This document shows, one piece after another, positions 1-47,409 of a DNA stretch of 47,409 nucleotides. Origin of the DNA: an uncultured Lachnospiraceae bacterium (GTDB lineage Bacteria > Bacillota > Clostridia > Lachnospirales > Lachnospiraceae). The notes beneath the pieces were generated by a model. It had not been told where the DNA came from. It saw nothing but the letters and a program-made list of their open reading frames with translations, and made no database searches. The translations under genes and the position numbers were made by a program. Within the stretch, counting starts at the first letter, position 1, and each line of letters starts with the position of its first letter. The stretch is from NCBI GenBank assembly GCA_947626915.1, contig CANQUA010000016.1, forward strand, positions 1-47,409. Direction: 5' to 3'.

Positions 1-38
1 AATAAATAATACCAAACAATACTAGATAATGTATGTTT

Positions 39-323
39 TCAAATCAAATCATAATACGACACAAAATACTCCACCGCGTTCTCCGGGAAGAACTCCTTAA
101 ACTCGCTGTAAAGCTGCGCCGCCAGCGTTTTATTGTGCGCCAGTACCAGCGTCGGTTTATTCAGCGCCTGGATGACATTCGCCATCGTAAAGGTCTTGCC
201 GGAACCGGTGACACCCAGCAAAGTCTGGAACTGGTTGCCCTCCCGGAAGCCTTTCACCAGGGCCTCGATGGCCTGGGGCTGGTCGCCGGTGGGCTGGTAT
301 TCACTGTGCAATTTGAACAACAT
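39..323 (-). pseudogene. uvrB: UvrB N-terminal fragment (excinuclease ABC subunit B), interrupted
   Basis: The 94 residues match the start of UvrB, the DNA-damage-verifying helicase-like subunit of nucleotide excision repair. They show the N-terminal GDQP motif, the Walker A box GVTGSGKT (about 37-44) and the conserved HNKTLAAQL and EYFVSYYD segments. In the family the last motif continues as YYQPEAYVP, but here the frame reads D-L-I-stop, so homology ends abruptly near position 47. A normal UvrB is about 650-660 residues; roughly 560 are missing. The ATG has a good ribosome site (GGAGG) about 12 bases upstream. The flanking bases 1-46 are AT-rich and unlike the gene. An insertion, a rearrangement or an assembly join at this point would all explain it. 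The remainder may lie left of the window. Confidence 0.85.
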
Positions 324-370
324 AGACTAAAAATCGCCTCCAATTTCTTTAGCAAAAAAGTTCGTCTATA

Positions 371-440
371 GGCCCAAAATTCGTAATGGGCGAGACTTTG
401 TATCTCCAAAGAAGCACTTTTTTACCCTGATTACGAATGA
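371..440 (-). promoter_or_regulatory. Structured 5' leader of uvrB (inverted repeat)
   Basis: Bases 379-390 (ATTCGTAATGGG) pair with 425-438 (CCC, a two-base bulge, then ATTACGAAT), giving a 12-bp stem. A smaller hairpin, CTTTG/CAAAG (396-400 and 407-411), sits inside the loop. The element lies between the predicted uvrB promoter and the uvrB start. No U-run follows, so it is not a simple terminator. No known riboswitch class was recognised. Confidence 0.45.
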
Positions 441-474
441 AAGTCACTAAAACCCTTTTTAGTAACAAAATGCT

Positions 475-502
475 CTTATATACCGTAATAAATATCCATC
501 AA
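475..502 (-). promoter_or_regulatory. Predicted sigma-A promoter for uvrB
   Basis: On the minus strand TTGATG (497-502) and TATAAG (475-480) are separated by 16 bp. They lie about 150 bases upstream of the uvrB ATG. The -10 matches consensus at five of six positions and the -35 at four, so this is a moderate prediction in an AT-rich stretch. Confidence 0.4.
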
Positions 503-605
503 ATATAGTATTTGAAAAGATTTTTACTCTCTTCGTTTTTTACATCATTCGAGCCTATCACATCATTGTTTCATGATGCACCAAACTCGTTTTCCCACAT
601 CTACG

Positions 606-995
606 TCAATATTTTTCCAAAAATTCCGCAATAGCAACAATATCAGGCATCTCTACATCCAGTACCAAGAAGTCTTTGTCTCCCGTTACAAAGACATCCA
701 CTTCTTCCGGTATTGCAGTTGCCAGTATCGGCGAATCCTTTGCATCTCTTACACTGGGAAATTCATCCAGATTGAGTGCTTTAGGCGTATAAACCAGCTC
801 GTACGGAAGCTCTCTGAAGAAAATATCTAAAGCTGCCCTTTTCACAGGGAATTTACGATCTGTCACCAATCGGAGTTCCTCAGTCACATAATCACAGACG
901 ACAATACGGTGCCTTCCGGCCGGGCGTCCTGCCAATTCCCTTGTCTGGTCAGATGGAAAGAAAATCATGGAAACAAATACATTGGTATCAAGCAT
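606..995 (-). CDS. PIN-domain toxin (VapC-like ribonuclease)
   Basis: A 129-residue PIN-domain protein, probably the toxin of a type II toxin-antitoxin pair; PIN toxins are Mg-dependent RNases. Visible PIN signatures are LDTN near the N-terminus (Asp3), an acidic residue near E39-E40, RDAKDSP (Asp84/Asp87) and VTGDKDF (Asp106/Asp108). The length fits the family. The gene sits 10 bases after the stop of the AbrB-type antitoxin on the same strand, the usual antitoxin-first order. The chosen ATG has a poorly spaced ribosome site; a start a few codons earlier (ATT or CTG at 1002-1010), giving an R-V-M-L-D-T-N beginning common in the family, is possible. The RNA target is unknown. Confidence 0.85.
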   Translation of the reverse strand: MLDTNVFVSMIFFPSDQTRELAGRPAGRHRIVVCDYVTEELRLVTDRKFPVKRAALDIFFRELPYELVYTPKALNLDEFPSVRDAKDSPILATAIPEEVDVFVTGDKDFLVLDVEMPDIVAIAEFLEKY

Positions 996-1005
996 TACGC
1001 GCAGC

Positions 1006-1263
1006 CTAATACCCTCTTACTTCTTTCCGGATTTCCAGCATAAAATCCTGCATATCTGCTTCCGTTTCAAACCCGGCTTTGGTAGCTTCTCCGGCAAACG
1101 CATCCTCCACCCTTTTGAATGCCAGCAAGGCTGCATTATCAATATAATACCTTCCGTTTTCTTCCAAAATCACAAGTTTGTCGCCCGCCTTCAATTTCAG
1201 ACGATTCCTCACCGAGATCGGTATCGTGACCTGTCCTTTTGACGAAACCTTCGCTATTTCCAT
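1006..1263 (-). CDS. AbrB/MazE-family antitoxin
   Basis: An 85-residue SpoVT-AbrB domain protein. The swapped-hairpin DNA-binding motif VSSKGQVTIP lies at residues 6-15 and is followed by IxVRxRLxLKxGD. The C-terminal half (about 45-85) is charged and probably wraps the toxin. In such pairs the antitoxin binds its own promoter and neutralises the PIN toxin, encoded directly downstream. I chose the ATG at 1263 because AAAGGA lies 8 bases upstream; a longer frame begins at 1287 without a comparable site. The pair lies beside the interrupted uvrB, typical of mobile accessory modules. Confidence 0.85.
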   Translation of the reverse strand: MEIAKVSSKGQVTIPISVRNRLKLKAGDKLVILEENGRYYIDNAALLAFKRVEDAFAGEATKAGFETEADMQDFMLEIRKEVRGY

Positions 1264-1379
1264 AATTACCGTCCTTTCCCAATCCATATCCTACATTCTT
1301 TACTTTCTTTACTTCATATTATATGCCAAACCATAGTAAATATCAATGGGATTTCAGCAGTTATCTGGAGCTCGGAAGA

Positions 1380-1408
1380 AAAAAGCCTTACGCATAAAAT
1401 CGCATAAG
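1380..1408 (-). terminator. Rho-independent terminator (minus strand)
   Basis: Reading the minus strand, CCTTATGC and GCGTAAGG form an 8-bp stem (one G-U pair) around an 8-base loop, followed by CTTTTTTC. It acts on transcripts coming from the aspS-gatCAB-aminotransferase operon, as a backup to the hairpin at 1461-1503. Confidence 0.6.
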
Positions 1409-1460
1409 GATATAAAATGTATGTTTTCAAATTTAAACGCAACATCACAGGCGCATACCA

Positions 1461-1503
1461 AAAGACCGGAACCCGCTCCTCACCGCAGCTGTTTCCGGTC
1501 TTT
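1461..1503 (-). terminator. Terminator at the end of the aspS-gatCAB-aminotransferase operon
   Basis: Perfect 11-bp inverted repeat AAAGACCGGAA (1461-1471) / TTCCGGTCTTT (1493-1503), 18 bases beyond the aminotransferase stop, ending in TTTT on the minus strand. The symmetric T/A ends could also let it work on the opposite strand. Confidence 0.8.
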
Positions 1504-1521
1504 CTTTCATACGTTATCGGG

Positions 1522-2814
1522 TTACTGCTCTTTTTCGTTCAAAAGCTTATCCACGCTGACCAGCTTCACGCACAGAGCGAACAGTCCCATCGCCTCCCGC
1601 AGGTCATCCAGGGGCGGGTAAGACGGCGCGATGCGGATGTTGGAGTCATGGGGATCCTTGCCGTAGGGGTAAGTCGCTCCGGCTCCCGTCATCACCAGGC
1701 CGGCTTTCTTGCAGCGGGCCACAATGTCCTTGGCGCAGCCTTCCATGGAATCAAAAGAGATGAAATAACCGCCTCTCGGATTGGTCCAGGTGCCGATGCC
1801 CAGCCCGCCCAGCTCGCGGTTCAGGATCTCGACTACCGCTTCGAATTTTGGCCGCATGATGTCGGCGTGTTTGCGCATATGCTCCACCATTCCGTGAATA
1901 TTCTTAAAATAACGCACATGGCGGAGCTGATTCACCTTGTCATGACCGATGGTCTGGAATTTCAGCTGCTTCTTGATATCGACCAGGTTATTCTCCGAGG
2001 CCGCCAGCGCCGCAATGCCGGAGCCGGGGAAACTGATCTTGGAGGTGGACGCAAATTTGATCGCCAGGTCCGGATTGCCTGCCCGCTTACATTCCGCCAG
2101 AATCTCGATCAGATGATCCTGCCCCATATCGTAGAGATGATGAACGGTATAGGCATTGTCCCAATAGATGCGGAAATCGGCGGCTGCCGGTTTCAGACGG
2201 GCGAAACGGCGGACCACGTCATCCGAATAGGAGATGCCCGTGGGATTGGAATATTTGGGCACGCACCAGATCCCCTTGATCGAATCGTCGGAAGCCACCA
2301 GCTCCTCCACCATGTCCATATCGGGGCCGTACTCGTTCATCGGCACATTGATCATCTCGATGCCGAAATACTCGGTCATGGCGAAATGACGGTCGTAGCC
2401 GGGCACCGGGCAGAGGAATTTCACCTTGTCCAGCTTGCACCAGGGCGTACTGCCCATGACTCCGTGGGTCATGGATCGGGAAATGCTGTCAAACATGACG
2501 TTCAAACTGGAGTTGCCGTAAATAATGATCTGCTCCGGACGTACCTCCATCATGTCGGCCAGCAATTCCTTGGCCTCGCTGATGCCGTCCAGCACGCCGT
2601 AGTTGCGGCAGTCGGTGCCGTCGTCGCAGGTTAAATCCGAATCGCTGCCCAGCACATCCATCATGCCCATGGACAGATCCAGCTGATCAATGCTCGGTTT
2701 CCCTCTGGACATGTCCAGACGCAGGTCCCTGCTCTGATATTCTTTATACTCTGCTTTCAGCTCTTTGCGCAGTTCCATCAATTCTTCTTTCGTCAATTCC
2801 GCATACGGCTTCAT
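1522..2814 (-). CDS. Aspartate-type aminotransferase (PLP-dependent, fold type I)
   Basis: A 430-residue PLP enzyme resembling the bacterial aspartate aminotransferase family PF12897 rather than classical AspC. Visible features are the start-proximal RLDMSRGKP, NPTG (190-193), WDNAY (218-222) for cofactor contacts, and the Schiff-base lysine in STSKISFPGSG (Lys259). It probably interconverts oxaloacetate and aspartate with glutamate as amino donor. It is the last gene of the aspS-gatC-gatA-gatB operon, and its ATG overlaps the gatB stop by 4 bp, so it is likely translationally coupled. This placement suggests it supplies the aspartate that AspRS loads. Substrate choice is inferred from family and context; another acidic or aromatic amino acid is possible. 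Confidence 0.85.
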   Translation of the reverse strand: MKPYAELTKEELMELRKELKAEYKEYQSRDLRLDMSRGKPSIDQLDLSMGMMDVLGSDSDLTCDDGTDCRNYGVLDGISEAKELLADMMEVRPEQIIIYGNSSLNVMFDSISRSMTHGVMGSTPWCKLDKVKFLCPVPGYDRHFAMTEYFGIEMINVPMNEYGPDMDMVEELVASDDSIKGIWCVPKYSNPTGISYSDDVVRRFARLKPAAADFRIYWDNAYTVHHLYDMGQDHLIEILAECKRAGNPDLAIKFASTSKISFPGSGIAALAASENNLVDIKKQLKFQTIGHDKVNQLRHVRYFKNIHGMVEHMRKHADIMRPKFEAVVEILNRELGGLGIGTWTNPRGGYFISFDSMEGCAKDIVARCKKAGLVMTGAGATYPYGKDPHDSNIRIAPSYPPLDDLREAMGLFALCVKLVSVDKLLNEKEQ

Positions 2815-4295
2815 TCTTTGTCCTCCTTCATTTTCTCAGTACTATACCGTAAATCTGACCCGCTTGTCAACAGTTCCTTCACGATCTGATTCACTTTCGA
2901 CGGATCCGCCTTGCCTTTCATGGCCCGCATCGTCTGACCGACCAGAAATCCCATGGCCTTCGCTTTCCCATTATGATAATCCGCCACGGACTGGGGATTG
3001 GCCGCAAGGATCTCCCCGACGGTCCGGCGCAGGGCCCCCTCATCGCTGACGATCCTGAGGCCCTTCTCCTCCACATATTTCTCCGGATCCACGTCATGGG
3101 CAAAAATTTCCTCAAACACCGTTTTCGCCACCGTGCGGTTGATGGCGTTCTGATCCACCAGACCGATCAGTTTTGCCAGATTCTCCGGCGAAAACGCCAT
3201 ATCCTCCATGTCCATTTCATTTTCTTTCAGCAGACGCATGGCCTCCACCATGAGCCAGTTGGAGACCTCCTTCGGTTTCCCGCATAGGGCCGCCGTCTCC
3301 TCAAACACATCGGCCATATGCTTGGAGCTGGTCAGGATCTCCGCGTCGTAGAGCGGCAGCTGAAATTCTGTCTGGTAACGGGCCAGCTTCTCCGTCCGCA
3401 TTTCCGGCTGGCGCTCCCGGATGGCCTGGATCCACGCGTCGCTGATCACGACCGGCGTCAGATCCGGATCCGGGAAATACCGGTAATCCTGGGCGTCCTC
3501 CTTGGAACGCATCGCATAAGAGGACTCTTTGTTGTCATCCCAGCGCCGGGTCTCCTGGATCACCTTCTTCCCTTCTTCGATCCGCTCAATCTGGCGCCTG
3601 CGTTCCCCCTCGATGGCGCGGGCAATCGCTTTAAAGGAATTCAGATTCTTCATCTCCGTCCTGGTGCCCAGCTCCTGCGCGCCGGCTTCCCGGACCGAAA
3701 GATTGACGTCGGCCCGCATGGAACCTTCCTGAAGCTTACAGTCGGAAGCGCCCAGATACTGGATAATCAGACGGAGCTTTTCCAGATAGGCAATTACCTC
3801 GTCGGAACTGCGCATATCCGGCTCCGACACGATCTCGATCAGCGGAACGCCGCTGCGGTTATAGTCTACCAGGGAACAATCGTCCCATTCGTCATGGATC
3901 AGCTTTCCGGCGTCCTCCTCCATGTGGATCTCGTGAATGCCCACTTTCTTCCTGCCGGCCGCCGTCTCGATCTCCACCCAGCCGTCGCGGCAGATCGGCA
4001 GATAAAGCTGGGAGATCTGGTAGTTCTGCGGGTTATCCGGATAAAAATAATTTTTCCGGTCGAATTTGCAGTACTGGTTGACGGCGCAGTTGGTCGCCAG
4101 GCCTACGGCCAAAGCGTACTCTACCACCTGCTTATTGAGGACCGGCAGGGAACCGGGCATTCCGGTGCAGACCGGACAGGTATGGGTGTTGGGCGCGCCG
4201 CCAAACGCGGTGGAACAGCCGCAGAAGATTTTTGTTTTCGTCGCCAGCTCCACGTGGACCTCGAGGCCGATAACCGTTTCGTATTGTCTGCTCAT
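2811..4295 (-). CDS. gatB: Asp/Glu-tRNA amidotransferase subunit B
   Basis: A 494-residue GatB, the tRNA-binding and kinase-like subunit of the GatCAB amidotransferase. It phosphorylates the side chain of Asp-tRNA-Asn or Glu-tRNA-Gln before amidation. The N-terminus YETVIGLEVHVEL, the cysteine pairs CGCS and CPVC, the GMPGSLPVLN segment and the C-terminal YqeY-like tRNA-binding tail (NGKAKAMGFLVGQTMRAMKG) are all present. It overlaps gatA by 4 bp upstream and the aminotransferase by 4 bp downstream, with a strong AAAGGAGG ribosome site inside the gatA tail. Length is close to the family norm of about 475-490. Confidence 0.97.
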   Translation of the reverse strand: MSRQYETVIGLEVHVELATKTKIFCGCSTAFGGAPNTHTCPVCTGMPGSLPVLNKQVVEYALAVGLATNCAVNQYCKFDRKNYFYPDNPQNYQISQLYLPICRDGWVEIETAAGRKKVGIHEIHMEEDAGKLIHDEWDDCSLVDYNRSGVPLIEIVSEPDMRSSDEVIAYLEKLRLIIQYLGASDCKLQEGSMRADVNLSVREAGAQELGTRTEMKNLNSFKAIARAIEGERRRQIERIEEGKKVIQETRRWDDNKESSYAMRSKEDAQDYRYFPDPDLTPVVISDAWIQAIRERQPEMRTEKLARYQTEFQLPLYDAEILTSSKHMADVFEETAALCGKPKEVSNWLMVEAMRLLKENEMDMEDMAFSPENLAKLIGLVDQNAINRTVAKTVFEEIFAHDVDPEKYVEEKGLRIVSDEGALRRTVGEILAANPQSVADYHNGKAKAMGFLVGQTMRAMKGKADPSKVNQIVKELLTSGSDLRYSTEKMKEDKE

Positions 4296-5935
4296 AGCCG
4301 TGCGCCTCCTTTCCCGGTGCCGTCTGCTTTGTAACCTGTAATCTTGTCCGATGCTATACAGGCTGCTTTATCCGGTGTATAAACGCCGCCCATATATGTT
4401 CCGTCCGCACGCGCGGCGCCCGGTTCTCTGCGCCCGCTCATCCCATCGCCTGCTGCATCCCGGGCCGTCCGGACGTTCTTCGCCAGCTCCGGCTCCTGAT
4501 ACACGCGGCTCTGCTCAAACGCATAGCCCGCGCGGATAATCTTCTTCTCCTGGAAACAGTCTCCGATCAGCTGCAGACCGATCGGCAGCCCTTTCGAATC
4601 CACCGCGCAGGGCACTGTCATTCCGGGCAGCCCTGCCAGATTGACGGAAACCGTATAGATATCTCCCAGATACATTTTCAGCGGATCGCTCAGGGACTCC
4701 CCCAGCCGCGGCGCGGTAGTGGGAGCGGCCGGCCCCAGGATCACATCGAAACGTTCAAACGCCTTGTCGAAGGCTTTCTTGATCAGCGCCTTTGTGCGCA
4801 GGGCTTTCAGATAGTAGGCGTCATAGTACCCGGAACTGAGCACAAACGACCCCAGCATGATGCGCCGCTTCACCTCCGGCCCGAAGCCCTCGGAACGGCT
4901 CTTTTTATACATGGAATGCAGCCCCTCGTAATCCTTCGCCCGCAGCCCGTATTTCACGCCGTCGAACCGGGACAGGTTGGAGCTGGCTTCCGCCGACGCG
5001 ATCACGTAATAGGCGGGAATCGCGTATTCCACCAGGCTCAAATCAAACTCCTCCACGACAGCTCCTTTTTCTTCCAGAACCTTCGCCGCCGACAGGACCG
5101 CCGCTTTCACCTCCGGATCCAGTCCCTCTCCGAAATAATCCCTGGGGATCCCGATCCGCAGTCCCTGCACATCGTCCGTCAGCGCCGATGTAAAATCACA
5201 GTCCGTCCTGGGAATCGAAGTGCTGTCTTTTTTATCATAGGAAGCGATCGTTTCCAGAACCGCCGCGCAGTCGGAAACATTCTTCGCAATCGGCCCGATC
5301 TGATCCAGTGAAGAACCATAGGCAATTAGTCCGTAACGGGATACCGTGCCGTAGGTCGGCTTGATCCCCGTCACACCGCAGAAAGAGCTGGGCTGACGAA
5401 TGGAGCCGCCGGTATCGGAACCCAGGGCATAGAAACATTCGCCTGCCGCCACCGCGGCGCAGGAGCCGCCGGAGGAACCGCCCGGCACATGCTCCGGATT
5501 CCAGGGGTTCCTCGTCGCCCCGAAAGCCGATGTCTCGGTGGTGCTCCCCATGGCAAATTCGTCCATATTGGTCTTTCCCAGGATCACGGCCCCGGCCTTT
5601 TCCAGGTTCCGCACCGCCTCCGCCGTATAGGTGGGCACGAAATTGTAAAGGATCTTCGAACTGCAGGTAGTCAGGAGCCCTTCGGTGCACAGATTATCCT
5701 TGACCGCCGCCGGCACGCCCGCCAGGGGCCCGGTCAGCTCCCCGCTGTCAATCCGCTTCTGTATTTCCGCCGCTTTTTTTAAAGCGTTATCCTCATCCAC
5801 GGTCACATACGCGTGAATCTCCGGTTCCAGCGCCCCAATCTGCTCCAGGGATGCTTTCGCCGCTTCCGCAACGCCGATCTCGCCGCTTTTTATCTTTCTG
5901 CCCAGCTCCAGGGCAGTCATTTCCCAAATTTTCAC
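4292..5935 (-). CDS. gatA: Asp/Glu-tRNA amidotransferase subunit A, with unusual C-terminal tail
   Basis: GatA is the amidase subunit that releases ammonia from glutamine for tRNA amidation. The Ser-cisSer-Lys triad of the amidase signature family is visible: Lys79 (AAVKDN), Ser154 (PGGSSGGS) and Ser178 (GSDTGGS). The family norm is about 485 residues; this protein has 547. Family-like sequence ends around QEPELAKN and is followed by roughly 58 Gly/Ala/Asp-rich residues resembling translated intergenic DNA. Despite this the stop still overlaps the gatB ATG by 4 bp. Loss of the original stop is the simplest explanation, so the tail may have no function. It follows gatC after 48 bases. Confidence 0.97.
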   Translation of the reverse strand: MKIWEMTALELGRKIKSGEIGVAEAAKASLEQIGALEPEIHAYVTVDEDNALKKAAEIQKRIDSGELTGPLAGVPAAVKDNLCTEGLLTTCSSKILYNFVPTYTAEAVRNLEKAGAVILGKTNMDEFAMGSTTETSAFGATRNPWNPEHVPGGSSGGSCAAVAAGECFYALGSDTGGSIRQPSSFCGVTGIKPTYGTVSRYGLIAYGSSLDQIGPIAKNVSDCAAVLETIASYDKKDSTSIPRTDCDFTSALTDDVQGLRIGIPRDYFGEGLDPEVKAAVLSAAKVLEEKGAVVEEFDLSLVEYAIPAYYVIASAEASSNLSRFDGVKYGLRAKDYEGLHSMYKKSRSEGFGPEVKRRIMLGSFVLSSGYYDAYYLKALRTKALIKKAFDKAFERFDVILGPAAPTTAPRLGESLSDPLKMYLGDIYTVSVNLAGLPGMTVPCAVDSKGLPIGLQLIGDCFQEKKIIRAGYAFEQSRVYQEPELAKNVRTARDAAGDGMSGRREPGAARADGTYMGGVYTPDKAACIASDKITGYKADGTGKGGARL

Positions 5936-5983
5936 ATCCGGTCTCCTTTCCCAGTCACTGATGCTCCGCGCCGCATCCCCGGC

Positions 5984-6277
5984 TCACTCCACCGTCTTCG
6001 GCACCTTGAACGATCCGTCCTTCTGCTCCGGCGCGTTTTTCAGAATCTTCTCCCTCTCGTCGCCGTTGGTCACCACGTCCTCCCGAAACACATTGTGCAT
6101 CGCAAACACATGGGACATGGGTTCCACCCCGCCGGTATCCAATTCATTCAGCATATCGATATAGTCCAGCATCCGCCCCATATCTTTTTTCGCTTCCTCT
6201 TTCTCCTCCCCGGACAATTCCAGCTTCGCCAGGATCCCTACATATTCAATGGTCTCGTCGCTGATCACATTCGCCAT
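5984..6277 (-). CDS. gatC: Asp/Glu-tRNA amidotransferase subunit C
   Basis: A 97-residue GatC, the small linker that wraps GatA and GatB. Typical features are the N-terminal [17 protein letters not shown] helix, the central [20 protein letters not shown] and the C-terminal REDVVTNGD...[21 protein letters not shown] place the start at 6277 because GGGGGAAG lies 7-8 bases upstream; the frame stays open to 6301. It lies 122 bases after aspS and precedes gatA. Confidence 0.96.
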
Positions 6278-6312
6278 CGTCGCTTCCCCCTTTTCTGTCA
6301 AAATACCGCCGG

Positions 6313-6386
6313 TTCCGCCCGGCTTATCTCGTTCCGGTTCCGGACAAACTGCTTCCGCCCGGCCCTTACAGTTCCGCCCCGCTTAT
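6313..6386. repeat. Three short degenerate repeats in the gatC-aspS gap
   Basis: The motif TTCCGCCCGGCTTAT (6313-6327) recurs with one or two changes at 6353-6368 and 6372-6386. It fills most of the 122-bp spacer between two operon genes. No coding role is seen. Confidence 0.5.
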
Positions 6387-6399
6387 GTCCCGTCCATTC

Positions 6400-7731
6400 T
6401 TACGGTTCCAGGCGGATCACATCCCTCGGGAACAGGGACGCTTCCCGCACATTCTGTTCGCCCAGAAGCCGCATGGTCAGCCGTTCCAGACCGATGCCCA
6501 GACCGCCGTGGGGCGGCATCCCGTATTTGAAAATCATCAGATAGGACTCAATATCCGCCGGGTCCATGCCGCGCTTCTCCATTTTCCGCAGTATTTCACC
6601 GTAATCATGGATCCGCTGGCCGCCGGTCGTCACCTCCAGCCCCCGAAACAGCAGGTCGAAGCTCAGCGTAAAACGGCTGTCCTGCGGGTCGTCCATTGCA
6701 TAGAACGGCCGCTTTTTCGACGGGTAATGGGTCACAAACACGAAATCGCTGCCATATTCTTCCTGGAAATACCTGCCGATCAGCAGCTCCTCCTCCGGCT
6801 CTAAATCGTAAGGATTCCGTATCCTGCGGTTATATTTCTCCGCCGCCAGTTCCTTGGCCCGGTCGAAACGCACCGCCGGGATATGGCTCACATCCGGCAG
6901 CCGGACCTCCAGAAGCTCCAGCTCTTTTTTATATTCTCTTTCCAAAAGGGCCATGGTATACTGCAGAAACCCGGTTTCCATCGCCATGATCTCTTCGAAG
7001 CTGTCAATATAGCCCATCTCAAAATCCAGGCTCACATATTCATTTAAATGACGGGTCGTATTATGCTTCTCCGCGCGGAACACGGGGGCTGTTTCAAAAA
7101 CCCGGTCATAAACCCCTACCATGGTCTGCTTATAAAACTGGGGACTCTGTCCCAGCTCCGCTTTTTTATTAAAATAGTCCAGCCGGAACACATTGGAGCC
7201 GCCCTCCGCGCCGCGGGCCACGATCTTCGGCGTATGGACCTCCGTAAAGCCCTGGCTCATCAGAAACTCCCGGAAGCCGCGCACGATTCCCTCCTGCAGT
7301 TTGAATTTGGCCCGCTCACGGACATTCCGCAGGGAAACGGGACGCAGGGCCAGCTTCGCCTCCAGCGACGTGCGCATTTTATATTTATTCACAGCCAGCG
7401 GCAGCACCTCCGCCGGTTCGGACAGCACCGAAAGCGTCTCCAGACGCAGTTCAAAACCGTTGGGCGCCCGTTTTTCCGGCGTCACCCTGCCGGACACCTC
7501 CACTGCCGATTCCTCTTTTAAATCTTTCAGACTGAACCCGGCGGTTCCCTTCTCATAAACGCACTGGACCAGCCCTTCCGCTTTCCGGAGAATGATGAAA
7601 GCCACCTCTCCCATGTCCCTGACATTATGAACCGCGCCGCGCATTTTTATGGTTTTGCCCGCATAATCGCCGCTTAACACCGCGCTGACCGACAGATCTT
7701 CCTTCTCTCTTACTCCCTCGATGAATTCCAT
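6400..7731 (-). CDS. aspS: Archaeal-type, probably non-discriminating aspartyl-tRNA synthetase
   Basis: A 443-residue class IIb synthetase. It has an N-terminal OB-fold anticodon domain (about 20-105), the motif 2 region FRAEKHNTTRHLNEY, and motif 3 GGLGIGLERLTMRLLG near 409-424. It lacks the GAD insertion of the ~590-residue bacterial AspRS, so it belongs to the shorter archaeal/eukaryal-like type (AspRS2). In bacteria this type generally charges both tRNA-Asp and tRNA-Asn with aspartate. It heads the operon containing GatCAB, which converts Asp-tRNA-Asn to Asn-tRNA-Asn. The start at 7731 is set by AGGAGG 7 bases upstream; the frame is open 72 codons further but those codons lie in the leader. 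Control is by the T-box upstream. Non-discrimination is inferred, not visible in one residue. Confidence 0.93.
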   Translation of the reverse strand: MEFIEGVREKEDLSVSAVLSGDYAGKTIKMRGAVHNVRDMGEVAFIILRKAEGLVQCVYEKGTAGFSLKDLKEESAVEVSGRVTPEKRAPNGFELRLETLSVLSEPAEVLPLAVNKYKMRTSLEAKLALRPVSLRNVRERAKFKLQEGIVRGFREFLMSQGFTEVHTPKIVARGAEGGSNVFRLDYFNKKAELGQSPQFYKQTMVGVYDRVFETAPVFRAEKHNTTRHLNEYVSLDFEMGYIDSFEEIMAMETGFLQYTMALLEREYKKELELLEVRLPDVSHIPAVRFDRAKELAAEKYNRRIRNPYDLEPEEELLIGRYFQEEYGSDFVFVTHYPSKKRPFYAMDDPQDSRFTLSFDLLFRGLEVTTGGQRIHDYGEILRKMEKRGMDPADIESYLMIFKYGMPPHGGLGIGLERLTMRLLGEQNVREASLFPRDVIRLEP

Positions 7732-7918
7732 GGTGATTCCTCCTTGTTCGAAATGATTCGCGCGCTCCGAAACGGTTCTCTCTGTTCGTATCCGGCGGAC
7801 ATCCGTCTTCTCGAAGCGGACCCTGCGCTGCGAACGGCAGCGGCAGAACGTTCCGGTTTCCCCCGGTCCGCTTCGTGCCGGAAACAGGCAGTTCTGGTCC
7901 CCGGCGCACAGCGAACAT
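7732..7918 (-). other. Spacer between T-box terminator and aspS
   Basis: About 190 transcribed bases separate the T-box terminator from aspS. I see no further conserved element or convincing small gene, apart from the aspS ribosome site at its low-coordinate end. Confidence 0.5.
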
Positions 7919-7959
7919 AAAAAAACCGTCTCGGAATACTTTCGCATATTCCGGGACGG
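7919..7959 (-). terminator. T-box conditional terminator
   Basis: Stem CCGTCCCGGAATA / TATTCCGAGACGG (minus strand) with loop TGCGAAAG, followed by seven T. Its 5' arm can compete with the antiterminator formed around the T-box motif. Confidence 0.9.
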
Positions 7960-8205
7960 GACATATCATCTCTGCAGATCCCGCGGTACCACCCGCTTTG
8001 AGACCGTCCGCAGCCGAAGCCGCGCGTCTCCTCTCTTTTGCACGTAACGTGTGCCGACGGACATGCCTACTGTGTTTCGACATACCGGCTCCGGAGTGTT
8101 CCCTTCGCCATTTCCACCCTGACGGCGCTCTCAGTCGGTGACGCCCTCTTCCTGTCGGCCTCCCTGGCAAGAGTCTCTTTCTCAGCCATTGCGCTTAAAA
8201 AATAT
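7919..8205 (-). promoter_or_regulatory. T-box riboswitch upstream of aspS-gatCAB (candidate GAAC two-codon specifier)
   Basis: The minus strand carries the T-box motif GGGTGGTACCGCGG (7981-7994), followed by a terminator hairpin (7926-7959; 13-bp arms with one mismatch) and a T7 run. Upstream, a plausible Stem I can be drawn: basal GGCU/AGCC with a K-turn-like UGA/GGA region, then a helix UUGCCA/UGGCGA, with GGGAACA on the 3' side where the specifier lies. This region contains GAAC (8098-8101), overlapping GAA (Glu) and AAC (Asn), and no GAC (Asp). A two-codon T-box of this type has been described for a Clostridium acetobutylicum tRNA-amidation operon. The leader presumably allows read-through when tRNA-Asn (and perhaps tRNA-Glu) is uncharged. 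The fold was done by eye. Confidence 0.9.
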
Positions 8206-8211
8206 GAGTGA

Positions 8212-8240
8212 ATAATAACACAATATTTTATCGGTTTCAA
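8212..8240 (-). promoter_or_regulatory. Sigma-A promoter of the aspS-gatCAB operon
   Basis: TTGAAA (8235-8240), a 17-bp spacer and TATTAT (8212-8217) on the minus strand. Transcription should start near 8205, giving a leader of about 475 bases that contains the whole T-box. Confidence 0.8.
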
Positions 8241-8280
8241 GCATAAAATTAAACAAAATTCTCTGAGCCTGAAATGGGAA

Positions 8281-9276
8281 TCACAGCAAATTTCCGCTGT
8301 ACCGTTCATAATAAAACATGTACTGCTGCAGAATTCCCGCAAAGCCGGCATAACGCGCAAAATATCTTTCCGCCAGCCGTCCGCACAGCCTCGTCTTCGG
8401 ACACCCCGTTTCCAGACCGCTCCCCGGCAGATATTCCCGCAGCAGAATCTTCCGGATCCAGGTGTCCACCGGAAACGCCTCGGTCTGATGAAGTCCAAAG
8501 AGGCACACGCAGTTCGCCACCTTTTCTCCGATCCCATAAAACCCCCGCAGGTACGCCAGCGCCGTCGGATAGTCCATCCGCCGCAGGCGTTCCAGGTCCA
8601 GCGCCCCCGAACAGGCGTCCTCGCAGATCCGTTTTATGTATTTGGCGCGATAGCCCAGCTTCAGCTCCAGCAGGTCCGGAAGCTCTGCCCGGGACAGCTG
8701 AAGCGGCGTCGGGAACGCGTAAAAAAATCCTTCCGCGCCCGCGTCCTCCCAGGCAAGTTTCGTACCGTACCGTTCACAGAGGGCTTCCACCAGCGCTTTG
8801 ATATGGGGAATCGCCTTCTGCTGGGAGATCACAAACGTAATGATCATCTCCCATACGTCCTGGCGCAGGATCCGGATGCCGCTCCCGAACTCCGCCGCCC
8901 GGGTCAGATACTCGTCGCCCGGATCTACCGCCGCGATATAACGCCCGTAATCGGTTCCCAGGTCGAAATAATTCTCCCAATAGGCCAGCGCCTCTTCCCC
9001 GCAGAAAAACGCCGTCTCTTCCCCCGACTGCACCGCCGTCAGCCCATGGGAACCGCTGATGATCCGGTACGCGCTGAAGCCGCGCTTCTTTTCATCCTTC
9101 GTCTCCGTCCCGCCGCCTGCCGCGCATCTCCGGGCGGAGCCGTCCTCGTCCGCTTCCGCCCGCCGCAGCCGCTCCACTGACTCCGCGTCCAACTCCGTCA
9201 TCCGGAAGCATTGCCCCGACTCCGCGATCTGCCGCAGATCGAAGTATTTTATCGTTCTGACAATCTTCATTTTCAC
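8281..9276 (-). CDS. ogg: OGG1-type 8-oxoguanine DNA glycosylase/AP lyase
   Basis: A 331-residue HhH-GPD glycosylase resembling OGG1, which removes 8-oxoguanine from DNA. The N-terminal GQCFRM (21-26) matches the GQCFRW motif of OGG1. The helix-hairpin-helix GFYGIGEKVANC contains the catalytic lysine (Lys252), and PVDTWI supplies the conserved aspartate (Asp271). Residues about 38-64 form a charged, low-complexity insert (EADEDGSARR... ETKDEKK) absent from most relatives. The next gene downstream is the T-box operon, transcribed from its own promoter. AlkA-type activity is the less likely alternative. Confidence 0.88.
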   Translation of the reverse strand: MKMKIVRTIKYFDLRQIAESGQCFRMTELDAESVERLRRAEADEDGSARRCAAGGGTETKDEKKRGFSAYRIISGSHGLTAVQSGEETAFFCGEEALAYWENYFDLGTDYGRYIAAVDPGDEYLTRAAEFGSGIRILRQDVWEMIITFVISQQKAIPHIKALVEALCERYGTKLAWEDAGAEGFFYAFPTPLQLSRAELPDLLELKLGYRAKYIKRICEDACSGALDLERLRRMDYPTALAYLRGFYGIGEKVANCVCLFGLHQTEAFPVDTWIRKILLREYLPGSGLETGCPKTRLCGRLAERYFARYAGFAGILQQYMFYYERYSGNLL

Positions 9277-9292
9277 CGGAAAAAGCTGCGCT

Positions 9293-9745
9293 CTACAGAA
9301 GCTTCAGCATCTGTGCCGCATTTTCCTTCGCTTTCACTTTGGAAAATGCCTTCGCAACGAGTCCGTTTTCGTCGATCAGGTACGTCGTGCGGACGATGCC
9401 CATAAACTTCTTCCCGTACATGCTCTTCTCCTGCCACGCTCCGTAAGCCTGGATCGCCGTAAGCTCCGGGTCCGACAAAAGCGTAAACGGCAGCCCGTAA
9501 TTCTGCTCAAACTTCTTATGGGACGCCACGCTGTCCCTGCTGACGCCAAGCACCACCGCGCCCTGCTCCGTAAACTGCGGATACAGCTGCGCGAACCCGC
9601 ACGCCTGGGCGGTGCAGCCGGACGTATTGTCCTTCGGGTAAAAATACAGAATCACCTTTTTCCCGCGATAATCCTCCAGCGAATGCATGTCTCCGTTCTG
9701 ATCCGGCAGCATAAACGACGGCGCCGGGGTTCCGATCTCCAGCAT
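9293..9745 (-). CDS. bcp: Thiol peroxidase, PrxQ/Bcp peroxiredoxin
   Basis: A 150-residue peroxiredoxin of the PrxQ/Bcp class, a cytoplasmic reductase of H2O2 and organic hydroperoxides using thioredoxin. The peroxidatic cysteine is in TSGCTAQACGF (Cys44) and the resolving cysteine is five residues on (Cys49), the classic atypical 2-Cys arrangement. GVSRDS, SDPE and the C-terminal RTTYLIDENG follow as expected. It sits 16 bases upstream of ogg on the same strand, so both oxidative-damage genes are probably co-transcribed. Confidence 0.95.
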   Translation of the reverse strand: MLEIGTPAPSFMLPDQNGDMHSLEDYRGKKVILYFYPKDNTSGCTAQACGFAQLYPQFTEQGAVVLGVSRDSVASHKKFEQNYGLPFTLLSDPELTAIQAYGAWQEKSMYGKKFMGIVRTTYLIDENGLVAKAFSKVKAKENAAQMLKLL

Positions 9746-9802
9746 ATGGCTTCTCCTCCTGCGGATAATATGGCGTTGCCTTTCCTCTCTGCGCGGCGCG
9801 GC

Positions 9803-11203
9803 TCAGAACCGGATCCGCGCCTCCAGATAATCTTTCAGCTCCGCGATCGGCACACGCACCTGCTCCATGGTATCTCGGTCGCGGACCGTCACCGCCTGAT
9901 CATTCTCGGAATCAAAATCATAGGTCACACAGAACGGCGTGCCGATCTCGTCCTGGCGGCGGTAGCGCTTGCCGATGTTGCCGCGGTCGTCGTATTCGCA
10001 GTTGAAATACCTGCACAGGTCGGTGTAAATTTTTTCCGCCCCGGCGCTTAACTTTTTCGACAGCGGCAGCACGCCCACCTTCACCGGCGCAATGGCGGGA
10101 TGGAAATGCAGCACCGTGCGCACGTCGCCCTCGGCGATCTCCTCCTCGTCGTAGGCCGCGCAGAGGAACGCCAGCGTCACGCGGTCGGCGCCCAGGGACG
10201 GTTCAATGACAAACGGAATATATTTCTCATTCTTCGCGTCGTCAAAATAGGTCAGATCCTGGCCGGAAGTCTCCTGGTGCCGGGTCAGATCGTAGTTGGT
10301 GCGGTCCGCGATGCCCCAGAGCTCGCCCCAGCCGAAGGGGAACAAAAACTCAATGTCGGACGTGGCCTTGCTGTAGAACGCCAGCTCCGCCGGGTCATGG
10401 TCGCGCACCCGCATTTCTTCCGGCTTGATGCCCAGAGTCTGCAGCCAGTCGATGCAGTACTGCTTCCAGTAGGCAAACCACTCCAGATCCGTGTCCGGCT
10501 CGCAGAAAAATTCCAGCTCCATCTGCTCAAATTCCCTGGTGCGGAACGTGAAATTGCCCGGCGTGATCTCATTGCGGAAGGATTTTCCGATCTGGGCAAT
10601 GCCGAAGGGGATCTTCTTGCGGGACGTCCTCTGGACGTTCTTAAAGTTCACGAAAATGCCCTGGGCCGTCTCCGGGCGCAGGTAGACCGTGTTTTTCGCG
10701 TCCTCGGTCACGCCCTGGAAGGTCTTGAACATCAGGTTGAACTGGCGGATATCGGTGAAATCATGCTTGCCGCAGCTGGGGCAGCAGATGTTCTGGTCCT
10801 CGATATACTGCTTCATCTGCTCCTGGGTCCAGCCGTCCACGGCCTCCTCCGGAACGATGCCTTTCTCTTTCATATAATTCTCGATCAGCTGATCGGCCCG
10901 GAAGCGCTCATGACAGGCGCGGCAGTCCATCAGCGGATCGGAGAACCCGCCCAGATGGCCGCTGGCCACCCAGGTCTGGGAGTTCATCAGGATCGCGCAG
11001 TCCACGCCCACATTGTAGGGGCTTTCCTGCACGAATTTCTGCCACCAGGCCTTCTTCACATTGTTTTTCAGTTCTACGCCCAGGTTGCCGTAATCCCATG
11101 TATTCGCCAGGCCGCCGTAGATCTCGGAGCCCGGATACACAAAGCCTCTGGACTTGGCCAGAGCCACAATCTTTTCCATCGTCTTTTCCATCGTCTTTTC
11201 CAT
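9803..11203 (-). CDS. glyS: Glycyl-tRNA synthetase, alpha2 type
   Basis: A class II glycyl-tRNA synthetase of the single-chain dimeric type (about 466 residues from this start). It has the N-terminal [23 protein letters not shown] signature, two zinc-type cysteine pairs (CRAC, CCPSC), the motif 2 region [25 protein letters not shown], and motif 3 around [14 protein letters not shown]. The C-terminal anticodon-binding domain is present. The start is ambiguous: a 12-bp unit, ATGGAAAAGACG, is repeated so that in-frame ATGs lie at 11203, 11191 and 11179, with a further GTG at 11218. None has a strong ribosome site. No T-box was seen upstream. Confidence 0.96.
11178..11203 (-). repeat. 12-bp tandem repeat at the glyS start
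   Basis: ATGGAAAAGACG occurs twice and is followed by ATGGAAAAGATT, so the protein begins with repeated MEKT. Relatives that I recall start with one MEKT unit before MEKIV; that comparison is from memory. Confidence 0.7.
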
Positions 11204-11253
11204 TTTCTCTTCTCTCACCCTGCCTTTTCTGTTTTGCTGCGGCTGCTTCCGGA

Positions 11254-11949
11254 CTATCTGCAGACCAGCCAGGCTTCTCCGCCTGTGATCCGGGCCGTAA
11301 ACGCGTCGGCCAGTTCCACCGCGCCGCTGTAATAGCGGATCTTATATTCTGTCTGCACCGTGACGGTTCCGGTTATATGAAGCAGCCTCATTTCTCTTTG
11401 CCGGAACACGGTCTTCTGCGTGGTTTCTTCCTGATTTTCCGTATCCATCCAGGGAGCGTCCCACACCTCTTCCGTCGGAAGTCCTTCCTCCACGGTCGTC
11501 ACCTCCAGAAAGTCCGGATGGTTTTCCAGGTCCCCGGTTTCTTCCGTAAACTGACACAGGTGCAGGCCCCCGGAATACCGGCAGATCACCCGCGCCGTCC
11601 CGCCCGCCATGCTCACATCCGTCACGGAGACCGGGGGCAGCTCTCCCTCCGCCGTCTCAGGCTGCGCCGCGTTGTACCTGGCGGCGTTCTCTTCCTCTCT
11701 GGTCCGGAGTTCGTCCGCGCTGTAATAATCCCTGGACTCGTCGTAGGTTCCCACCAGCACCGTGTAAAGGCTCCCGTCCGACGCCATGTAGATCAGGCTC
11801 TGCTCCGGCGGGAACACACTCCTCGCTTCTTCCTCCTCCCCGCCGCAGCCGGTCAAAAGAAGAACCGCCAGCAGAAAAACCGCCGCACATATGATGGGAT
11901 GATACCATGAATCTACCGTATTTTCAATACCGAACCCGTATTTTTTCAC
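11254..11949 (-). CDS. Putative lipoprotein of unknown function
   Basis: A 231-residue protein with a lipoprotein signal: a positively charged start (KKYGF), a hydrophobic stretch [14 protein letters not shown], and the lipobox LLTGC followed by Gly and an acidic EEEEA run. It should be anchored to the outer face of the membrane. The mature part has about 195 residues, is acidic and probably beta-rich, with an opening like a small sensor or binding domain ([17 protein letters not shown]). I recognise no family. A GTG start at 11949 is preferred because GGGGAG lies 6 bases upstream; the frame extends to 11976. It lies between recO and glyS on the same strand. Confidence 0.75.
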
Positions 11950-11977
11950 TTGCCTCTCCCCGCTTTCACGCCGCACC

Positions 11978-12628
11978 TCACGCCGACAGCATTTCCAGAA
12001 TCTTCAGAGACTGGAACTCCTTATCCACGTAACGGCTGAAATTGATCTGCACGCACTGACTGAATTCCTCCATCACCGGGGGCGTCAGCACAAAAGTATA
12101 GAGCTTTTCCATGGGAGCGCAGATCACATACTCCCAGGCGTAAGCGGCGGAATCGCTGACCGGCTGAGGCGGTTTCTCCGTATACTCGCCGTTTATGACC
12201 ATCGACTTCAGCTCAAAAACCCGCCGGACCAGACGGTCAGGGAGCTCCGGCCTCAAAAGCGCCCGCAGGGACTGATAGAGCAGGAGCAGCAGAGCCGTTC
12301 CGTCCATATTCTCTCTGGAATAATAATCTCCCAGCTCCAGAAAATACTGGCCGTAACAGGCGCCCTCCATATCCGACGCCAGCTCCTCAAAATAGCGGCT
12401 GATCTCCGCGTCCTGCAGATTATAGGCCTCCCTGCCCTCATAAAGTTTAAACGTGCCAAATGCAAACGGGCGGCTGGGTCCCATCAAACGGCTGCCGGGA
12501 CGCCTGGCCCCTCTGGCAAAGGCCGTGATCTTGCCCCGCTCCCTGGTCAGAAGGACGAGGCGCTTGTCATATTCCCCGACCGGCGCGGACCGCATCACCA
12601 TCCCGGTCAGTTCCACACATTCACGCAC
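11978..12628 (-). CDS. recO: DNA repair protein RecO
   Basis: About 216 residues. RecO binds ssDNA and SSB and helps load RecA in gap repair. The N-terminal OB fold shows LTGMVMRSAPVGEYDKRLVLLTRERGKITAFARGARRPGS, typical of the family. The C-terminal helical domain is short, and the CxxC zinc pairs found in many RecO proteins are absent. A GTG start at 12628 is chosen because GGGAGG lies 8 bases upstream; a GTG at 12637 and one at 12616 are alternatives. It follows era, as in many Bacillota, but is separated from it by a 46-bp repeat array. Confidence 0.9.
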   Translation of the reverse strand: MRECVELTGMVMRSAPVGEYDKRLVLLTRERGKITAFARGARRPGSRLMGPSRPFAFGTFKLYEGREAYNLQDAEISRYFEELASDMEGACYGQYFLELGDYYSRENMDGTALLLLLYQSLRALLRPELPDRLVRRVFELKSMVINGEYTEKPPQPVSDSAAYAWEYVICAPMEKLYTFVLTPPVMEEFSQCVQINFSRYVDKEFQSLKILEMLSA

Positions 12629-12677
12629 GCCTCCCACCTCCCGTTCCGTTTTCCGTCTCCTGCTCCTCGCCCAGCGT

Positions 12678-12951
12678 GGGCAGCGGCTGATTTCTTTGGA
12701 CGGATCCTGCTTTTTCGTCCGTCACAGACAGTGACCGGTTCTTCGGACGGATCATGTTTTTTGCACGCCGCAGACAGCGGCGATCCTTTGATCGGATCAC
12801 ACCTCTTCTCACGCCGCAGACAGCGGCTGGCCCTTTGGACGGATCCTGCTTTTTGCCTGCCGCGGACATCGGCCGGTTTCCCTGGACGAACCACGCTTCT
12901 TCGCACGCGCGGACATCGGCCGATCCCTTTACGGGATCACGCGATCACGCC
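12678..12951. repeat. Degenerate 46-bp tandem repeat array between era and recO
   Basis: Six imperfect units of 44-47 bp start near 12678, 12723, 12769, 12815, 12861 and 12908. Unit cores read CGCAGACAGCGG ... GGACGGATC ... CTTTTTGC. The period is not a multiple of three, so overlapping minus-strand ORFs here are not credible genes. The array fills most of the 399-bp gap. No hairpin or promoter was evident in the unit. Confidence 0.85.
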
Positions 12952-13027
12952 CGCGCCGGTCCCGGACGCCTGTGCCGGCCTACGGCGGCGTTCCTTTCCC
13001 AATCCGGCCCCCGTTCAGGCGGCAGAT

Positions 13028-13924
13028 TCACTGGAAATAACCGTAATTCTTCATATATAATTCGCTGTCCCGCCATTCCCTGCGGACTTTCACCCACAGC
13101 TGCAGGTTCACTCTGGCTCCCATCAGATTTTCGATCTCCTGCCGCGCGGTGCTGCCGATTTTTTTCAGCATGGCTCCGCCTTTGCCGATGATAATGCCCT
13201 TGTGGCTGTCCTTTTCACAGACGATCGTGGCCTCGATATCGAACATCCCGTTCTTCCGTTCGGTCATTTTTTCAATGGTGACCGCAATCCCATGGGGGAT
13301 CTCGTCGGAAAGGAGGCGCAGGGCCTTTTCCCGGATCAGCTCCGCCGCGATCTGGCGCATGGGCTGATCCGTGACCGTATCCTCATCGTAATACTGGGGC
13401 CCGCAGGGCAGGTACTGAAAAATCCGCTCCGTGATCTGCTCCGTATTCTGATCCTTCAGCGCCGATACCGGCAGGATATCCGTAAACGGATGGAGTCCCC
13501 GGTAGGCGGCGATGAAGCGCAGGATATCCTCCTGATTTTTCACCGTATCGATCTTATTGATCACCAGGATCACCGGCGTTTTCACTTTGGACAGAAGCTC
13601 CGCAATATGCTGCTCGCCGGCTCCGATAAAGGTGGACGGCTCCACCAGCCACAGCACTACATCCACCTCGCTCAGCGTGCCCTCGGCCACATTTACCATA
13701 TATTCGCCCAGCTTGTTCTTCGCTTTATGGATGCCCGGCGTGTCCAGAAAAATGATCTGCCCTCTCTCGTCCGTATATACGGTCTGGATCCGGTTCCTGG
13801 TGGTCTGGGGCTTTTCTGACGTGATGGCGATCTTCTGACCGATCAGATGATTCATCAGCGTGGACTTCCCCACATTCGGCCGTCCGATCAGCGCCACAAA
13901 ACCGGATTTATAATTCTCGCTCAT
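13028..13924 (-). CDS. era: GTPase Era
   Basis: A 298-residue Era, the essential GTPase that binds the 3' end of 16S rRNA during 30S maturation. G1 is GRPNVGKS (14-21), G3 is DTPG, G4 is NKID and G5 is SALK. The C-terminal KH domain contains GKGGAMLKKIGSTAR. Length matches the family. It is followed downstream by the repeat array and recO, and preceded by the M16C peptidase gene 32 bases upstream. Confidence 0.98.
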   Translation of the reverse strand: MSENYKSGFVALIGRPNVGKSTLMNHLIGQKIAITSEKPQTTRNRIQTVYTDERGQIIFLDTPGIHKAKNKLGEYMVNVAEGTLSEVDVVLWLVEPSTFIGAGEQHIAELLSKVKTPVILVINKIDTVKNQEDILRFIAAYRGLHPFTDILPVSALKDQNTEQITERIFQYLPCGPQYYDEDTVTDQPMRQIAAELIREKALRLLSDEIPHGIAVTIEKMTERKNGMFDIEATIVCEKDSHKGIIIGKGGAMLKKIGSTARQEIENLMGARVNLQLWVKVRREWRDSELYMKNYGYFQ

Positions 13925-13956
13925 GGTGATCCCTTTCTTACCGCTTCGCAGCCCGT

Positions 13957-16893
13957 TTATGCCCGGAACAAACTCTTCACTTCGCCGAACAGATCCCTGC
14001 AGGACTCTACTTTTTCCTCGCTTCCAACGACGCAGAAGCTGCCGGTATCCAGAACCGCGCGCACGATGCCCGCCAGGCCGCGGATATCCTCCGGCTGCAC
14101 CGCCAGCACCTGGGCCCGCTCCTCGGCTACCATCTCATTGGTCAAACCGGCCAGATAGGCGTACAGGCCCCGTTCGCCTTTCAGCGAGGGCGTCAGCGGC
14201 GTATCCATGTCGCTGATGGTGCCGATCACATATTTCGTCATGTCTCTCTCGTCCGCCGCGAAGTGCTCCAGGTACTCCGGCACCTTCTCGTAGACCTGGT
14301 CCGTCTCCCGCAGGTTCGGATCCCGGTAGGACACGAAATAACCGTCTCCGGAACGCCCGAAGCTGCTGAAGCATCCGTAAGCCCCGCCCTTGACACGCAG
14401 GTTGATCCACAGGTAATCGTAGTTCATGATGAGCTTTAATACCCGGAGCGCTCCCGTATATTCATAGCCCGCTTCGCTGAACAGGCCGCCCCGCGCCACA
14501 TAATTGACCTGCGAGGAAGTCTTAAAGCCCTCATTTTTATTGCAGCGCACAAACGGGAACGGATAGACCGTTTTCTCCCCTTCCGGCAGCGCCTGGGTCA
14601 GGGACGTCATCGCGCTCTCCAAAAGCCCGAAGCCCTCGGCGTCCGACGTATCGCTGACCATCATATTGTCAATGGTAAACAGCTTCGCCGCCACTTCTTT
14701 CAGCTTCGCGATCAGGGCTTTCGGGTCTTTCTCAAAGGCCCGGACCGTGTCCTCCAAAAATCCATAGTACCCGATCCCGCCTGTCATATCGTTGTACTGG
14801 AAAATCGGAGACAGATAGGACATGGCGCGCCCGGCCGCCGCCTGATGGCTGCCGCGCTCCAGCCGCATCCGGGAGCGGGACCGGGTCTCCCTCAGGATCT
14901 CGCCCAGCCGCTTCTCATCCTCGATCACGGACCCGGACAGAATCTCCGCCAGCAGTCCGAACCCTGCCTCCAGCTTTCCGTGAAGCACTTTCATATCCGC
15001 CACGAACGCGCCCGTAAATTCTCCGGTCCTGCCCAGTTTCGCAAAGGACTGGGTGGAGAAGCGGATCCCGCCGGTATTCAGATAGATCTCGCTGGTCAGG
15101 TCGGCGTAACTGTAATGCTTCGTATCCACGTATCCAAGGATCGCTTTCAAAAGAGCCGCGTAGGACAGATCCTCTGCCGGCACGCGGTTGGTATTGAACA
15201 GAACCTTCACGTAGCTGATCCCGGAGGTGGCATATTCCTGATGCAGCACCTGGACGCCATGGAACAGATGCTCCGTCCAGTGCATTTCCTCGGCCTTCGG
15301 ATCAATGTCCTCTCTGCGTAGCATCGGTATCTTTTCCAGCTCTTCCTTCGGAGACGGCGTGTCCTGATACTCCTTCAGTTCTTTCGTCTGCTTCACCAGT
15401 TCCCGGATCTCCTCTTCCGTCAGGGACGCCTTGTAATCGGCCAGCTTCTTCGCCACCCTCGCATCCTCCTCAGCCGTCAGGTTCTTCTTCGGCTTCAGGA
15501 CAACGACGGCCGTAAACGGATTATCCAGCAGGTATTTGCGGATCAGCTGCTCAAAATAGCCCTCTTCCGCAGCTTTTTTCAGGAACGCAAACACATCCTC
15601 GTAACGCAGATAGGTCAGCGGGTCGCCGTCATAGAGCCAGCTGTCCAGGGCGCGGATCCCGTGGATCAGTCCTTTCGGCATCGAGCCGAAATCCGCCTCG
15701 CGGTAATGGAACTCATAATAATTGATGCCCGCCAGCAAACTCTTTTTGTTGATCCCCTCATCGGCCAGTTTCTGAAGCGTCTCCTTCACCACCGCCAGGA
15801 ACGCGTCCTTCTGCTCCGCATTGGCGCCCTTGGCCGTAACCGTAAAACACGGCTGCAGGGTGCCGTCCTCATAACCGCCCAGGATATCCCCGCCGATCCC
15901 GGCATCCAGAAGCGCCTGTTTCAAAGCCGCGCCCGGCGCGTCGATCAGCGTATATTCCAGGACCTGCATCGCCATATCCAGTTCCGGCTCCGGCACTGTC
16001 CCGATCACGCTGCTGACGGACAGATAGGAAGCGTTCTCTTCCGTCTCCTCCTCGGTGATCGGATAATATACCTCCGCCTCCTTCGGGGCGTCAAAGGGTT
16101 TCTGGGCGCAGATCGCGGAATCCACCTGCGCCTGCGGATCGTTCCGGTCATAATGGGAGAGATATTCCCGGTCCATCCATTCCAGCTTCTCCGCCATATC
16201 CAGGTCTCCGTACAGATAGATATAGCTGTTGGCGGGGTGGTAATAGGTCCTGTGGAAATTCAAAAACTGCTCGTAGGTCAGATCCGGGATCGCCCTGGGA
16301 TCGCCGCCGGATTCATAGCCGTAGCAGTTGTCCGGGAAAAGCAGCTCCTGGGTATAATGGCCCAGCATCCCCTCCGGAGAAGAAAGCGCGCCTTTCATCT
16401 CATTGTAAACAACGCCGTTATAGCGGATTGGCTCATTCTCCGACTCCAGCTCATAATGCCAGCCTTCCTGCATGAAGATTTTTTCTTCCTTATAAATATT
16501 CGGATGCAGGACCGCGTCCAGATACACGTCCATCAGGTTCTGGAAATCCTTTTCATTGGTGCTGGCTATGGGGTAGATCGTCTTGTCCGGATAGGTCACG
16601 GCGTTCAAAAACGTGTTCAGAGAACCTTTTACCAGCTCCACAAACGGGTCCTTCACCGGGAATTTGTCCGACCCGCAAAGCACGCTGTGCTCCATGATGT
16701 GGGGCACGCCGGTGCTGTCGGAGGGCGGCGTCCGAAAGCCGATGGAAAAGACCTTGTTATCGTCGTCGTTGGACAGAAGAAATACCCTGGCTCCGCTCTT
16801 TTTGTGCTCCAGGATATAGCTCTCGGAATTCAGCTCCCTGACATATTCCTGTTTCAGAAGCCGGTAAGCGGCCAGATCTTTCAGATCCTTCAT
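13957..16893 (-). CDS. M16C (insulinase/presequence-protease-like) zinc metallopeptidase
   Basis: A 978-residue M16C peptidase similar to presequence protease, which degrades oligopeptides inside a closed chamber. The inverted zinc motif HxxEH is visible as HIMEH (His65, Glu68, His69), followed by VLCGSDKFPVKDPF. The protein has the expected four-domain length with an M16C-associated middle region (about 470-720). There is no signal peptide, so it is probably cytoplasmic. The ATG has AGGAG 8-9 bases upstream. It lies directly upstream of era. Confidence 0.92.
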   Translation of the reverse strand: MKDLKDLAAYRLLKQEYVRELNSESYILEHKKSGARVFLLSNDDDNKVFSIGFRTPPSDSTGVPHIMEHSVLCGSDKFPVKDPFVELVKGSLNTFLNAVTYPDKTIYPIASTNEKDFQNLMDVYLDAVLHPNIYKEEKIFMQEGWHYELESENEPIRYNGVVYNEMKGALSSPEGMLGHYTQELLFPDNCYGYESGGDPRAIPDLTYEQFLNFHRTYYHPANSYIYLYGDLDMAEKLEWMDREYLSHYDRNDPQAQVDSAICAQKPFDAPKEAEVYYPITEEETEENASYLSVSSVIGTVPEPELDMAMQVLEYTLIDAPGAALKQALLDAGIGGDILGGYEDGTLQPCFTVTAKGANAEQKDAFLAVVKETLQKLADEGINKKSLLAGINYYEFHYREADFGSMPKGLIHGIRALDSWLYDGDPLTYLRYEDVFAFLKKAAEEGYFEQLIRKYLLDNPFTAVVVLKPKKNLTAEEDARVAKKLADYKASLTEEEIRELVKQTKELKEYQDTPSPKEELEKIPMLRREDIDPKAEEMHWTEHLFHGVQVLHQEYATSGISYVKVLFNTNRVPAEDLSYAALLKAILGYVDTKHYSYADLTSEIYLNTGGIRFSTQSFAKLGRTGEFTGAFVADMKVLHGKLEAGFGLLAEILSGSVIEDEKRLGEILRETRSRSRMRLERGSHQAAAGRAMSYLSPIFQYNDMTGGIGYYGFLEDTVRAFEKDPKALIAKLKEVAAKLFTIDNMMVSDTSDAEGFGLLESAMTSLTQALPEGEKTVYPFPFVRCNKNEGFKTSSQVNYVARGGLFSEAGYEYTGALRVLKLIMNYDYLWINLRVKGGAYGCFSSFGRSGDGYFVSYRDPNLRETDQVYEKVPEYLEHFAADERDMTKYVIGTISDMDTPLTPSLKGERGLYAYLAGLTNEMVAEERAQVLAVQPEDIRGLAGIVRAVLDTGSFCVVGSEEKVESCRDLFGEVKSLFRA

Positions 16894-16977
16894 AATTCAT
16901 TCTCCTCTCTTTCTCTGCGTAATTTATTGTTCATAATAATTTATACTAAGACATATTGCGTCTAGTTTGCTCATCCG

Positions 16978-17805
16978 TCACATGTTTCCCATCAGCCGGT
17001 CCTTTAAAACGGCGACGCATTCCCGCACGCACAGATGCGGAAACAGCAGGAAATCCGAGCGGGCCGAAATGCCGTAGATATCCGCCATTCCCTGCATCCG
17101 GGCGATCATCATGGCCCGGAACACGTGAAAATTGCTGGTCAGGACCCCGATCTGCAGCGGTTTTTCCTCCACCATGAGATAGGGACCCGGCCCCATCTCC
17201 TGGCGGTTCGCTTTCGCCAGCTGCCGCCGGTTATCCTCCAGCCGCTCAATGACCAGCCGGCTGTAAGCAATGTTTTCCACCGTACTGGCGGACACCGGCT
17301 CCATGACCAGCCGGGAAGCCGGCACGCCGTTGTTCAGGAGATATTCGTACATGGCCTGGGCCTCAGTTTCCGGCTCGTCCGCTCCCTGCCCGCCGGACAA
17401 AATGAACACGGTTCCGGGGCTCTTCCTGCTGTATTCGACCGCCTTGTCCAGGCGCTGCTTCAGGGAATTGCTGATGCCCTGCTTCTGGACCTTCGCCCCC
17501 AGAACGATCACATAATCCAGTCCGGGCGTATCCGAGGTGGCCGCTCCCAAAAAGATCAGGACGCCCACGGCGCAGAGGATCACAAGGCCGGTCACCAGGC
17601 AGGTCAGCACCGATACAGGCAGCCACAGAGGAAACCGTTTCGGATGCAGACGGCAGTACCGGCTCCCCCAGGAGACGACCCCCAAAAATCCGGCCGCTGC
17701 CACCCAGAACCAGGAAAACGATACCGTAAATCCGGCGTAGATCGTGATCACCACATAATACGCCAGACACAAAACCGCTCCCACGCCCGTAATCCATGTC
17801 AGCAT
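16978..17805 (-). CDS. DUF218 (YdcF/ElyC/SanA-like) membrane protein
   Basis: A 275-residue protein with three predicted N-terminal transmembrane segments (within residues 1-95 from this start) followed by a DUF218 domain. Domain signatures are DYVIVLGAKV, FILSGGQGADEP and SASTVENIAYSR, with a final VLTSNFHVFRAMMIA. Members such as ElyC and SanA act in envelope biogenesis in other bacteria; the exact reaction is not established. I choose the ATG at 17805 because AAGGAGG lies 9 bases upstream; the frame is open to a GTG at 17835. The 5' region holds three AGGTTAY motifs. Confidence 0.8.
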   Translation of the reverse strand: MLTWITGVGAVLCLAYYVVITIYAGFTVSFSWFWVAAAGFLGVVSWGSRYCRLHPKRFPLWLPVSVLTCLVTGLVILCAVGVLIFLGAATSDTPGLDYVIVLGAKVQKQGISNSLKQRLDKAVEYSRKSPGTVFILSGGQGADEPETEAQAMYEYLLNNGVPASRLVMEPVSASTVENIAYSRLVIERLEDNRRQLAKANRQEMGPGPYLMVEEKPLQIGVLTSNFHVFRAMMIARMQGMADIYGISARSDFLLFPHLCVRECVAVLKDRLMGNM

Positions 17806-17825
17806 GGCCTTCTGCCTCCTTTCCG

Positions 17826-17864
17826 TAACCTTCACTCTCTATAACCTGTCCTGATTTGTAACCT
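17826..17864 (-). promoter_or_regulatory. AGGTTAY motif cluster upstream of the DUF218 gene
   Basis: On the minus strand AGGTTA occurs at 17826-17831, 17842-17847 and 17859-17864, spaced 16-17 bp. Similar clusters lie upstream of the AAA ATPase, dnaJ and (inverted) the mltG-like gene. Function is unknown. Confidence 0.4.
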
Positions 17865-17980
17865 GTTATTCCGGAAATATGCCGCGTTTTCCGGACTGCA
17901 GCCCGCGGTTTTTCCGTTTTTCTTCTATTCTTTTCTTTGCGGTTCTCGTTCTGTCTGCGGCCTTTACTCCGATCCGCGGC

Positions 17981-18046
17981 TCTCATTCCCTCTCAGCTTT
18001 CACTCCCGCCTGGGCTCTTCATTCCCTCTCAGCCGTCCCGCCTCCG
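17981..18046. repeat. 34-bp tandem duplication at the 3' end of the U32 gene
   Basis: Two diverged copies of CATTCCCTCTCAGC plus flanks lie at about 17981-18013 and 18016-18046. The second copy covers the stop codon of the U32 gene, so the duplication reaches into coding sequence. Confidence 0.6.
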
Positions 18047-19267
18047 CAGCAGGTCAAAGGGCTCAAGCTCCATTCCCAGCTCCATTCCCAGATCCACGCA
18101 GATTTTCTGCCTCGCGTGAGGGGCGCTTTCCTGAGAATGCCCCTCCTCATCACAGATTGCCCGCACCACGGCCTCCAGATTCCGGCCGTCCGGCTTCATG
18201 ATCTCGACCGTTTCGCCCACTGAAAATTTATTTTTCTGTTCCAGCCACCCGCGGCCCGCTCCGTCCGTGCGCTCAATGCTCCCCAGGTAAACGTAGTCCT
18301 TGATATAAGTACTGTTTCCATAGATCTGAGCCTCTGCCCCCGGTTTCCCGAAATAGAAACCGGTCGTAAACTCGCGGCGGGTACATTTGCCGATCTCCTG
18401 TTTATACCATTCCAGATTCTTCCGGTAAAGCTCCGCGCTCTGCCGATAATCGTCGATGGCCCTGCGGTAGGTCCTGGCCACCGCCGCCACGTAAAGCGCG
18501 TGCTTCATGCGGCCCTCGATCTTGAAGCTGTCGATGCCCGCCCCGATCATCTCAGGGATGTATTCGATCATGCACAGATCTTTCGAATTAAACAGGAACG
18601 TCCCCCGCTCGTTTTCATAAACCGGCAGATATTCGCCGGGCCTGGTCTCCTCCGCCACCGCGTAATTCCAGCGGCAGGGATGGGTACACTCTCCATGATT
18701 GGCGTCCCGGCCGGTAAAATAATTGCTCAGCAGGCACCGTCCGGAATAGGAAATGCACATGGCTCCGTGAACGAAGCACTCGATCTCCATGTCCTCCGGG
18801 ATCTTCCCGCGCAGCTCCCGGATCTCCTGAAGCGACAGTTCCCTGGCGGCCACCACCCGCTTCGCGCCCAGGTCGTGCCAGAAACGGTACGTCTCATAAT
18901 TCGTATTGTTCGCCTGGGTGCTGATATGCACGTCGGTTTCCGGCAGGATCCGGCGGGCGAGCCGGAACACGCCTGGATCGGAAATGATCAGCGCGTCCAT
19001 CCCTACGGTCCTCAGCTCTTCAAAATACGCCTCCACCCCGGGCAGATCGCCGTTATGCGCAAAAATATTGGCCGTCACGTAAACCTTTACCCCGCGGCTG
19101 TGGGCAAAGCTTACGCCCTCCCGCATCTCCTCCAGGGAAAAATTTTTCGCTTTGGCCCGCAGTCCGAACGCCTCCCCTCCGATATAAACCGCATCGGCGC
19201 CGTAGACCACGGCGGTCTTCAGTATCTCCAGGCTCCCGGCGGGAACCAGCAGTTCTATGCTTCGCAT
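18029..19267 (-). CDS. U32 family protein, probable tRNA 5-hydroxyuridine synthesis (TrhP-like)
   Basis: A 412-residue U32 protein. Family marks are ELLVPAGSLEILKTAVVYGADAVYIGG at the start, the MCISYSGRCLLSNYFTGRDANHGECTHPCRW cysteine region and the DSFKIEGRMK motif. Bacterial TrhP members use prephenate to help hydroxylate U34 of tRNA. It is encoded just after an O-methyltransferase resembling TrmR, the enzyme that methylates ho5U34, mirroring the yrrMNO arrangement of Bacillus subtilis. The start at 19267 gives the conserved MRSIELLVPAG beginning. The C-terminus holds a 12-bp repeat (GMELGMELE) and ends in a duplicated segment. Confidence 0.85.
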   Translation of the reverse strand: MRSIELLVPAGSLEILKTAVVYGADAVYIGGEAFGLRAKAKNFSLEEMREGVSFAHSRGVKVYVTANIFAHNGDLPGVEAYFEELRTVGMDALIISDPGVFRLARRILPETDVHISTQANNTNYETYRFWHDLGAKRVVAARELSLQEIRELRGKIPEDMEIECFVHGAMCISYSGRCLLSNYFTGRDANHGECTHPCRWNYAVAEETRPGEYLPVYENERGTFLFNSKDLCMIEYIPEMIGAGIDSFKIEGRMKHALYVAAVARTYRRAIDDYRQSAELYRKNLEWYKQEIGKCTRREFTTGFYFGKPGAEAQIYGNSTYIKDYVYLGSIERTDGAGRGWLEQKNKFSVGETVEIMKPDGRNLEAVVRAICDEEGHSQESAPHARQKICVDLGMELGMELEPFDLLRRRDG

Positions 19268-19348
19268 CCTGTCGATCTCGTCCTTTCTATCATAGCATAA
19301 TCGCGGACAATAGAAAACCTGTTTCTGCGCCAAAGATGCGGCAGCCGG

Positions 19349-20002
19349 TCATCCCTCCGGCCTTTTGACGCACAGCGCCGCGCCGTCTCCCACCGGCAGG
19401 ACCGCAGACTGGAGCGCCGGGCTGTGCTTGATCTCCCACAGAAACTCCCGCATCCGGCTGTGTATGGTCCGGCCGCGCCGCTCCACCGCGAAACGGGATT
19501 CCAGAATCGTCCGCTCCTGCAGCACATTGTCGGCGATCAGCACCCCTCCCGCGGGCATCAGCCGCAGAAGTTCCGGCAGCCATTTCCCGTACTGCCCCTT
19601 GGCGGCGTCCAGAAAGATCAGATCAAAAGCCCCGCCCGGAAGCTTCGGCAAAACCTCCTCCGCGTCCTGCCCGATCAATTCAATCCGCGTCTCCAGTCCC
19701 GCCCTGCGGAAATTCTCCCGGGCCTCCGCGATCCTGGCCTCATCCTTCTCAATGGTCGTGATGCGGCAGGCCGGCGGCGCGGCGGAAGCCATCCATACAG
19801 CAGAATAGCCTACGGCGGTTCCGATCTCCAGAATCGCCCCAGGCTGTTTCATCGTCACAATTGTTTTTAACAGAGCGCCGGTTTCTTTCCGAATGATCGG
19901 AATCCCGCGCCTGACCGCATCCTCCGCGATCACCCCGCACAGCGGATCCCCGTCCGGCTCCAGCGAGAGGAGATAGTCGCGGATCCGCTCTTCGTCCATC
20001 AT
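19349..20002 (-). CDS. SAM-dependent O-methyltransferase, TrmR-like
   Basis: A 217-residue class I methyltransferase of the COMT-like family 3. Motif I is EIGTAVGYSAVWMA, the acidic ribose-binding loop is TIEKDE, and DLIFLDAAKG and LIADNVL carry the metal ligands. Its position between an mltG-like gene and a U32 gene matches TrmR, which makes 5-methoxyuridine at tRNA position 34. Its ATG overlaps the stop of the mltG-like gene by 4 bp. The tRNA role is inferred from context; many relatives are annotated only as O-methyltransferases. Confidence 0.85.
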   Translation of the reverse strand: MMDEERIRDYLLSLEPDGDPLCGVIAEDAVRRGIPIIRKETGALLKTIVTMKQPGAILEIGTAVGYSAVWMASAAPPACRITTIEKDEARIAEARENFRRAGLETRIELIGQDAEEVLPKLPGGAFDLIFLDAAKGQYGKWLPELLRLMPAGGVLIADNVLQERTILESRFAVERRGRTIHSRMREFLWEIKHSPALQSAVLPVGDGAALCVKRPEG

Positions 20003-20436
20003 TCCTCGGCACTGCTTTCTTCCGTCTCTTCCTCCTGATTTCCATCCCGCAGGGTCACGATGATCTCCTTGGCCGTCATCGACGTATTCAGCAGAAACGT
20101 TCCGGCCTTCACGGGATTGCCGTAGCTGGAAAATTTATATCCGTACTCATAAAACAGGCTCTGGATAATAAAGGAGAACCTGTTTTTGATCAGGCCGCTC
20201 TCCTCCAGGGCCGCCGCGATATTGATCAGACTGCTGTCCTCCTCAATCGTAACGCGCATGTCCTCTCCCGGAAATTCCGCCGCGGCCGTATCGTAAAACA
20301 GGCTGTGGCCGAACCGATAGCCCTGGACAATGGCTTCGTGCAGCAGCATAACGGCCACCGCGATCACAATCAGCTTCCAGGAAACGGTAATAATGGACTT
20401 CGTTACCCGGTTGATCTCTTTTGTTCTCTCGCTCAT
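19999..20436 (-). CDS. Short MltG-like membrane protein without the catalytic domain
   Basis: A 145-residue protein with one N-terminal transmembrane helix (about 16-36), then a segment FPGEDMRVTIEEDSSLINIAAALEESGLIKNRFSF resembling the LysM-like entry domain of endolytic transglycosylase MltG, and YGNPVKAGTFLLNTSMTAKEIIVTL, the usual lead-in to the YceG domain. The catalytic YceG portion is absent and the protein ends in an acidic tail. A regulatory or scaffolding role at the envelope is possible. It sits where yrrL (mltG) sits in B. subtilis, just before the trmR/trhP homologues. The start has GGAGGGGG upstream. Confidence 0.75.
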   Translation of the reverse strand: MSERTKEINRVTKSIITVSWKLIVIAVAVMLLHEAIVQGYRFGHSLFYDTAAAEFPGEDMRVTIEEDSSLINIAAALEESGLIKNRFSFIIQSLFYEYGYKFSSYGNPVKAGTFLLNTSMTAKEIIVTLRDGNQEEETEESSAEE

Positions 20437-20480
20437 ATTCCATCAACCCCCTCCGCGTCTCATTTTCACAGTATAACCGC

Positions 20481-20498
20481 AGGTTATCCGACAGGTTA
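20481..20498 (+). promoter_or_regulatory. AGGTTAY pair between RNase J and the mltG-like gene
   Basis: AGGTTAT and AGGTTAC occur at 20481 and 20493 on the plus strand, in the gap after the RNase J stop. Relative to the mltG-like gene they are inverted compared with the clusters upstream of the DUF218 and AAA genes. Confidence 0.3.
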
Positions 20499-20500
20499 CC

Positions 20501-22186
20501 TTAATAGTTTACTTCCATGATGATCGGAAGGATCATGGGATTCCGTTTCATCTTCTTCCAGAGAAAATCGCTGAGATCGTCCCGGATGATGTTCTTGATC
20601 TTGCTCCAGTCGCTGATATGGCGGTCCAGGCAGTCCTGCACCGACTCCTCCACCACATGGCGGGATTCGTCCAGCAGATCCTCGGATTCCCGCACGTAGA
20701 CGAAACCCCGGGACACGATATCGGGCCCCGCCAGGAGCTGGTTGGAATATTTCTCCAGCGTCAGCACCACGATGATGATCCCGTTCTGGGCCAGGTTCTG
20801 CCGGTCGCGGAGCACGATATTGCCCACGTCCCCGACGCCCAGGCCGTCCACCAGGATCGCGCCCGCCTGGACATGATCCACGATGCGGCACCGCTCCTCC
20901 GACACTTCCACCACGTCGCCGGAAGACATAATCAGAACATTCTCCTTCGGAATGCCCATGGACTCGGCCAGATTCTTCTGGGCCACCAGATGACGGTACT
21001 CGCCGTGAACCGGCAGCGCGTACCGGGGATGGGTCAGAGAATAGATCAGCTTGATCTCTTCCTGGCAGGCGTGGCCCGATACATGGGTATCCTGGAAAAT
21101 CACTTCGGCCCCCTTGATCGACAGCTCGTTGATCACCTTGGAAACCGCTTTCTCATTGCCGGGGATCGGCGTCGAACTCAGAATGATCACGTCGGTGGGC
21201 TTGATGGACACCTTTTTGTGCATACCGGAGGCCATCCGCGAAAGCGCCGCCATGGACTCGCCCTGGCTGCCCGTCGTGATCAGCACCGTCTTCTCGTCGG
21301 GATAATTGCGCAGGTTATCGATGTCGATCAGCGTGCCGTCCGGAATATTGATATAGCCCAGCTCGCTGGCGATGCCGATGACCGTCACCATGCTGCGGCC
21401 CTCGATCACCACTTTCCTGCCGTATTTGTAAGCGGAATTGATGATCTGCTGGACCCGGTCCACATTGGAAGAAAACGTCGCCACAAGGATCCGGTTGTCC
21501 TTGTGCTCCGCAAAGATCGCGTCAAAGGTCTTGCCCACAGTCCGCTCCGAGGCCGTGAAACCGGTCCGCAGCGCGTTGGTGCTGTCGCACATCAGAGCCA
21601 GCACGCCTTTTTTGCCCAGTTCCGCGAACCGCTGCAGGTCGGCCGGTTCCCCGAATACCGGCGTATAATCGATCTTAAAATCGCCGGTGTGCAGAAGGAT
21701 CCCCGCCGGGGTAAACACCGCCAGCGCGGAAGCGTCGGCGATACTGTGGTTCGTCTTGATAAATTCCACGCGGAAAACACCCAGATTGATCGTCTGGCCG
21801 TGCTTCACCACTTTCCGTTTGGTATTCTTCAGCAGGTTGTGCTCTTTCAGCTTATTCTCGATCAGCGCGATCGTCAGCTTCGTGCCGTACACGGGCACAT
21901 TGATCTCCTGCAGTACATAGGGAAGAGCGCCGATATGGTCCTCATGTCCGTGGGTGATCACAAATCCCTTGATCTTTTCCTGATTCTGTTTCAGATACGT
22001 AATGTCGGGAATACAGAGATCGATCCCCAGCATGTCATCGGATGGGAACGCCAGGCCGCAGTCGATGATAATCATATCGTTCTCATACTCGATGGCCGTG
22101 ATGTTCATGCCGATCTGCTCCAGCCCGCCCAGCGGAATGATCTTCACCCTGGCCGGCTGAACGTTGTTTTTATTTTGTTGTTTCAA
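20501..22186 (-). CDS. rnj: Ribonuclease J
   Basis: A 561-residue RNase J, the metallo-beta-lactamase/beta-CASP enzyme with endo- and 5'-exoribonuclease activity in mRNA turnover. The zinc motif HGHEDH is at 79-84, and the beta-CASP signatures (HTGDFKIDYTP, MCDSTNA, LITTGSQGE, SGHA, PVHGEYRHL) follow. The start is a TTG at 22186 with GGAGG 7 bases upstream; it overlaps the fur stop by 4 bp (TTGA), implying coupling. The longer frame to 22252 only runs inside fur. The gene follows ireB-ruvX-DUF1292-fur, a conserved order in related Clostridia. Confidence 0.96.
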   Translation of the reverse strand: MKQQNKNNVQPARVKIIPLGGLEQIGMNITAIEYENDMIIIDCGLAFPSDDMLGIDLCIPDITYLKQNQEKIKGFVITHGHEDHIGALPYVLQEINVPVYGTKLTIALIENKLKEHNLLKNTKRKVVKHGQTINLGVFRVEFIKTNHSIADASALAVFTPAGILLHTGDFKIDYTPVFGEPADLQRFAELGKKGVLALMCDSTNALRTGFTASERTVGKTFDAIFAEHKDNRILVATFSSNVDRVQQIINSAYKYGRKVVIEGRSMVTVIGIASELGYINIPDGTLIDIDNLRNYPDEKTVLITTGSQGESMAALSRMASGMHKKVSIKPTDVIILSSTPIPGNEKAVSKVINELSIKGAEVIFQDTHVSGHACQEEIKLIYSLTHPRYALPVHGEYRHLVAQKNLAESMGIPKENVLIMSSGDVVEVSEERCRIVDHVQAGAILVDGLGVGDVGNIVLRDRQNLAQNGIIIVVLTLEKYSNQLLAGPDIVSRGFVYVRESEDLLDESRHVVEESVQDCLDRHISDWSKIKNIIRDDLSDFLWKKMKRNPMILPIIMEVNY

Positions 22187-22677
22187 TCTATTACCTCCGT
22201 GATCTGTCTGTCCGAATGTCTGTCTTTCTGCTTTTCTCTGCAGGAGCGGCAATACCCATATAATTTCACCTCATGATCCGTAACGACAAAGCCCAGCCGC
22301 TCACAAAGGCTCTGTTCCAAAGTATCCAGCAAATCTTCCTCAAACGAGAATACCGCGCCGCAGCCGGAGCAGATCGCATGGTGGTGGCGATGATGCTTCT
22401 CCTGCTCCTCTCCGGGGAGCTGGCTCAGTTCGTAGCGGGTAAAACCGTCGTCGAGGCTGAGCTTGTCCAGAAGCTGCAGATCGACCAGCACCTGCAGATT
22501 TCGATAAACCGTGGCAAGGCCGATTTCCGGGCAGCGTTCCCTGGCCAGCTCATAGATATCCTCGGCCGTCAGATGCTCGCCCGGATGCGCCGCCATCAGC
22601 TCCAGTACCAGAAGCCTCTGCTGGGTCACTTTCAGTTTTTTCTCTTTCAGCATCTGCTTAAAAATGCTCTCGTCCAT
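22183..22677 (-). CDS. Fur-family metal or peroxide-responsive repressor
   Basis: A 164-residue Fur-family regulator with the winged helix at about 10-80 (recognition region EIGLATVYRNLQVLVD) and a C-terminal dimerisation/metal domain. Structural zinc is bound by CSGC (103/106) and CRSC (143/146), with a histidine-rich HHRHHH at 95-100 for a regulatory metal. It could be Fur, PerR or Zur; nothing visible decides. It is translationally coupled to RNase J. The start has GGGGGAAG upstream. Confidence 0.92.
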   Translation of the reverse strand: MDESIFKQMLKEKKLKVTQQRLLVLELMAAHPGEHLTAEDIYELARERCPEIGLATVYRNLQVLVDLQLLDKLSLDDGFTRYELSQLPGEEQEKHHRHHHAICSGCGAVFSFEEDLLDTLEQSLCERLGFVVTDHEVKLYGYCRSCREKQKDRHSDRQITEVID

Positions 22678-22700
22678 ATGCGGCCTCTTCCCCCGCGTAC

Positions 22701-22979
22701 TTATTTCTCCAAATCCACGTCCATGTCTTCCATCAGCTCTGAAAAAATATCAAACAGATAATCCAGTTCCGCGTCGTTTTCCACAAATTCATAGACCGCG
22801 TCCGCATCCTCCGCTTCCGAAAGATCTTTCAGGATGTAGCACTGTCCGTCCTCCTCATCCTCTCCCGAATCGGTCACCAGCAGATAATTCACGCCGCCGA
22901 TCCTGGTTTCTTCCAAAACCGTAAAATCCACCCTTTCTCCGTCCTCTGTCTCCAGGGTGATCGTCTTGTCCTCTTCCAT
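22701..22979 (-). CDS. DUF1292 family protein (YrzB-like)
   Basis: A 92-residue, very acidic protein of the DUF1292 family, with the typical ITLETEDGERVDFTVLEETRIGGVNYLLVTD core and an acidic C-terminus. The function of the family is unknown. Its place between ruvX and fur is conserved in Clostridia. A ribosome site GGAG lies about 8 bases upstream. Confidence 0.88.
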   Translation of the reverse strand: MEEDKTITLETEDGERVDFTVLEETRIGGVNYLLVTDSGEDEEDGQCYILKDLSEAEDADAVYEFVENDAELDYLFDIFSELMEDMDVDLEK

Positions 22980-22994
22980 CTCTGACTCCTCTTC

Positions 22995-23420
22995 TCATCC
23001 CGCCTGCCGGGCATTCAGATAATCCTGCAGAATGATCCCGGCCGCTATCTTGTCGATAACCTTTTTCCGCTCGCCTGCCGGCACGCCGCTCTCTTCCAGA
23101 ATCTCGTCCGCCGCCACCGTCGTCAGACGTTCATCCCACAAAATCACCGGAAGACCCGTCCGGCGCTTTAAAATCTCCGCAAACTCCTCCGTCCGTTTCG
23201 CCCGTTCCCCGATCGTATCGTCCATATTCATAGGATAACCCAAAACGATCGTTTCAACCTGATACTGCGCGATCAGCTCCTCGATCCTGCGGCAGGTGGC
23301 GCGCAGCTTGTTATCTTCCTTGCGTGTGATCGTCTCCAGCCCCTGGGCGATCAGCCCCGTGGGATCGCAGACTGCCACGCCAACAGTTTTCGTACCGAAA
23401 TCCAGACCCATGATCCTCAT
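22995..23420 (-). CDS. ruvX: Holliday-junction-resolvase-like RuvX (YqgF)
   Basis: A 141-residue YqgF/RuvX RNase H-fold protein, implicated in 16S rRNA 5' processing and/or Holliday junction resolution. The first acidic motif is [14 protein letters not shown], the [14 protein letters not shown] loop follows, then WDERLTT, and the C-terminal acidic motif is [15 protein letters not shown]. The start MRIMGLDFG at 23420 is chosen because GGAG lies 8 bases upstream; the frame extends to 23438. Confidence 0.95.
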
Positions 23421-23657
23421 ATCGTCCGCTCCAGCCAATGATTCACGGTATGAGAGCAGCTTTTATAAAACTGTCTGCTGCCCGGACCGTTTTTAACATA
23501 CCACTATCCGAGAGCCTTTTTCCTTTCAAAAGTCTCCCGGATCCATCCAGGGTCCGACCCATAAAACAGGTTCCCGCCCTGCCAATATTCAGTTCACGTC
23601 CCGCTCTTTCGTACTTTACCCGAATGCCCCCCGGCCGCTTCAAACTGACCCATACGG

Positions 23658-23918
23658 TCACTGAAGCCGCTCCTGAATATACGCAGACAAAAGAAGCTCC
23701 AGAATCTCGTCGCGCTCTACCTTCATGATGAGACTTCTGGCGTTCTTATGGCTGGTAATGTAGGTTGGATCTCCAGACATGATATATCCTACGATCTGAT
23801 TGACAGGGTTATATCCTTTTTCTGTCAGCGCAGTATACACCTGCTGCAAAACCTGACTCACATCCATCTGATTCTCTTGTACCGCTCGAAAATGTTGTGT
23901 ATTTTGAATATCGCCCAT
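23658..23918 (-). CDS. IreB family protein (DUF965)
   Basis: An 86-residue IreB homologue. In Enterococcus IreB is a small dimer phosphorylated on threonines by the Ser/Thr kinase IreK and affects cephalosporin tolerance. Conserved segments QQVYTALTEKGYNPVNQIVGYIMSGDPTYITSHKNARSLI are all present. The N-terminus MGDIQNTQHF offers Thr7 as a candidate phosphosite; that is inference. It is the first gene of the ireB-ruvX-DUF1292-fur-rnj run and has its own predicted promoter. Confidence 0.93.
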   Translation of the reverse strand: MGDIQNTQHFRAVQENQMDVSQVLQQVYTALTEKGYNPVNQIVGYIMSGDPTYITSHKNARSLIMKVERDEILELLLSAYIQERLQ

Positions 23919-23949
23919 TTGTCCTCACGTCCTTTAACTGTTCACCTTT

Positions 23950-23978
23950 ATTTTATACCATTTTTTGCCATTCGTAAA
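23950..23978 (-). promoter_or_regulatory. Predicted promoter for ireB
   Basis: TTTACG (23973-23978), 17 bp, TAAAAT (23950-23955) on the minus strand, about 30 bases upstream of the ireB start, in an AT-rich stretch. The -35 is weak. Confidence 0.45.
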
Positions 23979-24000
23979 GGGAAATATTTATAAAATATTC

Positions 24001-25407
24001 CTATTGTTTTTCGGACAATCTCCACAATACAAACAATTCCTGATTCAGCATTTTTTCCAGCCGTCCCCGGACGATCCGGCCCTTTTCCGCCTCCTCCCAG
24101 GGTATTACCGCCTTCAGATACTCCTTCGTATGGCCTACCAGATATTCCGTTCCGTCCACCGTGATCTTTTCCTCAAAAAGAACCTCCCGCGTTTCCCCCA
24201 GGAACTGCTTCCGGTATGCCAAAGACGCTTCCTCGTCCAGCCGGAGCAGGCGGGCGCTGCGGGCGTGTTTGACCGATTCTTCCACCTGATCCGGCATGGC
24301 CGCGGCCCGCGTCCCCGCGCGGCGGGAATAGGGGAATACATGCAGTTCATAAAAACCGATCTTTTTAATAAATGCCTCGGTCCGGGCAAATTCTTCCTCC
24401 GTTTCCCCCGGAAAACCCGTGATCACATCCGTCGTGATCGCCGGACGATCAAAATACCGGCGCAAGATCCGGCAGCCGTTCTCATATTCCTCCGTCGTAT
24501 AGTGCCGGTTCATCCGCTTAAGCGTCGCGTCGCAGCCGCTCTGCAGCGACAGATGGAAATGGGGGCAGACCGTGCGCAGCTTTGACAGGCGCTGCGCAAA
24601 CTCCTCCGTCACGATGCGCGGCTCCAGGGAACCCAGCCGCAGCCGCCTGAGCCCTTCTATGGCGTCCAGCCGCTCCACCAGCCCGATCAGATCTTCCCTC
24701 CTCTGCGGGGGCAGATCGATCCCATAGGAACTGATATGGATCCCGGTCAGCACGATCTCCTGATATCCGGCATTCACCAGCGTCTCCGCTTCCGCCGCGA
24801 CCTCTTCCGGTGCGCGGCTCCGGACGCGGCCTCTGGCGTAGGGAATGATACAGTAGCTGCAGAATTGATTGCAGCCGTCCTGAATCTTGATAAACGCCCT
24901 GGTATGGCTCTCCGTATGGTCAATGGAAAGGGGTTCATATTCGCGCGCCGCGGAAATATCCGACAATTTCCCCTTGAGCGCCGGCTTCCGCGCGGGGAAC
25001 AGGGGCTGCGCCGGGATATTTTCGCTTTGACAAATGTTTTCCTGCGCCGGCACACATTCCCGTTCCTCCATAAAATCCTCCAGGATCCGCACCAGTTCGG
25101 ATTTTTCGTGATTTCCGACGACCAGGTCCACGGCCGGATCCTCCGCCAGCGCATCCGCGGCCACCTGCACATAACAGCCGGCCGCCACTACGACCCCGCG
25201 GGGATTCCTCTTTTTCGCCCGGTGCAGCATCTGCCGGGATTTTTTGTCCGCCACACTGGTGACGGTACAGGTATTGACCACATAGACGTCCGCCTCCTCC
25301 TCGAACGGCACGATCTCATACCCTGCCTTCCGGAGAAGCTGCCCCATGGCCTCCGTCTCATACGCGTTTACCTTGCATCCCAGATTGTGCAGCGCCGCTC
25401 GTCTCAT
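24001..25407 (-). CDS. mtaB: tRNA t6A37 methylthiotransferase MtaB
   Basis: A 468-residue radical-SAM methylthiotransferase of the MtaB (YqeV) branch, which converts t6A37 to ms2t6A37 in tRNA. The N-terminal UPF0004 domain carries three [4Fe-4S] cysteines (Cys11, Cys47, Cys78), and the radical-SAM CxxxCxxC is CNQFCSYC (Cys179, 183, 186). A C-terminal TRAM domain follows. The beginning MRRAALHNLGCKVNAYE is diagnostic of MtaB over MiaB or RimO. It diverges from the HPr-like gene. Confidence 0.95.
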   Translation of the reverse strand: MRRAALHNLGCKVNAYETEAMGQLLRKAGYEIVPFEEEADVYVVNTCTVTSVADKKSRQMLHRAKKRNPRGVVVAAGCYVQVAADALAEDPAVDLVVGNHEKSELVRILEDFMEERECVPAQENICQSENIPAQPLFPARKPALKGKLSDISAAREYEPLSIDHTESHTRAFIKIQDGCNQFCSYCIIPYARGRVRSRAPEEVAAEAETLVNAGYQEIVLTGIHISSYGIDLPPQRREDLIGLVERLDAIEGLRRLRLGSLEPRIVTEEFAQRLSKLRTVCPHFHLSLQSGCDATLKRMNRHYTTEEYENGCRILRRYFDRPAITTDVITGFPGETEEEFARTEAFIKKIGFYELHVFPYSRRAGTRAAAMPDQVEESVKHARSARLLRLDEEASLAYRKQFLGETREVLFEEKITVDGTEYLVGHTKEYLKAVIPWEEAEKGRIVRGRLEKMLNQELFVLWRLSEKQ

Positions 25408-25462
25408 ATTCCGCCTCTTTCCAATCCCATCCGTTTTTTGCGTTTTTCATACAAACTGACTC

Positions 25463-25491
25463 TTGACTTTTATCCGGCCAATCATTACTAT
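25463..25491 (+). promoter_or_regulatory. Promoter of the HPr-like gene
   Basis: TTGACT (25463-25468), 17 bp, TACTAT (25486-25491) on the plus strand, about 60 bases upstream of the ATG. The gene also has a strong AAGGAGGAG ribosome site, so it is probably well expressed. Confidence 0.65.
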
Positions 25492-25553
25492 ATATAGCAG
25501 ACCTGCCATACAATGACTGCGGTCAACATGACAATCCAAGGAGGAGTTTTTGT

Positions 25554-25793
25554 ATGAAAACAGTACGCATTTCATTGAATTCTATCGATAAAGTAAAATC
25601 CTTCGTCAATGATCTTTCCAAATTTGACGTGGACTTCGACCTGGTATCCGGCCGTTACGTAATCGACGCCAAGTCCATCATGGGGATTTTCAGCCTGGAC
25701 CTGTCCAAGCCCATCGATCTGAACATCCACGCCGAGACGGAGCCCGTCATCAGCGAGATCATGACCGTCCTGACGCCCTATATCATCAAATAA
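25554..25793 (+). CDS. HPr-fold protein lacking the catalytic histidine
   Basis: A 79-residue HPr-family protein of the phosphotransferase system type. The regulatory-serine region AKSIMGIFSLDL (Ser41) aligns with the Ser46 region of HPr (KSIMGVMSLG). At the place of the active-site loop (HARPA around His15) it reads NSIDKVKSF with no histidine, so it cannot pass phosphate along the PTS. In B. subtilis Crh likewise lacks His15 but keeps Ser46 and works only in carbon catabolite control; an analogous role is inferred. It is monocistronic, with its own promoter and terminator, and is one of two plus-strand genes. Confidence 0.85.
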   Translation: MKTVRISLNSIDKVKSFVNDLSKFDVDFDLVSGRYVIDAKSIMGIFSLDLSKPIDLNIHAETEPVISEIMTVLTPYIIK

Positions 25794-25881
25794 CATCCCG
25801 GCCAGGACAAAGAAGCCCGGCTTCCATACATAAGGATACTGCGGATCGGCATACCGTCCGATTTCGTTTGCCATTTCCGCC

Positions 25882-25919
25882 ATAAGCCCGCCTTTTTGCA
25901 AAAAGGGGGCTTATTTTTG
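25882..25919 (+). terminator. Terminator downstream of the HPr-like gene
   Basis: Long inverted repeat ATAAGCCC...GGGCTTAT with an inner CCTTTTT/AAAAAGG stem (25882-25914), followed by a T-rich run on the plus strand, about 90 bases after the stop. Confidence 0.85.
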
Positions 25920-26028
25920 TGAAAATATGACCGGCGGTCCTCCCTCCGCTTTTCATTCTCAAAGAAAGGGCGCGTCATGAACCTCCGCGGAAGAGCGGCC
26001 CCCGCACAGGGGACTCCGCGCCAAAACA

Positions 26029-27213
26029 TCATCCGCACCGGACCACTTCCCGGCCCGCGACCGCCGTTTCCACCATTTCTTCAATGGTCCCGGCCAGTTT
26101 TTCCTCCGACCGGCGTATGACCTTCAGACTCGGTTTCGTCACCGGATGCTTCGCCACAAAGATCGTACAGCAGTCCTCATACGGCAGGATCGACGTCTCA
26201 TAGGTGCCGATTTTTTCCGATATATCCACGATCTCCTGCTTGTCAAACGCGATCACCGGCCGGAATACCGGCATCGTACAGACCTCGTTCGTCACCGCCA
26301 GGGACTGGACGGTCTGGGACGCCACCTGGCCGATGCTCTCGCCCGTGATCAGCGCCATACTGCCGGTCTCCTCCGCAATCCGCTGGGCAATCCGCATCAT
26401 ATAGCGGCGCATGATGATGGTCAGTTCTTCATGGGGACAGGTCTCGTAAATGTGCATCTGAATCTCTGTAAAATTCACCACATGGAGGTCGATCGGTCCG
26501 GCATAACGGGACACCAGCTTCGCCAGATCCACCACCTTCTGCCTGGCGCGTTCGCTGGTATAGGGCGGCGCGTGAAAATAGACCGCGTCGATCCGGACGC
26601 CCCGCTTCGCCACCATGTAGCCGGCCACCGGGCTGTCGATTCCTCCCGAAAGCAGGAGCAGCGCCTTTCCGTTGGTGCCCACCGGCATACCGCCGGGACC
26701 CGCGATCATTTCCGAATAAAGATTGACCACCGCGGCGCGCACCTCCACACGCAGAAGCACGTCCGGATGGTGCACGTCCACGCGCATCTCCGGAAATGTA
26801 TCCAGGATCACCTCTCCCAGATCCCGGTTCATCTGTTCCGACGGAACCGGGTATCTTTTATCGGCGCGGCGTGCCTCTACCTTAAAGGTCCGGTTCCGGT
26901 CCGGATAAACCTGATGCAGATAACAGCACACATACTGCTTCAAATGGTCGTAATCCCTGTCTTCCGTCTGGAACATGGGACAGATCCAGGCGATCCCGAA
27001 CACCTTCTTCAGGGCTTCCACCGTGTCGTCGTAATCATACTCGCCGCAGGCCGTCACGTAGATCCTTCCGGATTCCTTGCTCACGTCAAATTTCCCGTCC
27101 ACCTGTTTGAGCGCATGGCAGATACGGCTGATCAAAGCATCCTCAAACAAGAACCGATTCTTCCCTTTGGTGCCGATTTCGGCATATTTTATAAGAAATG
27201 ACTGGTATAACAT
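26029..27213 (-). CDS. thiI: tRNA 4-thiouridine synthase ThiI
   Basis: A 394-residue ThiI, which adenylates U8 of tRNA and delivers sulfur. The N-terminal ferredoxin-like region and THUMP domain (about 60-165) precede the PP-loop SGGIDS (189-194). The C-terminal rhodanese domain of the E. coli enzyme is absent, as in other Bacillota, which take sulfur from a dedicated cysteine desulfurase. That partner is encoded about 250 bp upstream on the same strand. Confidence 0.95.
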   Translation of the reverse strand: MLYQSFLIKYAEIGTKGKNRFLFEDALISRICHALKQVDGKFDVSKESGRIYVTACGEYDYDDTVEALKKVFGIAWICPMFQTEDRDYDHLKQYVCCYLHQVYPDRNRTFKVEARRADKRYPVPSEQMNRDLGEVILDTFPEMRVDVHHPDVLLRVEVRAAVVNLYSEMIAGPGGMPVGTNGKALLLLSGGIDSPVAGYMVAKRGVRIDAVYFHAPPYTSERARQKVVDLAKLVSRYAGPIDLHVVNFTEIQMHIYETCPHEELTIIMRRYMMRIAQRIAEETGSMALITGESIGQVASQTVQSLAVTNEVCTMPVFRPVIAFDKQEIVDISEKIGTYETSILPYEDCCTIFVAKHPVTKPSLKVIRRSEEKLAGTIEEMVETAVAGREVVRCG

Positions 27214-27330
27214 GCTGTATCTCCTGTTCTGCTGCGGCTATGGCCGGTCCTTCTGCCCTTTTGCCGCATCTTCTCTCTGTTTCGGACCGGCTGTTCACAG
27301 CCTGATTCCGGGGGACTATATTTAGTTCGT

Positions 27331-27427
27331 TTAAAGCCGGACGTTTTGCTTCCCGTTCCTTTTTAAGGCCGAACATTTTGCTTTCTGCTCTTTTTTGAGA
27401 CCGGACGTTCCGCTCTTTTCCGGACAT
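27331..27427. repeat. 32-bp tandem repeats upstream of thiI
   Basis: About 2.8 diverged copies of a 32-bp unit (core AAAGCCGGACGTTTTGCTT) begin near 27331, 27363 and 27395 and fill part of the gap between the cysteine desulfurase and thiI. A minus-strand ORF across them only reflects the repeats. Confidence 0.65.
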
Positions 27428-27465
27428 TTCCTTTCCTCCGAGCCTTCGGACGCATCCGGACGCAT

Positions 27466-28620
27466 TTATTTCCTGCGGAACCGCCTTAAAACCGGAAGCA
27501 GCTCTTTCAATGTCCCGACCGCGTAGTCGATCTCTTCTCTGGTATTGAAAAGGCCAAAACTGAAACGCAGGGTCGAATCCAGCAGATCCTGGCGCACGCC
27601 GACGCCCTTTAACGTTCCGCTCAGCCCCGGATGATGGGAGGAGCAGGCGGAACCGGACGACACGTAGATCCCTTTTTCTTCCAGCGCGTGCAGAAGCACC
27701 TCGCTGCGGACTCCCTCAAAGCTGGCGCTGATGATCTGCGGCGCTCCTTCCCGCCCCAGAGGATGATTGAAGGTCACGCCCTCCAGTTCGCCCAGCCTGG
27801 TCTCCGCGTATTCCTTCAGCGCATAGAGCTGATCGATCTTTTTCTGATGGTCCGTATACATCTCGCGCACGGCCTCGCCCATCCCGGCGATGCCCGGCAC
27901 ATTTTCGGTGCCGGAACGGAGATTTCTCTGCTGGCCGCCGCCGTAGATCAGCGGCCGGATCTTCACCTTTTCATCTATATACAGAAAACCGACTCCCTTG
28001 GGGCCGTGCAGCTTATGCGCGCTGACGCTCAAAAGATCAATCCCCTGGCGTTTGGGGCGGATCTCATATTTCCCGTAAGCCTGAATCGCGTCCACATGGA
28101 ACAGAGCGGCAGGATTTTTCCCCTTGACGATCCTGGAAATCTCCTCCACCGGTTCCACGGTTCCCACCTCGTTATTGACATACATGACCGACACCAATAT
28201 CGTCTCGGGACGGAGCGCCGTCTCCAGATCCGCCAGACTTATATGCCCCCGATGGTCCACAGGCAGGTAAGTAACCTCGTAACCCTGCTCTTCCAGATAA
28301 CCTAACGGGTTATACACGGACGGATGCTCAATATTGCTGCTGATGATATGGTTCCCCGCTCTGCGGTTCGCCATCGCCGTGCCGATCAGCGCCATATTAT
28401 TGGACTCCGACCCGCCGGAGGTAAAGAGAATTTCTTTTTCCTGCACCTTCAGCGACCACACTATAACCGCGCGGGCCTCTCTTATATAACGCTCCGCTTC
28501 CATGCCCTTGCTGTGCCTGGCTGACGGATTCGCGTAATCTTCCGTCATGGTCTTCAGCACGATGTCCCTGACGCTGTCAAAGACCTTCGTGGTGGCGGAA
28601 TTGTCAAAATATGCCTCCAT
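27466..28620 (-). CDS. Cysteine desulfurase (NifS/IscS-like)
   Basis: A 384-residue PLP enzyme that takes sulfur from cysteine. The N-terminal YFDNSATTKV, the histidine of SNIEHPSV (His99), the Schiff-base lysine in SAHKLHGPKG (Lys203) and the persulfide cysteine in SSGSACSSHH (Cys326) are visible. It lies upstream of thiI, matching the NifZ-ThiI arrangement of B. subtilis, so its main role is probably tRNA thiolation. Part in Fe-S cluster assembly is possible. Confidence 0.93.
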   Translation of the reverse strand: MEAYFDNSATTKVFDSVRDIVLKTMTEDYANPSARHSKGMEAERYIREARAVIVWSLKVQEKEILFTSGGSESNNMALIGTAMANRRAGNHIISSNIEHPSVYNPLGYLEEQGYEVTYLPVDHRGHISLADLETALRPETILVSVMYVNNEVGTVEPVEEISRIVKGKNPAALFHVDAIQAYGKYEIRPKRQGIDLLSVSAHKLHGPKGVGFLYIDEKVKIRPLIYGGGQQRNLRSGTENVPGIAGMGEAVREMYTDHQKKIDQLYALKEYAETRLGELEGVTFNHPLGREGAPQIISASFEGVRSEVLLHALEEKGIYVSSGSACSSHHPGLSGTLKGVGVRQDLLDSTLRFSFGLFNTREEIDYAVGTLKELLPVLRRFRRK

Positions 28621-28645
28621 TTACTCCCTGTGCTCCCTGTATTGA

Positions 28646-28941
28646 TCTTTTCTGCCGCCTGCGCCGGGCAGGTCTGCGGCACGCGGTGGCCGGGGTTCCG
28701 CGAGGCGGCCATAAGAGTTTCTGCCGTCTGGCCGCCTGTGTTCAGCAGGCAACCTGTTCCGCACACCGACCATGTTCTGCGGCTCAGTCATACTCTTTTC
28801 TGCTGCCTGTTACCGGGCAGGCCTGCGGTACGCGGCGGCCGGGGTCTGCGAAGCGGCTATAAGACTTCCTGCTTCCCGGCCGCCTGTACTGGCCGGACAA
28901 CTCATTCCGCACGCCGCCCTCGTTCAGCGCCGCCCGTCCTG
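28646..28941. repeat. 148-bp tandem duplication filling the gap before rsmE
   Basis: Copy A (28646-28793) and copy B (28794 to about 28941) align over their whole length with an estimated three quarters identity; both begin TCTTTTCTGC and share GCCGGGCAGG and GGCCGGGG. They account for nearly all of the 349-bp space between rsmE and the cysteine desulfurase. No gene or promoter was recognised inside. Confidence 0.75.
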
Positions 28942-28969
28942 ACTCCGTCTCCTTCCTCACCCCGCGGAA

Positions 28970-29725
28970 TCACAACGCCTCCAAAGCGCCCAGCGTTTCC
29001 AGATGATACATCAGGATCGACAGCGCCGCGAGTCCCGCCGTCTCCGTACGCAGGATCCGCCTGCCCAGAGAAACCGGCACGAACCCGCCTGCTTCCGCCT
29101 CCCGCACTTCCGTCTCCTCAAAGCCGCCTTCCGGCCCGATGAAGATTCCCACGGACATTCCCGGCCGGATTCCCCGCACGGACTCAGCCAGGGACCGCAT
29201 CCCTCTGGTGTTCTCGTAAAGGAACAGTTTCACCTCGAACGGTTCCGCGAAATCCAGCGCCTCCCGCACACGCATCACCGGACTGACCTCCGGGATCAGC
29301 ACCCGCTTCGACTGCTTGGCAGCGCTCTCCGCGATGGCGTTCCAGCGGTGCAGTCTGGATTCTTCCTTTTTACTGTCCAGCTTCACCACTGTCCGGTGCG
29401 TCGCCACGGGTATGATCTGATAAACCCCCAGTTCCACGGCTTTCTGTATGATCAGCTCCATCTTGTCGCTCTTGGGCAGCCCCTGGAACAGATAAATCCG
29501 GGCGCTCAGCTCCGTATTCTCCGCTTCCGACAGGATCCGCGCCGTAACCGTCCCGGCCGTGATCTCTTCCAGTACGCAGAAATAATCCCGGTCCACGCCG
29601 TTGCCGATCAGCACCTGTTCGCCGGGCCTCATCCGCAGTACATTGCGGATATGGTTGACGTCAGAACCAGCGATTGTAACCTGGGAACCAGCGATCTGAC
29701 TGTCCTTTACAAAAAAATGATACAT
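28970..29725 (-). CDS. rsmE: 16S rRNA m3U1498 methyltransferase RsmE
   Basis: A 251-residue SPOUT methyltransferase acting on U1498 of 16S rRNA. The N-terminal PUA-like part (MYHFFV ... NHIRNVLRMRPGEQV) is followed by the knotted SAM-binding region FIGPEGGFEETEV and VSLGRRILRTETA. The ATG at 29725 is chosen because AGGGGAAG lies 7 bases upstream; the frame extends to 29767 inside prmA. It is separated from prmA by 11 bases, a pairing common in Bacillota. Confidence 0.94.
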   Translation of the reverse strand: MYHFFVKDSQIAGSQVTIAGSDVNHIRNVLRMRPGEQVLIGNGVDRDYFCVLEEITAGTVTARILSEAENTELSARIYLFQGLPKSDKMELIIQKAVELGVYQIIPVATHRTVVKLDSKKEESRLHRWNAIAESAAKQSKRVLIPEVSPVMRVREALDFAEPFEVKLFLYENTRGMRSLAESVRGIRPGMSVGIFIGPEGGFEETEVREAEAGGFVPVSLGRRILRTETAGLAALSILMYHLETLGALEAL

Positions 29726-29736
29726 GGCTTCCCCTG

Positions 29737-30693
29737 CTATTTTCTCCTGGCCGTAATAGAGACCCATTCGCCCTGGCGGGTGGTCTCGATTATCTCCAGC
29801 TGCTCATTGGCCTCCAGCGCCCGGCGCACCGCCTCTTCCTTCTGCTCAATGATGCCGGAAGTGATCAGGATTCCCCCGTGCTTTAAATGAGGCGGAACCT
29901 CTTTCTCCAGCAGAATGATCACATCCGCCAGAATATTGGCGACTACGATATCGTAACACTCGTAACCTGCCCAATCTTTGATAACCTTATCATCGATCAG
30001 GTTGCCCTGGATCACACAAAACCGGTCTTCACCGATCCCATTGGCTTCCAGATTCTCACCCACAGCCGTGATCGCATTTTCATCCAGATCGGTTCCATGC
30101 ACCCGCGCGGCCCCCAGCTTCAGCGCAGCGATTCCCAGGATCCCGCTCCCGGTCCCCACATCCAGTACCTCTGCGCCGGGCGTCACATATTTTTTCAGCT
30201 GGCGAATGCAAAGCTGCGTCGTCTCATGCTGCCCGGTGCCGAACGCCGTGCCGGGATCGATCTGGATCAGCAGCTTGTCCCGATCCTGTTCCGGTATCTC
30301 TTCCCAGGTAGGTTTAATCAGTATATCGTCCACCGTAAACGGCTTAAAATACTGCTTCCAGTTATTGATCCAGTCCTTATCCTCGGTTTCGGAAACCATG
30401 ATCGTTCTTTCTCCCAGATCCACGAACATGGACAGCTCGTCCAGCCCCTCTTCCACCGCCTTCAGGATCTGCTTTTCCTCGGAAGCGTCTTCCAGATAAA
30501 AGCTGACCTTCGCAACGCCCTCGTCCGGCGGCAGTTCCGGCAGGATATCGATGAACATGCCCTTCGTCTCATTTTCCGTCAGCGGCACATTGTCCTCGAT
30601 CTCGATCCCCTCGATCCCGATCTCATCAAAAAGACTGCTGACCAGATCCACGGCCGCCGTCGTCGTGGTCAGCGTATATTTTTTCCATTTCAT
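29737..30693 (-). CDS. prmA: Ribosomal protein L11 methyltransferase
   Basis: A 318-residue PrmA, which trimethylates ribosomal protein L11. The N-terminal substrate-recognition domain (MKWKKYTLTTTTAAVDLVSSLFDEIG) is followed by the Rossmann domain with motif I LDVGTGSGILGIAALKLGA and the NILADVI motif. Length is normal. It precedes rsmE. Confidence 0.95.
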   Translation of the reverse strand: MKWKKYTLTTTTAAVDLVSSLFDEIGIEGIEIEDNVPLTENETKGMFIDILPELPPDEGVAKVSFYLEDASEEKQILKAVEEGLDELSMFVDLGERTIMVSETEDKDWINNWKQYFKPFTVDDILIKPTWEEIPEQDRDKLLIQIDPGTAFGTGQHETTQLCIRQLKKYVTPGAEVLDVGTGSGILGIAALKLGAARVHGTDLDENAITAVGENLEANGIGEDRFCVIQGNLIDDKVIKDWAGYECYDIVVANILADVIILLEKEVPPHLKHGGILITSGIIEQKEEAVRRALEANEQLEIIETTRQGEWVSITARRK

Positions 30694-30839
30694 ATTCTGT
30701 TCTCTCTAATTATTTTCTCAGTTTTCATCTGAAAAGCGGCCCAGGCCGCGAACAACCCGCCAGCCGCTTCCGCCGTCCGCCGACGCTTCATGCGATCCGC
30801 GCACCGCCCGTGCAATCCAGGGGCTCCGCCCGCTTTTTC

Positions 30840-32618
30840 CTACAGATTCCGCAGATAATCCTCCACTCTGCAGAAGAGCACGCCGTCCGCCGGATTCTGC
30901 GCCGGCGGATTGTCGCAAAGGATGAAACGCTGCCGGATCTTTCCGAACCGTTTCTCGATCTGATTGTATTTCTCCGCGTCGGACAGGCGCCGGTACTGCT
31001 CCACAGGCGCTTTGGAACCGCTGCGCAGCTCGCAGATCGTGCAGTTATTTTCCGCCGTATCGTACACAACCATGCCGAAGACGCCGGTATTGATCTGCAG
31101 CTTGTATACCTGATACCGTCCCTCCATGGCCTTTTCCGTCTCCAGAAGAATGATCTCCTCCAGCATCCGGGCCCGCACTTCCTCCAGCGCTTTCTCCACC
31201 ATGGTCTTTTTGTCCAGCTCGCTCATATTCAAAAACCGTTCGCCGCTCATCAGCGATTTCAGCAGCGTCTGGATCTGGCTGTAACGCATGCCGGGCTGCG
31301 TAAAAATAACCCGCTCAATGGGCTCGCTGCCGGGCTGCGGCGTCTCTGCCGGCAATTCTACCACCAGTCCCATATCTACCAGGGCCTCGCGGACTTCCGC
31401 GGCGTGGATCCGGCTGATGCCGGCCGCCTGTTCCTCCCGGGTCCGGTCGTTGCGCAGATTCCATGCCGTCAGGCGCAGGTTCTGGAGAGCGGGATTTTTC
31501 GTCAGGATCAGCAGCAGATAGTTCAGGTTCATATTCTCCATGATCCGGTCCACCACCTCCAGCAGATCGCCGGACTCCTGCAGCGCGCGCAGGCTGCGGA
31601 ACTGGCTGATGTCCTTGCTTCCTACCAGGGAACGCTCGATATTGCGGCTGACCGCGCTTTCAATGTATTCTTTGGTCGAGTCCCCGTCCCGGAATGTGGC
31701 GTGAGAAATGTCCACGTTCCCGTCTTCGCCCTTGAGCCCCGCCCGCAGGGTACCGCCGTAGCGGATGTACTCATCGATATCGTCCACGCCCAGCAAAACG
31801 CTGTGCTCCCGGAAGGGTACAAAGGTTGTATCAATGGTAACCGCCCTGTCGTACAGTTCCTGCCGCAGCGCCAGACAGAACGCCAAAGAATCGGTGCCCG
31901 TCAGCACCACCCGCATCCCCTGGGCCGCATGCACATCCGACAGGATCGCCGCGTTGTCAATAAAATCGTTCATCAATGTAACCTCATCGATAAACGCATA
32001 CCTGTAACCTGCTTCATAAAGAGCCTTCAGATCCTCGTTCAGCTTCTCCATGGTATCCGCGGCTGTAACCTTAATGTAAACCGCTTTCTCCGTCTGCTCC
32101 GGCGCCATGTCGCGGATCGCCTGACAGATCATCGTCGTTTTGCCGGTGCGCCGCAGTCCCATGATCAGGCAGACTCTCCCGTCTGCGCCAATTTCTCCCG
32201 CCAGATAAGACCGCAGCTTCTCATAGCAGAGACGCTTTTGCTGGCTGCGGATATTGGCGGCCATGGCCTGAAGCGCCTCTCCCGTCACCACGTTTGTCTT
32301 ATACTTCGACGCGCCGCGGCCGTTCGCCGGACGTCTCCCGCTGCGCTCTCTTCCCGCCGCTCCTCTGGCGGCGTTCTGCCGGGCCCGCAGTTCTTTTAAC
32401 TGCTGCTGCAGGCGGCGGCGTTCCGCGATCTGCTCCTCCAGCGCTTCCAGTTCCGATTCCTTCACATACTGGCTCCGGATCCTGCCGTCCTCCGTCCATT
32501 GACGGTAAAACCGCAGCTTGCCGTGGATCGTCTTCCTGGAAATATAACCTACCGGATATTCTGCGATTTTCTTTTCCAGCTCTTCCATCGTTTCCGCCGG
32601 TAAACTCTGAGTGTCCAT
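30840..32618 (-). CDS. AAA-family ATPase with basic coiled-coil N-terminus
   Basis: A 592-residue cytoplasmic ATPase. The N-terminal 70 residues (PVGYISRKTIHGKLRFYRQW ... SQYVKESELEALEEQ) resemble a small nucleic-acid-associated module; a coiled coil and a basic Ala/Arg-rich linker (to about 105) follow. Walker A is GLRRTGKTT (154-162) and Walker B is FIDE (209-212), with a sensor-like LTGTDS. The C-terminal part looks like the DUF4143-type region of orphan AAA proteins, and DNTAENNCTICELRSG-like sequence suggests a nuclease-fold tail, unproven. Function is unknown. The ATG at 32618 has AGGGGG 7 bases upstream and a near-consensus promoter. It is flanked by gene-poor DNA. Confidence 0.8.
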   Translation of the reverse strand: MDTQSLPAETMEELEKKIAEYPVGYISRKTIHGKLRFYRQWTEDGRIRSQYVKESELEALEEQIAERRRLQQQLKELRARQNAARGAAGRERSGRRPANGRGASKYKTNVVTGEALQAMAANIRSQQKRLCYEKLRSYLAGEIGADGRVCLIMGLRRTGKTTMICQAIRDMAPEQTEKAVYIKVTAADTMEKLNEDLKALYEAGYRYAFIDEVTLMNDFIDNAAILSDVHAAQGMRVVLTGTDSLAFCLALRQELYDRAVTIDTTFVPFREHSVLLGVDDIDEYIRYGGTLRAGLKGEDGNVDISHATFRDGDSTKEYIESAVSRNIERSLVGSKDISQFRSLRALQESGDLLEVVDRIMENMNLNYLLLILTKNPALQNLRLTAWNLRNDRTREEQAAGISRIHAAEVREALVDMGLVVELPAETPQPGSEPIERVIFTQPGMRYSQIQTLLKSLMSGERFLNMSELDKKTMVEKALEEVRARMLEEIILLETEKAMEGRYQVYKLQINTGVFGMVVYDTAENNCTICELRSGSKAPVEQYRRLSDAEKYNQIEKRFGKIRQRFILCDNPPAQNPADGVLFCRVEDYLRNL

Positions 32619-32645
32619 ACAAGTACCCCCTTTTCTTCTGCACCT

Positions 32646-32692
32646 ATTGTAACCTATCATAACCTAACTGTCAATAGACAGCCTTGTAACCT
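32646..32692 (-). promoter_or_regulatory. Promoter of the AAA ATPase with AGGTTA cluster
   Basis: TTGACA (32669-32674), 17 bp, TACAAT (32646-32651) on the minus strand. Three AGGTTA copies (32650-32655, 32660-32665, 32687-32692) overlap the -10, the spacer and the region upstream of the -35, a natural place for a repressor. Confidence 0.75.
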
Positions 32693-32699
32693 GTCCATA

Positions 32700-33117
32700 T
32701 TTTCCCAGTATAAATTTTATGCGTCCGCGCAATAAAACAGGCTGCTCCCGCATTATATAAATGAACGGGTAAACGATTCAATTCACATTCCGCCCTGCCG
32801 GCGGCCATGCAACAAAACAGACAAAAGACAACCACGAAAGGATTGGGAATGATTATCAACGTGCGGTCACGCCGTGCAGAATGCAGGAACCGGGCCGCAG
32901 GCAACACCTACAATTTCATAAGGAACCATAATTCGCAACAAAATGAAAATCCACAATGCATTACATTACGACCTCAATCACGTTTACACCCCATAAACCG
33001 TGTCATACATCGGTAAGGTACAAAAGACGATGGGATACGAAGGAGGATCAGATAAAATACAAAAGAGAAACAAGAAGATACAAAAGAATGCTGGCAGGTT
33101 GGAAAGCATTACAGAGG
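32700..33117 (+). other. Gene-poor region that may encode a plus-strand small transcript
   Basis: No recognisable gene. The composition is AT-richer than its surroundings. A plus-strand terminator closes it at 33118. Possible small ORFs include one from ATG 32849 (RBS AAAGGA) and a Lys/Arg-rich one from 33030; neither resembles anything known. ATACAAAAGA-like motifs recur at about 33018, 33057 and 33078. An sRNA or a decayed gene is possible. Confidence 0.35.
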
Positions 33118-33144
33118 GCGCGCCGCAAAAACGGCGCGCTTTTC
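33118..33144 (+). terminator. Strong plus-strand terminator with no gene upstream
   Basis: Perfect GCGCGCCG (33118-33125) / CGGCGCGC (33132-33139) with loop CAAAAA, then TTTTCTGC. On the minus strand no T-run follows, so it does not serve proC. Confidence 0.75.
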
Positions 33145-33166
33145 TGCTGCCTTTTTCCGTTCCGTA

Positions 33167-33964
33167 TCAAAGCTTCTTTTTCTGAATCGCGTCCAGCGCG
33201 GAGATCACGGCCGAGCGGAACCCATGCTCCTCCAGCGCCGCCACCCCCACGATGGTCGTACCGCCGGGCGAGCAGACCGCATCCTTCATGGCCCCCGGAT
33301 GGCTGCCGGAAGCCTGCTGCATTTTCCCGGTCCCCACGATCATCTGACTGGCCAGACGATAAGCCAGCTCCCTGGGCAGCCCGTGAAGCACCGCCCCGTC
33401 CGCCAGGGCTTCGATAAACATGGACGCAAAAGCCGGGCCGCAGCCGCTCAGATCCCCCGCTATGCCGAGCTGCTCGGTCGGAACCATCTGCACCAGACCG
33501 ATCCGGGAGAAGATCTCCTCAAAGGCCTCCATTTCCTCCGCCGTCAAAGAATGTTTCTGTTCGCATACAAAGATCCCTTCCCCTACGGATACCGGCGTAT
33601 TCGGGATCGTGCTCAGATGATGGGTGCCGGGAAGCAGCACCTGTTCATAACGTTCAAACGGATAACCGGCTGCCACGGAGATCACCGTCTTTTCCCGTAA
33701 AATCTCACGGATCGGCTCCAGCACCTCCGCCACCAGATATGGCTTCACGGCTACGATCACCATATCCGCTTGCTCCGCTGTCTCCCGGGCGTTCCGGCAG
33801 GGATGGATCCCGCGGGCCTCCGCGCCGGCCAGCAGCTTCTCATAATGTTTCGCGCAGACATAGATCTGCTCCGGCTTCACCGCCCCTTTTAAAAGCAGCC
33901 CGTCCGCCATCGCCCTGGCCATATTTCCAAAACCGATAAAACCCAGCCGCAGGTCCTTCTTCAT
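33167..33964 (-). CDS. proC: Pyrroline-5-carboxylate reductase
   Basis: A 265-residue ProC, which reduces pyrroline-5-carboxylate to proline with NAD(P)H. The N-terminal Rossmann motif GFIGFGNMARAM, VKPYLVAEVL, and the C-terminal signature AGDLSGCGPAFASMFIEALADGAV with SPGGTTIVGVAALEEHG are clear. It lies after dnaJ on the same strand, with a 114-bp gap. Confidence 0.96.
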   Translation of the reverse strand: MKKDLRLGFIGFGNMARAMADGLLLKGAVKPEQIYVCAKHYEKLLAGAEARGIHPCRNARETAEQADMVIVAVKPYLVAEVLEPIREILREKTVISVAAGYPFERYEQVLLPGTHHLSTIPNTPVSVGEGIFVCEQKHSLTAEEMEAFEEIFSRIGLVQMVPTEQLGIAGDLSGCGPAFASMFIEALADGAVLHGLPRELAYRLASQMIVGTGKMQQASGSHPGAMKDAVCSPGGTTIVGVAALEEHGFRSAVISALDAIQKKKL

Positions 33965-34078
33965 CTCAGTTCCTCCCGATTTTCCATTCTGTTCGTCCTT
34001 TTATGCGCAAATCCCCGCGCCGCAGAGCGTCCGTCCGCCCGCGCCGCAGGGATCCAGATCATACTTCATTCTGTCCTG

Positions 34079-35245
34079 TTACCAGAATTTCTTTTTCTTC
34101 TTTCCGCCCTCATCGCTGCCGCCGTCCGACCTGCCCGTCATCAGCTCGTCGAACTGCCGCAAGGCCTGGCGCTGTTCCTCGTTCATGCGCTCCGGCACCT
34201 GGACCACCAGCGTCACATAGTGATCGCCGCGGATGCTCTTATTGCGGACGGAAGGCACGCCCTTGCCCTTCAGCCTTACCTTGGTATCGGTCTGCGTGCC
34301 GGCCTTTACTTCATACTCTACCTGGCCGTCCACGGTCTTGATCGTGATCGGCCCGCCCAGCGCCGCCCTGGCAAACGAGATCGGCACCGTCGAATAAATG
34401 TCCATATCCTTGCGGATAAAGACCGGATGCTTGGAGACCACCGCCGTCACCAGCAGATCGCCCCGCTCGCCGCCGTTGGTTCCCGGCTCCCCGGCTCCTA
34501 CGCTGCGGACGCTCATACCGTCGTCGATGCCGGCCGGCATTGTCACTTTCAGCTTCTTTTTGCGGACCGTGTAACCGGTTCCCCGGCAGTCCGGACATTT
34601 CTCGCGGATGACCTGACCGCTGCCGTTGCAGTCCGGGCAGGTGGTCACATTCTGCATCGTGCCCAGGGGTGTGCGGCTGGTATAAACAATCTTGCCCTTG
34701 CCCTGGCATTTGGAACAGGTTTCTTTCGACGTACCCGCTCTCGCCCCCGTGCCGCGGCAGGACGGACATTCCTCTTTATAATTGATCTCAATCTCTTTCT
34801 CGCAGCCAAATACCGCTTCCTCAAACGTCAGACGCACGCTGGTCTGAACATTGGCTCCGCGCGAGGGGCCGTTGTAGCGGGAACTCCTGGTGCTCCTTCC
34901 GCCGCCAAACAAATCGCCGAACAGGTCGCCGAAGATATCGCCCATATCCGCGCCGTCGAAACCGCCAAACCCGCCGAAGCCGCCGTAACCTCCGTAGCCG
35001 CCGCCCGCGCCGCTGTCGAACGCCGCATGGCCGAACTGGTCATACTGCCTGCGCTTTTCAGGGTCGCTTAAGACCTGATAAGCTTCGGAGACTTCCTTAA
35101 ACTTTTCCTCCGCATCCTTGTCGCCCGGATTCGCGTCAGGATGGTATTTTTTTCCCAGGGTCCTGTAGGCTTTTTTTAATGTGGCGTCGTCCGCATCCTT
35201 AGGTACGCCCAGAACTTCATAGTAATCTCTCTTGGTCTCTGCCAT
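34079..35245 (-). CDS. dnaJ: Chaperone protein DnaJ
   Basis: A 388-residue type I J-protein that delivers substrate to DnaK and stimulates its ATPase. The J-domain HPD is in [10 protein letters not shown], followed by a Gly/Phe-rich linker ([12 protein letters not shown]) and four zinc repeats ([32 protein letters not shown]). It ends in a lysine-rich KKKKKFW. Last gene of the hrcA-grpE-dnaK-dnaJ operon. The ribosome site is modest and lies beside two AGGTTA motifs. Confidence 0.98.
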
Positions 35246-35255
35246 ATTATCCTAA

Positions 35256-35276
35256 TAACCTTTCCGCCTGTAACCT
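35256..35276 (-). promoter_or_regulatory. AGGTTAY pair upstream of dnaJ
   Basis: AGGTTAT (35256-35261 core) and AGGTTAC (35271-35276 core) lie 10-30 bases upstream of the dnaJ ATG on the minus strand, next to its ribosome site. Confidence 0.35.
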
Positions 35277-35319
35277 CTGCCGGCATAATCCTGCAGCCGC
35301 ACAGGCCATATGTATAACC

Positions 35320-35355
35320 GCAGAAAAGTGTTGTAGAGTTTACAACACTTTCTGC
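35320..35355 (-). promoter_or_regulatory. Strong hairpin in the dnaK-dnaJ gap
   Basis: Arms GCAGAAAAGTGTTGTA (35320-35335) and TACAACACTTTCTGC (35341-35355) pair with a single bulge around a 5-base loop. No U-run follows on either strand, so it is more likely an mRNA-stabilising or processing element setting the DnaK:DnaJ ratio than a terminator. Confidence 0.65.
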
Positions 35356-35380
35356 TGGCTGACAGGTTATACGCCCTGTA

Positions 35381-37330
<1,950 letters not shown>

Positions 37331-37414
37331 TTACGTCCCGGCTGACAGCCCCATCCGTTTTTCCGGAAACGGTCTCCGCACCGGCGGCCCGCTCCGCCCG
37401 CGGCGCGCGCACAA

Positions 37415-38155
37415 TCAGTTTGCCACCTGCACCATACTGTGACGGACTACGCTGTCACGGTACATATAACCTTTCTGGAGTTCCTGCGCCACCACATTCT
37501 CCCCCAGGTTCTCATCCTCCACATGCATCACCGCATTGTGGAAATTGGGATCGAACGGCTGGCCCACGGCTTCAATGGGCTTCACGCCCGCGTCTTCCAG
37601 ATTTTTCAAAAGCTGCTTATAAATCATCTCCATCCCGTCTGCAAAAGGCGTACCCTTCACATCCTCCGGCATGGAGGACAGCCCCCGTTCAAAATTGTCG
37701 ATCACCGGCAGGACCCGCTCGATGATGTCTTTCGCTCCGATTTCAAACATGGCCGATTTCTCTTTTTCCGTCCGTTTCCGGAAATTATCGAACTCCGCCA
37801 TGCTTCTGCGAAGCTGATCCGTCAGCTCCTCGATCTTTATGTCCTTCGGGTCCTTCTTTTCTTTCTTCCGCCCGAAAACATGCCACTTGCCGTCAGCGGA
37901 CTGTTTCGGTTCGCCGGACGATTCCGCCTCCCCGCTTTCCTCCTCCGGAGCTTCCGCCTCTGCGCTCTCCTGCGCGGTATCGGTTTCGCCGCTGCTTTCC
38001 GGCTGGGTCCCGGCTTTCTCCGCTTCCCCGCCGGAAGCCTCCGCGGTCTCCGTCTCCGGTTCTGCCGCTCCGTCTGCGGTTTCCGCAGTGCCGGCCGCGT
38101 CTTTTACCGGTTCTGCATTTGCCTCATAGGCTTCTTCGTGCTGCTCTCTCTCCAC
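37415..38155 (-). CDS. grpE: Nucleotide exchange factor GrpE
   Basis: A 246-residue GrpE, exchange factor for DnaK. The family region starts near residue 95 (LRRSMAEFDNFRKRTEKEK) and contains the conserved LLPVIDNFERGL-like and GVKPIEAVGQPFDPNFHNAVMHVED segments. The first ~85 residues are an acidic, Ala/Glu-rich, probably disordered extension, longer than in most relatives. GTG start, 7 bases after the hrcA stop. Confidence 0.97.
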   Translation of the reverse strand: MEREQHEEAYEANAEPVKDAAGTAETADGAAEPETETAEASGGEAEKAGTQPESSGETDTAQESAEAEAPEEESGEAESSGEPKQSADGKWHVFGRKKEKKDPKDIKIEELTDQLRRSMAEFDNFRKRTEKEKSAMFEIGAKDIIERVLPVIDNFERGLSSMPEDVKGTPFADGMEMIYKQLLKNLEDAGVKPIEAVGQPFDPNFHNAVMHVEDENLGENVVAQELQKGYMYRDSVVRHSMVQVAN

Positions 38156-38162
38156 GGTTCAT

Positions 38163-39194
38163 CTACCTTTCTTCTTTTTTAAAAGCGGCATCCAGCTGCG
38201 TCATCACGGTCCGCAGCGTCTTCAGGACCTTCTCGTAATCCATGCGCTTCGGTCCTATGATACCAATCGTACCCCGGATGCCCTCGCCTAATTCATAATT
38301 TGCCGTCACAACGCTGCAGTCCCGCATGGCCTGAACCTGAGATTCCTCGCCGATATACACCTGTATGCCGGTCTCTCCCTTCTCATCTCCGCCCACCAGA
38401 TCTTTCAGCGTCTCCGTATGTTCCAGCGTACTTAAAAGCTCGCTGGCCTTCTGGTTGTCGCTCAGCTCCGGATACTTGAAAATGTTCGTGGCGCCGCTGG
38501 TGTAGATCTGCAGGTCCTCGGAATCCGCATGGATCACCTCCGCCACATGGCTGAGCACCAGATCCACGATCCCGGCGTGGGATCCAGCCTGCTGCTTCAT
38601 GCGGCTGATGATCTCCAGATTGATCTCCTCAATGGTCAGCCCGTTCAGATTGCTGTTCAGAAGAATGTTCATGTTCAGCAATTCTTCGTCGCTTAACTGT
38701 TCCGTCACCGGAACGATCGTGTTCTTGATCAGGTTCCCTTCCAGGACCGTAACGATCAGGAGCTTCCCTTCGTCCACCCTGGACAGCTGCAAAAACTTCA
38801 GCTTATTTTCATGATACCGGGGGCCGCTGATCAGCGCCGCGTAATTCGTATCGCGGGCCAGCAGCTTCGCCAGCTTCTTAAGCACCGATTCCAGCCGGTC
38901 CACTCTCTGAATCATCAGCTCCTGGATTTCCGCGACCTCGCTGTTTTTCTCCTGCAGGATCTGGTCCACATAAAAACGGTACCCTTTATCGGAAGGAATC
39001 CGTCCCGCCGAGGTATGCGGCTGCACAATGTAGCCCATCTCCTCCAGGTCGGACATCTCATTGCGGATCGTAGCGGAACTCCATTTGGACTCCACATACT
39101 TGGAAATGGTCCTGGAACCTACCGGCTCCCCCGTATCCATGTAATTCTTGATGATCGCCTTTAATATGGTAATCTTCCGTTCATCCAGTTCCAC
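38163..39194 (-). CDS. hrcA: Heat-shock repressor HrcA
   Basis: About 343 residues. HrcA represses class I heat-shock genes by binding CIRCE and needs GroEL for activity. The N-terminal winged helix shows ELDERKITILKAIIKNYMDTGEPVGSRTISKY and SATIRNEMSDLEEMGYI. I prefer the GTG at 39194 (VELDERK), with GGAAGGG about 10 bases upstream; a GTG at 39203 is also possible. The frame runs on to an ATG at 39233, but that codon lies inside the CIRCE operator. First gene of the dnaK operon. Confidence 0.95.
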   Translation of the reverse strand: MELDERKITILKAIIKNYMDTGEPVGSRTISKYVESKWSSATIRNEMSDLEEMGYIVQPHTSAGRIPSDKGYRFYVDQILQEKNSEVAEIQELMIQRVDRLESVLKKLAKLLARDTNYAALISGPRYHENKLKFLQLSRVDEGKLLIVTVLEGNLIKNTIVPVTEQLSDEELLNMNILLNSNLNGLTIEEINLEIISRMKQQAGSHAGIVDLVLSHVAEVIHADSEDLQIYTSGATNIFKYPELSDNQKASELLSTLEHTETLKDLVGGDEKGETGIQVYIGEESQVQAMRDCSVVTANYELGEGIRGTIGIIGPKRMDYEKVLKTLRTVMTQLDAAFKKEER

Positions 39195-39222
39195 GGTCCG
39201 CACTCCCTTCCTTTTAAAGTTG

Positions 39223-39249
39223 TTAGCACTCATTTGAATCGAGTGCTAA
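39223..39249. promoter_or_regulatory. CIRCE operator (HrcA binding site)
   Basis: Perfect consensus inverted repeat TTAGCACTC-N9-GAGTGCTAA between the promoter and hrcA. It implies HrcA autoregulation and heat induction of the whole operon. Confidence 0.98.
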
Positions 39250-39262
39250 TCCTTATGCTCTT

Positions 39263-39291
39263 ACTATATTACGATATCCACTTTTTGTCAA
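39263..39291 (-). promoter_or_regulatory. Sigma-A promoter of the hrcA-grpE-dnaK-dnaJ operon
   Basis: TTGACA (39286-39291), 17 bp, TATAGT (39263-39268) on the minus strand. CIRCE lies just downstream, at or near the transcription start. Confidence 0.88.
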
Positions 39292-39345
39292 TACCCTTTT
39301 TAAAAAAATAAATCCTCCGAATTTCTTACGCTTTTCCAAAAGGGC

Positions 39346-39373
39346 TTGACTTTTAACATTTTTGTAATATAAT
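39346..39373 (+). promoter_or_regulatory. Promoter of the 3D-domain protein gene
   Basis: TTGACT (39346-39351), 16 bp, TATAAT (39368-39373) on the plus strand, about 50 bases before the ATG and divergent from the hrcA promoter. Confidence 0.75.
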
Positions 39374-39421
39374 TGTAAATGAATCCATGATATTCTTTAA
39401 ATTTTACGAGGTATTGTCGCT

Positions 39422-40348
39422 ATGAGATTTCATTCTAACCATAAATGGCTCACCGTCTCCGCCGCACTGGCTCTGGGGATGCTCTTTTGTTTCCCCTCCG
39501 CGGCCGCTGTGGACGGGCAGCTGGAATGGGCCGATTCCGGGCAGATCGTCGGATGGGCCTGGGATACCGAGGACGACGGCCGGATCCTGGACGTCGACAT
39601 TACCGTTACGCCGGAAAACCCGGAGATTCCCGCCCAGACATGGACGGTGCAGGCTGACGTACTCTGCGGCGCCGAAAGCGGTTATGCCAGCCACGGATTT
39701 GTCTGCCCTATCGACTGGAACGCATTTACGGACACCTCCTTTTCGATTTCCGCCTGCGTACACGAAGACGATACTTTCACCCCGCTGGACGGAGTGATCC
39801 TGTATGATATCTCCTGCACGAAACCGGTCTATTCTTCAGCTGACAGTTCATCGGGGGAAATCCCCTTCGCGGCTCCGCTTTCCGTCTCCGCTGTCTCAGC
39901 GAACGGATGCATTCTGGGCGCTCCCGGAAGCGCTGACGACCAGACGCCGGCGGATGTCATTGTCGGCCCGGAGCTGACCGTGCTGGATATCAAGACGGAC
40001 GCAGATCTCTATACGGACGCCGCGGATCCTTCCGTGAAATACCGCAAAGGAGCGTCTCTCGGCACCCATGTCACCACCGGATACTGTACCTGCGAACTCT
40101 GCTCCGGAGGCTGGGGCAGGACCTACAGCGGCACGATCCCCCAGGCCAACCGCACCGTTTCCGCCGATATCCGCATCTATCCCATCGGCACGAAGCTGAT
40201 CATAGGCGACGTGCTCTACACGGTGGAGGACATCGGGGACAATGTGGTCGGCAACCACATCGATATTTATTATGATAATCACGCTGCCGCAGAAGGCCAC
40301 GGGAAGCAAACAGCCGAGGTATTCCTGGCGGAGCCGGTGACAGACTAA
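39422..40348 (+). CDS. Secreted protein with C-terminal 3D (double-psi beta-barrel) domain
   Basis: A 308-residue exported protein: signal peptide (about 1-29), an N-terminal module with a GWAWD motif (44-48) and paired cysteines (82/95), a Ser/Ala-rich linker (about 135-210), and a C-terminal 3D domain (about 215-303). The conserved aspartates are in SADIRIYPIGT (Asp249), VEDIGD (Asp270) and NHIDIYYDNH (Asp281). 3D domains occur in peptidoglycan lytic enzymes such as MltA and Rpf/YuiC-like proteins, so a cell-wall role is likely. A cysteine cluster YCTCELC (221-227) at the domain start is unusual. Monocistronic, with its own promoter and terminator. Confidence 0.85.
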   Translation: MRFHSNHKWLTVSAALALGMLFCFPSAAAVDGQLEWADSGQIVGWAWDTEDDGRILDVDITVTPENPEIPAQTWTVQADVLCGAESGYASHGFVCPIDWNAFTDTSFSISACVHEDDTFTPLDGVILYDISCTKPVYSSADSSSGEIPFAAPLSVSAVSANGCILGAPGSADDQTPADVIVGPELTVLDIKTDADLYTDAADPSVKYRKGASLGTHVTTGYCTCELCSGGWGRTYSGTIPQANRTVSADIRIYPIGTKLIIGDVLYTVEDIGDNVVGNHIDIYYDNHAAAEGHGKQTAEVFLAEPVTD

Positions 40349-40369
40349 CATCCGGAAAATTACATAGTA

Positions 40370-40413
40370 AAAAATATCCTCTGCCGGCTCCATCGTCCGG
40401 GGAGGATATTTTT
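40370..40413. terminator. Bidirectional terminator between the 3D and GNAT genes
   Basis: AAAAATATCCTC (40370-40381) / GAGGATATTTTT (40402-40413) gives a T-run on both strands and serves the two convergent genes. Confidence 0.85.
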
Positions 40414-40501
40414 ATGACCGATCTTCTATTCGAACAAACATTTCTCTGCTCACACGGCTGAAAACGCGAAACCCTTCCGTCCGGCTTAAGCGCCGGACAT
40501 A

Positions 40502-41005
40502 TTAACCGATTCCGCGCCCCGTTTTCTGAAAAGCCAGCCGCTCGTCCCCATTTTCCAGATGAATAATGCCGCAGTACGTAAACCCATTTTTCTTAAGCAT
40601 ATTCTGCATAACCAGGTTATCCCGATGGGTATCGATCCGCAGGCTCCCGCACCGCGCAAACGCCCAGCCGACGCAGAACGAACCGGCTCCTTTTACAATG
40701 CCGGAGGCGGCGATCCGGTGCACCACGCCGTATGGGCCGTCGTCGATCCAGCGGCCCTGTTCAATGATCCGGTACGTCGGGTCTTCCCCTATCCGGAAAT
40801 AAAATACCGCCGCGATCTCCTCTCCCGCCATGCAGACATAGGAATCTCCCGCCTCAATGTCTCTCTTCACCTGTTCCGCCGGGGGATTCACATTGCCCCA
40901 CTGGTTGGGGTTGCCGTGTTCCGCCATAAACTGCCGGGCGTGGGCGTAAATCTTCAGAATCTGCTCCAACTGTCCCATGTCCGCCTTTCGGATCTCCCAT
41001 TTCAT
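40502..41005 (-). CDS. GNAT-family N-acetyltransferase
   Basis: A 167-residue GNAT acetyltransferase, cytoplasmic, acceptor unknown. It starts MKWEIRKADMGQLEQILKIYAHARQFMAEHGNPNQWG, typical of a large Bacillota subfamily, and the acetyl-CoA region lies around HRIAASGIVKGAGSF with RIDTHRDNLVMQNMLKKNGF. The ATG at 41005 is chosen for a GGAAG site upstream and homology; the frame opens at 41044. It is separated by 80 bases from the aldo/keto reductase. Confidence 0.9.
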   Translation of the reverse strand: MKWEIRKADMGQLEQILKIYAHARQFMAEHGNPNQWGNVNPPAEQVKRDIEAGDSYVCMAGEEIAAVFYFRIGEDPTYRIIEQGRWIDDGPYGVVHRIAASGIVKGAGSFCVGWAFARCGSLRIDTHRDNLVMQNMLKKNGFTYCGIIHLENGDERLAFQKTGRGIG

Positions 41006-41085
41006 TGCCGTCTTCCTCTCCTGCCGGTCCTGCCGCGCCCCCAAATACGGAGCCGGACTCCGGCCCGCATCCGGACGCTCTTCCC

Positions 41086-42198
41086 CTACGCCTTCATAAC
41101 CCCGGCAATCTCTTTCATCACTTCGCTGACTTTGATATGCTGCGGGCAGACCTGCTCACACTTGCGGCAGGCGCGGCACTGGTCAGAACGGACCTCCAAC
41201 GCCTCATAGGCTTCACGGGCCGCTCTTTTTCCCCGCACCCCCATGACATTGTAGGCCCTGAAGATCTCCGGGATATTCAGGCCGAACGGACATGGCATAC
41301 AATACGCGCAGCCGGTGCAGCCCACCATGGACATCCTGTCATAGATGTCCTTAACTTTCCCGTATACCTCCGTCTCCTCCGCGCTCAGCATACCGACGCC
41401 GCTCCGGGCGGCGTAGACCAGGTTATCCTCCACCTGCTTCCGGCTGCTCATGCCGCTTAAGACCACGCCCACCTCCGGCTGGTTCCAAAGGAAATCCAGC
41501 GCGTGCTCTACCACCGTCTTGCCGGCCGGGAAAGCCGCGGCTACATGCTCGGACAGGTTCGCCAGGCGGCCGCCCAGAAGCGGTTCCATGATCACGACGC
41601 CCAGTCCCTTGCCCGCCGCGTAGCGCAGGCCCTCCGTGCCGGCCTGATCGTTGACATTGATGTAATTGTACTGAATCTGGCAGAACTCCCAGGCGTCCGT
41701 GTAATCCACGATCTCCTTGAACGTTTCCAGATTGTCATGGAACGAAAAGCCCAGATGCCGGATTTTCCCGGCCTCCTTCGCTTTCTTCATATGGTCGACC
41801 AGATGGAATTTCTTCACTTTATTCTCAAAATGGTCCCGCCCCAGGGCGTGCAGCAGATAGAAATCGATATGATCCGTCTGAAGCTTCCTGAGCTGCTCAT
41901 CCAGAACCGTGTCAAAATCCTCTTCTTTGCCCAGCTTCCACATCGGGCTTTTCGTCGCCAGATACACTTTCTCCCGGTAGCCGTCCTGCAGCGCTTTTCC
42001 TACGACCAGTTCGCTGGCGCCGTCATGGTACGGATACGCGGTGTCAATGTAATTCACGCCCTGATCGATGGCGTGCCGGATGATGGAAATCGCCTCCGCC
42101 TCATCCACGGAACCGTCCGCCAGAACCGGCAGCCGCATGCAGCCGAACCCCAGCGCGGAAACCTCTGCTCCCGTGTTGCCAAACTTACGATATTGCAT
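41086..42198 (-). CDS. Aldo/keto reductase with C-terminal 2[4Fe-4S] ferredoxin domain
   Basis: A 370-residue protein: a TIM-barrel aldo/keto reductase (MQYRKFGNTGAEVSALGFGCMRLP, with active-site NYIDTAYPYHDG and LATKSP) fused to a ferredoxin-like tail. Cysteines 294, 297, 300, 303 and 341, 344, 347, 351 form two CxxCxxCxxC(P)-type clusters. The family is widespread in anaerobes and of unknown substrate; the clusters suggest ferredoxin-linked electron transfer. The ATG at 42198 has GGAGG 7 bases upstream; the longer frame to 42423 is not credible. Confidence 0.92.
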   Translation of the reverse strand: MQYRKFGNTGAEVSALGFGCMRLPVLADGSVDEAEAISIIRHAIDQGVNYIDTAYPYHDGASELVVGKALQDGYREKVYLATKSPMWKLGKEEDFDTVLDEQLRKLQTDHIDFYLLHALGRDHFENKVKKFHLVDHMKKAKEAGKIRHLGFSFHDNLETFKEIVDYTDAWEFCQIQYNYINVNDQAGTEGLRYAAGKGLGVVIMEPLLGGRLANLSEHVAAAFPAGKTVVEHALDFLWNQPEVGVVLSGMSSRKQVEDNLVYAARSGVGMLSAEETEVYGKVKDIYDRMSMVGCTGCAYCMPCPFGLNIPEIFRAYNVMGVRGKRAAREAYEALEVRSDQCRACRKCEQVCPQHIKVSEVMKEIAGVMKA

Positions 42199-42224
42199 GT
42201 GACATCCTCCTTTTCTTTCCTTAC

Positions 42225-42253
42225 AGTATAACGCAGTTTCCGGAAAATGGCTA
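42225..42253 (-). promoter_or_regulatory. Predicted promoter of the aldo/keto reductase gene
   Basis: TAGCCA (42248-42253), 17 bp, TATACT (42225-42230) on the minus strand. The -10 is good and the -35 weak. Confidence 0.4.
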
Positions 42254-42373
42254 GTCCTTTTCGCGGCGGCGCGGCCGGATAAAACACAGACGCAGCCTCC
42301 GTAACGGTTCCCGCACAGCCGCCCGCTTCCGGACGCACCGCTGAACATCCGCCCGGATACACTGCCATGCCCG

Positions 42374-42416
42374 AAAAAAAGGACAGCCCCGGCGCTTCCG
42401 CCCAAGAGCTGTCCTT
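42374..42416 (-). terminator. Terminator downstream of the KDG kinase gene
   Basis: AAGGACAGC / GCTGTCCTT (42379-42387 and 42408-42416) followed by a T7 run on the minus strand (42374-42380), about 70 bases after the kinase stop. Confidence 0.85.
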
Positions 42417-42485
42417 CCTGCAAGCTTCCGTATGATTTTTCGCTGCGGTCCGCCCTGCGCCATCCCGGCGGGCCGGCGTTCTCTC

Positions 42486-43517
42486 CTATCTCTGCACGCG
42501 TCCGGAACCGTCGCCTCCGGCCAGCGCCTCCACATCGGCGCGGGTCACCAGATTGAAATCACCCGGGATCGTATGCTTCAGCGCCGAAGCCGCCACCGCG
42601 TATTCCAGGGACGCCTTCATGTCCTTACCGTCCAGCAGCCCGCAGATCAGGCCGGCCGCGAACGAATCTCCGCCGCCCACGCGGTCCACAATGGGGCTGA
42701 TGCGGTACTTCCGCGAATGATAAAACTCCCTCGTTGTTCCGTCCATGATGCAGGCGGACCAGCCGTTATCCGAGGCGCTGTAGCTCTCCCGCAGCGAACT
42801 GACGATATACTTAAATCCAAAACGGTCGGCCATCTGATTGAAAATATCCACATATCCGCTCAGCTCCAGCTCGCCCGAAGTCACGTCGGTGCTGCCCGGC
42901 TTAAAACCGAGGACCTTTTCCGCGTCCTCCTCATTGCCGATACAGACATCCACATACTGCATCAGCCCGGTCATGACTCTCTGGGCTTTTTCGGAAGACC
43001 ACAGTTTCTTGCGGAAATTCAGATCCACCGACACGGTCACACCATGGGCCCTGGCCGCCTTCAGCGCCGCCTCCGTCAATACGATCGCATCGTCGCTGAC
43101 TGCCGGCGTGATGCCGGTGAAATGGAACCAGTCGGCGTCCTTAAAAATATCGTCGAAATCAAACTCCTCCGGCTTCGCGGTGGAAATCGAACTGTGCGCC
43201 CGGTCGTAAACCACGTTGGAAGCCCGCATGGCGGAACCGGTTTCCAGATAATAAATGCCCAGCCGCTCGCCGCTCCTGGCGATGTGCTTCGTCCCGACGT
43301 TGTATTTGCGCAGAGCCGCCACGGCGCACTCCCCGATGGGGTTGGCCGGCACCGCGGTCACAAACTCCGCCTCATGTCCGTAATTGGCCAGAGAAACCGC
43401 CACATTCGCCTCGCCGCCGCCGTAATGGATGTCGAATTCATCCGCCTGAATGAATTTCTCGTTGTTGGGGGTGGACAGCCGCAGCATGATCTCACCCATT
43501 GTCACTATTTTTGCCAT
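42486..43517 (-). CDS. kdgK: PfkB-family 2-keto-3-deoxygluconate kinase
   Basis: A 343-residue PfkB sugar kinase. Marks are MAKIVTMGEIMLRLSTPNNEKFIQADEFDIHYGGGEANVA and the ATP/catalytic motif RVGGGDSFAAGLICG (catalytic Asp284). Its partner just upstream is a KDPG/KHG aldolase, so the pair probably converts 2-keto-3-deoxygluconate from uronate or pectin breakdown to pyruvate and glyceraldehyde-3-phosphate. The start at 43517 has GGAG 9-10 bases upstream. The 155-bp gap to the aldolase gene contains a duplicated piece of the aldolase 3' end. Confidence 0.9.
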   Translation of the reverse strand: MAKIVTMGEIMLRLSTPNNEKFIQADEFDIHYGGGEANVAVSLANYGHEAEFVTAVPANPIGECAVAALRKYNVGTKHIARSGERLGIYYLETGSAMRASNVVYDRAHSSISTAKPEEFDFDDIFKDADWFHFTGITPAVSDDAIVLTEAALKAARAHGVTVSVDLNFRKKLWSSEKAQRVMTGLMQYVDVCIGNEEDAEKVLGFKPGSTDVTSGELELSGYVDIFNQMADRFGFKYIVSSLRESYSASDNGWSACIMDGTTREFYHSRKYRISPIVDRVGGGDSFAAGLICGLLDGKDMKASLEYAVAASALKHTIPGDFNLVTRADVEALAGGDGSGRVQR

Positions 43518-43564
43518 TCTGTTTAATCTCCTTCTATCATGCAGTATGCGCATCCGCGCAGCGG

Positions 43565-43735
43565 GAAACCACCGGCGCGATTTCCCCTTAGTCCGCTTTT
43601 GCCGCGGCCACGGCGGCCACGAACTCTTTCGCCTTGGCCGTTACCGCCGCGAAACCGTCGGCGCGATTTCCCTTATTTCGCTTTTGCCGCGGCCACGGCG
43701 GCCACGAACTCTTTCGCCTTGGCCGTTACCGCCGC
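43565..43735. repeat. 85-bp tandem duplication of the aldolase gene's 3' end
   Basis: Copy 1 (43565-43650, 86 bp) and copy 2 (43651-43735, 85 bp) differ by only a few substitutions and one indel. Copy 2 encodes the C-terminus of the aldolase including its stop; copy 1 is the downstream remnant with an equivalent stop (KAD-stop instead of KAK-stop). The high identity points to a recent event. Confidence 0.92.
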
Positions 43736-44326
43736 GAAATCGCCGGTCTTTGCGCCCTTGGTCAGGCTGCTGCCGGTTCCCACCGCGTACGCGCCCGCCT
43801 TGATCCATTTGTCTACTTTGTCCACGTCCACGCCGCCGGATGGCATGAACTCACCCTGCGGAAGCGGTCCCTTGAACGAGCTGATCGCAGCCGGCCCCAG
43901 TATATTGCCGGGGAAGATCTTGATCACATCGCAGCCGGCTTCCAGGGCGGTAATCGCCTCGGTCGGAGTCATGACGCCGGGAAGCATCGGCACTCTGTAA
44001 CGGTTGCACAGCTTGATCGTCTCCACATTCAGACCGGGACTCACCACATAATTGGCTCCGGCCAGGATCACCTGTCTCGCGGTCTCCGGATCCAGCACGG
44101 TGCCGGCGCCGATCACAACCTTCTCATTGTTCCTGTACTTCTTCGCCATGGCCGCAATAAATTCCACCGGATTCCCCTCGTCCATCGTCATCGTGATCTC
44201 AATGAAATTGATGCCGCCCTCGATGATCGCGTCCACCACCTTTTCGCCCTGCTCCGGATTCTTCGCGCGGACCACAGCTACTAGGCAATCCTCATGCATC
44301 CTGGACAATACCTTCTCTTTTTTCAT
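43673..44326 (-). CDS. eda: KDPG/4-hydroxy-2-oxoglutarate aldolase
   Basis: A 217-residue class I aldolase cleaving 2-keto-3-deoxy-6-phosphogluconate. The catalytic glutamate is in NFIEITMTMDEG (Glu43) and the Schiff-base lysine in DVIKIFPGN (Lys136); GAGTVLDPETA and MPSGGVDVDKV bind phosphate. ATG at 44326 with AAAGGAG 8 bases upstream. First gene of an operon with kdgK; a consensus promoter and two palindromic operators lie directly upstream. The Ala/Lys-rich C-terminus lies in the duplicated segment. Confidence 0.95.
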   Translation of the reverse strand: MKKEKVLSRMHEDCLVAVVRAKNPEQGEKVVDAIIEGGINFIEITMTMDEGNPVEFIAAMAKKYRNNEKVVIGAGTVLDPETARQVILAGANYVVSPGLNVETIKLCNRYRVPMLPGVMTPTEAITALEAGCDVIKIFPGNILGPAAISSFKGPLPQGEFMPSGGVDVDKVDKWIKAGAYAVGTGSSLTKGAKTGDFAAVTAKAKEFVAAVAAAKAK

Positions 44327-44352
44327 GTTTGCACTCTCCTTTATTTTCATTG

Positions 44353-44384
44353 TTCGTATATACGAACTCGTTCCGTATACACGA
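44353..44384. promoter_or_regulatory. Twin palindromic operators upstream of eda-kdgK
   Basis: TTCGTATATACGAA (44353-44366) is a perfect 14-bp palindrome; a related TCCGTATACACGA lies at 44372-44384, centres 18 bp apart. Both lie between the -10 and the eda start, where a bound protein would repress. The IclR protein encoded next door is the obvious candidate. Confidence 0.75.
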
Positions 44385-44396
44385 TTTCATAATTAC

Positions 44397-44425
44397 AGTC
44401 TACATACATTTTCCCGATTTGTCAA
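44397..44425 (-). promoter_or_regulatory. Promoter of the eda-kdgK operon
   Basis: TTGACA (44420-44425), 17 bp, TAGACT (44397-44402) on the minus strand, immediately upstream of the palindromes. Confidence 0.7.
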
Positions 44426-44448
44426 TGCCGTCAGAATGTTTTCCTCCG

Positions 44449-45222
44449 TTATTTTTCCCGGTTACCGTCTCCCAGATACCCCAAACGTTCCGATAACTCC
44501 GCCGCCTTTTTTCGGACCGCTTCGCCCAGCGCTCCATAATCCTCCGCAGGCTTATAAAGTCCCGACAAACTGATCGCGCCCAGCACATTTCCGTCCGAAC
44601 CGAAAACCGGGGCGCCCACACATTCCATATGCTCCTCCATCTCCCGGTCGTCCCGGGCATAGCCGCGGCGGCGGACCTGCTCCAGCTCCCGCAGCAGTTC
44701 CTCCCTGCCGCCTATCGTCCGCTCCGTCTTCCGCCGGAAATGGATCCCGTCCAGGATCTGGTCCCTGGTCTTCTCATCCGCAAACGCCAGGATCGCCTTT
44801 CCCAGCGACGTGCAGTACATCGGATTCTTGCTCCCCACCGTAGCCGTCGTAATAATGGGATTTTCCGGTTCAAACTTGCAGATATATACCACTTCATGTC
44901 CGGAACGCACGCCAAAAAACACCGTTTTCCCCACTTTTCTGGAAAACGCCCGCAGCTCCGGCTCGACGACCTCCAGGAAATCCAGGCTGTTGGTATAATT
45001 AACCCCGATCCGGTAAGCGGCCAGTCCGATGCGGTAGGTCTGTTTCTGCCCCCTGGTCACAGACACCATATTCATCTCCGCCAGAGTCGCAACAATATCA
45101 TAAGCGCTGGTTTTCGGCAGACCCAGCGTACCGCAGATTTCCTCCAGCGTCGCCCCGTCGGGCCTGCGGGAAATCAGCTCCAGGATCTCCACGGTCCTCT
45201 GCGCCGTCCGGTTCATCTTCAT
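44449..45222 (-). CDS. IclR-family transcriptional regulator (KdgR-like)
   Basis: A 257-residue IclR regulator: winged helix at about 5-65 (TVEILELISRRPDGATLEEICGTLGLPKTSAYDIVATLAE), effector-binding GAF-like domain after residue 85 (VVYICKFEPENPI, MYCTSLGKAILA, GAPVFGSDGNVLGAISLSG). IclR proteins near KDG kinase and aldolase genes usually respond to 2-keto-3-deoxygluconate. It lies immediately upstream of the eda promoter. Its ATG overlaps a small ORF's stop by 4 bp. Confidence 0.9.
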   Translation of the reverse strand: MKMNRTAQRTVEILELISRRPDGATLEEICGTLGLPKTSAYDIVATLAEMNMVSVTRGQKQTYRIGLAAYRIGVNYTNSLDFLEVVEPELRAFSRKVGKTVFFGVRSGHEVVYICKFEPENPIITTATVGSKNPMYCTSLGKAILAFADEKTRDQILDGIHFRRKTERTIGGREELLRELEQVRRRGYARDDREMEEHMECVGAPVFGSDGNVLGAISLSGLYKPAEDYGALGEAVRKKAAELSERLGYLGDGNREK

Positions 45223-45398
45223 AACACGCCCTCCTGCTTCCCCAACACCATGTCACCAAACCTCGCCGCCCAGGCTTCCACACGCTTCCCCGGAACCGGC
45301 AGCTCCCGCACATACGCAGTCCCTTCCCAATTCCCCCCTGCTGCCGGCCACGGCGCTGCCGCATTATCTTTCTCCCGGATCCTGATGATATCCTGCAT
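45219..45398 (-). CDS. Small ORF (59 codons) translationally coupled to the IclR gene
   Basis: An ATG at 45398 opens a 59-codon frame (MQDIIRIREK ... GKQEGVL) whose TGA overlaps the IclR ATG (ATGA). GAGGG lies 5-6 bases upstream of the start. It has promoter, operator and ribosome site in the right order. The protein is soluble, with a Trp/Pro/Gly-rich middle (APWPAAGGNW) and no family I recognise. It may be a real small protein, a leader controlling IclR translation, or the end of a decayed gene. Confidence 0.45.
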   Translation of the reverse strand: MQDIIRIREKDNAAAPWPAAGGNWEGTAYVRELPVPGKRVEAWAARFGDMVLGKQEGVL

Positions 45399-45457
45399 AT
45401 TCTGCCCTCAACTATGTCGTCTTTCCGCCGCATCCGGCCATCCGCAACGCCGCCGAA

Positions 45458-45471
45458 TGTAAGCGCTTACA
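45458..45471. promoter_or_regulatory. cre-like palindrome TGTAAGCGCTTACA
   Basis: A perfect 14-bp palindrome matching the CcpA/cre consensus TGWAANCGNTNWCA, located just downstream of the -10 at the probable start of transcription of the small ORF-IclR unit. Binding would repress in the presence of preferred sugars. Another LacI-type regulator is possible. Confidence 0.75.
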
Positions 45472-45474
45472 TTC

Positions 45475-45503
45475 ATTGTAATAAAAAATCCCCCGCAAGT
45501 CAA
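45475..45503 (-). promoter_or_regulatory. Promoter overlapping the upstream terminator
   Basis: TTGACT (45498-45503), 17 bp, TACAAT (45475-45480) on the minus strand. The -35 lies in the loop of the preceding gene's terminator and the spacer contains its T-run. Confidence 0.7.
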
Positions 45504-45516
45504 TGCCTGCGAGGGA
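45483..45516 (-). terminator. Terminator of the O-antigen-ligase-like gene
   Basis: CCCTCGCA / TGCGGGGG arms (one G-U pair) around a 9-10 base loop, followed by A-T6 on the minus strand, starting right after the gene's stop. Confidence 0.8.
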
Positions 45517-45519
45517 AAA

Positions 45520-46797
45520 TTATCCTTTTCGCGCCTCCCGCGTATCATCTCCCGCCGTCACATCCGCATACAACAGAATCATCCAAAACATCGGCTGACG
45601 ATAATGGATCAGGAAAAAACTTTCGGCTATTAACGCACCAACGGCGCACCACATCCACGGCGTGTTTGCCCTCAATATCTTTCGAAGCCACAAACCCAGC
45701 AGCACCAACGAAACCACTCCATAGCAAAACCAGATGCTCAGCCAGGTAGAATGGAGCTCATTAATCGGCCCCGCGTCCTCAAAACGCGCGAAGCCGCCCT
45801 CTCCCGCTCCCATCAGCAGATACCCCGGATGCGCAAACAGCCGTCCCGCGCCCCGATCCGCCGCCAGGCCATAGAGACCGCCATTCATCACCTTCCATAT
45901 TTTCTCCTGGAGCCGGGTCAGCAGGTTATATTCCACCATGTGAATGTCGAAATCCGCAGGCGGCCAGATCCCATACAGTACCAATACCGCCGCAAACAGA
46001 AGACACACACCGCCCATTGCCAACAGACGCCGCGGTACCCGCTCTTCCTTCCAAAGCAAATATACTCCGTGCGCCAGACCGAAACACGCCCATGCGATCA
46101 TGCCGAGCCACACTCCCGTGGATTTGGAATCAGCCAGCATCGGAAGCGTCAGCATAAGAAAGACCCAGAAGCTTCTGTCTCCATACCTGCAGCGATACAG
46201 CCAAATCAGCAAAAGCATCATAAACAAAAAGAAAGCCATCTGGTTAGGGTCATTGAACGTTCCCATATACCGGACGGCTCCCCAATATTCATGAAAAATC
46301 CGGCCTCTGCCGGACATCCAGATTACATACTGAACGACTAAATTGCTTTTGGCGGTCAAATTCACCGCCCGGAAAAAGGTCCGACCATACCGATCCGCCA
46401 TGGCACGCCAGGTCCAGACGGCACAGCCATTGTAGAGCCAGTAAACGGAATACTTCAGGAATTCACGGTTACGCTCTCTCAGACCATAAAGCAGATTAAT
46501 GATTATAACAAAAACGAGAAAACAAATCAGCAGAAAATCTCTGTGGCGCCATATCTTTTGGCCCTGCTTCCGGCAGGAAACATGCTGCCGGTGCTGCCTG
46601 CGCCATTCCCGCAAGCATTTCTGTCCCAAAAGCAGGACGAAACAGGCTGCCAGGCAAACATCCGCGCTTCCCGCATTTCCGGAAGGCTGAAGATAGAACG
46701 GCTTCAAAAACATAAAAAGAAAGAACAAAAGCATTAAAAGACCTTTTCCCGCATATTCCTGTATGAAAGCCCAACCATGCGGAACACCCTTTTTCAT
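45520..46797 (-). CDS. O-antigen ligase-like polytopic membrane protein
   Basis: A 425-residue integral membrane protein with about ten hydrophobic segments. Features of the Wzy/O-antigen ligase (PF04932-like) family are RYMGTFNDPNQMAFFLF in the middle and a large extracellular loop leading to GAGEGGFARF and INELHSTWLSIWFCYG, the usual conserved His region. It probably joins or polymerises surface polysaccharide. No other polysaccharide gene is in view. The start at 46797 is chosen because AGGTGG lies 8 bases upstream; the frame extends to a TTG at 46863. Confidence 0.8.
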   Translation of the reverse strand: MKKGVPHGWAFIQEYAGKGLLMLLFFLFMFLKPFYLQPSGNAGSADVCLAACFVLLLGQKCLREWRRQHRQHVSCRKQGQKIWRHRDFLLICFLVFVIIINLLYGLRERNREFLKYSVYWLYNGCAVWTWRAMADRYGRTFFRAVNLTAKSNLVVQYVIWMSGRGRIFHEYWGAVRYMGTFNDPNQMAFFLFMMLLLIWLYRCRYGDRSFWVFLMLTLPMLADSKSTGVWLGMIAWACFGLAHGVYLLWKEERVPRRLLAMGGVCLLFAAVLVLYGIWPPADFDIHMVEYNLLTRLQEKIWKVMNGGLYGLAADRGAGRLFAHPGYLLMGAGEGGFARFEDAGPINELHSTWLSIWFCYGVVSLVLLGLWLRKILRANTPWMWCAVGALIAESFFLIHYRQPMFWMILLYADVTAGDDTREARKG

Positions 46798-47122
46798 ATG
46801 CGGCACCACCTGTTTTCTGATTAATCTGATAAATAATTCCGGCAGGATATCCCCCACGCACAATAAGTCTGCAGCGTTCCACGCCGAAACAGGCCTGTCC
46901 TGTTCCGGCCTAACCTTATTTTTAAAAATTTTTCATGAAAATACCGGCCAAAGCATATAATACGCCCGGCCTGAAGCCCGCCATTTACGCGGGCTGTGAC
47001 CCAAATTCAGATAAATGAATATAAAGAACTATGCCGTGTTCCTTTTCCTGTCAAACTCAATCCGTTCCGCCCCAGGACGCAGCCATCGCCAGCGGTGGCA
47101 TCCGGCGTCAAATTTCCGCGGC
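46798..47122. other. Intergenic region with a small hairpin
   Basis: No gene recognised. AGCCCGC (46976-46982) and GCGGGCT (46990-46996) form a hairpin without a U-run on either strand. The stretch around 46915-46960 is AT-rich and may hold the promoter of the ligase-like gene, but I could not place good -35/-10 boxes. Confidence 0.4.
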
Positions 47123-47386
47123 TTACGCGTCCTGAAGCCGATACTTCGCAAGCATCTCCCTAAGGAACGCCGGATCGCCGCTCAGCCGCGGGATCTGCTC
47201 CGCCTCGCCAGCGGCAGCCATCGCAGCCGTCAACGCCAACATGCGGTCTATACCGATCTGAATGCCTTCCGCACGACCCTGTTCGCGGCCGTTTCTCTCC
47301 CGCTCCTGCAGCAACTCCTCAAACTGCATATATCGGTTCTTCTCTAAAAGTTGGTGATTCTTCTCCATTTCCTGGTGTTTCACCAA
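47123..47386 (-). pseudogene. C-terminal tail resembling Rpn/PD-(D/E)XK transposase-like proteins
   Basis: An 87-residue reading frame with a coiled-coil, Glu/Arg-rich segment (YMQFEELLQERERNGREQGRAEG) and a helical end (LSGDPAFLREMLAKYRLQ). Such EEGRxEGxxxG tails close many Rpn-family nuclease/transposase-like proteins and related Lachnospiraceae proteins. The N-terminal nuclease domain is not in this frame: a TGA lies just upstream, while another frame at the window edge reads MEKIFYESW-stop. It may be a frameshifted or truncated copy whose remainder lies right of the window. Family assignment is tentative. Confidence 0.4.
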
Positions 47387-47409
47387 CTTTCATAGAAGAT
47401 CTTCTCCAT

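Follow-up and report, generated by a model that had tools for sequence, protein, structure and literature searches.

A putative tRNA-Asn-sensing T-box leader without a Stem I S-turn ahead of an aspS2-gatCAB operon in a Lachnospiraceae bacterium

The leader that precedes the aspS2-gatCAB operon in the window, that is, in the whole stretch of 47,409 nucleotides analysed here from an uncultured Lachnospiraceae bacterium, is in our judgement likely to be a T-box riboswitch that acts on transcription, works through AAC as its specifier and senses uncharged tRNA-Asn ahead of an asparagine-making operon. This reading draws on features of the sequence, namely the T-box itself, an AAC triplet flanked by a helix that covaries, the terminator, the gene order and conservation. 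Uncharged tRNA-Asn would pair through its anticodon with AAC in Stem I and through its GCCA end with the bulge UGGU; the bound tRNA would stabilise the antiterminator and let transcription proceed into aspS2, gatCAB and an aspartate aminotransferase gene. A shortage of asparagine would in this way switch on the formation of aspartate, the aspartylation of tRNA-Asn and its amidation. Since the genes make aspartate, load tRNA-Asn and amidate it, the operon can be viewed as a tRNA-dependent asparagine supply.

The leader and its operon

A covariance-model search with RF00230 located a T-box leader at 7949-8198 on the minus strand, on which all features described here lie. The match, read from 8198 to 7949, covered the model in full (1-219) with an E-value of 5.2e-11 and 56.7 bits, the Rfam gathering score being 93. 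Nine T-boxes were found in the host genome and none of them reached 93 bits (top score 92.3). A putative sigma-70-like promoter, TTGAAA-N17-TATTAT, was read directly at 8212-8240 as a match to the consensus. The RF00230 alignment delineated the apical Stem I elements AGGAAGA ... ACUGAGA (8124-8153), which are similar across the genus members and presumably form the double T-loop, so named after the established T-box anatomy, in which this part of Stem I stacks on the tRNA elbow. It also delineated Stem II with its S-turn, GAA / AGUA (8062-8086), the Stem IIA/B pseudoknot region ACGUUACGUGC (8040-8060), Stem III, GAGAC ... GUCUC followed by AA (7998-8035), and the T-box sequence that forms the antiterminator 5' arm and carries the bulge UGGU (7979-7998). 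A strong intrinsic terminator, CCGUCCCGGAAUAU...GUAUUCCGAGACGG-U7 (7919-7959), overlaps the antiterminator 3' arm (7962-7952), and the antiterminator with its UGGN bulge is mutually exclusive with it. The terminator fold (7998-7918) gave a z-score of -2.46, with 4 of 200 shuffles equally stable. For Stem I as a single sequence, the minimum free energy (MFE) fold failed to reproduce the T-box architecture (z +1.0). A clear T-box with a terminator was also what the sequence-only reading of this DNA had proposed, and its placement of the leader ahead of aspS-gatCAB agrees with the profile matches downstream.

These matches identified, in this order, aspS2, gatC, gatA, gatB and an aspartate aminotransferase gene. 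aspS2 (6400-7731) encodes an archaeal-type non-discriminating AspRS, with scores as aspartate--tRNA(Asn) ligase of 564.6 bits (cut-off 353) and 404.9 bits (cut-off 368.4). It is followed by gatC (5984-6301; TIGR00135, 95.1 bits, cut-off 47.1), gatA (4292-5935; TIGR00132, 619 bits, cut-off 481.1) and gatB (2811-4295; TIGR00133, 589.3 bits, cut-off 314.8). The aspartate aminotransferase gene (1522-2814), of type Ic and Rv3722c-like (NF053594, 670.1 bits, cut-off 435), shares its first bases with the end of gatB and probably belongs to the operon. The same gene follows gatB in 10 named relatives as well, an arrangement that fits the pathway from Asp to Asn.

An argument made from the letters alone, according to which the amidated products of both tRNAs become possible through this operon, proved weak in the host. 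Its genome encodes a GlnRS (715 bits, cut-off 425.8), an AsnRS (687.6 bits, cut-off 414) and, besides aspS2, a bacterial-type AspRS (865.4 bits, cut-off 443), with a single copy of gatB. GlnRS was found in 61 of 64 sampled genomes with Asn-type leaders, the three without it being G061, G072 and G575. With GlnRS, AsnRS and only one gatB encoded in the host, and with GlnRS so widespread among the sampled genomes, the operon is not needed for Gln-tRNA and so is not required for both Asn-tRNA and Gln-tRNA. GatCAB and the tRNA-Asn-charging AspRS of the host most likely serve asparagine only; wherever GlnRS coexists with these two enzymes, in the host (G000) as in the 61 sampled genomes, GatCAB looks dedicated to Asn.

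Reading frame of the specifier loop

Homologues of aspS2 were collected from overlapping samples, close ones in 24 of 26 genomes of the genus and others in 53 of 150 of the family, 86 of 294 of the order and 49 of 393 of the class. The survey totalled 279 aspS2 loci, including 80 named loci, among which that of Clostridium acetobutylicum did not appear. A T-box core was detected by pattern in 167 of the 279, the 112 loci without a core being excluded, and it was present in all 24 genus members where aspS2 was found. The 164 classified leaders consist of 163 of these 167 and of L294, whose core was missed by the pattern and which was added by hand; four leaders with a core and an unreadable Stem I (L021, L302, L312 and L352) were excluded. 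They divide into 106 Asn-type leaders without the Stem I S-turn, 42 Asn-type leaders with it and 16 Asp-type leaders (specifier GAC). In the S-turn-less class, 103 leaders were read automatically (91 of the 103 segments are distinct) and L085, L123 and L149 by hand, while 15 Asp-type leaders were extracted automatically and L171 by eye. Some leaders of aspS also have two successive T-box cores, observed by pattern in L280, L283, L299, L306, L307, L311, L315, L358, L253, L257 and L259 and by eye in L309. Where measured, they lie about 60 to 175 bases apart, seemingly too short a distance for a second Stem I (only L309 was read through), and they perhaps represent one tRNA-binding stem with two antiterminator/terminator modules. 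In L027-L033, the aspS2 match is split near query residues 62-99, which suggests that the gene of this subclade carries a small in-frame insertion.

In the window, the 3' strand of the specifier loop reads GGGAACA (8097-8103) and contains GAAC at 8101-8098. GAAC holds two overlapping triplets, AAC (Asn) at 8098-8100 and, in frame -1, GAA (Glu) at 8099-8101. The loop is followed, after AAC-A, by a helix whose 5' strand is AGAG (8175-8178; GGAG in most relatives of the class) and whose 3' strand is CUCC (8093-8096). Among the 103 leaders, this helix occurs in the fully paired sets GGAG:CUCC, AGAG:CUCU, CAAG:CUUG, GGAA:UUCC, GAAG:CUUC, CGGG:CCCG and CCAG:CUGG. Its four positions are paired in 94, 102, 103 and 103 of 103 leaders, and none of 2000 shuffles reached any of these values; at the outermost pair all nine unpaired cases are A.C, the window included. 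The available part of the TBDB paper gives the specifier as the bases two to four before the loop end. Since the covarying helix abuts AAC-A, this rule designates AAC, one base ahead of the helix, as the triplet predicted to be read in the standard position, with GAA lying one base 5' of it. The Rfam alignment had paired UGAG with CUCC in the lower helix, a register that we rejected, as covariation backs AGAG (8178-8175) with CUCC (8096-8093). The covariance model, which the sequence-only reading had put forward as the means to place the specifier, thus located the T-box, whereas its lower-helix register was overruled. The GAAC noticed in that reading is borne out by direct reading and its placement as specifier by the helix; GAC is absent from the 3' strand of the loop, as had been stated, and the specifier did not turn out to lie at a GAC.

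The 5' strand of the loop, ACUC (8171-8174), lacks AGUA, which implies that Stem I of the window has no S-turn (AGUA/GAA) above the specifier, where this element is usual and perhaps dispensable; the S-turn of Stem II is present. AGUA is missing from this strand in all 106 leaders of the class, window included. ACUC was found in 87 of the 103 automatically read leaders and variants of it in the others, and the 3' side is usually GGGAACA. Within the loop, C8173 could pair with G8101, and a pair of this type can be formed in 101 of the 103 leaders. Compensated changes suggest that the upper helix extends as far as position -2. In the two pairs immediately above, L121 has both partners changed, giving G:C at loop positions 3:-2 and A:U at 4:-3; L335 has C:G at 3:-2, and at 4:-3 five leaders carry U:A and 8 of 103 have no pair. 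With the upper helix extending this far, C8173 and G8101 would form the pair that comes next, which would close the loop and keep the G out of reach of tRNA-Glu. The pair itself is not proven by covariation, because L121 and L335 lost the G and yet keep the C. An obligatory C8173-G8101 pair was considered and dropped, these two leaders showing C.C.

The conserved G, the bulge base and rival readings

GAAC, on which the sequence-only reading had centred, is conserved among homologous leaders, being kept in 143 of 148 of the Asn type. Four letters in isolation would be trivial, which their conservation is not. Immediately before AAC, 101 of the 103 automatically read S-turn-less leaders have G and two have C (G in 104 of 106 with the hand additions); of the 42 S-turn leaders, 39 have G, two U and one A, and here the G stays beside AAC with either a one-base or a two-base linker after the S-turn GAA. 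In the 16 Asp-type leaders, the base before GAC is A in 14, G in 1 and C in 1, and other T-boxes with a one-base linker carry G at the same place in 9 of 22 cases by strict count (10 of 23 including L007, read by eye). Fisher tests on the frequency of G gave p values of 1e-5 against other T-boxes and 4e-10 against the Asp type, which overstate the evidence because the leaders share kinship. G was lost in five of the 148 leaders (L121, L335, L231, L232 and L286), all of which kept AAC, the triplet that itself defined class membership. The specifier follows the gene context: among the Asn-type loci that could be checked, at least one gat gene is adjacent in 91 of the 95 that lack the S-turn and in all 30 that have it, hence in 121 of 125 overall, compared with 0 of 16 GAC loci. 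The four Asn-type exceptions are L082, with none in the 1.5 kb downstream, and L091, L150 and L336, where the sequence ends soon after aspS. That gatCAB occurs with AAC and never with GAC supports the sensing of tRNA-Asn.

The host tRNA-Asn ends in G73 and its tRNA-Glu in A73. The readable tRNA genes, inspected by eye, gave G73 for tRNA-Asn and A73 for tRNA-Glu(UUC), and A73 was not seen in two secondary tRNA-Glu(CUC) matches (L417 and L418). The U of UGGU pairs with A73 in Watson-Crick fashion and with G73 by wobble. The supposition that this U would favour A73 or a G-U pair is therefore consistent with the tRNAs of the host, but the base does not discriminate: compatible with both tRNAs, it is not diagnostic. 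Of the 105 S-turn-less leaders for which a core was called, 99 carry U in the bulge, and U is dominant only in this class, as the S-turn Asn-type leaders split into U 28, C 13 and A 1 (L294). U also occupies this place in the first core of 9 of the 16 Asp-type leaders and, under a loose pattern, in six of nine Trp leaders with a single core match, the other three having C (two) or G (one). The TBDB paper, in its available part, reports U in 46% of Trp T-boxes despite G in their tRNAs. We consequently rejected the notion that UGGU proves Glu sensing, since UGGU is frequent both in Trp leaders and in those of the Asp type, and the tRNAs of both carry G73. Both Trp T-boxes of the host genome (L002 and L004) have UGGC, as opposed to the UGGU of six of the nine relatives' Trp leaders. 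Among Asn-type leaders, all 19 with UGGC (6 S-turn-less and 13 S-turn) keep the G and all five G-less leaders have UGGU, so that the kept G and the bulge base are uncoupled.

A T-box with two codons, which the sequence-only reading had put forward as possible and in which tRNA-Asn reads AAC, tRNA-Glu reads GAA through a one-base shift and UGGU takes both G73 and A73, would explain why GAAC persists across two loop architectures and why G is so much more frequent in S-turn leaders than in Asp-type leaders or other one-base-linker T-boxes. The end bases of tRNA-Glu(UUC) and tRNA-Asn, together with the prevalent U bulge, would suit it, overlapping Glu and Asn codons do lie in a loop ahead of an amidation operon, and a precedent is described for the transamidation operon of Clostridium acetobutylicum in the accessible parts of PMC4052509, PMC7778990 and PMC4206432. 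We nevertheless regard it as possible but less likely in the window, since GlnRS is present in the host and nearly all sampled Asn-type genomes, UGGC cannot pair with A73 and yet always accompanies the G, U is shared with most Asp-type leaders, and C8173 can pair with G8101 below a helix that covaries down to the neighbouring pair. Sensing of tRNA-Asn alone has difficulties of its own: the G is also kept in the S-turn class, where it has no visible C partner, and with linkers of either length, while Asp-type leaders mostly have A at this place; a purely Asn-directed reading leaves this unexplained, and G73 is matched better by UGGC than by UGGU. Under the reading through AAC that we favour, the G is probably retained chiefly because it shapes the loop or helps tRNA-Asn to fit, and reading of GAA by tRNA-Glu is possible as a secondary property. 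Rather improbable, in our estimate, is a lineage-wide T-box variant in which the missing Stem I S-turn loosens the register, GAAC is read in two frames by tRNA-Asn and tRNA-Glu, and U accepts both end bases; two-frame sensing in spite of GlnRS would then weigh the Asp/Asn branch against the glutamate pool instead of supplying Gln-tRNA.

The remaining explanations carry very little weight. An Rfam score below the gathering cut-off, the A.C mismatch in the outermost helix pair and a Stem I MFE no better than that of shuffles are what a degenerate or non-functional relic might display, but every domain is present, the terminator is intact, the core is retained throughout the genus members with the gene and the eight further T-boxes of the host likewise score below the cut-off, making decay very improbable. 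Hardly credible either is a switch that responds to tRNA-Asp or tRNA-Gly by way of a different triplet, such as the GGA/GGG upstream of AAC suggested by the raw Rfam alignment with its two unaligned letters ahead of the lower helix: the covarying helix pins AAC-A beside it, the second base upstream of AAC, a G in the window, is variable (A in L325, L351 and L149, C in L121), and Asp leaders elsewhere carry plain GAC.

Relation to known T-boxes

The 148 Asn-type and 16 Asp-type leaders constitute a large natural series. Its specifier changes together with the set of genes, and it offers clean single-base tests of two-tRNA reading by a T-box. A need for Gln-tRNA as the rationale for dual sensing fails in most of the sampled carriers, GlnRS being present, and an S-turn-less loop with a covarying flanking helix bears on how T-boxes set their reading frame.

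A two-codon T-box in the transamidation operon of C. acetobutylicum was reportedly presented by Saad et al. in 2013. Compared by description only, it likewise stands ahead of a tRNA-dependent amidation operon, and the window differs in that its host has GlnRS, its loop lacks the S-turn and dual binding is here only a candidate. Both T-boxes in general and one that reads two codons ahead of a transamidation operon are thus already known from the available parts of the literature; less usual, it seems, is the lineage-wide absence of the Stem I S-turn with GAAC preserved, and a limited literature search, a thin basis, found no published description of an S-turn-less Asn specifier loop. The Stem I S-turn is presented in the accessible part of PMC7583486 as an element that avoids clashes with tRNA modifications.

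The closest counterparts are the 42 S-turn Asn-type T-boxes of aspS2-gatCAB (Clostridium, a Tissierellales MAG, another family of the same order and others), which share AAC beside the helix, the G before it and, at all 30 loci checked, the same operon; they carry AGUA/GAA and one or two nucleotides before AAC, whereas the class of the window has ACUC, or a variant, and GGGAACA. The 16 Asp-type aspS T-boxes (Clostridium, Paenibacillus and others) have a homologous AspRS gene and a T-box like that of the window, but differ in their GAC specifier, the A that mostly precedes it and the lack of adjacent gatCAB. With canonical RF00230 leaders the window shares Stem I with a K-turn-like bulge and apical loops, the Stem II S-turn, Stem IIA/B, Stem III, the UGGN bulge and the terminator, and it departs from them in lacking the Stem I S-turn and in scoring below the curated cut-off.
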